Below, in pieces: positions 1-44,469 of a stretch of DNA of 44,469 nucleotides. The DNA comes from a virus, in IMG/VR virus record IMGVR_UViG_3300037847_005852, positions 7,326-51,794 of that record; one strand, written 5' to 3'. Within the stretch, counting starts at the first letter, position 1, and each line of letters starts with the position of its first letter. A program made the position numbers and the translations under genes. The notes beneath the pieces were generated by a model. That model had not been told where the DNA came from. It did not search any database and saw nothing but the letters and a program-made list of their open reading frames with translations.

Positions 1-420
1 GTGGGGGCTGACTCGCAAGTCGAGCTAAAAGAAAAGAAAGACCGCGTTGAAGACGCAATATATGCGGTTCAAGCAGCATTAAAAGAGGGTATCGTACCTG
101 GTGGCGGTAGTGCCCTGCTACACGCCTCGCAAAAAATTAAATCTACAAGTATTGGGCATGCTATATTGCTAAGCGCAATTCGCGCACCTTTTAATACTAT
201 AATGGATAATGCAGGTATTGCACCTATCGAGCCTATAGTTACAAAAGGTAGAGGTATAGATGCTAAAACAGGTAAAACTGTTAATATGGTTAAAGCGGGT
301 ATTATTGATCCTGTATTAGTAACCAAAACAGCACTTAAAAACGCGGTAAGTGTAGCGACAACGATTATGTCTGCAGATTGTATAATTTCTAATCAAAGAA
401 TTGAAAATGCAGGCAATTAA
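1..420 (+). CDS. groEL: Chaperonin GroEL, C-terminal part (5' end outside window)
   Basis: This is the C-terminal part of a group I chaperonin (Hsp60/GroEL), the ATP-driven folding chamber that works with a GroES lid. Recognisable segments are ELKEKKDRVEDA (returning intermediate-domain helix), EGIVPGGGSALL (equatorial loop with the conserved Gly run near the nucleotide), and GIIDPVLVTKTALKNAVSVA, whose Asp lies in the nucleotide-contacting IxDPxxVT motif. The reading frame is open to base 1; the GTG at the edge is an internal Val, so the gene is cut by the window, not truncated in nature. It ends in NAGN and lacks the Gly-Gly-Met tail of bacterial GroEL, which is often missing in divergent or viral copies. 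It overlaps the groES gene that follows. Family assignment is very secure; activity cannot be judged from this fragment. Confidence 0.95.
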   Translation: MGADSQVELKEKKDRVEDAIYAVQAALKEGIVPGGGSALLHASQKIKSTSIGHAILLSAIRAPFNTIMDNAGIAPIEPIVTKGRGIDAKTGKTVNMVKAGIIDPVLVTKTALKNAVSVATTIMSADCIISNQRIENAGN

Positions 421-664
421 TTACTTTATAGTTATTCGTAAAATAAAAGAGGCTCCCAAAAAAGTTGGGGGTCTCGAGCTTACTGAAGACCAAAACAAAG
501 ACGTTAGGTATTTAAAAGCTGAAGTTGTAAGCGTTGGTGATAAAGTACAAGGCGTAGAGCCTGGTAATATCATACGCTATGATAAACACGCAGGACACGG
601 TATAGAATGGCAAGATGAGCTATATCACGTTATTAATCTAGGTGATGTTGTTATTGTAGAATGA
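407..664 (+). CDS. groES: Co-chaperonin GroES
   Basis: 85-residue co-chaperonin that would cap a GroEL ring during folding of phage proteins, functionally like T4 gp31. The sequence has the GroES pattern: an N-terminal strand (AINYFIVIRKIKEAP), a mobile-loop-like stretch KKVGGLELTE at about 18-27, KAEVVSVGDKVQGVEPGNII corresponding to the GxVxxVG...VxxGDxV barrel core, and a C-terminal VINLGDVVIVE in place of the usual 'ESDILAIV'. I chose the ATG at 407 rather than the TTG at 401 in the same frame; it overlaps the end of groEL by 14 bases, so translation is probably coupled. Order groEL then groES is the reverse of the usual bacterial groES-groEL operon. Its stop overlaps the next start (ATGA). 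Confidence 0.92.
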   Translation: MQAINYFIVIRKIKEAPKKVGGLELTEDQNKDVRYLKAEVVSVGDKVQGVEPGNIIRYDKHAGHGIEWQDELYHVINLGDVVIVE

Positions 665-1101
665 GGCTAACTCCTACAGACTTACGTGAAATAAATTTGT
701 TTAAGTATTACAGGCTCGTTAGGAAATGGGCCTGTAAAACTTACGATATTTTAGATGCTGACCTAGAGTTACTTATCTATTTAGATTGCAAAGACCGATT
801 TACGCGTAATGATTTTATAGAAGGCACTTACACTTATGCTTGGGATAAAAAGCGGTGGGATCGGTTAAGGCAGCAAGGTTGGATAGATACCTGGCGTCAT
901 AGAAACAGAACTACTATTAAATACAGTATTTATAAAGTGTCTACAAAAGGTAAGCGTCTGATAACACGCATGTATAATATAATGCTTGGTGAAGAAGATA
1001 TACCTATTGGAACTACCAGTAAGTTTTATAAAAATAAATCATATACAGATAAAGTTTATAATAAGGCTATAGATGATATGATTAAAGACAAGGACAGATA
1101 A
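661..1101 (+). CDS. Small winged-helix-like protein
   Basis: 146 residues, basic and rich in Tyr, Lys and Arg. The middle (about 40-110) reads like a MarR-type winged helix: LDADLELLIYLDCKDRFTRNDF (helices), YAWDKKRWDRLRQQGWIDTW (recognition-helix-like), then RNRTTIKYSIYKVSTKGKRL as a basic wing ending in the 'T/S-x-x-G' turn common in MarR and related folds. It probably binds nucleic acid; whether it is a regulator or a packaging/structural DNA-binding protein cannot be told. The start overlaps the groES stop as ATGA, and its own stop overlaps the next start as TAATG, so the left-end genes form one coupled transcript. The fold call is from sequence pattern only. Confidence 0.6.
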   Translation: MRLTPTDLREINLFKYYRLVRKWACKTYDILDADLELLIYLDCKDRFTRNDFIEGTYTYAWDKKRWDRLRQQGWIDTWRHRNRTTIKYSIYKVSTKGKRLITRMYNIMLGEEDIPIGTTSKFYKNKSYTDKVYNKAIDDMIKDKDR

Positions 1102-1259
1102 TGTATTCTAAACCTATCACTCAAAAAGCTAAATGCAATTACGGCAAAATGCCAGCTACCCAGGAGGTGACCATTGATGCGGCAGGTAAGATACCAGGCG
1201 ACTTTAGTGCGTCACCTATGAAAATTAAAAAGGGCTGCGGTTGTGGCTGTGGAGCGTAA
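1101..1259 (+). CDS. 52-aa S-P-x-K protein with Cys-Gly tail
   Basis: A short gene set by overlaps at both ends (TAATG at 1099-1103 and again at 1257-1261). The protein begins MYSKPITQKAKCNYGKMP and ends SASPMKIKKGCGCGCGA. The N-terminal PITQKAKC closely matches PITQRAKC in the 63-residue gene at 1609, and PITKRAQ begins the 528-residue gene at 1806, so the three look related by descent. The alternating Cys-Gly tail (three Cys in six residues, plus Cys12) could bind metal, be lipidated or be disulfide-linked; none of these is shown. No known family recognised. The strict coupling with both neighbours is the main support that it is translated. Confidence 0.65.
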   Translation: MYSKPITQKAKCNYGKMPATQEVTIDAAGKIPGDFSASPMKIKKGCGCGCGA

Positions 1260-1606
1260 TGTTTAAACTAAAAGATAAAAGCACTCTTTTTGGTATTAAT
1301 AAAGAAGCATCTGAGCACGGTACACCTGTATTTGAAAAAAAATTAGATCCAGGTGTGCAAGCTGAGGCTAACCGTGACGGTACTATTTTTGTTAAGAAGG
1401 GGTTATCTCAAAAAAAGATAAACGACGCAGTAGCGCACGAAAAAGTGCACTTAAATCAAATAGCGCAAGGCAAGCTGTCTTACACTGACGACTCTGTTAT
1501 GTGGAAAAAAGACACAAAGTCACCTGCTAGAGTATATACTAGACAAAATATGCTTGAAGGTGCTAAAAATTTACCTTGGGAAGACGAAGCATATAAAAAA
1601 TCTTAA
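1259..1606 (+). CDS. Mini zinc metallopeptidase-like protein (HExxH)
   Basis: 115 residues when started at the ATG at 1259, which overlaps the previous stop (TAATG); the frame also extends upstream to a TTG at 1241 that I consider unused. It has AVAHEKVHLNQIAQG, giving His60-Glu61-x-x-His64, the zinc-binding and catalytic motif of zincins, and NLPWEDEAYKKS at the C terminus, where Glu108 or Glu110 could supply the third ligand, as in short phage and bacterial zincins with a P-W/Y-E-x-E-A motif. There is no signal peptide. Sitting among small S-P-x-K proteins and before the head genes, it might be a maturation protease or an injected protein; the substrate is unknown. Motif seen directly; enzymatic activity is inference. 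Confidence 0.6.
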   Translation: MFKLKDKSTLFGINKEASEHGTPVFEKKLDPGVQAEANRDGTIFVKKGLSQKKINDAVAHEKVHLNQIAQGKLSYTDDSVMWKKDTKSPARVYTRQNMLEGAKNLPWEDEAYKKS

Positions 1607-1608
1607 CG

Positions 1609-1800
1609 ATGCACAAATTACCGATTACACAAAGAGCTAAATGCTCACCTTTAAAAATTAATGAAACTTTAGTTGCAGGTGCTGGGATAACAGCAAAAGG
1701 ATTTACAGATCTTTCAGCAGCTTTTGATAAAGAAGATTTAACCGACGCCGATCCTATGTCAAGCGCAGGGGTTAGTGATGATAATGAAGATAAAGAATAA
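1609..1800 (+). CDS. 63-aa acidic S-P-x-K protein
   Basis: Short protein beginning MHKLPITQRAKCSPLKINET and ending in an acidic tail (DADPMSSAGVSDDNEDKE). The first 12 residues are nearly the same as those of the 52-residue protein at 1101 (PITQ[KR]AKC), which supports a real, related gene. It carries an S-P-L-K copy of the motif shared by several small proteins of this phage. No enzymatic motif, membrane segment or known family was recognised. It lies two bases after the metallopeptidase-like gene and just before the Lys-rich gene at 1806. Confidence 0.55.
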   Translation: MHKLPITQRAKCSPLKINETLVAGAGITAKGFTDLSAAFDKEDLTDADPMSSAGVSDDNEDKE

Positions 1801-1805
1801 TAGAC

Positions 1806-3392
1806 ATGATGAAACCTATTACTAAGCGGGCACAAGAAGCTAGAATGCGCCAAAACGGTGTTACGCCTTTAAAGCAGGTAGATGTTACAAAGGGTGCTGA
1901 AATTACTAAAGAAGAAAAAAATTTAGTTACAGAATCCAAAAAAGAAACGAAACAACAAGGTACGTCTGCTGACGATGCAAACCAGGTTGCTCAAGGTAAT
2001 AAATCGATGGTAACACAACCGCGTCCTTATACTTTTGAGGCTAGAGCAACGCCTAAACAAAAAGCGCGTCAAGAAGTAGGTGCTCAAAAAATCAGACAAA
2101 GAGGTGCTGATAAGCTTGATAAAATAGCGGATAAGCAAAATCGTAAAAGAGCTGGTAAAGAGCTTAAAGGTCTTAAACGTGAAGCTATGGACAAAAAGCG
2201 TTTAGACGGTTTAACATTTAAAGAGCGCAGAGAGGTTAATCAAGCTTTTAGACGTGGTGATTATAAATCTGTATTAGGTAGTGAAGACGCTAAAAGAGCA
2301 ACTCAATTAAGAGGTACTAAAAAAGGTTATACACCAGATGATGAAAAACCTTCAACGTCATCAAAGCCTTCAACGCCACAAAAGCCTAAAAACAAAATGG
2401 CAGAGGGTATGGCTAAAAGCTATATTAAGGGAAATGCAGCTACAATGAAACCTGTTAACATTAAGTCTGTACCTGATTTAGATAAAAAAGCAAAGCCAGC
2501 AAAGCCTGCAAAAACTAAAAAAGTAAAGGATAAAGAGTTTATAAAGCAAAATAAACTAGAAAACCGAGAGGCTAGAAAGGAAAACAGACAGGCTAATAGA
2601 GCTATTAATAAGGAAAACAGACAAGCTAATAGAGCAGCTAAAAAAGAAAACAGACAAGCTAATAGAGCAGCTAAAAAAGAAACAAAAGCTTCTAATAAAA
2701 TAGATCGTCAACGTAGTAAGCTTAATGAAAGAATGGCTGTCCTTGAAGGAAATGAAGCAGGCTCTACAAAACGTGCTGAAAGAGCAGTAAAAAGATTAGG
2801 TAGAAAAGGTTTACGCGAAGAGAAAAAAGTTGAAAATAAAAAAGCTCGCGAACAAAAGAAGCTTGATAAAGCAATTGATAAAGCTGTAAAACGCGGTGTT
2901 AAAAGCTCTGAAAAAACAGCTAAAAAAATTGAGCGTCAAAAAAATTCATTAAGAGCTCAAAGAGCTGAAACAAAACAAATAAAGGAAGAGCTAAAAAACG
3001 ACCCGGCTACTGCACGTCTTGCAGGAAAGTCTCCTGAAAAAGTAAAAAAGATACTTGCAAAAGATGCAAGGCAACGTGCTAGATACGAGCGTAAAACAGA
3101 AAGAAAAAGAGCAAAAGGTAAACTTGGTCCAAATGAATCTTTAGTAAGCCCTCGTGATAAAAGAGCTAGAAAAGCATATGATAAAGCTAAGCAAAGAGGG
3201 GGGGAAACTTATCAAGACTTCCAACCGGAAAACGCTCCAAACCGCATACAAGGTATGAAGATAAACAGATTAGAGCGTAAAGAAAACAGACAAGCAAAAG
3301 CTGCGGGTAAAATGCTTTCTTCACCTATGAAAATGATGGGAGTAACCGGTAACAGTGGTCCATTGAAAAAAGGATATTTTAAAAATAAATAA
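1806..3392 (+). CDS. 528-aa Lys/Arg-rich coiled-coil repeat protein
   Basis: Very basic, low-complexity protein. Residues 1-20 (MMKPITKRAQEARMRQNGVT) resemble the PIT[KQ][KR]A start of the two small upstream proteins. The middle is almost wholly helical and charged, with an 11-residue repeat KENRQANRAxx at about 258-290 and further relatives (LENREARKENR) before it. Many QKKLDKAIDKAVKR-like stretches suggest a long single helix or coiled coil with strong nucleic-acid affinity. The C terminus has MLSSPMKMMG and ends GPLKKGYFKNK, similar to KNYKKGYYGV ending the gene at 35029. It may be a DNA-condensing or internal head protein; no family was recognised and function is unproven. An ATG at 1809 is an equally possible start. 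Confidence 0.7.
   Translation: MMKPITKRAQEARMRQNGVTPLKQVDVTKGAEITKEEKNLVTESKKETKQQGTSADDANQVAQGNKSMVTQPRPYTFEARATPKQKARQEVGAQKIRQRGADKLDKIADKQNRKRAGKELKGLKREAMDKKRLDGLTFKERREVNQAFRRGDYKSVLGSEDAKRATQLRGTKKGYTPDDEKPSTSSKPSTPQKPKNKMAEGMAKSYIKGNAATMKPVNIKSVPDLDKKAKPAKPAKTKKVKDKEFIKQNKLENREARKENRQANRAINKENRQANRAAKKENRQANRAAKKETKASNKIDRQRSKLNERMAVLEGNEAGSTKRAERAVKRLGRKGLREEKKVENKKAREQKKLDKAIDKAVKRGVKSSEKTAKKIERQKNSLRAQRAETKQIKEELKNDPATARLAGKSPEKVKKILAKDARQRARYERKTERKRAKGKLGPNESLVSPRDKRARKAYDKAKQRGGETYQDFQPENAPNRIQGMKINRLERKENRQAKAAGKMLSSPMKMMGVTGNSGPLKKGYFKNK
2577..2675 (+). repeat. 33-bp in-frame tandem repeat, three units
   Basis: Three direct 33-base units (2577-2609, 2610-2642, 2643-2675) inside the Lys-rich gene, each encoding K-E-N-R-Q-A-N-R-A plus two residues (IN, AK, AK). 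Units two and three differ at only one base or so and unit one slightly more, which points to recent slipped-strand duplication. A decayed half-unit precedes them. Confidence 0.85.
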
Positions 3393-3393
3393 T

Positions 3394-3708
3394 ATGCCTT
3401 ATATTCAACATAACTCACCGTTTAAAAAGAAAGGGGGTGCGCCTTCACGTAAAAAGTCTAAGGGCTATTACAATAAGGCTAACCCTACAGGTACCGGTGC
3501 TGCTGCTGGTGGTGGTATGTCGCAAAAAGGTGTAGATAAATATAAAAAAGATAATCCAGGCAGCAAATTGCAAACAGCTGTAACTAAGGATCCTAAAAAA
3601 TTAAAAAGAGGCAGCAAAGCATGGAAACGCCGTAAATCCTTTTGTGCACGTTCAAGAAGCTGGACAAGTGAGCGCGGCCGTGCAGCTCGTCGTAGATGGA
3701 ATTGCTAA
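3394..3708 (+). CDS. Basic small phage protein (DUF6321-like)
   Basis: 104 residues, strongly basic. It begins MPYIQHNSPFKKKGGAP, another N-S-P-F-K-K motif, then has GMSQKGVDKYKKDNPGSKLQ, AVTKDPKKLKRGSKAWKRRK and SFCARSRSW, and ends ARRRWNC. The 'GVxxYxxxNPGSKLxTAVT ... KRRKSFCARM ... RxWNC' pattern is one I know from many marine and other phages (a conserved DUF I recall as DUF6321); function is unknown. The two Cys (in SFCAR and the final Cys) are part of that pattern. It probably binds nucleic acid or packs in the virion. The start is one base after the stop of the previous gene. Confidence 0.75.
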   Translation: MPYIQHNSPFKKKGGAPSRKKSKGYYNKANPTGTGAAAGGGMSQKGVDKYKKDNPGSKLQTAVTKDPKKLKRGSKAWKRRKSFCARSRSWTSERGRAARRRWNC

Positions 3709-3737
3709 TAAAAAATAAAAAATAAAAAAATAAAGTT

Positions 3738-4463
3738 ATGGCACTAGAATTTGCTTCAAAAATGAAGCCAATAGAACAAAATCCAAATTTAAGTAGCGGC
3801 GGGCATGATAATGCAGCTGGCCTTACTGCGCCGGTGGCTGATCCGGGATTTGTTTTTGTAGAAGAAGTCGCTTGTTCTTTTCAGGACGGCGCTAAAGGCA
3901 AAAGAGCTGCTGGGGCTGTTTACATAGGGACAGGTGGTAGTGCCGCGGTATTGCCATCAAACAAATCATTAAACTCAGCAAACCTTATGGTATTTAAAAA
4001 TATACCTGATGGTTCTTTTTTACCCATTGCTGCTAATAAAATTGCTTTTACTGCATTTGATTATGTTCCGCTTGGCCAAGAATTAAAAACTTTAATTACT
4101 ACTAATAATTTTCTTAATGTATCGGCTCTTCAAAATAAGAAAGGAAAGGTATTTGTTGCAGATTGGTATAGAGTAATTAGCAGTGTTAAAACTCAAATTG
4201 GTAGAGTAGAACTTGCTATTACTTTTGAGTCGGATGTAAGTATTGCTGCGGTTAGATTATTTGCTGGTTACGACTGGAATAAAGGAAATAATAGAACAAA
4301 TACCGCTTTTAATCTAGATTTTGCTGCAGCTGGCGATACCCTTGAAATTGACTCAACTGAGTCTAGCTCAATAATGAGTGCAGATGTTGTTTTCACTCTA
4401 ACATCAAATGAAATTAAAAATATGCCTGGTACTACGGCTACTGATATTATAGCTTACCGTTAA
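3738..4463 (+). CDS. Putative virion protein, 241 aa
   Basis: No family recognised. The composition (Ala, Ser, Thr, Asn, Gly rich, beta-prone, no Cys cluster, no signal peptide) is that of a phage structural protein. It has a segment GAVYIGTGGSAAVLPSNKSL followed by LMVFKNIPDGSFLPIAANKI, which reads like a small beta-sandwich found in phage decoration, head-fibre or baseplate proteins. It starts after a 29-base A-rich leader and is directly followed (one base) by the LamG-like adhesin gene, so the pair may make one appendage. Alternative: head decoration protein. Only its status as a real, probably structural, gene is well supported. Confidence 0.6.
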   Translation: MALEFASKMKPIEQNPNLSSGGHDNAAGLTAPVADPGFVFVEEVACSFQDGAKGKRAAGAVYIGTGGSAAVLPSNKSLNSANLMVFKNIPDGSFLPIAANKIAFTAFDYVPLGQELKTLITTNNFLNVSALQNKKGKVFVADWYRVISSVKTQIGRVELAITFESDVSIAAVRLFAGYDWNKGNNRTNTAFNLDFAAAGDTLEIDSTESSSIMSADVVFTLTSNEIKNMPGTTATDIIAYR

Positions 4464-4464
4464 T

Positions 4465-5313
4465 ATGTCTTTAAAATTACGCCTTACAGCACCGTCTATT
4501 GCGATTAGAAGAACGAGGCTATCCGCTTTTACCGGTTTACTTGATGAATCTCATGATGCTGGGAATACAACTGATGTTGCTTATTCTTTAAGAAAGCTAA
4601 GATCAGCATATGCAGGCAGTGCTATCAGAGTGCGTAGATCTCAAGACGACGCCGAAATAGACATTGGTTTTGATTCTAATGGATTATTAGATACTGCTGC
4701 TATTGCTACTCATTGTGCTAATAAAAACGGTTTTGTAACCAAATGGTACGATCAAAGCGGTAATAGTAGAGACGCTGTACAAGCAACAAGTACTAAGCAG
4801 CCTGCAATTTATGAAGCGGGCGTTCAAGTGAAAGATAGTAATAATAGACCTTTTGTAAAATTTGACGACACCGACGATGTACTAGATATAGGTGATGAAA
4901 TAGCTACAACGGAAGCATTTAAACATTTTTTAGTGGTAGACCCTACCAACCCTGGTAGGCTTTACGATTCCCAAGGCGACGGCGATAATATATTAGTGCA
5001 AAGTTTTAGGTATCTTTTCAGAATAAATGGCGCTAATGCTGCAATAAATGAAAACACTGCACTTAACTATAATATTCTTGATGTTGGTCGTGATAATAAC
5101 GGCACAAGAAATTTCTTTGTTAACGGAACAGATAAACTTGTAGGCTGGGGTGCAACAAGCGGAAGCAGTGGATTTGAAGAGATAGGCTCTACGGCAAGTC
5201 CCTACGGTGGCGCTATATATGAATTGTTTAGATTTAGCGGTGATGCAAAAATAGCTAATATAGATGCGGCAGCTATTAGAACAGCAATGAATGAACATTA
5301 CGAAGTATTCTAA
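4465..5313 (+). CDS. Receptor-binding-type protein with LamG/ArabFuran-like domain
   Basis: 282 residues. After a 35-residue N-terminal part comes AYSLRKLRSAYAGSAIRVRR (39-58), an Asp-Ile-Gly-Phe-Asp turn, and FVTKWYDQSGNSRDAVQA (90-107), then FVKFDDTDDVLDIGD. This 'ySLRkLrsaYtGxAirVRR..d.. WYDQSGNGrdA' pattern is that of the arabinofuranosidase-B / laminin-G-like lectin fold often used as the tip domain of phage tail fibres. The C-terminal helix (IDAAAIRTAMNEHYEVF) matches the end of that fold. It is expected to bind host surface glycan. Enzyme activity is not implied, because phage versions are usually binding modules. Its place beside the 241-residue and 70-residue proteins suggests a small adhesin cassette. 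Confidence 0.7.
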   Translation: MSLKLRLTAPSIAIRRTRLSAFTGLLDESHDAGNTTDVAYSLRKLRSAYAGSAIRVRRSQDDAEIDIGFDSNGLLDTAAIATHCANKNGFVTKWYDQSGNSRDAVQATSTKQPAIYEAGVQVKDSNNRPFVKFDDTDDVLDIGDEIATTEAFKHFLVVDPTNPGRLYDSQGDGDNILVQSFRYLFRINGANAAINENTALNYNILDVGRDNNGTRNFFVNGTDKLVGWGATSGSSGFEEIGSTASPYGGAIYELFRFSGDAKIANIDAAAIRTAMNEHYEVF

Positions 5314-5315
5314 TT

Positions 5316-5528
5316 ATGTTTTACATTTCACAAAATAAAGAGGAGTTAGTAGCATATAACGAGACTGTTAATGCTGGAAAAAACTATACTGGGTTTACAA
5401 ATAATTGGGCGGAAGTAATGTCACACCCTAATGGCGTTGATTTTGCGATAGTAAAACATAAAGACTATACTGCTGAGTTCGAAGAATTAGATTCGTTGCC
5501 ATCAGATTGGTGGCCGGATTTAGAATAA
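5316..5528 (+). CDS. Small protein after adhesin gene, 70 aa
   Basis: Starts two bases after the adhesin stop and is acidic, with three Trp (one in NNWAEV, two in the C-terminal SDWWPDLE). Sequence includes YNETVNAGKNYTGFTNNWAE. I do not recognise a family. Small acidic proteins directly downstream of fibre genes often act as fibre chaperones or caps, but nothing in the sequence proves that here. Confidence 0.5.
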   Translation: MFYISQNKEELVAYNETVNAGKNYTGFTNNWAEVMSHPNGVDFAIVKHKDYTAEFEELDSLPSDWWPDLE

Positions 5529-5554
5529 TAAATAAAAATATATAATTAAATTAA

Positions 5555-5773
5555 ATGCAAATCATAAGGAAAATAACTATTGGCAAAGATTATAAAAACG
5601 ATGCCATGCACTACTCTGTTGGCCAAGAAGTTTATGGAGGCCACACTATAGTTAATATTATAGAAGAGAAAGACAAGTATTCTATATATATCGAGAAAGA
5701 CAATAATGTAATGCCGTGGAAAGACTTTAATAAGAACATGGCTGTTTCTGTAGAATACGATCTTAGCTACTAA
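5555..5773 (+). CDS. Hypothetical protein, 72 aa
   Basis: Begins MQIIRKITIGKDYKNDAMHY after a 26-base leader containing ATATATAATTA. Predicted beta-rich with alternating charge (IVNIIEEKDKYSIYIEKDNN) and a closing YDLSY. No membrane segment, Cys or known motif. Its last base is shared with the next ATG (TAATG), so it is translationally coupled to the tandem GroES-like gene. Function unknown. Confidence 0.55.
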   Translation: MQIIRKITIGKDYKNDAMHYSVGQEVYGGHTIVNIIEEKDKYSIYIEKDNNVMPWKDFNKNMAVSVEYDLSY

Positions 5774-6363
5774 TGAAGAGCGTCTTTAACTTTATGGTGC
5801 GACCTAAAAGCTCTAGATCAACCAGTAAAAAAAATATAGACGGCAAAGAATTACTCTTGAATACCGAATTGCAAAACCATAATTATGTAAGCAGATTAGG
5901 TATTGTTACATCTCTACCTATAGCTACAGCTACTAAAATAAACGTAGGGAATGAGGTTATAGTACACCATAATGTTTTTAGAAGATTTAGAGACATAAGA
6001 GGTAAAGAAAAAAACAGCAGGTCTTATTATGAAGAAGATTTGTTTTTTGCAGAGCCTGACCAAATTTATGCTTATAAAAATGATGAAGACTGGCATTGTG
6101 TTAACGGATATTGTTTTATTAAGCCTCTTGCAAATAAAAACGATTTTTCGTTAGAAAAAGAAAGAGTAGGGATAGGCGTTGTTAAATATACTGACGGCAC
6201 TCACGAAACAGGTAGCTTAGTGGGTTTTAGACCGGGTATGGAATACGAATTTAATATAGAGGAGCAACGATTATATCGTGTTCCCACCAATCAAATTACA
6301 ATTAAATATGACTACCAAGGAGACGAAGAAGAATATAATCCAAGCTGGACGCAAAGCGGTTGA
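5773..6363 (+). CDS. Tandem GroES-fold-like protein
   Basis: 196 residues with no catalytic motif, but both halves have the order of elements of a GroES barrel. Half one: FNFMVRPK (5-12), a long loop, SRLGIVTSLP (40-49), INVGNEVIVHHNVFRR (56-71), then EEDLFFAEPDQIYAY (87-101). Half two: GYCFIKPLANK (112-122), a shorter loop, RVGIGVVKYTDG (131-142), SLVGFRPGMEYEF (148-160), then LYRVPTNQITIKYD (167-180). These match 'RVIVKR - loop - GEVLAVG - VGDIVxF - ILxExDILAIV'. The phage therefore seems to have a second, internally duplicated co-chaperonin-like protein just before the terminase genes. Fold assignment is pattern-based inference; partnership with GroEL is unknown. Confidence 0.5.
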   Translation: MKSVFNFMVRPKSSRSTSKKNIDGKELLLNTELQNHNYVSRLGIVTSLPIATATKINVGNEVIVHHNVFRRFRDIRGKEKNSRSYYEEDLFFAEPDQIYAYKNDEDWHCVNGYCFIKPLANKNDFSLEKERVGIGVVKYTDGTHETGSLVGFRPGMEYEFNIEEQRLYRVPTNQITIKYDYQGDEEEYNPSWTQSG

Positions 6364-6586
6364 TGAATTAATTAAAGTAGCAGAAGAAAAAATCATTACG
6401 AATACAGAAGATGATGTATCTGCTGATAGATTAAAAAACGCAGCAGCAACTAAAAAGCTTGCAATATTCGACGCTTTTGAAATACTTACACGTATTGAGG
6501 AAGAAGAACGTATTCTTGAAAACAAACCTAAAGAAGAAACTAAAAAAGAAGCTTTTAAAGGGTTTGCAGAAAAAAGATCTAGATAA
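6308..6586 (+). CDS. Putative terminase small subunit
   Basis: 92 residues from the ATG at 6308 (the frame also extends to a GTG at 6278, less likely because it deepens the overlap with the previous gene). It is an all-helical, charged protein: RKAVDELIKVAEEKII, then ADRLKNAAATKKLAIFDAFE and ILTRIEEEERIL, ending KGFAEKRSR. The ADRLKNAAATK helix is typical of a protein I know to precede TerL in crAss-like and marine Bacteroidetes phages, and its place immediately before TerL (shared base, TAATG) supports a DNA-recognising terminase small subunit. No clear HTH is visible, so the call rests on position and family resemblance. Confidence 0.6.
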   Translation: MTTKETKKNIIQAGRKAVDELIKVAEEKIITNTEDDVSADRLKNAAATKKLAIFDAFEILTRIEEEERILENKPKEETKKEAFKGFAEKRSR

Positions 6587-8796
6587 TGTACGAACAGAAT
6601 CTAGTAAAAGTTGTAGAGCCAATAAAACTTACAACTATAAACCGTTTAAACAGGTCTAAATCCTGGAAGTATGGTTACAATAAAGAGCATGATGTTGTTG
6701 TAATAAGCAAAACAGGTCAGATAGGTCAGATCATTGAAATACAAAATTTGTGTATAGCATTGCCGCCTGAACCTAAAACCTTAAAAAAGGGACCTAACAA
6801 ATGGGTTGTTTCGGAATACCCTAAGGAGCTAAAAAATATCAAAAGTATATTTGACTGGCAAACATATCCAGAAGCGTTTAAAAGCAACTGGGAAGCTTAT
6901 ATTGACGAAGAATTTAATAGACGCGATGGTGGATATTGGTTTTACAACAAAAATGTACCAACTTATATTACTGGTACTCATTACATGTACTTGCAGTGGT
7001 CAAAGATTGATGTTGGACACCCTGACTATAGAGAAGCAAATAGACTCTTCTTTATATTTTGGGAAGCCTGCAAAGCTGATATTAGAAGTTACGGAATGTG
7101 CTATCTTAAGAACAGACGGAGTGGATTCTCGTTTATGGCATCAGGTGAAACCGTCAATATGGCAACAATATCAAGTGACGCCAGATTTGGTATCTTATCA
7201 AAAAGCGGTGCAGATGCCAAAAAAATGTTTACCGACAAGGTTGTCCCAATCTCAGTTAACTATCCGTTTTTCTTCAAACCTATCCAGGACGGTATGGATC
7301 GGCCAAAAACCGAACTTGCTTATAGAGTTCCGGCTTCTAAGCTCACTAGGAAATCCATACAATCGCAGGAAAAACAAATAGAGCTTGAAGGACTTGATAC
7401 AACAATTGACTGGAAAAACACTGGCGACAACTCTTACGATGGGGAAAAGCTTAAACTACTTGTCCACGATGAAAGTGGTAAATGGGAAAGACCAGATAAT
7501 ATCCTCAATAACTGGCGAGTTACAAAAACAACGTTAAGACTAGGGGCACGTATTATAGGTAAGTGCATGATGGGTTCAACATCGAACGCTTTAGACAAAG
7601 GTGGTGATAATTTTAAAAAGTTATATAACGATTCAAACGTAACAAAAAGAAACTCTAATGGACAAACTAAATCCGGACTGTATTCATTATTTATCCCGAT
7701 GGAATGGAACTACGAAGGATTTATTGATGAGTACGGGCAGCCCGTATTTAATAATCCTGATAAAGAAGTTTTGGACCCGTTTGGCGATACTATTGAACAA
7801 GGAGTTATAGATTACTGGGAAAACGAAGTTGAAGGTCTTAAACAAGACCAAGACGCTTTAAATGAATATTACAGACAGTTTCCCCGTACAGAAGACCACG
7901 CGTTTAGAGATGAAACTAAAAATAGTATATTTAACTTAGCAAAAATCTACGAACAAATTGATTATAACCAAGATCTACGTAATAGTAATACTATAACACA
8001 AGGTAATTTTCAATGGGTTAACGGTGTAAAAGATACAAATGTTGTGTTTATACCAAGCCCACAAGGTAGATTTAAAGTATCTTGGATACCAGGTACGCAT
8101 TTGCAAAATAAGTGGGTAACTAAAAACGGTGTTAAATATCCAGCTAATGAGCACATAGGCGCTTTTGGTTGTGATAGCTACGATATTTCAGGAACGACTG
8201 ATGGCAAGGGCTCTAAAGGCGCATTACACGGACTTACTAAGTTCACAATGGAAGATGCACCACCTAGTTCATTCTTTTTAGAATACATAGCTAGGCCTCA
8301 AACAGCAGAGATATTTTTTGAAGACGTACTAATGGCGTGCGTGTTTTACGGAATGCCTATACTTGCTGAGAATAACAAACCTAGATTACTCTATCATTTT
8401 AAACGTAGAGGTTATAGGGGTTATTCGATGAACCGACCTGACAGATTATGGAATAAGCTTTCCGTAACTGAAAAAGAAATTGGCGGAATACCAAACTCTA
8501 GTATGGATATGAAGCAATCGCACGCAGCAGCAATAGAAATGTACATTAACGACCACGTTGGACAAATAGCAGAAGGTGAATACGGTACAATGTATTTTAA
8601 TGAAACTTTAAACGACTGGTCTAAATTTGATATAAATAATAGAACAAAATATGATGCTGCTATTAGTTCTGGCCTCGCTATTATGGCTTGCCACAAAGAT
8701 TTATACCGACCCGTTGGACAACAACAAAAAACAAAATTAAACTTAAAAATTGCTAGATACAATCAAGCAGGTTTTAATTCAACAATAATAAAATAA
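6586..8796 (+). CDS. terL: Terminase large subunit (packaging ATPase/nuclease)
   Basis: 736 residues, longer than most TerL but normal for crAss-like ones. It pumps DNA into the prohead and cuts the concatemer. The N-terminal ATPase has an unusual Walker A-like stretch LKNRRSGFSFMASGE (174-188), lacking the classic GK[ST], and a Walker B LLVHDESGKW with Asp295-Glu296. STSNALDKGG near 331 fits the coupling region. The C-terminal RNase-H-like nuclease begins at GAFGCDSYDISG with Asp530 and Asp533 as likely metal ligands; further acidic residues occur in the last 150 residues. It sits between the TerS-like gene and the portal. Family call is secure from arrangement and motifs; assignment of each catalytic residue is approximate. 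Confidence 0.9.
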   Translation: MYEQNLVKVVEPIKLTTINRLNRSKSWKYGYNKEHDVVVISKTGQIGQIIEIQNLCIALPPEPKTLKKGPNKWVVSEYPKELKNIKSIFDWQTYPEAFKSNWEAYIDEEFNRRDGGYWFYNKNVPTYITGTHYMYLQWSKIDVGHPDYREANRLFFIFWEACKADIRSYGMCYLKNRRSGFSFMASGETVNMATISSDARFGILSKSGADAKKMFTDKVVPISVNYPFFFKPIQDGMDRPKTELAYRVPASKLTRKSIQSQEKQIELEGLDTTIDWKNTGDNSYDGEKLKLLVHDESGKWERPDNILNNWRVTKTTLRLGARIIGKCMMGSTSNALDKGGDNFKKLYNDSNVTKRNSNGQTKSGLYSLFIPMEWNYEGFIDEYGQPVFNNPDKEVLDPFGDTIEQGVIDYWENEVEGLKQDQDALNEYYRQFPRTEDHAFRDETKNSIFNLAKIYEQIDYNQDLRNSNTITQGNFQWVNGVKDTNVVFIPSPQGRFKVSWIPGTHLQNKWVTKNGVKYPANEHIGAFGCDSYDISGTTDGKGSKGALHGLTKFTMEDAPPSSFFLEYIARPQTAEIFFEDVLMACVFYGMPILAENNKPRLLYHFKRRGYRGYSMNRPDRLWNKLSVTEKEIGGIPNSSMDMKQSHAAAIEMYINDHVGQIAEGEYGTMYFNETLNDWSKFDINNRTKYDAAISSGLAIMACHKDLYRPVGQQQKTKLNLKIARYNQAGFNSTIIK

Positions 8797-8800
8797 CAAT

Positions 8801-11224
8801 ATGGCTAACCAAATTGTAAATAGTTTTTTCCCAAGCCAAGTCGCATCAGACCAAGAAAAAATGTCATATGAGTACGGCTTAAAAGTAGGGCGCGCTATTC
8901 AGCAAGAATGGTTTTCAGGTAATGCTGGAAACATACGTCATAATACTAACCAAAAATCTTTTCACAATTTAAGACAATACGCTAGAGGAGAGCAGAGCAT
9001 TCAAAAGTACAAAGACGAATTATCTATCAATGGTGATTTGTCTTATCTTAATTTAGATTGGAAGCCTGTACCTATTCTTTCAAAGTTTGTTGATATTGTA
9101 GTAAACGGTATAGCTGATAGGTCTTTTGATATTAAAGCATATTCGCAAGATCCATTTGGTATTTCTAAACGTACGGAATACATGGAATCTATGATTCGCG
9201 ATATGCAAACGAAAGACTTAAATAATTTTGTTAAAGAAGAATTTAATATAAACTTATTTGAAAATGACCCAGAGCAACTTCCAGAAACTAAGGAAGAACT
9301 CGAGTTACACATGCAACTAAGTTATAAGCAATCAATAGAAATAGCTGAAGAGCAGGCTATTAATACATTATTGGAAGGCAATAATTATGACTTAATAAAA
9401 AAGCGTTTATATTATGATATTGCTACGCTTGGAATAGCTGCTGTAAAAAATAGATACAGTACAGCTGAGGGTGTTAAAGTGGAATATGTGGATCCAGCTA
9501 ACTTAGTTTATTCATATACGGAATCTCCTTACTTTGAAGACATATATTATGTAGGTGAAGTTAAATGGATTCCTATAAACGAATTAAAAAAGCAATTTCC
9601 TGAATTAACTAATGAAGATTTAGATGAAATAAAAAAGAAAAATTCTAAATCGTACGGTACTGCTTTTGATTCTACAACACAAAACCAAGATTTCAGAGAT
9701 TCTAATACAATACAGGTTTTATATTTTAATTATAAAACTTATATGAACGAGGTATATAAGATTAAAGAAACAGCTTCAGGCGCTTCTAAAGCTATATTAA
9801 GAGATGACCAATTCAATCCACCAGAAGATTCTGTTGATTTTAGCAAATTATCACGTTCATTAGAAGTTCTTTATGAAGGAGCTTTAATATTAGGTACAGA
9901 TAAATTATTAAAGTGGAACATAGCTACTAATATGATGCGCCCTAAAAGCGACATCACAAAAGTAAAAATGAATTACAGCATAGTAGCGCCAAGAATGTAT
10001 AAGGGTAAAATAGAATCTTTAGTTAGCAGATGTACAGGTTTTGCTGATATGATTCAGCTTACTCATTTAAAAATGCAGCAGGTTCTTGCAAGAATGATGC
10101 CTGATGGTGTTTATTTAGATGCTGACGGGCTTGCTGAAATAGATTTGGGTAACGGTACAAACTATAATCCGCAGGAGGCGTTAAACATGTTCTTCCAAAC
10201 AGGTTCTGTTATTGGTCGTTCATTTACTCAAGAGGGTGATATGAATCCAGGTAAAGTGCCTATTCAGCCTTTACAAACAGGTGCAGGCGGACAAAAATTA
10301 CAAACTCTTATACAAACTTACAACTATTACTTGCAAATGATTCGTGATGTTACGGGTCTTAATGAAGCACGTGACGGTTCTACACCTGACTCAAGAGCAT
10401 TAGTTGGTGTACAAAAGCTAGCAGCGGCAAATTCAAATACAGCTACAAGACATATACTTGATGCAGGTTTATTCTTAACCGCTGAAACTGCAGAGTGTTT
10501 ATCATTAAGAGTTTCGGATATTATAGAGTTTAGTCCTTCTAAAGAAACGTTTATACAAAAAATAGGTGGTTTTAATGCAGCAACATTAGCGGAGCTTAGT
10601 GATTTGCATATGTACGACTTTGGTATATTTTTACAATTATTACCAGACGAGGAAGAAAAAGGCATGCTTGAAAACAATATACAGACAGCTCTTTCTGCTG
10701 GCTTAATTGATTTGGAAGATGCTATAGATATTAGAGAAGTTAAGAATATAAAATTAGCTAATCAACTATTAAAGCTTCGACGTAAGAAAAAGCTAGAGCG
10801 CGATCAAATGATGCAGCAGCAAAATATTCAAGCGCAAGCTCAAGCGAACGCTCAGGCGCAGCAAGTGGCAGCGCAAGCAGAAGTGCAAAAAGACCAAGCG
10901 TTATTCCAAACAAAAGCACAGTTAGAGCAACTTAAAGCGCAAATGGAACAACAAAAAATGCAAGCCGAAGTTGCCGCTAAGAAAGAGCTTATGACTTTAG
11001 AATTTAATTACAACATGCAATTAAAAGGTGTTGAAGTTGAAGGACAAAAATCAAAAGATAAAGAAAAAGAAGACCGCAAAGACGCAAGAACCAAATTACA
11101 AGCTTCTCAACAGAGTGAATTAATAGAGCAAAGACAGAAGCAAACAGGTCCTAAAAACTTTGAATCTGCTGGTAATGACATCATTGGCGGTGGATTTGGT
11201 TTAGGAACCTTCGAACCCAAGTAA
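8801..11224 (+). CDS. Portal protein
   Basis: 807 residues, starting four bases after TerL. The portal forms the dodecameric ring through which DNA passes. It opens with ASDQEKMSYEYGLKVGRAIQ and WKPVPILSKFVDIVVNGIAD, a stretch typical of crAss-like portals, and has the helical core with VEYVDPANLVYSY at about 226-238. From about 650 it turns into a long Gln/Ala-rich coiled coil (QAQAQANAQAQQVAAQAEVQ) that would make the barrel extending into the capsid. It ends GGGFGLGTFEPK. Position between TerL and the scaffold/capsid genes agrees. It is larger than lambda- or T4-type portals, as expected for podovirus portals with a barrel. Confidence 0.88.
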   Translation: MANQIVNSFFPSQVASDQEKMSYEYGLKVGRAIQQEWFSGNAGNIRHNTNQKSFHNLRQYARGEQSIQKYKDELSINGDLSYLNLDWKPVPILSKFVDIVVNGIADRSFDIKAYSQDPFGISKRTEYMESMIRDMQTKDLNNFVKEEFNINLFENDPEQLPETKEELELHMQLSYKQSIEIAEEQAINTLLEGNNYDLIKKRLYYDIATLGIAAVKNRYSTAEGVKVEYVDPANLVYSYTESPYFEDIYYVGEVKWIPINELKKQFPELTNEDLDEIKKKNSKSYGTAFDSTTQNQDFRDSNTIQVLYFNYKTYMNEVYKIKETASGASKAILRDDQFNPPEDSVDFSKLSRSLEVLYEGALILGTDKLLKWNIATNMMRPKSDITKVKMNYSIVAPRMYKGKIESLVSRCTGFADMIQLTHLKMQQVLARMMPDGVYLDADGLAEIDLGNGTNYNPQEALNMFFQTGSVIGRSFTQEGDMNPGKVPIQPLQTGAGGQKLQTLIQTYNYYLQMIRDVTGLNEARDGSTPDSRALVGVQKLAAANSNTATRHILDAGLFLTAETAECLSLRVSDIIEFSPSKETFIQKIGGFNAATLAELSDLHMYDFGIFLQLLPDEEEKGMLENNIQTALSAGLIDLEDAIDIREVKNIKLANQLLKLRRKKKLERDQMMQQQNIQAQAQANAQAQQVAAQAEVQKDQALFQTKAQLEQLKAQMEQQKMQAEVAAKKELMTLEFNYNMQLKGVEVEGQKSKDKEKEDRKDARTKLQASQQSELIEQRQKQTGPKNFESAGNDIIGGGFGLGTFEPK

Positions 11225-11257
11225 TAATAACCATATATAATTATATAATATTTTATC

Positions 11258-12418
11258 ATGAGTGAAGAATTTAACCCAGCTACCAGCGTAGATGACGATG
11301 GTACAATTAAAGTAGACTTCAGTAAAAATGCCGTTCAAGAGCAAAGCACAGATGAGATTCCTGTACGCGACGAATCCGAAGTTAGCGGAGAAGTACAAGA
11401 AGAAAACATCGAAGAAACAGTTGAGCAACCTGCCGCAGAAAGCACCGTTGAAACTGAAGAACCCGTTCAAGAACCTGTAGAAGAAACTGTATTACAGGAA
11501 ATTACAGACGAAGAAATTGAAGAAGTAGCGGACGAACTTCAAGAAGAAGTTGAAGAAGCGATAGAAGAAGCGCAACAATCTGGAGTAGAGTTACCTGAAA
11601 ATATTCAAAAAGTTGTAGACTTTATGAATGATACAGGCGGAACATTAGAAGATTATGTTCGTCTTAATACAGATTATAGTCAGTTAAATGAGGATCAATT
11701 ACTTAGAGAGTATTATCAAACTGCAAATCCACATTTAGATATAGAAGACATTAACTTTTTAATGGAAGATAAATTTAGCTTTGATGAAGAGCTAGATGAC
11801 GAACGAGAAGTTCGCCGCAAAAAAGTTGAGCGTAAACAAGAGCTTGCAAAAGCTAAAAACCATTTAGACGGTTTAAAGTCTAAATATTACGATGAGATCA
11901 AGATGGGTTCAAGATTGAGTCCTGATCAACAAAAGGCAGTTGATTTTTTCAACCGCTATAATAAAGAAAGTGAGGAAGCTGCTAAAAATGCAGAAAGACA
12001 AACCGCACGTTTTAAACAAGAAAGCGCTAAAGTTTTCAATGACAAATTCGAAGGTTTCGATTTTAATGTTGGTGAAAAGAAATACCGCTTTAAAGTGAAA
12101 AATGCCGGTGAGGTTAAGGATACTCAAGGCGACATTAACAATTTTATCAAGAAGTTCTTGAACGAAAAAGGGGAAATGTCAGATGCTAAAGGTTATCATA
12201 AATCTCTGTTTACAGCAATGAATGCAGATCAAGTTGCACAACATTTTTACGAGCAAGGTCGCTCCGATGCTCTTAAAGATAGTATGAATTCAGCCAAAAA
12301 TGTAAATATGGATCCGAGAGGGGTTCATGAAAAAGTTACTACAGCAAATGGTTGGACTATGCGTGCAGTTGATAGCGGTCAAAGCAGTTCTAAACTTAAA
12401 GTTAGATTTAAAAAATAA
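11258..12418 (+). CDS. Acidic scaffold-like protein upstream of capsid gene
   Basis: 386 residues. The first about 115 are extremely Glu-rich (for example EETVLQEITDEEIEEVADEL), then there is a helical, Lys/Glu-mixed centre (VRRKKVERKQELAKAKNHLD) and a basic end SSKLKVRFKK. An acidic N terminus, helical centre and short basic C terminus between portal and capsid genes is the layout of a phage scaffolding protein, whose basic tail docks to the capsid shell. The leader upstream has TATAAT-like repeats at 11236 and 11244. No family name is certain; the scaffold role is inferred from position and composition. Confidence 0.65.
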   Translation: MSEEFNPATSVDDDGTIKVDFSKNAVQEQSTDEIPVRDESEVSGEVQEENIEETVEQPAAESTVETEEPVQEPVEETVLQEITDEEIEEVADELQEEVEEAIEEAQQSGVELPENIQKVVDFMNDTGGTLEDYVRLNTDYSQLNEDQLLREYYQTANPHLDIEDINFLMEDKFSFDEELDDEREVRRKKVERKQELAKAKNHLDGLKSKYYDEIKMGSRLSPDQQKAVDFFNRYNKESEEAAKNAERQTARFKQESAKVFNDKFEGFDFNVGEKKYRFKVKNAGEVKDTQGDINNFIKKFLNEKGEMSDAKGYHKSLFTAMNADQVAQHFYEQGRSDALKDSMNSAKNVNMDPRGVHEKVTTANGWTMRAVDSGQSSSKLKVRFKK

Positions 12419-12440
12419 TAATTAATTAAAAACTATTAAA

Positions 12441-13859
12441 ATGGCTTTTGATACTACGCCAACTAGCTTGGCAAACTTATCACATTTGACTCCACGTCCA
12501 GTTAAAGGACTTTTTGGAGACAATTATTTATCTATTGCAGACATGACGTTTGCACAACAATTTCTTCCTGAGGTCTACGAAAAAGAAGTAGAGCGATACG
12601 GAAAGCGTACTGTAGGCGGTTTCTTGCGTATGGTTGGTGCTGAAATGCCTATGGCTTCTGACCGTGTTGTATGGTCTGAGCAGGGTCGTTTGCACATTGC
12701 ATATGATAGCCTTAACAGTAACAACGCTGATGGTAGCACACCTTCTCAAATTACTAGCTTACCTACTGGTCACTTACTAGGTGCAGGTATGACTATCGTG
12801 GTTTCTGACGGTACCAACACAGCTAAAGCGCGTGTTACTTCGGTTACTGCAAATGCTGCTACTATTGCAGTATACGGCGAGACTAATGCTATTTTACCAT
12901 CAGGTCTTGATAATACAAGCGATGACAGCATAAGCATTTTCGTTTTTGGTTCTGAGTACAAAAAAGGTGAGGGCGATGTCGGTAATTCTTTCGATGCTTC
13001 ATTCACAACATTTGACAACAAGCCTATTATTCTTCGCGATAAGTATAATGTAAGCGGTTCTGATGTTGCTCAAATTGGTTGGGTAGAAGTTACTACTGAA
13101 GCTGGAACTGGCGGCTACTTATGGTACTTAAAGTCTGAGCACGAAGCACGTCTACGTTTTGAAGACTACCTAGAAATGTCTATGGTTGAAGCTGAAAAAG
13201 CTGGTGCTGCAGGTTCTGACATGGGAGCTGGTATCGAAGGTACTGAAGGTATGTTTGAAGCTATTGGTACTCGTGGTCTTGTTTATTCTGGAGCTGTATT
13301 TGATGGAGCTGGATCTGGTGAAGGTCTTGAAGAGTTCGATACTATCTTAAAAGAGCTTGATAAGCAAGGTGCTATTGAAGAAAACATGATGTTCTTAAAT
13401 CGCACTACTGCTTTAGAGATTGACAACATGCTTGCTGCTCAAAACTCTTACGGTGCTGGTGGTACTTCTTTCGGTGTATTTGAAAACAGTGAAGAAATGG
13501 CGTTAAACTTAGGTTTCTCTGGTTTCCGTCGTGGTTCTTACGATTTCTACAAAACTGATTGGAAATACTTGAACGACTCTGCAACACGTGGTGGTCTTCA
13601 AGCAGATATTGAAGGTGTTATTGTACCAGCTGGTACTTCTACTGTTTACGACGAGCAATTAGGTCAAAACATTTCACGTCCTTTCTTACACGTACGTTAC
13701 CGTGCTAATGAAGCTGAGGATCGTAGAATGAAGTCTTGGGTTACTGGCTCAGTTGGTGGAAACTACACAAGTGCTATTGATGAAATGAATGTTCATTTCT
13801 TATCTGAGCGTGCACTTTGTGTTCAAGCTGCTAACAACTTCGTATTGTTGAAAAAATAA
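12441..13859 (+). CDS. Major capsid protein (HK97-fold expected)
   Basis: 472 residues, right size and place. It begins MAFDTTPTSLANLSHLTPRP, then DMTFAQQFLPEVYEKEVERY and KRTVGGFLRMVGAEMPMASD, a start I associate with capsid proteins of crAss-like phages. A beta-rich insert (about 85-165) with Thr/Ala-rich sequence probably forms a surface domain. The C-terminal half has FLNRTTALEIDNMLAAQNSY and ends AANNFVLLKK. Codon choice is visibly more C-ended than in neighbours (many TTC, AAC, TAC), as expected for the most strongly expressed gene. A good terminator follows at 13874. Identity rests on position, length and sequence style. Confidence 0.88.
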   Translation: MAFDTTPTSLANLSHLTPRPVKGLFGDNYLSIADMTFAQQFLPEVYEKEVERYGKRTVGGFLRMVGAEMPMASDRVVWSEQGRLHIAYDSLNSNNADGSTPSQITSLPTGHLLGAGMTIVVSDGTNTAKARVTSVTANAATIAVYGETNAILPSGLDNTSDDSISIFVFGSEYKKGEGDVGNSFDASFTTFDNKPIILRDKYNVSGSDVAQIGWVEVTTEAGTGGYLWYLKSEHEARLRFEDYLEMSMVEAEKAGAAGSDMGAGIEGTEGMFEAIGTRGLVYSGAVFDGAGSGEGLEEFDTILKELDKQGAIEENMMFLNRTTALEIDNMLAAQNSYGAGGTSFGVFENSEEMALNLGFSGFRRGSYDFYKTDWKYLNDSATRGGLQADIEGVIVPAGTSTVYDEQLGQNISRPFLHVRYRANEAEDRRMKSWVTGSVGGNYTSAIDEMNVHFLSERALCVQAANNFVLLKK

Positions 13860-13873
13860 TACACACATAATAT

Positions 13874-13910
13874 TATCCCCTGGCTACGGCTGGGGGATAT
13901 ATTTTCTTTT
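13874..13910 (+). terminator. Intrinsic terminator after capsid gene
   Basis: A hairpin with TATCCCC at 13874-13880 pairing with GGGGATA at 13893-13899, with possible further pairing in the 12-base interior, followed by the T-rich tract ATTTTCTTTT. It lies 14 bases after the capsid stop and 18 bases before the next leader. It would raise capsid mRNA relative to downstream genes. Confidence 0.75.
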
Positions 13911-13928
13911 ATTTAATTATATTATATC

Positions 13929-14783
13929 ATGGCACAAGCTAAAAAAGCGCCGGCTAAAAAGGCACCGGCTAAAAAACAAACGCCTGTAGAAGCTCCAACA
14001 GTTTCATTTGACAACTCTGACAAACCATTAAAGGATCCTGTACAACCCAAATGGGAATATAAGGATAGACTGTATGAACTTACAGATAGGAAAAAGCCTT
14101 TGGTATTTAAAATACCATCGATGCATTCTCGTAAAAGCCCTTTGATGTGGTTTGATGAAGAAAAAGGTTATCAAAGAGAACTTAAATATGCTACTAATCA
14201 GCGTTCTTGTTTTGTAGATGAACAAAAAGGACCTGCAACTTTAGGGCGTATTGTATTTAGAGAGGGTTCACTAAGTGTTCCTAAAGAAGAGGTTGCATTG
14301 CAACAACTGCTTTCTTTATATCACCCTTACACGCACAAAGGTATTATAAAAGAATATAAACCAGATGTGATAGCTACATCACAGGTTGATTATATAGAGA
14401 TGGAATTAGACGCTATGAATTTAGCTACCTCTCTAGATTTAGATGAAGCAGAAGCTATTATGCGTGTTCAAATAGGCTCAGGAGTATCTAGAATGAGTTC
14501 TAAGGAACTTAAAAGAGATTTACTTGTATTTGCACGTAATGAACCTAGATTGTTCTTAGATCTCGCTAATGATGAGAATGTGCATTTGAGGAACATCGGT
14601 ATTAAAGCTACAGAAATGGGTATTTTAAAACTGTCAGCTGATCAACGAACGTTCTTTTATGGGGATACAAATCGAAAACTAATGACTGTTCCGTTTGACG
14701 AGCACCCTTATTCAGCGCTTGCAGCCTATTTCAAAACAGATGAAGGTATGGAAGTTTTGAATGCTATTGAAAAACGACTTTAG
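13929..14783 (+). CDS. Virion-associated protein with Lys-Ala-Pro N-terminus, 284 aa
   Basis: Begins MAQAKKAPAKKAPAKKQTPV, a histone-H1-like basic Ala/Pro/Lys repeat, then a globular alpha/beta part with LVFKIPSMHSRKSPLMWFDE, EEVALQQLLSLYHPYTHKG and a C-terminal DEHPYSALAAYFKTDEGMEV. It contains another S-P-L motif (RKSPLMWFD). The gene sits alone between two intrinsic terminators, after the capsid gene and before the ring proteins, so it is probably a head-completion or internal DNA-binding protein made in its own dose. In crAss-like phages IHF-type DNA-binding proteins occur in this area, but no IHF pattern is visible here. Family not recognised. Confidence 0.65.
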   Translation: MAQAKKAPAKKAPAKKQTPVEAPTVSFDNSDKPLKDPVQPKWEYKDRLYELTDRKKPLVFKIPSMHSRKSPLMWFDEEKGYQRELKYATNQRSCFVDEQKGPATLGRIVFREGSLSVPKEEVALQQLLSLYHPYTHKGIIKEYKPDVIATSQVDYIEMELDAMNLATSLDLDEAEAIMRVQIGSGVSRMSSKELKRDLLVFARNEPRLFLDLANDENVHLRNIGIKATEMGILKLSADQRTFFYGDTNRKLMTVPFDEHPYSALAAYFKTDEGMEVLNAIEKRL

Positions 14784-14793
14784 GTCTTAATAG

Positions 14794-14823
14794 TGGGGGT
14801 CGTGAAAACGGCTCCCATTTTTT
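14794..14823 (+). terminator. Intrinsic terminator with GAAA tetraloop
   Basis: A fully paired 10-bp stem (14794-14803 with 14808-14817; includes two G-T wobbles) closed by a GAAA tetraloop, then six T (14818-14823). A textbook intrinsic terminator 10 bases after the 284-residue gene and 16 bases before the first ring-protein gene. Confidence 0.9.
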
Positions 14824-14838
14824 AATAATTATACAACT

Positions 14839-15594
14839 ATGAGCGTAAGCGTAGATACAGTGTATCAAAGAGTGTTAGCTATTGTTAACAAAGAACAGCG
14901 AGGGTATATAACACCTCAGGAATTTAACATATTTGCTAATCAAGCTCAATTAGACATATTTGAGCAATACTTCTATGATATTAATCAGTTTAGCAGAATA
15001 CCTGGCAATAATACAGAGTATGCAGACATACTTAACCTGTTAAGAGAAAAAATAGCTGTTTTTGAAAAAAGAGCAGAGCTAACATACGATACTAATAATG
15101 CGGTATGGTTAAGACCAAATGATATGTCTAGATTAGGTACATTAATGTACGATCCTGCAGTTGGTTTGCCAAACGAATGCGACCTTGTATCAAAAAACGA
15201 GCTAATGTATTTATTGAATAACCCATATACAAGACCAACAAAAAATAGACCTGTTTATGTAGAGTACGAAAATGGCTACGAAATATATTTTGGTCAGCAA
15301 GAAGTTTTTACAAATAGCACGGTTACAGATGGCGATCCCGACGATGGAGCTGTTTCTAAAATAAAATGTGATTATATTAAAAAGCCTGCATTAGTTAATT
15401 GGGCATATCAAGATATATTAGGTGCAGCACAATATAATTCAGCGGCGTCTGTAGATTTTGAGTTACATAGTACAGAAGAGGTTGAATTGGTATTTAAAAT
15501 TTTAGAAATCGCTGGTATCGCAATAAAAGACCCAAGTTTGTATCAAATATCTGATCAAACAGACAAAGAAAAAGTACAACAAGAAAAATCATAA
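14839..15594 (+). CDS. Head-tail ring/adaptor protein 1 (crAss-like tail tubular)
   Basis: 251 residues opening MSVSVDTVYQRVLAIVNKEQ, then GYITPQEFNIFANQAQLDIF. This 'VxxVYxxVLxIxNKeQRGYxTPxEFNxFaNqAQldiFe' helix pair is characteristic of the adaptor/ring proteins that sit under the portal in crAss-like phages and was formerly called tail tubular protein. A beta part with PVYVEYENGYEIYFGQQEV and CDYIKKPALVNWAY follows, and a helix (VELVFKILEIAGIAIKDPSL) closes the fold. It is the first gene after a strong terminator, so it likely has its own promoter in the short A/T-rich leader. High confidence for a neck protein; the exact ring is not assigned. Confidence 0.78.
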   Translation: MSVSVDTVYQRVLAIVNKEQRGYITPQEFNIFANQAQLDIFEQYFYDINQFSRIPGNNTEYADILNLLREKIAVFEKRAELTYDTNNAVWLRPNDMSRLGTLMYDPAVGLPNECDLVSKNELMYLLNNPYTRPTKNRPVYVEYENGYEIYFGQQEVFTNSTVTDGDPDDGAVSKIKCDYIKKPALVNWAYQDILGAAQYNSAASVDFELHSTEEVELVFKILEIAGIAIKDPSLYQISDQTDKEKVQQEKS

Positions 15595-15597
15595 TAG

Positions 15598-16467
15598 ATG
15601 GGATTAGCAACAGACGCGCAGAGTTATTACGAAAACTCTAACCAAGGAACTTATCAGTTTACCGTAATTCAAGATATTATAAATTCATTTATGGTTTCTT
15701 ATGTTGGTGAAGACAAACTTATTTCAAAAATAAAAAGATCAGATGTTGTATTTCATGCAATGCGAGGTATTCAAGAATTTACTTTTGATACATTTCCATC
15801 AACAAAAGCTATTGAAGAACAGTTAGGCCCAACATTATCAGTTACTTTGCCTCATGACTATGTGAGTTATGTTAAAATTTCTTGTATAGACGATGATGGA
15901 ATAGAAAGACCCATATACCCTACTCACGACACTACATTTCCAATAGATTACTTAAGAGACTCTGACGGGGAGTATATTTATGATAAAGAAGGCTCTCAAA
16001 TATATACAGAAGGCAGTGAAACTATAGATAGATTTACAGCTGCAAATACAGAAGATAACTTTACAACTACAGAATCTGAGTTTTTTAACTTATATAGATA
16101 CGGAAATCGTTTTGGTGGTTCACCTCAACAAATGCAAACTAACGGTGTGTTTATCATTGATCAAACAGCGGGAGTTATAAGATTCAGTTCTAACCTTGCT
16201 GATAAGCTAGTTGTTTTACGATATATAAGCGACGGAATAGGACACGAAGAGGACATGAAAGTTCATAAGTTTGCTGAAGACGCTATATATAAATATATTG
16301 CTTATGCAATATTATCTAGAAGAGCTAATGTGCCGGAATATCAGGTCGCTAGGTTTAAAAAAGAAATGATAGCGGCTAAGCGTAATGCTAAATTGCGCAT
16401 GTCAAATTTGAAATTAACTGAAATGGCTCAGGTATTACGCAACCAATCTAAGTGGATAAAACACTAA
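15598..16467 (+). CDS. Head-tail ring/adaptor protein 2
   Basis: 289 residues with IINSFMVSYVGEDKLISKIK, DVVFHAMRGIQEFTFDTFPS and TLPHDYVSYVKISCIDDDGI, a fold pattern shared by the second ring (tail-tubular-like) protein of crAss-like and marine podoviruses, where a helical bundle holds a beta-sandwich. The C terminus (FKKEMIAAKRNAKLRMSNLK) is a long basic helix, typical of adaptor proteins that contact DNA or the portal clip. It begins three bases after ring protein 1 and ends three bases before the muzzle-like gene, so the three are one unit. Confidence 0.75.
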   Translation: MGLATDAQSYYENSNQGTYQFTVIQDIINSFMVSYVGEDKLISKIKRSDVVFHAMRGIQEFTFDTFPSTKAIEEQLGPTLSVTLPHDYVSYVKISCIDDDGIERPIYPTHDTTFPIDYLRDSDGEYIYDKEGSQIYTEGSETIDRFTAANTEDNFTTTESEFFNLYRYGNRFGGSPQQMQTNGVFIIDQTAGVIRFSSNLADKLVVLRYISDGIGHEEDMKVHKFAEDAIYKYIAYAILSRRANVPEYQVARFKKEMIAAKRNAKLRMSNLKLTEMAQVLRNQSKWIKH

Positions 16468-16470
16468 AAT

Positions 16471-19400
16471 ATGGCTAAAATACAAAGAACATTTGTAGGC
16501 GGTAAAATGAATAAAGGCTTAGACGAGAGGCTTCTCCCGCCAGGCCAATATAGAGACGCTTTAAATATACAAGTATCTACATCAACAGGTTCAGATGTAG
16601 GTGCAATAGAAAATATACCTGGTAATGTTTTAAAAAATGGGGGCCCTGAAAATGAAAATTGGGCAAGCAATTTTGGGATTAGTGTATCAACCAATGTTGT
16701 AGGAAGCGTAGTAGATGGCGAAAATGATAAAATATATTATTTAGTAGCATCTCAAAATGCGAGTATAAGTTTAATTGCTGAATACGATCAAGGCAATGGT
16801 CTTGTAGATTTAGTATTAGTAGATTTAAATAGCATTTTAAGTTGGAACTGGAAACAACCTATAACTGGTATAAATATTTTAGATGGTTTTTTATTATTTA
16901 CAGACAATAACAAAGAACCTAAAAAAATAAATATAGCCAGATTTAAAGCAGGAACTTCTGAAATACAAACTCATAGCCAAGTATTTGGCAGAGCTTTCGT
17001 GGAAGCTGATATTACTGTTATTAAGAAAAGACCTCAAGAAGCGCCTTCATTAGAAACAAAGGCTACTAAAAAAACAAGTACTGGTGTTGGTTGTGGTTTA
17101 GATCCAGTAGAGGTAACACATAATTTTTCATTATCTGGGGTAACAACGGGTGATAATGTACCTGTACCTAACGGAACAGAAGTAGATTTAAATTTTAGTG
17201 GCTTGAACGATTGGGCTGTAGACGATATAGTCATATTAAATGCATCAAAGCCTAGAGAAAAAAATTTAATAGACGAATATAGAGTTAGAGCAAAAGTAAA
17301 GACACCTTTACCAACTGGCTCACCTTATACATATAAGCTAGAAGTATTATCAGCGTCGTCTGATATGGCGAGTGAAAATTTAGTTTGGTCTTGTTTATTA
17401 GAAGAAGACCCACCGATGTTTGAAAATAAGTTTCCTCGGTTTGCTTATAGATGGAAGTACATTGACGGGGAGTATTCTGGGTTTTCTCCTTTTTCAGAGC
17501 CTGCATTTATAGGTGGCGACTTTGAATATAAAAGCTCTAAGGCCCATAATGTTGGTATGAAAAATAACTTGCGTTATTTAAGAATTCATACTTTTGAAAC
17601 CCCACCAGACGATGTTACAGAGATAGATATATTATATAAAGAAACCAACTCAACCGGTATATATAAGGTAGATTCAGTTGGGGATACCGCGACTGAATAT
17701 GAAATCACTTCTGAAATAGTAGGCCCTATTATTGAGCCTAACCAGTTTCTTAGAACTTTTGATAATGTTCCTCGTAAAGCGAAATCACAAGAGGTTGTAT
17801 CAAATAGAATAGTTTATGGTAATTATACACAAGGATATGATATAACCAATAAACCTAATATAACAGCATCTGTAACTTCTACTAATCACCCTCAACTAAA
17901 AAGAGCAAATTCTTCGGTTAAATCACTTAGAAACTACCAAGTGGGTGTCGTTTTTGGTGATGCTTACGGAAGAGAAACACCTGTTTTTACAAGTGAGAAC
18001 GCAAGTGTTACTGTAGATAAGCAATCTGCTGTTAAAGTAAATTCAATAAGCGCTCAAGCAAGCGGAACTGCCCCAACCTGGGCTACGTATTTTAAATACT
18101 ATATAAAAGATGTTAGCGGTGAATATTATAATCTAGCTTTAGATAGGTTTTTCCCTGCAGATGACGGTAATGTTTGGCTTTCTTTCCCAAGTGCTGAAAG
18201 AAACAAATTACAAGAAGGTGATTTTTTAGCGCTAAAAAAGGTGCATGATGATGAAGCTTCTGTTGACGAAGACATTAGATATAAAGCTTTAAGCATTTCC
18301 AATGAAACACCCGACGATGTTTTGTACAAAAAAACAGTTATAGCTGAGCACCAGGTAAGTTCATGCAATGTTGGAGAGGGTGACACCGTTATAACTTTTA
18401 ATGGACCAAGGTCTGATTTTAATACAAAATTTGCACAAGCATTTAATCAAGGCGGTTTTATTAGGCTACAAACAGCTAATGGGCAAACTGATTTATATGA
18501 ACTAAAAGAAGGTGGCCCTACTCAAAGTGTACCTCAGGGTGGTTCAGATAGTGTAAATTATAGAGTTGTTTTAGAAGAAGCTCTAGGATCAGAAATAGCA
18601 GGTAGCAACGTAGCGGTAAGCAAAATAGCCGTTATAGATTATATTGCAAGACCGCGAAGAATGTATAACGGTAAGTTTTTTGTTAAAATAAATATAGATG
18701 CTAATTTTAAAGACTTTTTAATAGACCCACAGCATCAATTAAACCCTGTTTACGAAAATGTTGCAGTTGCGGCTGGTGACAATCCTATTATTACTCCAGT
18801 TAACTCTGTAAGAACAGTTGATGATACTACCCCAGAAATAATATCTCAGGTAGCTTGGCGAGATCACCAAAGTAACGCTTATACAACACCTGATTATCCT
18901 GAGCAAGGTAGCAATCAATTTACGCTTTTGTATCTACCTCACGACGAAGCTCTCACAGGCAGCAACACTATAGATAACACGGATCTCGATATTACATCGC
19001 CGGATGTCGGTGCTGAGTGGTTTGTAAATAACATGAAGGTTGGGAAATTTATTAAATTTGAACAAGACCCTGACCAAAATTATTACAAAATAACTAATAT
19101 ATCTACTTTAGTAAGAGCCAGAGCGGATGCCGCTTCACCTTATTCAGGAAGAGACATAGAGCTTGTTAGAACTTTTACATTAGATAAAAATATACAAAAC
19201 AACCCCGCTAGCGATTGGGGTGGCACAATATCCACAACTAGTGTAACTAAATACGATTTTGAAATATTTAGGCAAACTACAGACTGGGATACGTTTTTAG
19301 ACGAATTTAATGTAGAGTTTTCTTCATCTTCACCAGCTATATTTGAAACTATACCACAAGAAACTTTAGATTTAGATATATATTATGAAGCTACCGATGC

Positions 19401-20865
19401 TTTAATCATAGACAACTATACTAACGCTATAAGCATTGATTGGTTTAACTGCTACAGCTTTGGAAATGGTGTTGAGTCTAATCGTATAAGAGACGATTTT
19501 AACGCACCTACTTTGGACAAAGGATCTAAAGCATCTGCGCCATTAGATGAACCTTATGCGCAAGAAGTTCGCAAGACAGGGCTTATATATTCAGGTATTT
19601 TTAATTCTATTTCAGGTGTAAATAATCTTAATCAGTTTAATATGGCTGAAAAGATTACTAAAGACCTAGAGCCTATTTATGGGGGTATACAAAAGCTACA
19701 TGCTAGAGATACATCGCTAGTCGCCTTTTGTGAGGACAAAATATATAGAATACTTATAGATAAAGACGCTATATACAATGCAGACGGCAACCCTAATTTA
19801 ATTGCTAGCAATAGAGTATTAGGCGACGCTTCTGCTTTTGCAGGCGAATACGGTATATCTACCAACCCTGAGTCGTTTGCCTCTTATGGATTTAGAATTT
19901 ACTTTGCCGATAAGAAAAGAAGCTCAGTGCTTAGATTATCCATGGACGGTATAACCAGTATATCGGATAAAGGTATGTCTGAATATATTGAAGATGCCTT
20001 TAAAGCAGAGACGAATTCTTATATATGGGGTAGTTATGATCAGACAACAGGGTGTTATAACTTAGCTATTAATAACGAAACTTTATCTTTTCAAGAAAAG
20101 GTTAATGGTTGGCCTACTAGACTATCTTATATGGCAGTCGCAGGGCAATCTTTAAATAATGAGTATTATACATTTAACCAGGCTAATTTATACGAGCATT
20201 CTGCAGAAAGCAATAGAAACACTTTTTATGGGCAAGAATATAATGCTTCTGTAAAAGTTATATTTAATGACCAACCTTCTAGTATAAAAAATTTTAAAGC
20301 ACTATCTTACGAAGGTGATACTGGGTGGGCTGCTGAGGTTGTTACACAAGAACAAGACGGAAGCGTAAGCACTTGGGTTAAAAAAGAAGGTATATATTAC
20401 AACTTTATATCCGGTAAAGCTGGCACGTGGGATAATGACGCACAATCCGGCACTTTAAAAGCTGAAGCTTTTAATGTACAAGGACTTGGCTATCCCACTA
20501 GTGTTGTAAACAATGATAATAATCCTTCTGGAAATGTTGATGACGTATATACTATAGTATTCCCGCATATTAATGATTCAGCTCAAATAAAAGATGTGTT
20601 GTTTACTAAAAGACCTGATAACGACATTCATTCAGTAGGTACTATTGAAAGTATAAATAGAGTTACTAATACAATAACTGTTAAAAACACAACTGGTAAA
20701 GGTTTAGGTTCAACATCCACTACTAACTTTTTATTCATAGTTAAAGATGAATACAAAAACACCTCTGGTGTTATAGGTTATTACGCCGATGTTGAAATGA
20801 CAACAAGCAGTGTGGCTAAAAAAGAGCTATTCGCTATTAACTCAGAAGTTTTTATAAGCAGCTAA
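16471..20865 (+). CDS. Tail stabilization/muzzle-like protein, 1464 aa
   Basis: Begins MAKIQRTFVGGKMNKGLDER then LLPPGQYRDALNIQVSTSTG and SDVGAIENIPGN. This 'FxGGkMNkdlDERLxPxGxYRDAxNxxVstSegsdvGaxxNixGN' start is the hallmark of the very large tail stabilization (muzzle) protein of crAss-like and related podoviruses, which closes the distal tail. The rest is beta-rich with repeated Fn3/propeller-like strands (YRWKYIDGEYSGFSPFSEPA) and a late segment DTSLVAFCEDKIYRILIDKD, followed by YGISTNPESFASYGFRIYFA, which resembles a beta-propeller blade. No Cys-rich or catalytic motif. Length fits the family. Expected at the tail tip, controlling DNA release. Confidence 0.8.
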   Translation: MAKIQRTFVGGKMNKGLDERLLPPGQYRDALNIQVSTSTGSDVGAIENIPGNVLKNGGPENENWASNFGISVSTNVVGSVVDGENDKIYYLVASQNASISLIAEYDQGNGLVDLVLVDLNSILSWNWKQPITGINILDGFLLFTDNNKEPKKINIARFKAGTSEIQTHSQVFGRAFVEADITVIKKRPQEAPSLETKATKKTSTGVGCGLDPVEVTHNFSLSGVTTGDNVPVPNGTEVDLNFSGLNDWAVDDIVILNASKPREKNLIDEYRVRAKVKTPLPTGSPYTYKLEVLSASSDMASENLVWSCLLEEDPPMFENKFPRFAYRWKYIDGEYSGFSPFSEPAFIGGDFEYKSSKAHNVGMKNNLRYLRIHTFETPPDDVTEIDILYKETNSTGIYKVDSVGDTATEYEITSEIVGPIIEPNQFLRTFDNVPRKAKSQEVVSNRIVYGNYTQGYDITNKPNITASVTSTNHPQLKRANSSVKSLRNYQVGVVFGDAYGRETPVFTSENASVTVDKQSAVKVNSISAQASGTAPTWATYFKYYIKDVSGEYYNLALDRFFPADDGNVWLSFPSAERNKLQEGDFLALKKVHDDEASVDEDIRYKALSISNETPDDVLYKKTVIAEHQVSSCNVGEGDTVITFNGPRSDFNTKFAQAFNQGGFIRLQTANGQTDLYELKEGGPTQSVPQGGSDSVNYRVVLEEALGSEIAGSNVAVSKIAVIDYIARPRRMYNGKFFVKINIDANFKDFLIDPQHQLNPVYENVAVAAGDNPIITPVNSVRTVDDTTPEIISQVAWRDHQSNAYTTPDYPEQGSNQFTLLYLPHDEALTGSNTIDNTDLDITSPDVGAEWFVNNMKVGKFIKFEQDPDQNYYKITNISTLVRARADAASPYSGRDIELVRTFTLDKNIQNNPASDWGGTISTTSVTKYDFEIFRQTTDWDTFLDEFNVEFSSSSPAIFETIPQETLDLDIYYEATDALIIDNYTNAISIDWFNCYSFGNGVESNRIRDDFNAPTLDKGSKASAPLDEPYAQEVRKTGLIYSGIFNSISGVNNLNQFNMAEKITKDLEPIYGGIQKLHARDTSLVAFCEDKIYRILIDKDAIYNADGNPNLIASNRVLGDASAFAGEYGISTNPESFASYGFRIYFADKKRSSVLRLSMDGITSISDKGMSEYIEDAFKAETNSYIWGSYDQTTGCYNLAINNETLSFQEKVNGWPTRLSYMAVAGQSLNNEYYTFNQANLYEHSAESNRNTFYGQEYNASVKVIFNDQPSSIKNFKALSYEGDTGWAAEVVTQEQDGSVSTWVKKEGIYYNFISGKAGTWDNDAQSGTLKAEAFNVQGLGYPTSVVNNDNNPSGNVDDVYTIVFPHINDSAQIKDVLFTKRPDNDIHSVGTIESINRVTNTITVKNTTGKGLGSTSTTNFLFIVKDEYKNTSGVIGYYADVEMTTSSVAKKELFAINSEVFISS

Positions 20866-20899
20866 TAATACGTAATAATAATTTATAAACTAATTTAAT

Positions 20900-21517
20900 A
20901 TGGCATTACCATTAGCATTAGTCGGTCTTGGTATACAAGGTGCACTAGGTGTAGCTAGTGGCACTATAGGGTATAGACGCCGCCGACAAGAGCAAAGAGA
21001 TGCACAGGCTATGTTTGACCAAAATATGGCCCAGTATCGCAATCAAGATTTATCCAATCCATATAGGAACATGCAAAACCCGTACGAAGATATGACGGTA
21101 AACCAGCAAGCTGCTGATTTTCAAGCACAGCAGCAGCAACAAGGCATGGCAGCTACTATGGACGCACTCAAAGGGGCAGCAGGTTCTTCCGGCATAGGCG
21201 CCCTAAGTCAATCACTATTAGCACAGCAATCGCAGAATGCACAACGCGCATCTGCTGATATAGCTAGACAAGAGCAGAGCATTGCTTCACAACAGGCTCA
21301 AGCAGCTGGTCAATTGCAGGCATTAGAGCGTAAAGGTGATTTGCTTTCAAGAAAATTAAAAAGAGAGCAATACTCAACAGAATTAGGTATGTCTCAACAA
21401 AGATTAGCATCGGCTAACCTAGCAAGACAACAGGCTACTCAAGCTTTATTAGGTGGTGTTGGTGATTTAACCGGTGCTGGTATAGGTTTTTATAATGAAA
21501 GTATATATGGCGGATAA
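20900..21517 (+). CDS. Internal virion/ejection-type protein, 205 aa
   Basis: N terminus MALPLALVGLGIQGALGVAS is a short hydrophobic Gly/Ala segment, followed by RRRRQEQRDAQAMFDQNMAQ, a Gln/Ala-rich coiled coil (about 30-170), and a second Gly-rich hydrophobic stretch near the C terminus (LLGGVGDLTGAGIGFYNES). This design (small, Gln/Ala-rich, membrane-active ends) is that of short ejected internal proteins such as T7 gp14 or P22 gp7, which insert into the host envelope during DNA entry. The place between the muzzle gene and the 2707-residue giant protein supports this. Homology to those families is not claimed. Confidence 0.6.
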   Translation: MALPLALVGLGIQGALGVASGTIGYRRRRQEQRDAQAMFDQNMAQYRNQDLSNPYRNMQNPYEDMTVNQQAADFQAQQQQQGMAATMDALKGAAGSSGIGALSQSLLAQQSQNAQRASADIARQEQSIASQQAQAAGQLQALERKGDLLSRKLKREQYSTELGMSQQRLASANLARQQATQALLGGVGDLTGAGIGFYNESIYGG

Positions 21518-22712
21518 ATCATTAATACAAGGTGCCGGGCAGGTATATAGTTCCCAGGGTTTTGTTGATTACGGAAAAGCATATAAGCCTTCTAGCTTGT
21601 TGAACGCTTATTCTAAAATACTGCAAGAACAAGAAAAAGAAAAGCAGGAGATCGACGCAATAACCACCAAGGTTAACAACAGAATGAATTCAATGAATAC
21701 AGTGGATTTAACTGATATTACATTTGAACAAAAAACTGTTGTAAAAGATTATTTAGTAGAGCAAAGAAATATATATGCACAAGCAGCTAACGAAATAGCT
21801 TATATATCTGATAAATCATCTTCAGAGTACCAATACTACGCTGATATTATGAGCGAGGTGAATAATAATATAAGTAATTTAAGTGAGCAGCTTAAAGACT
21901 ATAAAGAAGCTAAAATACAATACGAATCTGATAACGATAAAAGGCTTTGGTCAGGCGGTGTAGGTAATGCGGCAGCACAGGCTGATGCTGCTTCTGTATA
22001 TGGCTTTGATGAAGATAATATGGCTACATTACAAATAGCCAACGGCGGTAATATGCAATTTGTGTATTCCGGTAAAACAGTAAACTGGAATGACCATCAA
22101 GATCCTTATTTAAAACATTTTACCACTGCAAAATATATAACAGATAAAGCAAATACCATTGCAGCAAGCAATTCAGAGCTTACTGCCGAAAATGCAAATA
22201 CAATTAGGTTAGAGCTAGACCAAAAGCTTTCAGATGAACAAGCTTTAAAATCCTTAATAGCTGGGGATTTTATGTATGAAGGTATTGATTTAAGTGACAT
22301 TGTGTACAACGAGGAAGATCCTAATTCTACAAAAATAGAAGTTATAGACAGATTGGTAAATGGGTTTAAAGCTGTTGGCGCAAGAAGTAAAGCTGCTTAT
22401 AACGAAGAAGACGGGAATTTATATTCTAGATACAAAAAGCCTGAAACCGTACAAGCGATGATGCAAGCACAACAAAGCGCTAGAGAAGAAGGTGCACTTA
22501 TAGGAGCTCAAGAGCCGCCTAATGTTTCCGGTCAAGAGGCTAAAGTTTTTAAATTTGGACCTAATGACAACCCAGATCAAATTAGAATTAAGCTAGACCC
22601 GATTACAAAAAAGTGGGTTTATTTTAATTCAAAAACCGCTGTTAAGTCTGAATACGATGATTTATTAGATTTAATGAATTCTCACCCTGGGCTTTTTTAC
22701 ACTAACAATTAA
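21507..22712 (+). CDS. Putative internal virion/tail protein, 401 aa
   Basis: I start it at the ATG at 21507 (MADKSLIQGAGQVYSSQGFV), which overlaps the previous stop by 11 bases; an in-frame ATG at 21495 would add four residues. Mostly helical with a coiled-coil region (ILQEQEKEKQEIDAITTKVN) and NNNISNLSEQLKDYKEAKIQ, then AAAQADAASVYGFDEDNMAT. No membrane segment or enzyme motif. Located directly before the giant protein in the ejection-protein region, it is most likely a second internal or cargo protein. Family not recognised. Confidence 0.55.
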   Translation: MADKSLIQGAGQVYSSQGFVDYGKAYKPSSLLNAYSKILQEQEKEKQEIDAITTKVNNRMNSMNTVDLTDITFEQKTVVKDYLVEQRNIYAQAANEIAYISDKSSSEYQYYADIMSEVNNNISNLSEQLKDYKEAKIQYESDNDKRLWSGGVGNAAAQADAASVYGFDEDNMATLQIANGGNMQFVYSGKTVNWNDHQDPYLKHFTTAKYITDKANTIAASNSELTAENANTIRLELDQKLSDEQALKSLIAGDFMYEGIDLSDIVYNEEDPNSTKIEVIDRLVNGFKAVGARSKAAYNEEDGNLYSRYKKPETVQAMMQAQQSAREEGALIGAQEPPNVSGQEAKVFKFGPNDNPDQIRIKLDPITKKWVYFNSKTAVKSEYDDLLDLMNSHPGLFYTNN

Positions 22713-22726
22713 TAATATAATATTTA

Positions 22727-25700
22727 ATGCATTATATCGTAGATAATAAAAAAATTACATTAGAAGAGGCAGAAGCTTTAGCTAATGAGTTTGGTACAAC
22801 TGTTGAAGAATTAGCCCTATCAGGCGGATGGAAACAGGTAGAAGAGGGAAAGACAACGGTTCCGGAGGAAACGACTCCACCAACGGAACCAGTAAAAACA
22901 ACGGCCGCTGGGGATTCCAGTTTGGCCGATACTTCTTTGGAGTCACAAGAAATACCTGAGTTTAATCCAAAATCTTTAAAACCGCCAAAAAAAGCACCTG
23001 AAGGCGATCCTTATATGGGATTTTACGCAGACGGCACAGCTGCTTTTGATGATGATATAGATATAAACAAAACTAAAATACAAGAAGAGCCTAACCCTAG
23101 GTTAGATAGGTTTGCTCAAAATGTAGCAGAATACGCTAAAAAAAATAGCGGTATAATGCCTTTTAGTATTGATGAAAAATACGGTACACGTATGCAGTTT
23201 GGTGAATTTGAAGGTGCTACTTCAGATCCTTACATGAGTCAAACTCAAATAAATCTCACTAACGGAAAATCTATTATAGTACCTTCAATAGACCCTAATA
23301 ATATTCAGGAAAAAACAAATGATGACGTTTATGGTGTAAAAAGCTGGGGCGGTACTCCAACTACTACAGAAGAGGATATAAATTTTGAAATAGAAGAAGC
23401 ACAATTAAACTTACCTTCTAAAAGTCAATATATACAATATAATGAAGAAGGGACCTACGATTTTGTTGCTAAGTATTACGATGCCACTCAGTTAGAAGCT
23501 ATCGGTATTAATCTTGTTGATTTCCAGGGTTGGCTAAACAAAAATGGGCTTGCTGAAGACTTTGAACAAGATGTAAAAGACGGTCTTTATAACGATGGAT
23601 TGATGGCCACCAATTATTCTGACGCAGAAGATACTAGTGTAGCATTAGAAGAGTTAAAGCAAAAAACTCTTAGAGGTTTTTTAGACACATATATAGATTC
23701 TGATATTGAGCATACTTCTAAAAAGTCTTTTATAGATTTTTATAATAGCAATAAAGAAAAATTTAATGAATCTGTTGGTTTTGATGGGGCTTATAAACTT
23801 TATACAAAAATAAATAATCGACCTGGTGAAAATTACATTTTAAATGCTGTTAAAGGATCTTATAAGCTTAATGAATTTGATGCATATAGAAAAGCTGCAT
23901 TTCCTGCCGCTGTAAATGCTGACTTAAGAATTGAGCGCAAAATAGAAGAAGATTATGCTGAAAAACTAAACCGAAATGAGTTTGAAAAATTTATAGACCC
24001 TTTTAAACAATTTGTTGTTGATGCTTTTATAGGTTTAGAAGGTGCAGGCTTAGAAACTGTAAGATATATGCAAGATCGGGTAATGGACACCGTAGGTGAT
24101 TTTACAGGATTAACTACAAATGTGTCCGCCCGCCAAGATAGATTACTTTGGGATAAATATCAACAAGAACGAGTTAATAACCAATTAGGGTATGTTTCTA
24201 CAGATAAAGGTGATGTAGTTTATTATAAAGATAGAAAGTTTATTGTTCAAGACGACGGCCAAATATTTGATACTGAAGCCGAGCTAAATGTAACCTCTAT
24301 TTTAGATTCTAAACAACTAAAAGAAATAAATGATTTAGCTTTACAATCCACAGAAAGAGATTATGACATAAGTACTAGAGGGGGATTGGGAGCTGCTGGT
24401 GCTGTAATTGGTAATATTGGTTGGCAAATATTACTAACAAGAGCCACAGGACAGCTGCGGATGGCTGCCAGTGAAAAATATATAGCTTCTATTAATAATT
24501 TTAAAAATGTTAAAAGCTTAAGGAAGTACATGACCGCTACGAACAAAGCGGGTAATAGAAGAGGTATGAATTGGAAAGGTATAAGTGCTGACACTTACGG
24601 CCAATTCGGTATTAAATTACCTTTTAATGCAGCTATGGTTGACGCTACAGTTTTTCAAACTTTTTATGGTGCTTCTATTGGGTATGAAAACACTTACTCA
24701 GCAGCTAGAAAAGCTGGATTGACGGATAAAGAAGCTGAAGCTTTAGCAATAGAAGCTAGCAAGCAAATGGCTGTTTTATATGCAGGAACGGGTCCTATAA
24801 ATCCGCGTATTAAAGCCTTAAATAAATTAGATGATTTTTTAACAAAATCAAATGCTACAAACAGAGCTGTTGCTGATTTTATACGTTCTGATAAAAAGCT
24901 AGAAGCATTTCGCAGCTCTTTAACAGCTAGTGTTGGTAAAGGAGCTAAGTTTATAAAGAATTTTTCTGGAGAAGGTACAAAAGAAGTTGTACAAGAAAAT
25001 ATACAGCAAGCAGGGGAAACATTATTTGTTAATAAAAACATTAATCGATTAGCTAAAAAAGAAATATTAGATGCGGAATATAGTTTAAAAGATTTTATGG
25101 AAACTACCGCTCTTTCTTTTATAACTGCAGGCGCTATAGGTAGTGTAAATATTCGGAATATTGGCTATAAAGGCAATGAGGAAAAAAGATTTGAAAATCT
25201 TTATTTAATGTCTCAAGATATTAAAAGCTCAACTGCACTTCTTAATACAATGGTTGAAGCAGGTAGAATAACAAAAGAAGATGCTAAAACCTTAATATCT
25301 CAAGCAAAAGCTGTAGCTAATCAGGAAGTTAATATTCCAAAATGGATGCGAAACCAAGGTGTTGATGCTGTTGAAGTAGCTGTGCTCCTTGAAGAAAGAG
25401 AACAGGCTGAAAAAGCTAAAAAGAATAGTAACCCTGTTACCCATGGGCCTTTAGATGCTAAAATTGAAGAAATTGACAGTAAAATTGAAAACCTTATAAA
25501 AGACGCTGCAGCAAAGCAAACAGAAAAAGAAGCTTCTATTGTACAACAAATACTTGGTGTTGATAAAGTAAAAGTATTTAATACCATAGAAGAAATGGTT
25601 GAAGCGGGTATTGACAGAAAAATAGCTGAAAACGTTGATGGGTTTGTAGAAGTAGATGGTCAGATTTATATAAATTTAGAGGTTGCTTCAAAAAATTTAG

Positions 25701-28700
25701 CTATAAGCGTAGGTTCTCACGAATTACTACACCGCGTATTGTATGCTGAATTAAAATCAAACCCTAATAAAGAAGCTATAATTAATCAGCTTAGAGATGC
25801 AATAATTGCAGGCGGAAATACTGAAATTGAAAAAAGAATAAGAGCAGCTGTTAATTTTAGAAATAACGAATTAAAAAAATTACAAGATCAATATAAAAAA
25901 GGGGAAATAACTAAAAAGCAATTTAATAAGCTAAAAAATAATATAGCTGGCTATGACATTGTTTTTAATGAAGACGGCACGGTGTCTGGTAAAGATATTG
26001 ATGAATACATTACTGCTTTTTCTGACGCTTTAGCAAAAGAAGAAATTAGCATGTCTGAACCTCTTTTATTGGAAATTGGAAGATGGATTTCTACTCAGAT
26101 TAAGGCTGCACTTGGTATTGATAAACAATTTGAAACAGGTAAAGATGTTTTAAAATTTGTTAAAGATTACCAAAAATCTATAAAAAAGGGGAAGCTTAGC
26201 GGCGCAGCTAAACTAAAATTAAAAGCGTCAGAAAAAGCACTTAGCGAACAAACGGATAGTGGTCAACCTGGAAAAAGATCGTTTTCGGTTAGCACCAAAA
26301 AAGAGCTTTTTAATGTAATTAAAGATGTTCAGCCTAAAAACGCTAAAACTAAGTCTGAATTTCAATCTGATCCCGGGTTTACGGATTTATACATGCTAAT
26401 GCAACCCGGACAACCAATACATAATTTTATAGTAAGCAAGTTTCCTGGTCAAACAGAAAAAGTTAGAGGTCTAATAGAGTCTTTAGAAGAACGCCTTATT
26501 AATTTTGACCCTGAAAAGAAAAGGAAAGGGAGCAATGAAGTAATCGGTGCGGAAGGATTTGTAGAATTCCTTATGGCTAATATTAATTTTGCCGCGCTGG
26601 ACATCAATAAAAAATTAGCTAAAGAAGCCGCTATAGAAAAACAAACAGGAAGCCTTGATAGTGAAACAGCAAAACAGGTTGCTGATATTTCTAATGAAAT
26701 TAAAAAGGAGCTAGCTAAAAGACCTGAGTATAAAGATTTACTTAGAAGAAGGGTAGTAGATGAAGATGTTATAAAAGATATTGAACAAAAAGTAACTAAA
26801 ATAGTTGCCCTTTTAAAATCTCGTATAGATGCTAAAGTAAGTAACAACGTTACTGTTACACCTTTAATTAGAGAAATTAAAAAAGAAGCTGGTAAGTCAA
26901 TAGACATTGATTTTAAAAAGGCTATGGGTGGTAAAAAAGATGGTGAGCTGCGTAAATTTTTGTTACGTAATAAAGCCGCTATTTTAGAAAACATGTCAAC
27001 CACTTGGCTGAGTCAAGCAATACCTAATGCTATTCAAAAAAGCGTTGATGGCGTTTTTACAACCGATTGGAAAGGTAAAAAAATAGATAGGGAAACAATG
27101 GAAACAGATTTAGCTGGCCGTACATCTGGTGCAGATTTGGTTAGACGTTTACCAAAAGCTCCTGGTGCTATTTCTGATTCAGACTTTTTGTCGGCATTCT
27201 TAGAGCCTAACGGTAATCCTACAAGAGGTAAAAAAGAATCTTTAGCTAAAGCCATGGCTGAAGAAATAACATTTGATATAATTAAAAAATCTTTTGACGA
27301 AAACGGTCCTATTGCTAAAGCATTTATAGAAAATCAAAAGCGCAACGGTGTTGAAAATGCTGAAAATATGGGCCCTGAATTTAAAAGACAGGCTGAGCGT
27401 GGTAATGTTAAATTTTCATTTACAGCACCTATTTCGGAGGGGCGCCCATCCGCTGTAAGAGTATTAAATGAAGCAGATATTATGGCTACTCTTCAATTGC
27501 TTGATTCTGCAGCTGGTGATTCAAGAGTATTAAAAGAACAATTAGTACAAACCGCTTTAACAAAAATTCTTAAAGACAACGGTTATGGAAATAAATTATT
27601 TGATTTAAGCGATCCAAAGCAACTAGAAACATATACACAAACCATTAAGGAATTTGTTGTTCCTATTATGGGAAGAGATTTTTGGGGAACAGAAAAAGCT
27701 ACTCATTTGCTGCATAGTAAGGAAATAATGTTTGGCGGAAAAATTAAGAAAAGACTTAAAGAGCTTGAAGACGATCCAACAAAACAACAAAAAGAAAAAG
27801 AAAAATTTATAGAAGAATTTGAAGCTGCAAGGGATAAGTTTATTGAAGATATATTTAATGATTCAAGCCAAAAATACGGTAAAAAAATAGCTAATCCTAA
27901 AAAATTTAAAAATCCTCAAACAGGCAGGACTATAGATACCACACCTTTTAATGTTTTTCAAAATGAAGAAATTGCTCAAGCGGCTTACGAAGACGGAGCT
28001 GTTCTTAGTTATAATATATGGACAGAAAAAACGGGTAAACAATTATGGTTTGGTTTAAAAAATGTACTTCAACAAAACAAAGATAATCCAAATGTAGCAA
28101 TAGCAATAGCTACCTGGTTAAGCTCTTCTGCTAGTAATACAAAACACCCTATGAGAGAGTTAGCTAGTATGATAGGATATTCTAAAGGGTTCGATAAAAA
28201 AGTTTCACCTATAGAAATAGAGCATGCTTTGCCGGCTACCGCTATGATACAAACTTTATTTAATACAGCTTTACAAAACCCAGAGGACTTTGCAACCAAC
28301 TATTCGTATGTAAGTAAGAATTATGTTCTTATAGGAATGAATAAATCAGACGAAAATAAAACTAAGTCTTTTAAGAAAACTAACATAAAATCATACAATT
28401 TAAGATCAGGTACATGGTGGGACAGATATTTAAATCCTATAACTGCAAAAGCACAAGGATATTTAGGAAAAGGAGATAATAAAAAATTTATTGATGGTGA
28501 TTTTGGAATAGATTCTAAATCAATTATATTATTTTCTGGAAATTCTTTATATGAAGTAGCTGGAGTTAGAAAAAATGGTTCTTTTTTATCTGATTTTGAA
28601 ATAGGCGCACAAAAAATTAAACTTAAAAAAGGCAAGAAGTATTTTAAGTTAAAAGATATTGCAAAAGTAGCAGCTAAGGATAAAGTAGAACTAGATAGAT

Positions 28701-30850
28701 TCCGAGACGGCCAAAGAAAATATTCAGCAAGTTTTCCAGAGCCATCAGCATTAAACGCTCAGTTTAACGCAATACTTAGAAGAAAGAGTGGTATTGACGG
28801 CAGAACAGAAATATCTAGAACTAGAGCTCAAATTTTAGGTAAGGACAAAGGTAGATTTAAATTCTTTATTGCACCAGGTGCTGACGACTTTAGAGGCTTA
28901 GTACATTATGCTTTTGCAGGACAAGGCAAGCAAGGTGAAAAAGATATGGAGTTCTTTGAAAAGAACCTTATGGATCCATACTTTAAAGGCATCGCTGCTA
29001 TAGACGCTATGCGACAACTTATTAAGAGAGAGTTTAAGGTTGTTACTACGGAGTTTAAAGATGAATATGCAATGCTTAGTGAATCAGTACCCGGCACTCC
29101 ATTTACTTATGACCATGCAGTTCGTGTATATATGTGGGGTCTTGCAGGCACAAATATTCCTGGTCTAAGTGATAAGGACAGAAACGATTTAGAAAACGCT
29201 ATTTTAGATAATCCAGCATTAGCTGATTTTGCCGAGGCGCTACTTATTGTCGGCCGTCGCGAAACATGGCCTGACCCATCAGAGTTTTGGATTGGCGATT
29301 CCGTATTGTCCGATCTTAATAGTATGACTGAAAAAGTTGGTCGTAAAGAAATACTTGCGCAGTTTATTACAAATGTCGATGCCATATTTGACGAAGGGGC
29401 ACTTAATAAGGTAGAGGCTATCAAAGGCAGAAAGCATCGTGAAGCACTTGAAGACGCAATATATGCCATGAAAAACGGCAGTAACCGTCCTTCAGGTGCT
29501 AATATTCAAACTAACAAATGGATTAATTGGATTAACGGTTCTACAGGTGCAATCATGTTCTTTAACCGCCGCTCGGCATTATTACAAATGTTATCATTTA
29601 CCAACTTTATAAATTGGTCGGATAATAATCCTATAAAAGCTGCAGCAGCATTTGCAAACCAAAAACAATACTGGAAAGACTTTGTATTTATATTTAACTC
29701 TGATAAGTTAAAAGAACGTCGTGGTGGTTTAAAACAAGACGTTAGTGAATCTGAAATTGCACAGGTAGCAGGTAGGTCTAAAAATAGTCCGCAAGCTATT
29801 CTTGCTTACATGCTTAAATTAGGTTTCACCCCCACACAAATCGCGGATAGTATGGCTATTGCTACAGGTGGCGCTACTTTTTATCGCAACCGTATAAATA
29901 CATATTTAAAGCAGGGGATGCCACAAAAGAAAGCAGAAGAAAAAGCATTTGAAGATTTTTCTAAAGCATCGGATATTGCACAGCAGTCTTCTGATCCAGC
30001 ATTGGTATCACAACAACAGAGATCAATTTTAGGGCGCTTTATATTGGCTTTTGCTAATACTCCTATGCAATACACTCGTTTGATGAAAAAAGCTGGCCAG
30101 GACCTTATAAATGGTCGTGGAGATGCAAAAGAGCATATAAGTAAAATTCTTTATTACGGATTTATACAAAACTTTATATTTTCCGCTTTGCAAAGTGCAA
30201 TGTTTGGTTTATTCTTTGATGATGAAGAAGATGATGAAACGCGCAAGAAAAATGCCGATAAGAAATTATTAAAAACAGTTAATAGTATGGTAGATACTAT
30301 TCTTCGTGGTTCAGGCATTTATGGTGCAATTGTTTCTACAATTAAAAATACTATTCAACAATATTATATTCAAGAAGGTAAAGGTTTTATGGCTGATCAT
30401 GGTTACACTCTGTTATCTGCATTTAATATTTCACCACCAATAGGCTCTAAGTTTAGAAAACTATATACAGCAATTAAAACAAGAAAATTTGAAAAAGATG
30501 CTATTGCCGCAAGAGGCTGGGCAATTACCGCAGGCGGCAGAGTTAATTTAGGTCCCAATTGGGCAATTTTAGGTAGCTTAGTTTCTGGTGTAGCTAACGT
30601 GCCTTTAGACCGTGTGTATGATGAAATAAATTCTATATCTGAAGCGCTCGACGCTCGTAACAAAGCATGGCAACGTATAGCATTGGCGCTTGGTTGGAAA
30701 ACGTGGGATGTGGGCGTTAAAAATGAAGAGCATGACTTAATTGAAACTTTAGCTAAAGAAAAACGTAAAGAAGAGGGTATAAAAAAAGCTGCTGAAACAC
30801 GTCGCAAAAAGAAAGAAAAAAGAGAAATTAAAGACGCGGGAGATTTTTAA
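22727..30850 (+). CDS. Giant 2707-aa internal/polyvalent-type protein with zincin motif
   Basis: The largest gene. The N-terminal 30 residues (MHYIVDNKKITLEEAEALAN) form a small module, followed by a Pro/Thr linker. A long helical part leads to ISVGSHELLHRVLYAELKSN, where His998-Glu999-x-x-His1002 is a zincin motif and Glu1093 (DIDEYITAFSDAL) may be the third ligand. Around 1826-1836 is VSPIEIEHALP, slightly HNH-like. The last about 700 residues (for example SALLQMLSFTNFINWSDNNP, RSILGRFILAFANTPMQYTR) resemble the large polyvalent-protein-associated domains of phages; the end is Lys-rich. No RNA-polymerase DxDxD-type motif was found, unlike the giant proteins of gut crAss-like phages. It is probably packaged and injected with DNA; protease action is inferred. 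Confidence 0.75.
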   Translation: MHYIVDNKKITLEEAEALANEFGTTVEELALSGGWKQVEEGKTTVPEETTPPTEPVKTTAAGDSSLADTSLESQEIPEFNPKSLKPPKKAPEGDPYMGFYADGTAAFDDDIDINKTKIQEEPNPRLDRFAQNVAEYAKKNSGIMPFSIDEKYGTRMQFGEFEGATSDPYMSQTQINLTNGKSIIVPSIDPNNIQEKTNDDVYGVKSWGGTPTTTEEDINFEIEEAQLNLPSKSQYIQYNEEGTYDFVAKYYDATQLEAIGINLVDFQGWLNKNGLAEDFEQDVKDGLYNDGLMATNYSDAEDTSVALEELKQKTLRGFLDTYIDSDIEHTSKKSFIDFYNSNKEKFNESVGFDGAYKLYTKINNRPGENYILNAVKGSYKLNEFDAYRKAAFPAAVNADLRIERKIEEDYAEKLNRNEFEKFIDPFKQFVVDAFIGLEGAGLETVRYMQDRVMDTVGDFTGLTTNVSARQDRLLWDKYQQERVNNQLGYVSTDKGDVVYYKDRKFIVQDDGQIFDTEAELNVTSILDSKQLKEINDLALQSTERDYDISTRGGLGAAGAVIGNIGWQILLTRATGQLRMAASEKYIASINNFKNVKSLRKYMTATNKAGNRRGMNWKGISADTYGQFGIKLPFNAAMVDATVFQTFYGASIGYENTYSAARKAGLTDKEAEALAIEASKQMAVLYAGTGPINPRIKALNKLDDFLTKSNATNRAVADFIRSDKKLEAFRSSLTASVGKGAKFIKNFSGEGTKEVVQENIQQAGETLFVNKNINRLAKKEILDAEYSLKDFMETTALSFITAGAIGSVNIRNIGYKGNEEKRFENLYLMSQDIKSSTALLNTMVEAGRITKEDAKTLISQAKAVANQEVNIPKWMRNQGVDAVEVAVLLEEREQAEKAKKNSNPVTHGPLDAKIEEIDSKIENLIKDAAAKQTEKEASIVQQILGVDKVKVFNTIEEMVEAGIDRKIAENVDGFVEVDGQIYINLEVASKNLAISVGSHELLHRVLYAELKSNPNKEAIINQLRDAIIAGGNTEIEKRIRAAVNFRNNELKKLQDQYKKGEITKKQFNKLKNNIAGYDIVFNEDGTVSGKDIDEYITAFSDALAKEEISMSEPLLLEIGRWISTQIKAALGIDKQFETGKDVLKFVKDYQKSIKKGKLSGAAKLKLKASEKALSEQTDSGQPGKRSFSVSTKKELFNVIKDVQPKNAKTKSEFQSDPGFTDLYMLMQPGQPIHNFIVSKFPGQTEKVRGLIESLEERLINFDPEKKRKGSNEVIGAEGFVEFLMANINFAALDINKKLAKEAAIEKQTGSLDSETAKQVADISNEIKKELAKRPEYKDLLRRRVVDEDVIKDIEQKVTKIVALLKSRIDAKVSNNVTVTPLIREIKKEAGKSIDIDFKKAMGGKKDGELRKFLLRNKAAILENMSTTWLSQAIPNAIQKSVDGVFTTDWKGKKIDRETMETDLAGRTSGADLVRRLPKAPGAISDSDFLSAFLEPNGNPTRGKKESLAKAMAEEITFDIIKKSFDENGPIAKAFIENQKRNGVENAENMGPEFKRQAERGNVKFSFTAPISEGRPSAVRVLNEADIMATLQLLDSAAGDSRVLKEQLVQTALTKILKDNGYGNKLFDLSDPKQLETYTQTIKEFVVPIMGRDFWGTEKATHLLHSKEIMFGGKIKKRLKELEDDPTKQQKEKEKFIEEFEAARDKFIEDIFNDSSQKYGKKIANPKKFKNPQTGRTIDTTPFNVFQNEEIAQAAYEDGAVLSYNIWTEKTGKQLWFGLKNVLQQNKDNPNVAIAIATWLSSSASNTKHPMRELASMIGYSKGFDKKVSPIEIEHALPATAMIQTLFNTALQNPEDFATNYSYVSKNYVLIGMNKSDENKTKSFKKTNIKSYNLRSGTWWDRYLNPITAKAQGYLGKGDNKKFIDGDFGIDSKSIILFSGNSLYEVAGVRKNGSFLSDFEIGAQKIKLKKGKKYFKLKDIAKVAAKDKVELDRFRDGQRKYSASFPEPSALNAQFNAILRRKSGIDGRTEISRTRAQILGKDKGRFKFFIAPGADDFRGLVHYAFAGQGKQGEKDMEFFEKNLMDPYFKGIAAIDAMRQLIKREFKVVTTEFKDEYAMLSESVPGTPFTYDHAVRVYMWGLAGTNIPGLSDKDRNDLENAILDNPALADFAEALLIVGRRETWPDPSEFWIGDSVLSDLNSMTEKVGRKEILAQFITNVDAIFDEGALNKVEAIKGRKHREALEDAIYAMKNGSNRPSGANIQTNKWINWINGSTGAIMFFNRRSALLQMLSFTNFINWSDNNPIKAAAAFANQKQYWKDFVFIFNSDKLKERRGGLKQDVSESEIAQVAGRSKNSPQAILAYMLKLGFTPTQIADSMAIATGGATFYRNRINTYLKQGMPQKKAEEKAFEDFSKASDIAQQSSDPALVSQQQRSILGRFILAFANTPMQYTRLMKKAGQDLINGRGDAKEHISKILYYGFIQNFIFSALQSAMFGLFFDDEEDDETRKKNADKKLLKTVNSMVDTILRGSGIYGAIVSTIKNTIQQYYIQEGKGFMADHGYTLLSAFNISPPIGSKFRKLYTAIKTRKFEKDAIAARGWAITAGGRVNLGPNWAILGSLVSGVANVPLDRVYDEINSISEALDARNKAWQRIALALGWKTWDVGVKNEEHDLIETLAKEKRKEEGIKKAAETRRKKKEKREIKDAGDF

Positions 30851-30861
30851 AACAAAATAAA

Positions 30862-31335
30862 ATGAAATTAGAAGTATTAAGATTTAGCAGTCAAGAAGAC
30901 TCAACCAATGGAATATTATTTGACATTACAGACGGTAAGCGAGAGTTCTTATGTTACACGCTTGAAGACGAACACAGAGACGTTAAAAAATACGGTGAAA
31001 CCCGAGTCCCTGCTGGAACATATAACATTACTCTCCGGACGGTGGGAGGATTTCATGGTAGATATTTAAAGAAGTATGGGGAAATGCACAAAGGAATGTT
31101 ATGGGTACGTGAGGTTCCTAATTTTGAGTATATTCTTATTCACACTGGTAATACTGATGAACATACTGCTGGGTGCTTGCTTCTTGGTGACACCCAACAA
31201 ACAAATTTTGATTGGAGTGATGGATTCGTTGGTCGCTCTACTATTGCGTATAAAAGAGTATATCCGAAAATTGCTGCAGCGTTAGTAGCAGGTGAAGATG
31301 TAACTATTACGTATACTAACTTTGACACAATATAA
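30862..31335 (+). CDS. DUF5675-like protein, possible peptidoglycan enzyme
   Basis: 157 residues matching the DUF5675 pattern: FLCYTLEDEHRDVKKYGETR, VPAGTYNITLRTVGGFHGRY, then YILIHTGNTDEHTAGCLLLG with His94, Gly96-Asn97-Thr98 and Gly104-Cys105. The 'IHxGNxxxxTxGCxxxG' motif looks like the catalytic His/Cys pair of L,D-transpeptidase-like enzymes, and the family often sits in phage lysis regions. It is the best candidate for a lysis- or cell-wall-acting enzyme in this window, and a small membrane gene follows 11 bases downstream. No signal peptide. Biochemical activity of the family is, to my knowledge, not firmly established. Confidence 0.65.
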   Translation: MKLEVLRFSSQEDSTNGILFDITDGKREFLCYTLEDEHRDVKKYGETRVPAGTYNITLRTVGGFHGRYLKKYGEMHKGMLWVREVPNFEYILIHTGNTDEHTAGCLLLGDTQQTNFDWSDGFVGRSTIAYKRVYPKIAAALVAGEDVTITYTNFDTI

Positions 31336-31346
31336 CTACATTTAAA

Positions 31347-31502
31347 ATGAACGAGCAGGATTTTAGATTAATGCTACTAAACGTAACAACCATGGGGATA
31401 AGCATGGCACAAGTTGAAACAATACTTAAAATATCTTTACTGCTCGTATCTATCGGGTATACAGCCCAAAGATGGTGGATATTATATAAAAGTAAAAAAT
31501 GA
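31347..31502 (+). CDS. 51-aa one-span membrane peptide (holin-like candidate)
   Basis: ATG at 31347 gives MNEQDFRLMLLNVTTMGISM and then a hydrophobic stretch VETILKISLLLVSIGYTAQR (about 23-42) with the aromatic/basic end WWILYKSKK. This fits a single membrane helix, N-terminus out and basic C-terminus in. It lies between the DUF5675-like gene and the histidine kinase gene, whose ATG overlaps its stop (ATGA at 31499-31502). Two readings: a small holin or antiholin beside an endolysin-like gene, or an accessory subunit of the kinase. Too small for family assignment. Confidence 0.6.
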   Translation: MNEQDFRLMLLNVTTMGISMAQVETILKISLLLVSIGYTAQRWWILYKSKK

Positions 31503-32731
31503 AACTTTCAATAGCGGCCCAAATATCGCTTGCAATTGCAGTAGCTATTATGATAGCTTTCTTTAGCTATCAAACAGCTCTTGTAATTGGCTATGCAGAT
31601 TTGACAGATAAATCACCGATATACGGTTGGGTTGCTGTAGTTTCTTTTATGCCTTTTTTCTTTTATGCCGTTGTTGAGCTTATAAGAAAAGCTAGGTATA
31701 AGTTTCAAACTATAGATGACACGTTATCGGCTATTAACGGTTCGAATGCGTTGGTTGAGTTTGAACCTGACGGTACCATATTGTCATGCAACGATATATT
31801 TTGTAAAGTAACTGGGTATTCTGAAAAAGAACTTATAGGCAAGCACCATAGAATGTTTATGCCAAAGAATACAGACGAGGACAAATATAATACGTTTTGG
31901 TACGAACTAAGAAAAGGTAAAGTAAGTAGCGGGGAGTTCTTACGTATAAACAAAAAAGGTAAAGAGTTTTGGATATACGGCAATTACAACCCTATTAAAA
32001 ATCCATACGGTGAAGTATATCGCGTTTTAAAGATTGCTTCAGATATTACAGATAAAAAGAAAGTGCAGGCTGAGGTAGCAAAGAAAAACGGTTATTTAGA
32101 GCACGCTGCAAAGATTCTAAGGCACGATATGCATTCAGGTATAAATACATATATACCAAGAGGATTAAGCTCCTTAAAACGCAGATTATCAAAAGAAGAT
32201 ATAGACAAGCTAAAAATTACAGCACCTCTTAAAATGATACAGGAAGGGTTGTTGCATACACAAAAAGTGTATAAAGGAGTAAAAGAGTTTACAAACTTAG
32301 TAAAAGAAAATACAGATTTAGAAACCGCATTGTTAGATATAAAAGAAGCACTGAAGAATTACTTGTCTTCAACTTCTTACGGCAAGCAAGTAAAAATAGA
32401 TGATTTAGTTGAATCGAATATAAACGAAGCTTTGTTTTGTACAGCTGTAGATAACTTAATTAGAAACGGTTTAAAATACAACAACAGCGCAACAAAGCAT
32501 GTTCATGTTTACATGGAAGGTGATAATATTCTCATAATAGAGGACAATGGAATAGGTATGAGCCAGGAAGAGTTTGAAAAGCTTTCTGAACCCTATGCTA
32601 GAGGCAGTAAAGACGAAACAGGTTCGGGATTAGGTTTGAATATATGCAATGCCATAATCGAGGAACACGGCTTTACGATTACATCGGAAAAAATAGAAAC
32701 AGGAACAAAAATTAGAATAACTTTAAAATGA
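31499..32731 (+). CDS. Membrane PAS-domain sensor histidine kinase
   Basis: A complete 410-residue sensor kinase. Two membrane helices (about 8-31 and 42-62) enclose only about ten residues outside, so ligand sensing is probably cytoplasmic or in the membrane. A PAS domain (about 75-186) has GTILSCNDIFCKVTGYSEKE and GKHHRMFMPKN..., then FWIYGNYNPIKNPYGEVYRV and ASDIT, the style of energy-taxis (Aer/BdlA-like) PAS domains. The dimerization helix has KILRHDMHSGINTY with phospho-acceptor His209. The ATPase has N-box DNLIRNGLKYNNS (Asn323), G1 IEDNGIGM (Asp349), and G2 GSGLGLNI (375-382). All key residues are present, so it is likely active. It overlaps its neighbours on both sides by ATGA and is followed by its apparent partner receiver. 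Confidence 0.92.
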   Translation: MKLSIAAQISLAIAVAIMIAFFSYQTALVIGYADLTDKSPIYGWVAVVSFMPFFFYAVVELIRKARYKFQTIDDTLSAINGSNALVEFEPDGTILSCNDIFCKVTGYSEKELIGKHHRMFMPKNTDEDKYNTFWYELRKGKVSSGEFLRINKKGKEFWIYGNYNPIKNPYGEVYRVLKIASDITDKKKVQAEVAKKNGYLEHAAKILRHDMHSGINTYIPRGLSSLKRRLSKEDIDKLKITAPLKMIQEGLLHTQKVYKGVKEFTNLVKENTDLETALLDIKEALKNYLSSTSYGKQVKIDDLVESNINEALFCTAVDNLIRNGLKYNNSATKHVHVYMEGDNILIIEDNGIGMSQEEFEKLSEPYARGSKDETGSGLGLNICNAIIEEHGFTITSEKIETGTKIRITLK

Positions 32732-33165
32732 TCGATTCAATATTATTAGTAGACGACGAGGATCTATTCCACTTGGTATTTGAAGACGCTTGCAGTCTTC
32801 TTGATATGACACTATCACTACAGGCACTAAATTCTTCAGATGAAGCTGACCGTTTGTTTAAAAAATGGTTTGTAGAAGGACCAATAGAAGAGCGTCCTGA
32901 ATGTGTGTTTGTAGACCTCAATATTATAGGCTCTAGCTTTGATGGTATAGAGCTAATTAGAAAAATCAATACGGATTACGGCAATGGCGTAGTTATAGGA
33001 ATTATATCATCTTCCGATGATAACCAGGAGATTGATAAAGCAAAAGCTGTCGGTGCGCAGTTTTGGATTATTAAATCTGATGAAATAGAACCAAGATTAG
33101 AAGAATTCTTAAAAGACTACGATAGTTATACTGCTAGAACAGCGCCGTTCAAAGTGTATAAATAA
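32728..33165 (+). CDS. Single-domain response regulator (CheY-like receiver)
   Basis: 145 residues, receiver domain only. The acidic pocket is ILLVDDED (Asp9, Asp10), the phospho-acceptor is Asp63 in CVFVDLNI, the switch Ser is in VIGIISSSD (94 or 95) and the conserved Lys is 116 in FWIIKSD, so phosphotransfer from the upstream kinase is plausible. No DNA-binding or enzymatic output domain follows; the last 20 residues (YDSYTARTAPFKVYK) are a short tail. Such stand-alone receivers act by protein contact, as CheY or Rcp1 do. The start overlaps the kinase stop (ATGA) and its stop overlaps the next start (TAATG), strong evidence for a matched pair within one coupled cassette. Confidence 0.9.
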   Translation: MIDSILLVDDEDLFHLVFEDACSLLDMTLSLQALNSSDEADRLFKKWFVEGPIEERPECVFVDLNIIGSSFDGIELIRKINTDYGNGVVIGIISSSDDNQEIDKAKAVGAQFWIIKSDEIEPRLEEFLKDYDSYTARTAPFKVYK

Positions 33166-33716
33166 TGGAAATATCTCAGCAGACTAGGGACTTACTTTTA
33201 AAGCTATCGAAAGAGAAAAAAGTATATTTAGAAGGTAATCTTTTAAAAGTGCTTAAAGCTAAAAGGCAAGACACCGAGTTTGCAGAGTATTTAAGGTTTT
33301 GTAAAGAAAGAGATAAAGAGGCTCGCAAGAAAAGGTTAGAAGTTACTAAGCAAGTACAGAGTCAAAATAAAGAGCTTGAAGCAGCAGCTAAAGAAAACAA
33401 CGGGTTGCTTATTGATTTACAAAACGCTGTAAAAGAAGCTGAACAACTTCGAGATGAAGCGGTTGAAGATCTTGATTTATTACAAAAACGCACTCAGTTT
33501 GAGTTAATTGGTTTAATTGTTAAGGTTGCACTCGTAATTATAATTGGTGTAGGCGTAACAACTACGTTAATGTATACAATTGCATTATTAGCTAATAAAG
33601 ACACCACAATACTTGGCAATGCCTGGAGTAATCTGTTCGGTATATTATTAACAAACAGTTTCAGTATTATTGGAACTATAATGGGTGTAAAATATGCAAC
33701 AGAAAAATCAGAGTAA
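33165..33716 (+). CDS. Coiled-coil protein with two C-terminal membrane segments
   Basis: 183 residues. The N-terminal 110 are charged and helical (RKKRLEVTKQVQSQNKELEA, EAEQLRDEAVEDLDLLQKRT), clearly coiled-coil. Two hydrophobic segments follow, about 115-142 (LIGLIVKVALVIIIGVGVTT) and 153-174 (AWSNLFGILLTNSFSIIGTI), with a short loop and tail VKYATEKSE. Both termini would be cytoplasmic, with the coiled coil inside. It is coupled to the response regulator by a one-base overlap. It could be a holin-like pore or the membrane target of the receiver; nothing in the sequence decides. I believe similar proteins occur in marine phages, but no named family is claimed. Confidence 0.65.
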   Translation: MEISQQTRDLLLKLSKEKKVYLEGNLLKVLKAKRQDTEFAEYLRFCKERDKEARKKRLEVTKQVQSQNKELEAAAKENNGLLIDLQNAVKEAEQLRDEAVEDLDLLQKRTQFELIGLIVKVALVIIIGVGVTTTLMYTIALLANKDTTILGNAWSNLFGILLTNSFSIIGTIMGVKYATEKSE

Positions 33717-34014
33717 CTGGGGAGATAGCGTTAGAGCATGGGCGAGTGGCTACAAAGATAGTGTAGCAGTAGATTACGACGCTAGTCAGATGCGCTACAT
33801 CTATGTGCACAAAGACCACGAGGACAGCTGGAGGGGTGGTGTAAAAGATAATAGCGGCGTAGCATCTTCTCAATGGCAGTATTGGATGGTTCCTACTTTT
33901 TTCGCTATAATGTTTGCATTAATAATATTTGCATTTGTACTTTATAGAGATAATGACCGAGCGCTAAAACAAAAAAGAACTGATAAAATAATGAATTTTA
34001 TAAAAAATAAATAA
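33694..34014 (+). CDS. One-span membrane protein, 106 aa
   Basis: Begins MQQKNQSNWGDSVRAWASGY and has a soluble N-terminal 60 residues, a single hydrophobic helix (WMVPTFFAIMFALIIFAFVL, about 64-83), then a Lys/Arg-rich tail (RALKQKRTDKIMNFIKNK). It overlaps the previous gene by 23 bases in another frame. Position and topology would suit an accessory of the preceding membrane protein or a spanin-like lysis protein, although the helix is central rather than N-terminal. No family recognised. Confidence 0.6.
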   Translation: MQQKNQSNWGDSVRAWASGYKDSVAVDYDASQMRYIYVHKDHEDSWRGGVKDNSGVASSQWQYWMVPTFFAIMFALIIFAFVLYRDNDRALKQKRTDKIMNFIKNK

Positions 34015-34024
34015 TAAAAAAATT

Positions 34025-35026
34025 ATGCCTAAAATTAATTCATACGAATTGGACGGTTCTATAACAGGGACCGACAAATTATTAGGGTCAAATGGTCCTA
34101 ATGGTGTTACTCGTAACTATAAAATGTCTGCTATTGCGAGTTATGTAAATTCACAAGCAAGCGCTGCTGGTCTTACTGAAGAAGAAGTGCAAGATATTGT
34201 TGGTGCTATGATTACCGATAATGTGGAAACTAATATTTCGGTTACTTATGATGATACAAATGGTAAATTAAACTTTGTATCTACAGACACTGACACTAAT
34301 ACACAGTTAACTGAAGAACAAGTACAAGATTTTGTAGGTAATATGCTTACTGGTAATACAGAAACTAATATTTCAGTTACTTATGATGATACAAATAATA
34401 AAATAAATTTTGCTTCGGTCAATACGCAGTTGAGTCAGTCTGAGGTAGAAGGTATTGCTGGTGGTTTGTTTACCAATAATCCAGAAACTAATATTACTTC
34501 TGCTTTTGATAATCAAACAGGTAAGGTTACTTTAAATGCTGTAGGTAAGGAAAAAACAGTAGCATTTGGCTCTGCTGACCTTGGTTTAAACTACGATAAT
34601 ACTAGCTTTAGTGTGATTTTATTTGCAGCTGTTGGTTCAGCCGCATATAAAACAAAACAATATAATCAAGGCGCATTAGTTGTAGATGTATCTGCAGGTA
34701 CAATTAGAAATAGCTCTAGCTCAGCTGTTGATTTAGAAATAAACGTTTCAGCATTGCTTACTACACCTTCTGGAGCAAGTACAGTTAGATACTTAATAGA
34801 AACTGCGGACGAGGGTGATCAATCAGGTACTCCTGGAGATTTTAGCCCGCTACCTCATTTAACAAGTGGTATAAGCAGAAAAAGAAATGATGCAGGTACG
34901 CATGCTGATGGTTTCTCAATAGCAGTTCAGTTACCCGCTGCACATTTTCTTAGAATAAAAGTAGTGGGCACTACTTCTGGTATGACGTTATTAGAAGAAA
35001 GCATGTATAAATTTTCAATTCTTTAA
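34025..35026 (+). CDS. Tail-fibre-like protein with internal repeats
   Basis: 333 residues. After the start MPKINSYELDGSITGTDKLL, a typical phage-fibre N-terminal 'xIxxYxxxxxxxxxDxLxGS' segment, come three repeats of about 40-45 residues (TEEEVQDIVGAMITDNVETN, ISVTYDDTNGKLNF and relatives), like the shaft repeats of phage fibres. The C-terminal 150 residues are beta-rich (VAFGSADLGLNYDNTSFSVI, SGMTLLEESMYKFSIL) and probably form a trimeric head. No enzymatic motif. It follows the signalling/membrane cassette after a short A-rich leader and precedes three small S-P-x-K proteins. Could act as a receptor-binding fibre separate from the LamG-like adhesin. Confidence 0.65.
   Translation: MPKINSYELDGSITGTDKLLGSNGPNGVTRNYKMSAIASYVNSQASAAGLTEEEVQDIVGAMITDNVETNISVTYDDTNGKLNFVSTDTDTNTQLTEEQVQDFVGNMLTGNTETNISVTYDDTNNKINFASVNTQLSQSEVEGIAGGLFTNNPETNITSAFDNQTGKVTLNAVGKEKTVAFGSADLGLNYDNTSFSVILFAAVGSAAYKTKQYNQGALVVDVSAGTIRNSSSSAVDLEINVSALLTTPSGASTVRYLIETADEGDQSGTPGDFSPLPHLTSGISRKRNDAGTHADGFSIAVQLPAAHFLRIKVVGTTSGMTLLEESMYKFSIL
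34172..34546 (+). repeat. Three-copy coding repeat in fibre gene
   Basis: Repeat units begin near 34172, 34307 and 34430 (spacing about 135 and 123 bases). Each encodes [LT]-x-E-x-x-V-x-x-[IF]-x-G-x-[ML]-[TL]-x-N-x-E-T-N-I-[ST] followed by a Tyr/Phe-Asp-turn and a beta strand. Units one and two share long identical stretches (ISVTYDDTN); unit three is more diverged. Confidence 0.8.
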
Positions 35027-35028
35027 AA

Positions 35029-35286
35029 ATGTATAAGCAACAACCAAAATCCCCATTAATGAAAGCATTAATAGGGAACCAAAAAAATTTGCCAGAAGCT
35101 CTTAAAAAGAAAATTTTAGAAGCTCCAGAAAGCGCAGCTAAAATGTATGATAAGTCACCTGCAAAAATGAAAGATCTTAGCGGTGACGGTAAAGTAACTA
35201 AAAAAGATGTACTTATTGGCCGCGGCGTTTTAAAAGCAGACGGTTCACCAGCTAAAAACTACAAAAAAGGATATTATGGCGTTTAA
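35029..35286 (+). CDS. S-P-x-K protein with dockerin/EF-hand-like loop
   Basis: 85 residues, basic. Motif copies are KSPLMKA (7-13), KSPAKMK (42-48) and GSPAKNY (72-78); the end is KKGYYGV. Between them DLSGDGKVTKKD (49-60) has Asp1, Ser3, Asp5, Gly6, Val8 and Asp12 in the exact spacing of a calcium-binding dockerin/EF-hand loop, followed by VLIGRGVL, like the dockerin helix. Only one loop is present, whereas dockerins have two. It may bind Ca2+ or mimic a dockerin; function is unknown. Its stop region overlaps the next start (35276). Confidence 0.65.
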   Translation: MYKQQPKSPLMKALIGNQKNLPEALKKKILEAPESAAKMYDKSPAKMKDLSGDGKVTKKDVLIGRGVLKADGSPAKNYKKGYYGV

Positions 35287-35536
35287 GATGAAACCCGCTC
35301 CTTTTAAAAAAGTTGAAGAACTTAAAGAAGTTGTTGAGCAATTAAAAGGCGCGTCTAAAATGCACGCAGGTCAAGCGAAAAAAGTGCAAAAGCACGTAGA
35401 CATGATGGAAGGCTCGCCTGCTAAATTAAAAGATGCTTGCTACCGCAAGGCAAAAGCTAAGTATGATGTTTTCCCTTCAGCTTATGCTAGCGGCTATATA
35501 GCTAAGTGTCGTAAAAAAGGCGGTAAAATAAAATAA
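35276..35536 (+). CDS. Basic small S-P-x-K phage protein, 86 aa
   Basis: Starts MAFKMKPAPFKKVEELKEVV and continues with a helix, then MEGSPAKLKDACYRKAKAKY and DVFPSAYASGYIAKCRKKGG. The 'DACYxKxKxxYxxxPSAYAS...xxKCRK' pattern is a small conserved protein I recall from many marine phages and cyanophages; its function is unknown. Two Cys (55 and 78) flank the PSAYAS helix and could form a disulfide or metal site. It overlaps the dockerin-like gene by 11 bases in another frame. Confidence 0.7.
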   Translation: MAFKMKPAPFKKVEELKEVVEQLKGASKMHAGQAKKVQKHVDMMEGSPAKLKDACYRKAKAKYDVFPSAYASGYIAKCRKKGGKIK

Positions 35537-35611
35537 CACGGGGTTACACTGGGCGTGCAGTTAGGAATTCGCTACCTTGAATTATTATTTGTCGCCCACC
35601 CCCTTTTTACT
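35537..35611 (+). other. Intergenic stretch with potential RNA hairpin
   Basis: A 75-base gap before the ATG at 35612 in an otherwise gapless arm. GGGG at 35541-35544 and TGGGCG at 35549-35554 can pair with CGCCCACCCC just upstream of the next start, leaving a six-base bulge and a long loop. The short frame open from the GTG at 35555 is probably not used. Possible translation control element; pairing not computed. Confidence 0.3.
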
Positions 35612-35902
35612 ATGGCATATACACAACCAAACTCACCTTTTAAAAAGGTTAGAAAAACAAAAAAAGGATTAGCTCTTAAACGTTGGTTTAAAGAAAAATG
35701 GCAAACACCTAAAGGTAAAGAAGAATATAGCCCTGGAGACAGCGGTACATTTAGACCAACTGTTAAAGTAAACGAAGATACACCTGATACTTATTCAGAA
35801 CTTACACCTGCTGATATAGCGGCAGCAAAAGAGGAAAGAAGAAGAACAGGTAGAGTATCACGTTATGATAGGTCTGAATTAAATAAAAACAAAAAGAAAT
35901 AA
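35612..35902 (+). CDS. Basic S-P-F-K-K protein, 96 aa
   Basis: Starts at the ATG at 35612 (MAYTQPNSPFKKVRKTKKGL), not the GTG at 35555, because the motif N-S-P-F-K-K then sits at residues 7-12 as in the 104-residue protein at 3394 (Q-H-N-S-P-F-K-K, residues 5-12). The rest is Lys/Arg-rich with ALKRWFKEKWQTPKGKEEYS and ends SELNKNKKK; no fold recognised. It is the last rightward gene, two bases before the bidirectional terminator. Probably a small virion or DNA-associated protein. Confidence 0.65.
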   Translation: MAYTQPNSPFKKVRKTKKGLALKRWFKEKWQTPKGKEEYSPGDSGTFRPTVKVNEDTPDTYSELTPADIAAAKEERRRTGRVSRYDRSELNKNKKK

Positions 35903-35904
35903 AA

Positions 35905-35932
35905 AAAGGGGAGCCAATCGCGGTTCCCCTTT
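35905..35932. terminator. Bidirectional intrinsic terminator between converging arms
   Basis: Stem AAAGGGGA-G-CC pairs with GG-T-TCCCCTTT (one G-T wobble) around the loop AATCGC. A-tracts on the left (35901-35907) and T-rich sequence on the right make it work in both directions. It ends the rightward arm (last gene to 35902) and the leftward arm (last gene ends 35937). This is the main transcription boundary of the window. Confidence 0.92.
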
Positions 35933-35936
35933 ATTA

Positions 35937-36146
35937 TTATTCGATATTCAACAATCGATCACCTTTCTCTTTATCCAGTGCTCTTATTTCGTAGAGCAGC
36001 TGTTGTTCTTCTGCATAAGCATCTCGGCGTTCTTCGTCAGTTGAGTCTATACCTAAGTTGGTAAATATTGTAGCACACTGTTTTAGTTTTTTATCGATGA
36101 GCTCTTTTTTACAAGTATCACACATCTTAGCATGTTTTGCACACAT
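35937..36146 (-). CDS. Small Cys-containing protein, 69 aa
   Basis: Start fixed at 36146, where ATG overlaps the stop of the previous gene (TAATG). Begins MCAKHAKMCDTCKKELIDKK, with Cys2, Cys9 and Cys12 plus His5 as a possible zinc site (C-x6-C-x2-C), followed by a charged helix (STDEERRDAYAEEQQLLYEI). No named family. It is the last leftward gene before the bidirectional terminator. Confidence 0.55.
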   Translation of the reverse strand: MCAKHAKMCDTCKKELIDKKLKQCATIFTNLGIDSTDEERRDAYAEEQQLLYEIRALDKEKGDRLLNIE

Positions 36147-36268
36147 TATGAACCACAACCTTCACATTCTGGATTATCAATGCTACAAGCATTAGCATTT
36201 TTTTCGTCTGTTGCCAGCTCATCAACAAAGTCAGCAAAATCATCTGATACGTCAAAATCGTTTTTCAT
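36146..36268 (-). CDS. Tiny acidic Cys-ended protein, 40 aa
   Basis: ATG at 36268: an acidic first half (MKNDFDVSDDFADFVDELAT) and a Cys-rich end NACSIDNPECEGCGS. Its stop overlaps the next start (TAATG), which supports translation. C-x6-C-x2-C spacing recalls small zinc-binding pieces, and it may pair with the next protein, which has the same spacing at its N terminus. Low information because of length. Confidence 0.45.
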   Translation of the reverse strand: MKNDFDVSDDFADFVDELATDEKNANACSIDNPECEGCGS

Positions 36269-36276
36269 AGTGTTTG

Positions 36277-36435
36277 TTATTTAAAAATTTGTAATGCTAC
36301 GTCGACAAATGGAAGGTAAAGCACATGAGTAGTCAACTCTTCTGTGCGGTAGCTTCTCATTCCAATTAATACCCCAGGATAAAATCCCATTGATATGGCC
36401 CACTGGCCACTTAAATCTTCGTTATTTTCGTTCAT
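36277..36435 (-). CDS. Small hypothetical protein, 52 aa
   Basis: ATG at 36435, ending in a TAA at 36277-36279. Sequence MNENNEDLSGQWAISMGFYP, then GVLIGMRSYRTEELTTHVLY, end FVDVALQIFK. The segment GFYPGVLIGMRSYR is the kind of small conserved protein seen in marine phages, but I have no function for it. It overlaps the 3' end of the gene upstream by 14 bases. Confidence 0.5.
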   Translation of the reverse strand: MNENNEDLSGQWAISMGFYPGVLIGMRSYRTEELTTHVLYLPFVDVALQIFK

Positions 36436-36586
36436 ATTTTTCTATTTGTTCTATTAATTGTTTGTAGATAACTCTACCACGCATATTCCAGGACCAATCA
36501 ACCCACTTCTTTATTTGTCGCTCTGCGTACTTTTTCCTGGCCAAAGCTTTTGCTTTTCCAGAATCAGTCTGATAGTCTCGTCGCAT
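36422..36586 (-). CDS. Small basic protein overlapping endonuclease end, 54 aa
   Basis: ATG at 36586, reading MRRDYQTDSGKAKALARKKY, AERQIKKWVDWSWNMRGRVI, ending EKYERK. It overlaps the last 76 bases of the endonuclease gene in another frame, and fills the space up to the next gene. Basic with three Trp; could bind nucleic acid. Without it, 36436-36510 would be an unexplained gap, which supports it, but the long overlap lowers confidence. Confidence 0.5.
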   Translation of the reverse strand: MRRDYQTDSGKAKALARKKYAERQIKKWVDWSWNMRGRVIYKQLIEQIEKYERK

Positions 36587-37020
36587 TGTTTCTGATTTTG
36601 TGGTTTGTATAAAGTGAATGGCTCAAGTTTATTTTCAGCTATGTATTTTTTAAACAGCTTCCAGCGCATTGGAAATGCTTCATTAGCTCTACCCTTACAT
36701 TCTATAATAAAATGCTTGCCTACAAAGTCTGGTGTGTATTTGATGTTAAGGATTTTTTTATTTCCTCTATTACAATATTCGCCTTTACCGTTTGCCTGGC
36801 ATTCGTAACTTTCAAAGGGAAGTTCAAATGATGATTGGAGTTCAAATGTTTCTCCTTCATATATAGCTGGGATTTTAGCCTTCTTTAAGGCAACATACAT
36901 ATATTTTTCGAGGCCCGAAGCAAAGTCTATACCGTCAAGCGACACTTTCTTTGATCTTACAGGACCTCTTTTCTTACTGTACTTTTTTCTAGTATTAGTT
37001 CTTGCTCCTCTCTGTTTCAT
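36511..37020 (-). CDS. PD-(D/E)XK endonuclease, T7 endonuclease I-like
   Basis: 169 residues. Basic N-terminus (MKQRGARTNTRKKYSKKRGP), then FASGLEKYMYVALKKAKIPA with Glu38, and YTPDFVGKHFIIECKGRANE with Asp98 and Glu107-x-Lys109. E...D...ExK is the PD-(D/E)XK nuclease core in the style of phage T7 endonuclease I, a Holliday-junction and branch resolvase that clears structures before packaging. Two Cys near 74 and 83 lie in an inserted loop. It sits in the replication arm downstream of the nucleotide-metabolism genes. Confidence 0.8.
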   Translation of the reverse strand: MKQRGARTNTRKKYSKKRGPVRSKKVSLDGIDFASGLEKYMYVALKKAKIPAIYEGETFELQSSFELPFESYECQANGKGEYCNRGNKKILNIKYTPDFVGKHFIIECKGRANEAFPMRWKLFKKYIAENKLEPFTLYKPQNQKQCDETIRLILEKQKLWPGKSTQSDK

Positions 37021-37219
37021 ATTTTTCTTTAGCTTTTTGTAAATACAAAACAGCGTCCATTAGTTCTTCTTGAAGGTGATTAAGCCATTCAAGCATTTTA
37101 CTTGGATCGTCTTCTAGTGTAACACCATATTTTTCATAACCTACATCTGATCGGCCTACGAATTTGTCTACTACACGTTCAACAACAGGGTCTCTAAAGT
37201 TGATTGTTTTTTGTCTCAT
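36995..37219 (-). CDS. Small MazG/HisE-like protein, 74 aa
   Basis: Residues 11-30 (PVVERVVDKFVGRSDVGYEK) are followed by YGVTLEDDPSKMLEWLNHLQ and EELMDAVLYLQKAKEKY. 'RSxxGxxKYGxTLxxxxx...EWLxHxQEExMDaxxYLxK' is a common phage protein whose E-E-x-x-D helix resembles the metal-binding helix of all-alpha NTP pyrophosphatases (MazG superfamily). It may help clean or hydrolyse nucleotides. It overlaps the endonuclease start by 26 bases and is coupled to the GIY-YIG/MazG gene upstream by ATGA. Confidence 0.65.
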   Translation of the reverse strand: MRQKTINFRDPVVERVVDKFVGRSDVGYEKYGVTLEDDPSKMLEWLNHLQEELMDAVLYLQKAKEKYETERSKN

Positions 37220-38019
37220 AATTGTTGGGCTTTGGTTTCTAATACCTTAACAAAAGTACCATTGGTCATTCTGCCTTTTCGGTTTTTAATTTGGTTATAT
37301 GCGCTGTCAATACATTCTTCAATCTTGTGTCCACCAAGATGAGCTAGATTAGTTAGTACAACGACACAATCACCAATAGCATCAACAAATTCAATTTCGT
37401 CTTCTTCTAAGATTGCTTTAGCAAGTTCACCAACTTCTTCTACAAGCTTTGAAAATTGCGTTTTAACGTCGCCTTTTTCATAAATACCACGTTCGCTTGC
37501 CCACTTACGTATAAGATCAAACTTGTCGTGGTTTTGTAAGCCTGGTATTTCCATCTGTGTAACGCCATAGAGCTCATCTAAGAACATTTTAAAGGCTTTG
37601 TTATAGATATATACTCTTGTCTCACGATAAGTCGATACAACAGCATTTTTTAATATCCATGGTATTGTTTCTTCAGTAATTGAAAATTGCCAGCCTTGAG
37701 GTGTTTCCCATTCAGCACCTAAGTTTTCTCGTAAAAAGATAGACAGCTTAGCTTTAGTAGTTGGGAACGTAGTAGTTTGTTCCGTAGGGTTTAAATTCAT
37801 TGTTTTTCGGTTTATATAGTGTTTATAAAGTGTTCGGTCAGTGGGGTATCCATAAGAATTTTGAAGTTCTATCTCTAGCCTTGATACTTCATCAATATCT
37901 TCGCTCTCAAATAGAACTTCGTATTCGCCTTCAGCATAACCTTGTTGCTGAGTAACTCTTCTATTAAGATTACGTGTAACCCCTATTTTTTTACCTGGAA
38001 TGTGATAAATATAATACAT
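37216..38019 (-). CDS. GIY-YIG-like / MazG pyrophosphohydrolase fusion
   Basis: 267 residues with two domains. N-terminal 1-60: MYYIYHIPGKKIGVTRNLNR, with Y-I-Y-H and K-I-G-V-T standing for the GIY and YIG strands, Arg16/20/21 as catalytic-Arg candidates, and Glu49/51 as the distal acid. A middle part (80-185) of unknown fold contains WETPQGWQFSITEETIPWIL. C-terminal 186-260: FSKLVEEVGELAKAILEEDE and IEFVDAIGDCVVVLTNLAHL give MazG's E194-E195-x-x-E198 and E210-x-x-D213 metal ligands, with KNRKGRM matching its C-terminal basic motif. MazG hydrolyses (d)NTPs or (p)ppGpp-type nucleotides. The fusion to a GIY-YIG-like domain is unusual. Confidence 0.78.
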   Translation of the reverse strand: MYYIYHIPGKKIGVTRNLNRRVTQQQGYAEGEYEVLFESEDIDEVSRLEIELQNSYGYPTDRTLYKHYINRKTMNLNPTEQTTTFPTTKAKLSIFLRENLGAEWETPQGWQFSITEETIPWILKNAVVSTYRETRVYIYNKAFKMFLDELYGVTQMEIPGLQNHDKFDLIRKWASERGIYEKGDVKTQFSKLVEEVGELAKAILEEDEIEFVDAIGDCVVVLTNLAHLGGHKIEECIDSAYNQIKNRKGRMTNGTFVKVLETKAQQL

Positions 38020-38026
38020 ATTTTTT

Positions 38027-38848
38027 TTAATTGCCGACAGATAATGGTGCTGGTATTGCCGGTAACGGATTATAATTAAGTACAGCTAAGTTATTTAGCC
38101 TGGGAATGAATAACTTACCTTTTACGTATCGTAAACTTTCATTCATAACTAGCTTTGGAAACTTATAACTTTTACTTCTTTTTAAATATTCTTTTGCTTG
38201 TTTTATATGGTTAGAATACAAATGACAATCACCAAGCTGTCCTATTAACTCGCCTGGTTCGAGTCCAGCACCCTTAGCTAACATTTCTAATAAAGCACCA
38301 TACATTGCAATGTCATATGGTAATCCTAAGAATACATCAGCGGAACGTTGCTGCCACATAAGTGATAGCTTACCTTCATTTATGTAAACCTGGAAACCAT
38401 AATGACACGGTGGTAATACCATATCAGGAATATCTGCTGGGTTCCATGCGCTAACCATCAATCTACGAGAGGTTGGGTTGCTTTTTATATCAGCAACTAA
38501 GTTTGCTAATTGATCAACACCATTAAACGATCGCCATTGATGGCCATACACTGGACCTAGATTGCCATCTGTACGCCCTGAACGTTTATAATCTGCATCC
38601 CAATACTTTACACCATTATTATGTAGGTATTGCAGATCAGTACGCCCATTTAAAATCCATAATAACTCTACCAGAGCATGGTTATGATATATGCGCTTGC
38701 CGCTAAGAAGAGGATAGCCGTGCTGCATGCCATGAGTAATAGTACGCCCAAAAACAGAGCGTGTTCCAGTTCCTGTGCGGTCAGCCTTTTCAGGCGCTTC
38801 CAAAATTTCTTCAATAAGTTTTTCATATTCTGTTTCTATGTTTTTCAT
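38027..38848 (-). CDS. thyA: Thymidylate synthase
   Basis: 273 residues, close to the 264 of E. coli ThyA. Makes dTMP from dUMP with methylene-tetrahydrofolate. Motifs: DRTGTGTRSVFGR (23-35) phosphate-binding Arg region, YGHQWRSFNG, VLPPCHYGFQVY with catalytic Cys148, and QQRSADVFLGLPYDIA (166-181). HLYSNH near 215 is the expected His-x-Tyr dUMP-binding motif. All key residues are present, so it should be active. It serves DNA synthesis during infection. It overlaps the next upstream gene by 26 bases. Confidence 0.97.
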   Translation of the reverse strand: MKNIETEYEKLIEEILEAPEKADRTGTGTRSVFGRTITHGMQHGYPLLSGKRIYHNHALVELLWILNGRTDLQYLHNNGVKYWDADYKRSGRTDGNLGPVYGHQWRSFNGVDQLANLVADIKSNPTSRRLMVSAWNPADIPDMVLPPCHYGFQVYINEGKLSLMWQQRSADVFLGLPYDIAMYGALLEMLAKGAGLEPGELIGQLGDCHLYSNHIKQAKEYLKRSKSYKFPKLVMNESLRYVKGKLFIPRLNNLAVLNYNPLPAIPAPLSVGN

Positions 38849-39089
38849 AATAATAAGTGTAGTATTTATAAATCTGTCTGTATACTTCTTTAGCGTGAAA
38901 AGTATTAGGACTCTTATTTATATTGCCTTTAATATTAATTTCTATATAAAAGCTTTGCGGTGCATTACCACTTGTAGCAGCTAACGGTGAAATTGTTATA
39001 TTGTTTTTTATACACCATCGCATTGCTTCAAACTCATCTTCAGTTCTATAAAAGTTGCCCCAATCTGTTTTCTTTACTTTCTTTGGCAT
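38823..39089 (-). CDS. Hypothetical 88-aa protein between primase-helicase and thyA
   Basis: Begins MPKKVKKTDWGNFYRTEDEF, followed by EAMRWCIKNNITISPLAATS and a Tyr-rich basic end (RQIYKYYTYYYEKHRNRI). It shares one base with the stop of the primase-helicase gene and overlaps thyA by 26 bases. The order YRTEDEFEAMRWCIKNN...SP suggests a small alpha/beta fold; no family recognised. Its position implies a role in replication or nucleotide supply. Confidence 0.55.
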   Translation of the reverse strand: MPKKVKKTDWGNFYRTEDEFEAMRWCIKNNITISPLAATSGNAPQSFYIEINIKGNINKSPNTFHAKEVYRQIYKYYTYYYEKHRNRI

Positions 39090-40807
39090 TATTCCCAGGG
39101 CATTGGTTCATCGAGTATAGCATTTGGGTTGTCAATTGGTTTATACAAGCCGCTTTCATGCTCCCAGCGGAAATGAGCTTCAGCACCATTCTCGCCTAAG
39201 TTTTGAAATTTAACCTTAAGCACTTTAGCCTTAACAGTTTTGTTTTCATAGTCTCTATGAACTAATAAACCGTGATATGAGGCATCATACCATTCGCCGC
39301 CGCCTTTAATGTTATACATCGTAGGTTCATCAATCAAACCAGTTGTTTGGTTTTTATACATCTTAGTAGGGTGTGCAACAACAATAACTAAAGCATCGTA
39401 CTTTTTGCAGAATATATCTATCTGCTCAAGATACTCAAGTGTATATTGATTTACATCACTAGCAGGTCCTGAGGATCGTACTTTATTATAAGGGTCAATA
39501 ACAAGACACTTAATACCTTTACGCTTTACAAGCTCTGCACCTTTCTTTAATACTGATTCTAACGTATACTTTTCCATATCTATATGAAAGAAGTTATCGT
39601 TAATATGGTCAGCAACAGTATTCCATTCAGGTGTATTAATATCTGCTTCGCTTGGCATTCTACCCCACATCTTGCGCATTAGTTTATGTGCATGCAAAAA
39701 GGTTGGTTGATTTTCAGGTGAAGCGTAAGCTATCTTCCAATTGTATTTACGGTTATAGCCCACACACATTTGATCTACAAAATCAGACTTACCAGAACTC
39801 GGGATACCCGTAACAGTAATAAACTGACCGGTATAAGTGCTAAAGATGTCGTCAAAGTTGTCAAGACCTATTTGATAGCCAGGTTTAAATCCGTTACGCA
39901 CAAAGTCCGTAATTTCACCCTCAATGTCTCTAAATGTTGTAACGTGCTCAAGCGGTACAGGTGTTGCAGCAGTAATGCGCGAAACAAGCTTTTCTTCACC
40001 GTGTTTGACTAAATACTCATTAGCATCTTTACAATCGTCAAACGAAGCGAGATAGCATACTTCAGAACCTAATCTACGAATAAGCTCAGACTGCAATGCG
40101 AGACCTGCTTCATCAGTATCTACAGCTAATATTATTTTTTCTTTATCCTCAAAGTAATCAATACAAGAGTCTAAGTAATCTAAGTTGTTTGTTTTAAGGG
40201 TTGCACCATTAGGCACTGATATTACATTGGTAATACCAGCCTGGTGCAGGGTTAAAGCATCGATCTCACCTTCTACAATAACACAGTATTCATAACCTAC
40301 TATGCTATCAATATTATAAAAAACTTTCTCAGCCCCCTTAAAAAGTTTAAAGTTCTTTCTTCCATCGCGGTATTTGACATTAGTCAATTCACCACCCATA
40401 AAATAATTGAACTTTATTACGTTTTCTTCTTTGCCGGTTTGCGGCATAAATTCACGGCCTTCAGTAACCTTAAGCTCAGCAAGTGTTTGTTTTGTAATAC
40501 CTCGAGAAGCAAACCACTCTTCTACTTTAGTACCAGGTACTTCCGGCACAAAGGGCTCAGGCTTGACATATGTCTTCGTTGCCTTCCCTTTGCGCTGGTA
40601 AGTGTGTAACTGAAATGTACTATCGCAATTGTGGCATGTGCCTAACCCACGTCCCCAGTCATAAGAAGCGCATTTCTGCTTTTGGTTTTCTTTCTTACGA
40701 GTATGAGAACATAGGGGGCATATACCTTGTGATTTCCCTTCTTCGAGACCGTGCTGATTAAACTTATCGATTAGAAAGCCGTTAATCTCTGTAGTCTCTA
40801 TTTGCAT
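39089..40807 (-). CDS. Primase-helicase (T7 gp4-like)
   Basis: 572 residues joining primase and replicative helicase. N-terminal zinc finger CPLC (30-33) and CHNC (58-61). TOPRIM domain: VIVEGEIDALTLHQAG with Glu179 and AVDTDEAG with Asp230/Asp232. C-terminal RecA/DnaB-type motor: Walker A GIPSSGKS (334-341) and Walker B CLVIDPYNKV at about 435-444, then IVVAHPTKM (H3-like) and a C-terminal arginine-finger region. It both lays primers and unwinds the fork as T7 gp4 does. No phage DNA polymerase gene is visible in the window; it may lie beyond the right edge. Secure family. Confidence 0.94.
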   Translation of the reverse strand: MQIETTEINGFLIDKFNQHGLEEGKSQGICPLCSHTRKKENQKQKCASYDWGRGLGTCHNCDSTFQLHTYQRKGKATKTYVKPEPFVPEVPGTKVEEWFASRGITKQTLAELKVTEGREFMPQTGKEENVIKFNYFMGGELTNVKYRDGRKNFKLFKGAEKVFYNIDSIVGYEYCVIVEGEIDALTLHQAGITNVISVPNGATLKTNNLDYLDSCIDYFEDKEKIILAVDTDEAGLALQSELIRRLGSEVCYLASFDDCKDANEYLVKHGEEKLVSRITAATPVPLEHVTTFRDIEGEITDFVRNGFKPGYQIGLDNFDDIFSTYTGQFITVTGIPSSGKSDFVDQMCVGYNRKYNWKIAYASPENQPTFLHAHKLMRKMWGRMPSEADINTPEWNTVADHINDNFFHIDMEKYTLESVLKKGAELVKRKGIKCLVIDPYNKVRSSGPASDVNQYTLEYLEQIDIFCKKYDALVIVVAHPTKMYKNQTTGLIDEPTMYNIKGGGEWYDASYHGLLVHRDYENKTVKAKVLKVKFQNLGENGAEAHFRWEHESGLYKPIDNPNAILDEPMPWE

Positions 40808-40832
40808 AGGAAATTTTAATAGTAGTTAGACC

Positions 40833-41141
40833 TTAGAATGGCAGGTCATCAGATACTGGTGTAGGTGCAGGTGCTGCAGGTCCGCGATCCTCACGAGGTG
40901 CAGGCTCTACGTTTTCACCATTAGTCCATACAACAGTTACATTACCGAGGTAAGTCTTTTGAGCTTTGCTTTCTCGCTCTTCTTTAGACTGCTCTACGAT
41001 AACAGGTCCTTGGTTTCCAAATTGGTCAACCTCATCATTTAATGTAAGAACGATAGGTAGGTACTTACCTTTCTTACCGTTAATGATTTTGTCTTTAGGG
41101 ATTGCATTTAGGTTAATGCTGGTTTTAATAATTGAAGCCAT
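40833..41141 (-). CDS. Single-stranded DNA-binding-like protein
   Basis: 102 residues. An OB-like start (MASIIKTSINLNAIPKDKII, YLPIVLTLNDEVDQFGNQGP, TYLGNVTVVW), then a Pro/Ala/Arg linker and the acidic tip VSDDLPF. A flexible linker ending in D-D-L-P-F is the hallmark of bacterial SSB tails that recruit partner proteins. Its neighbours are recombination and replication genes. It is much shorter than standard SSB, so it is a compact phage version; OB-fold assignment is by inference. Confidence 0.72.
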   Translation of the reverse strand: MASIIKTSINLNAIPKDKIINGKKGKYLPIVLTLNDEVDQFGNQGPVIVEQSKEERESKAQKTYLGNVTVVWTNGENVEPAPREDRGPAAPAPTPVSDDLPF

Positions 41142-41143
41142 AT

Positions 41144-41875
41144 TTATAGGGTTTCGTTAATAAAAAAGTTTTCAGGTTTAAAATCAGGGTCATTATAAAA
41201 TAAGTTATATGCTTCAGTGGCTTTCATTACCTTATCATAACCTTTTTCTAAAAAATCCGTTGAGCAGTCATAAATACCTATTTGGTGTGTATTCTTGTCT
41301 ACTGCAATGAATATCATATCATAGCCAAAGATACGTTGATATATGTAAGCTTGGCTGTCGTAATTGTATTTTCTTGCTGACCATTTAAAGTCTTCTAGCT
41401 TTGCAGTGGTCTTAAGATCAACAATTAATTTGTCGTCGTGATTAACAATATCGGCTTTACCCTTCCACATAAGACCATCAATATCAGCGATACCAGGTAA
41501 CTCATATTCATATTTAGAAGGTCGTATAAGTCCTTGGCAGACTTCATTACTCATAACCTTGTCAATCAATACTTCAATCTTATCAACCTCGTGTTGTAAT
41601 AAGCAGAGCTCACCACCAGATATTTCTTTATATTTTTTAGTGTTTCTGGTAGTGGCTTCAATTACTTTATACTTAACGAGCTTGTCAGGTTCGAGGATAG
41701 CGGTATGAAAATAACCGCCAACCAAGAACGCTGGTATCATTTCTCTATTAGCGCCTAACAATAATGGGTTTGACAGCAACGTAGAGATGTCGCTATTACT
41801 TCTGAACTTTTTACCAAAGTCGCCATAATAGTCTTCGTCGTTACGTAGTCTTTCTATTATCTCATCTTTTGTCAT
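41144..41875 (-). CDS. RecB-like PD-(D/E)XK exonuclease (YqaJ/PDDEXK_1-type)
   Basis: 243 residues. His57 in LVGGYFHTAILEP, then WKGKADIV (Asp142), KLIVDLKTTAKL (Asp153-x-Lys155) and ARKYNYDSQAYIYQ (Gln175, Tyr177). H...D...DxK...QxxxY is the signature of RecB/YqaJ-type phage exonucleases that chew one strand for annealing. The neighbour upstream is an ERF annealing protein, coupled by ATGA, so the two form a Red-like recombination pair: exonuclease plus annealase. All catalytic residues are present. Confidence 0.88.
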   Translation of the reverse strand: MTKDEIIERLRNDEDYYGDFGKKFRSNSDISTLLSNPLLLGANREMIPAFLVGGYFHTAILEPDKLVKYKVIEATTRNTKKYKEISGGELCLLQHEVDKIEVLIDKVMSNEVCQGLIRPSKYEYELPGIADIDGLMWKGKADIVNHDDKLIVDLKTTAKLEDFKWSARKYNYDSQAYIYQRIFGYDMIFIAVDKNTHQIGIYDCSTDFLEKGYDKVMKATEAYNLFYNDPDFKPENFFINETL

Positions 41876-42408
41876 TCGTTTAATAGTTTTTCAACTGCAG
41901 CGGACACGTCGTACTTCAATTTAATTTTAGCTACAGTGCCACCAGCTTTAATATAGTCTTTAGCTTTATTAAACTCGTCAGAGCCTTTAGTTAGCTTAGG
42001 TTTTTTTGCTGATGTTGCACCATGCGTATTTGAAGCATCAGAGTCTTGAGTATCATCAATTAAAAATAGATTACCCAAAGCATACTTTTTACCATAAGAT
42101 GATGCACTACCAAACTTCTGAGGCATTTGCATACCCTTTTGGTCTAGGTCAACACCAACCATAGCTGTAGCTGAGATAGTGTCTTTGCCGTCTGAAATGG
42201 TAGCGGTTGTTTCCATAATAGGAAAAGGGTCCGCAGAAACGATTTGTTCACTAACTGTTACTGTTACTCCTAACTCTAAGAGAAAGGGTTTTGTTGCTTC
42301 GAGAATGTCTTCGGCTGATCGGAAATAGTATTTGCCGAATGAATTGTAACGCGACTTCTTAGATTTGAATTTGGTTTGAATAGTCGCTAGCTTTTTGTTT
42401 AATTCCAT
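41872..42408 (-). CDS. erf: ERF-family single-strand annealing protein
   Basis: 178 residues. N-terminal MELNKKLATIQTKFKSKKSR and YYFRSAEDILEATKPFLLEL, then MQMPQKFGSASSYGKKYALG (93-112) followed by NLFLIDDTQDSDA. The 'Q..GSA.SYg.rYaL..LF.I.d..DD/DsDA' pattern is the ERF family core, as in P22 Erf. It would bind ssDNA and promote annealing, for recombination, repair or circularization. The Lys/Thr-rich linker and small C-terminal helix (KLKYDVSAAVEKLLNE) probably contact partners. It precedes and overlaps its exonuclease partner. Confidence 0.85.
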   Translation of the reverse strand: MELNKKLATIQTKFKSKKSRYNSFGKYYFRSAEDILEATKPFLLELGVTVTVSEQIVSADPFPIMETTATISDGKDTISATAMVGVDLDQKGMQMPQKFGSASSYGKKYALGNLFLIDDTQDSDASNTHGATSAKKPKLTKGSDEFNKAKDYIKAGGTVAKIKLKYDVSAAVEKLLNE

Positions 42409-42453
42409 GGTGTGTGGGTTTATATATTAATTATTACATGTTTCGGTATTAAG

Positions 42454-43212
42454 TTAAAGAAAATCAAGGACTTGTGAAGGATCCGTGCTCGCTATCAACG
42501 TGTCAATCGCATCCTTTTTAATCTGTGATATTCTTACATTTGCAGTAGCAACATTAATGTTTAAGTGCTTTGCAATATCAGTGGCTGGCCACTTATGGTC
42601 TTGGTCTAATCCGTAAGACAACCTAAGTACATCATATTGTTGGTTTGTCAAATACTTACGCATCAAATTTAGTAAATAAGAATTAATTAATTCTATATTA
42701 TATGGTTCTGACTCGTCGGCAACCTGGGTAAATGGGCTTTCTTCATTTTCGTGGTGTGCATCTATACTTGAAAATACGCTATTAAAAAACATAGCTACCA
42801 TATTTTCATCATCAGGGTTTCTTCTTATTTCATTTAGCTTATGCTCTGGTATGCGAACGTCAGCTCTATTCATATCTATTCCGCGTCGTATCGCGCCTTT
42901 TATTCTTTTTGATAGGAATGACTTAATTGTTTTTTCAGGGTCCTCAGAATCAAGAATTTTATTCCAATCGATTTTATCGACAGCAGCGGTTAAACCGTAA
43001 TTGCCTTCTTGTATTAAATCGTTTATACTCATAACTCCTGATGCTTGATCTGAGGTACTAAACTTTCGGGCTAAATTTTCAACCAAAGGTAAAAACTGTA
43101 TGATTACCTGGTCTCTAGTCATTTCACCCCATGTAAGTCCTTCTTGTCTTTTTATAAGTGTCTCTACGTCATTTTTGTAGCGGATGTAGTTTTGAATGTT
43201 GTACTTTTTCAC
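42454..43212 (-). CDS. Sigma-70-type transcription factor
   Basis: 252 residues. Region 2: VIIQFLPLVENLARKFSTSD (36-55), DLIQEGNYGLTAAVDKID (65-82) and FLSKRIKGAIRRGID (99-113), the promoter -10 binding helix. Region 3: VRIPEHKLNEIR. Region 4: LTNQQYDVLRLSYGLDQDHK (188-207) and TDIAKHLNINVATANVRISQ (HTH, 211-230). Probably redirects host RNA polymerase to late phage promoters. The start is a GTG at 43212, with the extension resembling related phage sigma factors; an ATG at 43122 (MTRDQV) is the alternative. The GTG start overlaps the previous gene by 44 bases. A phage-encoded full sigma factor implies special late promoters. Confidence 0.9.
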   Translation of the reverse strand: MKKYNIQNYIRYKNDVETLIKRQEGLTWGEMTRDQVIIQFLPLVENLARKFSTSDQASGVMSINDLIQEGNYGLTAAVDKIDWNKILDSEDPEKTIKSFLSKRIKGAIRRGIDMNRADVRIPEHKLNEIRRNPDDENMVAMFFNSVFSSIDAHHENEESPFTQVADESEPYNIELINSYLLNLMRKYLTNQQYDVLRLSYGLDQDHKWPATDIAKHLNINVATANVRISQIKKDAIDTLIASTDPSQVLDFL

Positions 43213-43378
43213 GGCGCTGTTGTGTCAACTCTTCTTTGAGCTTAGCTATTCTAATTTCAAACTGTATATCCCTTGACTGCAGTCTATTCCATCTAATAGC
43301 TTCTTTAATGTTTTTAATTGTGGTTTTAGTAGCAATTCCTATGCCAAACCCCACTAATATACAATAAAATTCTTTCAT
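43169..43378 (-). CDS. Small membrane-anchored protein, 69 aa
   Basis: N-terminal FYCILVGFGIGIATKTTIKN is a short hydrophobic, Gly-rich membrane helix, followed by a basic, helical tail (FEIRIAKLKEELTQQRREKV). Its start lies in the last bases of the HTH gene (ATGA). A type II/III membrane protein with a cytoplasmic coiled tail; function unknown. Confidence 0.5.
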   Translation of the reverse strand: MKEFYCILVGFGIGIATKTTIKNIKEAIRWNRLQSRDIQFEIRIAKLKEELTQQRREKVQHSKLHPLQK

Positions 43379-43995
43379 AGTTCTTTATTAAGTAAATTCT
43401 TCTCTCTTTTAAGCTCGTCAGTCATATGCCTATATACTGTTCTTGTAGAGCAACCTAAGCCATCTGCAATTTTAGCAACCGTTATTTTTTCGTTGTCGTC
43501 GTATAGCATAAGCATGGTATCGTATATTTCTGTGGCTGTTATAGAATTACGTCCAACCATGCGGCCTACTATCTTCATCTTTTCTTTAAAAGATAAACCA
43601 GAGAACTCTTTAAATACAAGTTTGCGAGTTTTGTTTTTAGGTGCATCTTCTAAATCGTATATACATACATCGTAAAATATTTTATTAAATAGTTCTTCGT
43701 TTATATTAAATGTAACGAAGCCGTTTTCTTTTTGTGACATGTGCCATGCTATCTCTTTAAACTCATCTTGTGTAAGATCCAGGTTTAGATACCATAATAC
43801 TATTAAATGCCATAACAATGAACGATATGTAGTAATCTTAGCTTTGCTTTGAAACAATGCGTAATACTCATGTGTACCATACTCATAGAAATCACCCCAT
43901 TCATACGTTGCAGTAGGTTTGTCTGTAGTTGGTGTTCTACGGTATATGATGCGTTTATCATTAAGGTATTTCATGTCTCTATCATAATGCGACAT
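43375..43995 (-). CDS. HTH protein, early-arm candidate regulator
   Basis: 206 residues. Residues 171-191 (ITVAKIADGLGCSTRTVYRH) form a clear helix-turn-helix: A-x-x-L-G-C-S-x-R-T-V-Y-R-H, similar to resolvase/Hin or AraC-type HTH. The first 150 residues have no recognised fold; KIVGRMVGRNSITATEIYDT precedes the HTH. It is the second or third gene of the leftward arm and lies beside the sigma factor, so it is a good candidate for an early regulator or an origin-binding protein. The ATG at 43995 is preceded by a TATAAT-like stretch on this strand. Confidence 0.7.
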   Translation of the reverse strand: MSHYDRDMKYLNDKRIIYRRTPTTDKPTATYEWGDFYEYGTHEYYALFQSKAKITTYRSLLWHLIVLWYLNLDLTQDEFKEIAWHMSQKENGFVTFNINEELFNKIFYDVCIYDLEDAPKNKTRKLVFKEFSGLSFKEKMKIVGRMVGRNSITATEIYDTMLMLYDDNEKITVAKIADGLGCSTRTVYRHMTDELKREKNLLNKEL

Positions 43996-44007
43996 TAGGG
44001 TATTACT

Positions 44008-44018
44008 ATTATATTATA
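44008..44018 (-). promoter_or_regulatory. Possible -10 element upstream of HTH gene
   Basis: On the minus strand two overlapping TATAAT hexamers (44018-44013 and 44013-44008) lie in the 128-base gap 43996-44123. A matching -35 at 16-18 bases is not convincing, and a Bacteroidetes-type -7/-33 pattern is not clear. The rest of this gap holds only short A/T-rich sequence and a weak GAGC/GCTC hairpin. Confidence 0.35.
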
Positions 44019-44123
44019 CTAGCTATTGTCACACTTTTATTCTGTGTAACATTTTTTTTGAGCAAGCTCTTTTCTTATACGTGTATATTATCGAGATCTC
44101 ATCGTGTTTTTCTTGTAAGCACT

Positions 44124-44243
44124 CTAATCTCTCTCAATACCGTTTTGTTTTAAATCTCTATAACAAAGTTCTATTATTGTAGGTTGCTTTGTTACTTCTT
44201 TTACTTCTTTATTCATATCTTTAAAATAATCATCTATGTGCAT
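44124..44243 (-). CDS. Tiny ORF, 39 aa
   Basis: ATG at 44243 to TAG at 44124-44126, encoding MHIDDYFKDMNKEVKEVTKQ then PTIIELCYRDLKQNGIERD. It overlaps the 3' end of the partial gene upstream by 14 bases, the usual spacing in this phage. No known family. Real but unproven small gene. Confidence 0.4.
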   Translation of the reverse strand: MHIDDYFKDMNKEVKEVTKQPTIIELCYRDLKQNGIERD

Positions 44244-44469
44244 CTCTAGTTATTTTAGTTTCATTTGCATTAGCTACCGCAAACTTTTCACCTTCATAAT
44301 AGTTCCAGTATGCTTCAACAGTGTCGCCACATTTATATTGATCAGGCATACATTGTGGTGGATCTTTAAAAAAACCGTCAACTATACCATTTGGTGCAAA
44401 TTGTAAAGAAGGTTGGCACTTAGTGATGCTAACATGCTTTTTACCATAACGTTTAGTATACTCATCTCC
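44230..44469 (-). CDS. Partial leftward gene at right edge
   Basis: Frame open from the window edge to a TGA at 44230-44232; 79 residues visible, 5' end missing. Sequence GDEYTKRYGKKHVSITKCQP, then VDGFFKDPPQCMPDQYKCGD and TVEAYWNYYEGEKFAVANAN. Three Cys (one in KCQP, one in PQCM, one in KCGD) could be a zinc site. The frame carries no stop and fits an intact upstream gene. Family not recognised from this fragment. Confidence 0.55.
   Translation of the reverse strand, partial: GDEYTKRYGKKHVSITKCQPSLQFAPNGIVDGFFKDPPQCMPDQYKCGDTVEAYWNYYEGEKFAVANANETKITRDAHR

Follow-up and report, generated by a model that had tools for sequence, protein, structure and literature searches.

The DNA analysed here (44,469 nucleotides; "the window", to which unprefixed coordinates refer) spans positions 7326-51794 of a 51.8-kb virus record (IMGVR_UViG_3300037847_005852). 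At 30862-34014 it carries a tight run of plus-strand genes encoding a DUF5675 candidate lysin, a 51-aa TM protein, a membrane PAS histidine kinase (HK), a lone receiver (RR), a putative membrane effector (CC) and a 106-aa membrane protein. The source of the window is a phage: its terminase matches phrog_6681 (4e-169) and its portal phrog_6547 (4e-158) in a PHROGs search, and the initial annotation was right to regard the HK-RR pair as phage-borne. Relatives of the terminase indicate a podovirus-type phage, and the hosts of its cultured relatives are Flavobacterium (44%) and Cellulophaga. Elsewhere in the window, the structural module includes a match to a GroES-like co-chaperonin (5773-6363; phrog_13932, 3e-12), and a 2707-aa ORF at 22727-30850 that has no PHROG match at E≤0.001 is probably a giant virion-associated protein.

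HK (31499-32731, +) is a confirmed ORF of 410 aa, comprising two TM segments (~5-30 and ~39-62), a PAS domain (84-182), a DHp domain (184-267) and a CA domain (277-410). Its AlphaFold model (mean pLDDT 85) contains two TM helices separated by a loop of ~8 residues, then PAS, a two-helix DHp and CA. In Pfam, PAS_9 (2.7e-14) and HATPase_c (5.5e-18) were the only matches, with no HisKA-type family for the phospho-acceptor domain at E≤1; given the two-helix DHp of the model, a HisKA-type match is not an absolute requirement. The phospho-acceptor H209 (codon 32123-32125, +) lies inside the invariant block YLEHAAKILRHDMHSGIN. All of the kinase boxes originally annotated (His209, Asn323, Asp349 and GSGLGL at 375-380) were found in place and are conserved in 73 distinct relatives; in a larger set, H209, D210, N323, D349, G351, G377 and G379 are kept in 141/141 sequences and G375 in 138/141. 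HK combines the phospho-acceptor His, N box, D/G1 box, G2 box and ATPase fold of a histidine kinase. The PAS domains of MmoS and Aer are flavin sensors, and these are the nearest to the window PAS by sequence (MmoS, 3ewk, 2.7e-23; then Aer, 8dik, 5.5e-14), its N98, H117 and W134 aligning with identical residues in MmoS/Aer, which makes a redox cue plausible for this kinase, though not a general feature of its family.

RR (32728-33165, +; 145 aa) overlaps HK by the annotated ATGA (32728-32731), and both proved to be real ORFs. It scores 31.7 bits against Pfam Response_reg, just over the cut-off of 30.2, and found only weak matches in the PDB. Its landmark residues are D9/D10, D63 (the phospho-acceptor; codon 32914-32916, +), S94-S96 and K116; those singled out in the initial annotation (Asp9/10, Asp63 and Lys116) are conserved in 61 distinct relatives and again in a wider set of 149, where D63, S94, S95 and K116 occur in every sequence and D9/D10 in 148. 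Fifty columns are at least 99% conserved across the 149 sequences, the C-terminal tail is conserved, and all 61 distinct close receivers are exactly 145 aa long. Two N-terminal acidic residues, the Asp, Ser/Thr and Lys, and the Response_reg match mark RR as a response regulator receiver.

HK and RR had been described as a complete pair. The pair itself stands, but the description missed an equally conserved third gene directly downstream, CC (33165-33716, +; 183 aa), which encodes an N-terminal input domain with an EGN motif, a coiled coil with the conserved motif KRLxVTKQVQxQNKEL, and a two-TM hairpin. In the AlphaFold model (pLDDT 83), a small domain at the N terminus is followed by one helix (37-142), predicted to be a coiled-coil stalk continuing into TM1, and then by another (148-182). 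Of 135 CC proteins, 134 have exactly two TMs and contain a GTIMG motif. TM2 (residues 157-176, LFGILLTNSFSIIGTIMGVK; 33633-33692, +) is near-invariant, with T163, N164, F166, S167, I168, G170, T171, I172, M173, G174 and K176 present in 134/134 viral CC proteins, and such invariance is remarkable for a membrane helix. CC belongs to no family in Pfam, PHROGs or PADLOC; Foldseek retrieved nothing for its fold from the PDB and one uncharacterised homologue (A0A6J5PRT3) from BFVD. PADLOC models matched the cassette at chance level only, which does not class it as anti-phage defence.

The pair had been regarded as a rare, one-off occurrence; it is instead part of a widespread three-gene cassette. 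Scans of IMG/VR with short conserved peptides as queries, from which the best 80 loci were taken, returned at least 589, at least 392 and at least 513 viral stretches encoding a relative. Among 51 non-redundant loci compared, HK is present in 50, RR in 49 and CC in 47, the next commonest family reaching 22. Across 149 distinct receivers, CC follows in 139 of the 141 with downstream room (118 within -25 to +20 bp) and HK precedes in 131 of the 133 with upstream room (121 within 60 bp), so the co-occurrence in related phage contigs that the initial annotation asked about is real, and HK and RR are adjacent and co-inherited as a cognate pair should be. The two receivers without CC are L059, near a contig end with CC partly visible, and the bacterial L196. 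We are highly confident that HK, RR and CC constitute a functional three-gene unit.

Other genes of the run are optional: the 51-aa single-TM protein (31347-31502, +), which overlaps HK by ATGA and has a weak holin match (phrog_920, E=0.19), occurs in 9/51 loci, and the 106-aa membrane protein (33694-34014, +), which overlaps CC by 23 bp, in 19/51. Inserted genes were also seen. L057 (7677-8165) and eight other loci carry, between RR and CC, a multi-TM protein of 162-169 aa with a C-terminal coiled coil (cluster 10), for which Pfam and PHROGs gave no convincing match, and a patatin-like phospholipase gene (3.6e-21) lies between kinase and receiver in L322 (2600-3592, +), with similar genes in L319 and L320, all from large phages.

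HK, RR and CC are under strong purifying selection. For pairs with 0.1<dS<1.5, median NG86 dN/dS was 0.049 for RR, 0.039 for the DHp of HK, 0.089 for its CA, 0.136 for its sensor and 0.097 for CC; constraint on the kinase is tightest in the DHp, the domain through which known kinases contact the receiver. The claim of an intact phage pair keeping every catalytic residue is borne out by the conservation and strengthened by this selection. That HK and RR are host genes acquired by chance, or an assembly chimera, could draw on the bacterial relatives in two Bacteroidetes MAGs (L195 and L196), but hundreds of viral contigs carry the genes amid surrounding phage genes, selection maintains them, and, apart from the query locus, neither the 296 phylum genomes nor the 291 order genomes searched yielded a close relative. 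We consider this explanation extremely improbable; distribution and selection together rule out assembly chimerism and host contamination. Confinement of the pair to one contig with flanking host genes, named at the outset as the sign of a chimera, is not what is seen, hundreds of viral stretches carrying it.

Within the wider set, kinases range from 211 to 712 aa with 0-3 TMs ahead of the H-box, and their sensors comprise PAS, tandem PAS, GAF+PAS, TPR, TM-only regions or none, sometimes with two kinases at a locus. Sensors are thus swapped freely, while the kinase core and the output stay constant. Carrier contigs reach 322 kb. The receivers are far more alike than the phages that bear them: 12 phages whose terminase is of the Terminase_6N type average 28% identity in terminase and 75% in receiver, and in 31 phage pairs terminases share less than 25% identity and receivers 65-91% (22% versus 91% for L280/L285), which implies transfer of the cassette between unrelated phages, extreme constraint on it, or the two together. 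Nearer the window, L018 and L026 have terminases 48% and 37% identical to that of the window, and receivers 93% and 88% identical. The cassette may be a mobile plug-and-play circuit in which interchangeable sensors and one near-invariant receiver control a phospho-gated channel that decides when the membrane opens, a picture that we offer tentatively.

In two loci, a microbial rhodopsin gene overlapping CC lies inside an HK-RR-x-rhodopsin-CC operon (L077:8177-8758, +; L388:4001-4582, +). Its product matches Bac_rhodopsin (3.7e-14), has RYLDWTFTVP and DLTAKLG retinal-lysine motifs, and is nearest among solved structures to proteorhodopsin and the viral rhodopsin OLPVRII; one carrier is a 297-kb phage whose portal is T4-type, the other a further viral contig. 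The rhodopsin could possibly serve as a light input for a tailed phage. A tyrosinase/hemocyanin-like ORF, recognised by eye only, lies at the edge of one of these viral contigs (L388:1-1389).

Hundreds of uncultured phages, unrelated to one another, carry the cassette, and bacteria hardly ever do. A first scan of bacterial genome contigs with the receiver as query found none, and no carriers beyond the seeds were present in 296 genomes of the phylum, 291+291 of the order and 196 of the family. A search of ~85,000 bacterial genomes, with a reach of close relatives, gave only a few, which suggests that the carriers are virulent phages. Two rare chromosomal loci occur in Bacteroidetes MAGs; a further locus, L197, seems to lie on a contig of phage origin that was binned in a MAG. 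The L196 locus lies on a 967-kb contig and has RR and a multi-PAS kinase but no CC; the kinase (6870-9836) is divided between two ORFs, 6870-8417 and 8559-9836, whose PAS repeats are near-identical. In L195, gene order is kept, HK is ~52% identical and RR is of the same family, and positions 2-91 of the third gene product match the CC profile (E=6.4e-19), followed by HisKA and HATPase rather than the hairpin. What the CC input domain feeds would thus differ: a membrane hairpin in phages, a second kinase in this bacterium.

This domain swap is our main argument that the target of the receiver is the CC input domain, and we think it likely that the receiver signals to CC. The initial annotation had proposed that the pair might hijack host CheY-like signalling, and RR could be imagined to divert this or another host two-component pathway, with CC either an anchor in the membrane or a neighbour of no related function; binding to other proteins is a common mode of action of lone receivers, and the extreme conservation of RR could reflect a conserved host target. 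With 139/141 receivers travelling with CC, mostly overlapping it, with the CC input domain fused to a kinase in L195, and with many Bacteroidetes lacking flagella, we find such diversion improbable and favour CC as the dedicated membrane partner.

Phages carrying the cassette appear to sense something in the infected cell and to act on its membrane. In the sequence of events that we envisage, the kinase would sense the condition of the infected cell, here via a membrane-tethered cytoplasmic PAS domain, autophosphorylate on H209 and pass the phosphate to D63 of RR. Once phosphorylated, RR would dock on the input domain at the N terminus of CC; the resulting change would run down the coiled coil (~75 residues) into the two-helix hairpin, with its polar near-invariant second helix, which would open or assemble in the host inner membrane. 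Phosphotransfer, receiver-CC contact and membrane output are the inferred steps of this chain, which we favour with moderate confidence as the whole explanation; L196, which keeps HK and RR without CC, counts against it. Its most likely result would be the timing of membrane permeabilisation, and so of lysis.

The gene beside the cassette on its upstream side, although not part of the core, bears on this output. The DUF5675/phrog_1501 protein (30862-31335, +; DUF5675 5.8e-26, weak Tlde1_dom 0.09) has a motif, IHTGNxDEHTAGCLLLG, that resembles L,D-transpeptidase-type catalytic sites, making it a candidate endolysin. Endolysin-type genes that recur beside the cassette are Amidase_2+PG_binding_1, GH19+PG_binding_1, Peptidase_M15_3, phrog_33083 and DUF5675, together with a recurring holin-like family (Phage_holin_4_1, E=0.003, below the cut-off; phrog_199, E=0.0014). 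A tested lysin family lies within 4.5 kb in 21 of 66 loci, which are related and not independent, and two thirds of the 66 have no recognised lysin within that distance; 19 lysis genes are near the cassette against 4 at 4-9 kb. The link is suggestive, and on these counts we softened a strict reading of the cassette as a lysis module.

Lysis or membrane-permeability timing may be the output, though we hold this assignment tentatively. Alternatively, the HK-RR-CC chain might operate without lysis, with CC acting as a channel gated by phosphorylation, or as a membrane block, to keep out superinfecting phages or to adjust cell energetics. Holins evolve fast, whereas TM2 hardly varies among 134 viral sequences, 22/51 loci already have separate holin-like genes beside CC, and many loci lack a recognised lysin nearby; set against this, lysis genes are associated with about a third of loci, large phages included, and we regard a non-lytic role as possible but rather doubtful. 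That the hairpin is conserved far beyond what is usual for holins would suit an ion-specific channel, or a host partner that is itself conserved, better than a generic hole. As for the original proposal that the pair senses energy or redox state to time lysis, it is compatible with the MmoS/Aer-like PAS and with the lysis genes at about a third of loci; its single input does not hold, because the sensor is swapped between phages, and its lysis component is tentative.

What is known of lysis timing in virulent phages comes mostly from holin clocks and from the lysis inhibition that superinfection triggers. A phosphorelay that is widespread among viruses and almost always comes with a membrane effector would amount to a programmable sensor for the lysis choice and, if confirmed, would to our knowledge be the first viral phosphorelay class to bring its own effector. 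Absence from the deposited phage genomes searched has kept the cassette hidden so far: 50,697 records contained neither receiver nor CC and only distant partial kinases, and we found no description of it in the open-access subset of the literature. With the cassette, signal sensing by viruses becomes open to direct test, and its swappable sensors and fixed output make it a naturally modular circuit.

Compared with known systems, the cassette shares with canonical bacterial two-component systems the H-, N- and G-boxes, the PAS domain, two TMs and the receiver DD/D/S/K residues, but differs in being phage-borne, in lacking a DNA-binding output and a HisKA-type Pfam match, and in its near-obligatory third membrane protein. 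Like DivK, CheY and Spo0F, RR is a single-domain response regulator expected to act by protein binding, as DivK does via the pseudokinase DivL (PMC5361649); unlike them, it has a conserved C-terminal tail within its 145 aa and an operon-encoded dedicated membrane partner. The L195 chromosomal locus is alike in gene order, HK, RR and CC input domain, and differs in its output, a second histidine kinase in place of the hairpin. Phage-encoded two-component proteins have been reported before, namely AgrC of phiCDHM1, which has no response regulator (PMC3901668), and soil-phage phoR/phoB, where PhoR was proposed to act on host PhoB (PMC10987575), but no conserved cassette with a dedicated effector is described for either. 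The cREC domains of jumbo phages share a receiver-like fold, but these divergent receivers are reported never to occur with histidine kinases and are tied to NAD+/ADPr enzymes (PMC7824862). Phage holins are likewise short TM hairpins encoded near endolysins in some loci, and CC has the size of one (a small membrane protein with 1-3 TMs; 2 in 134/135), but it matches no described holin family in Pfam, PHROGs or structure searches and has a long cytoplasmic coiled-coil stalk and a receiver-linked input domain. The cassette is a phage variant of two-component signalling, with canonical catalytic residues and a membrane effector family new to the databases searched.
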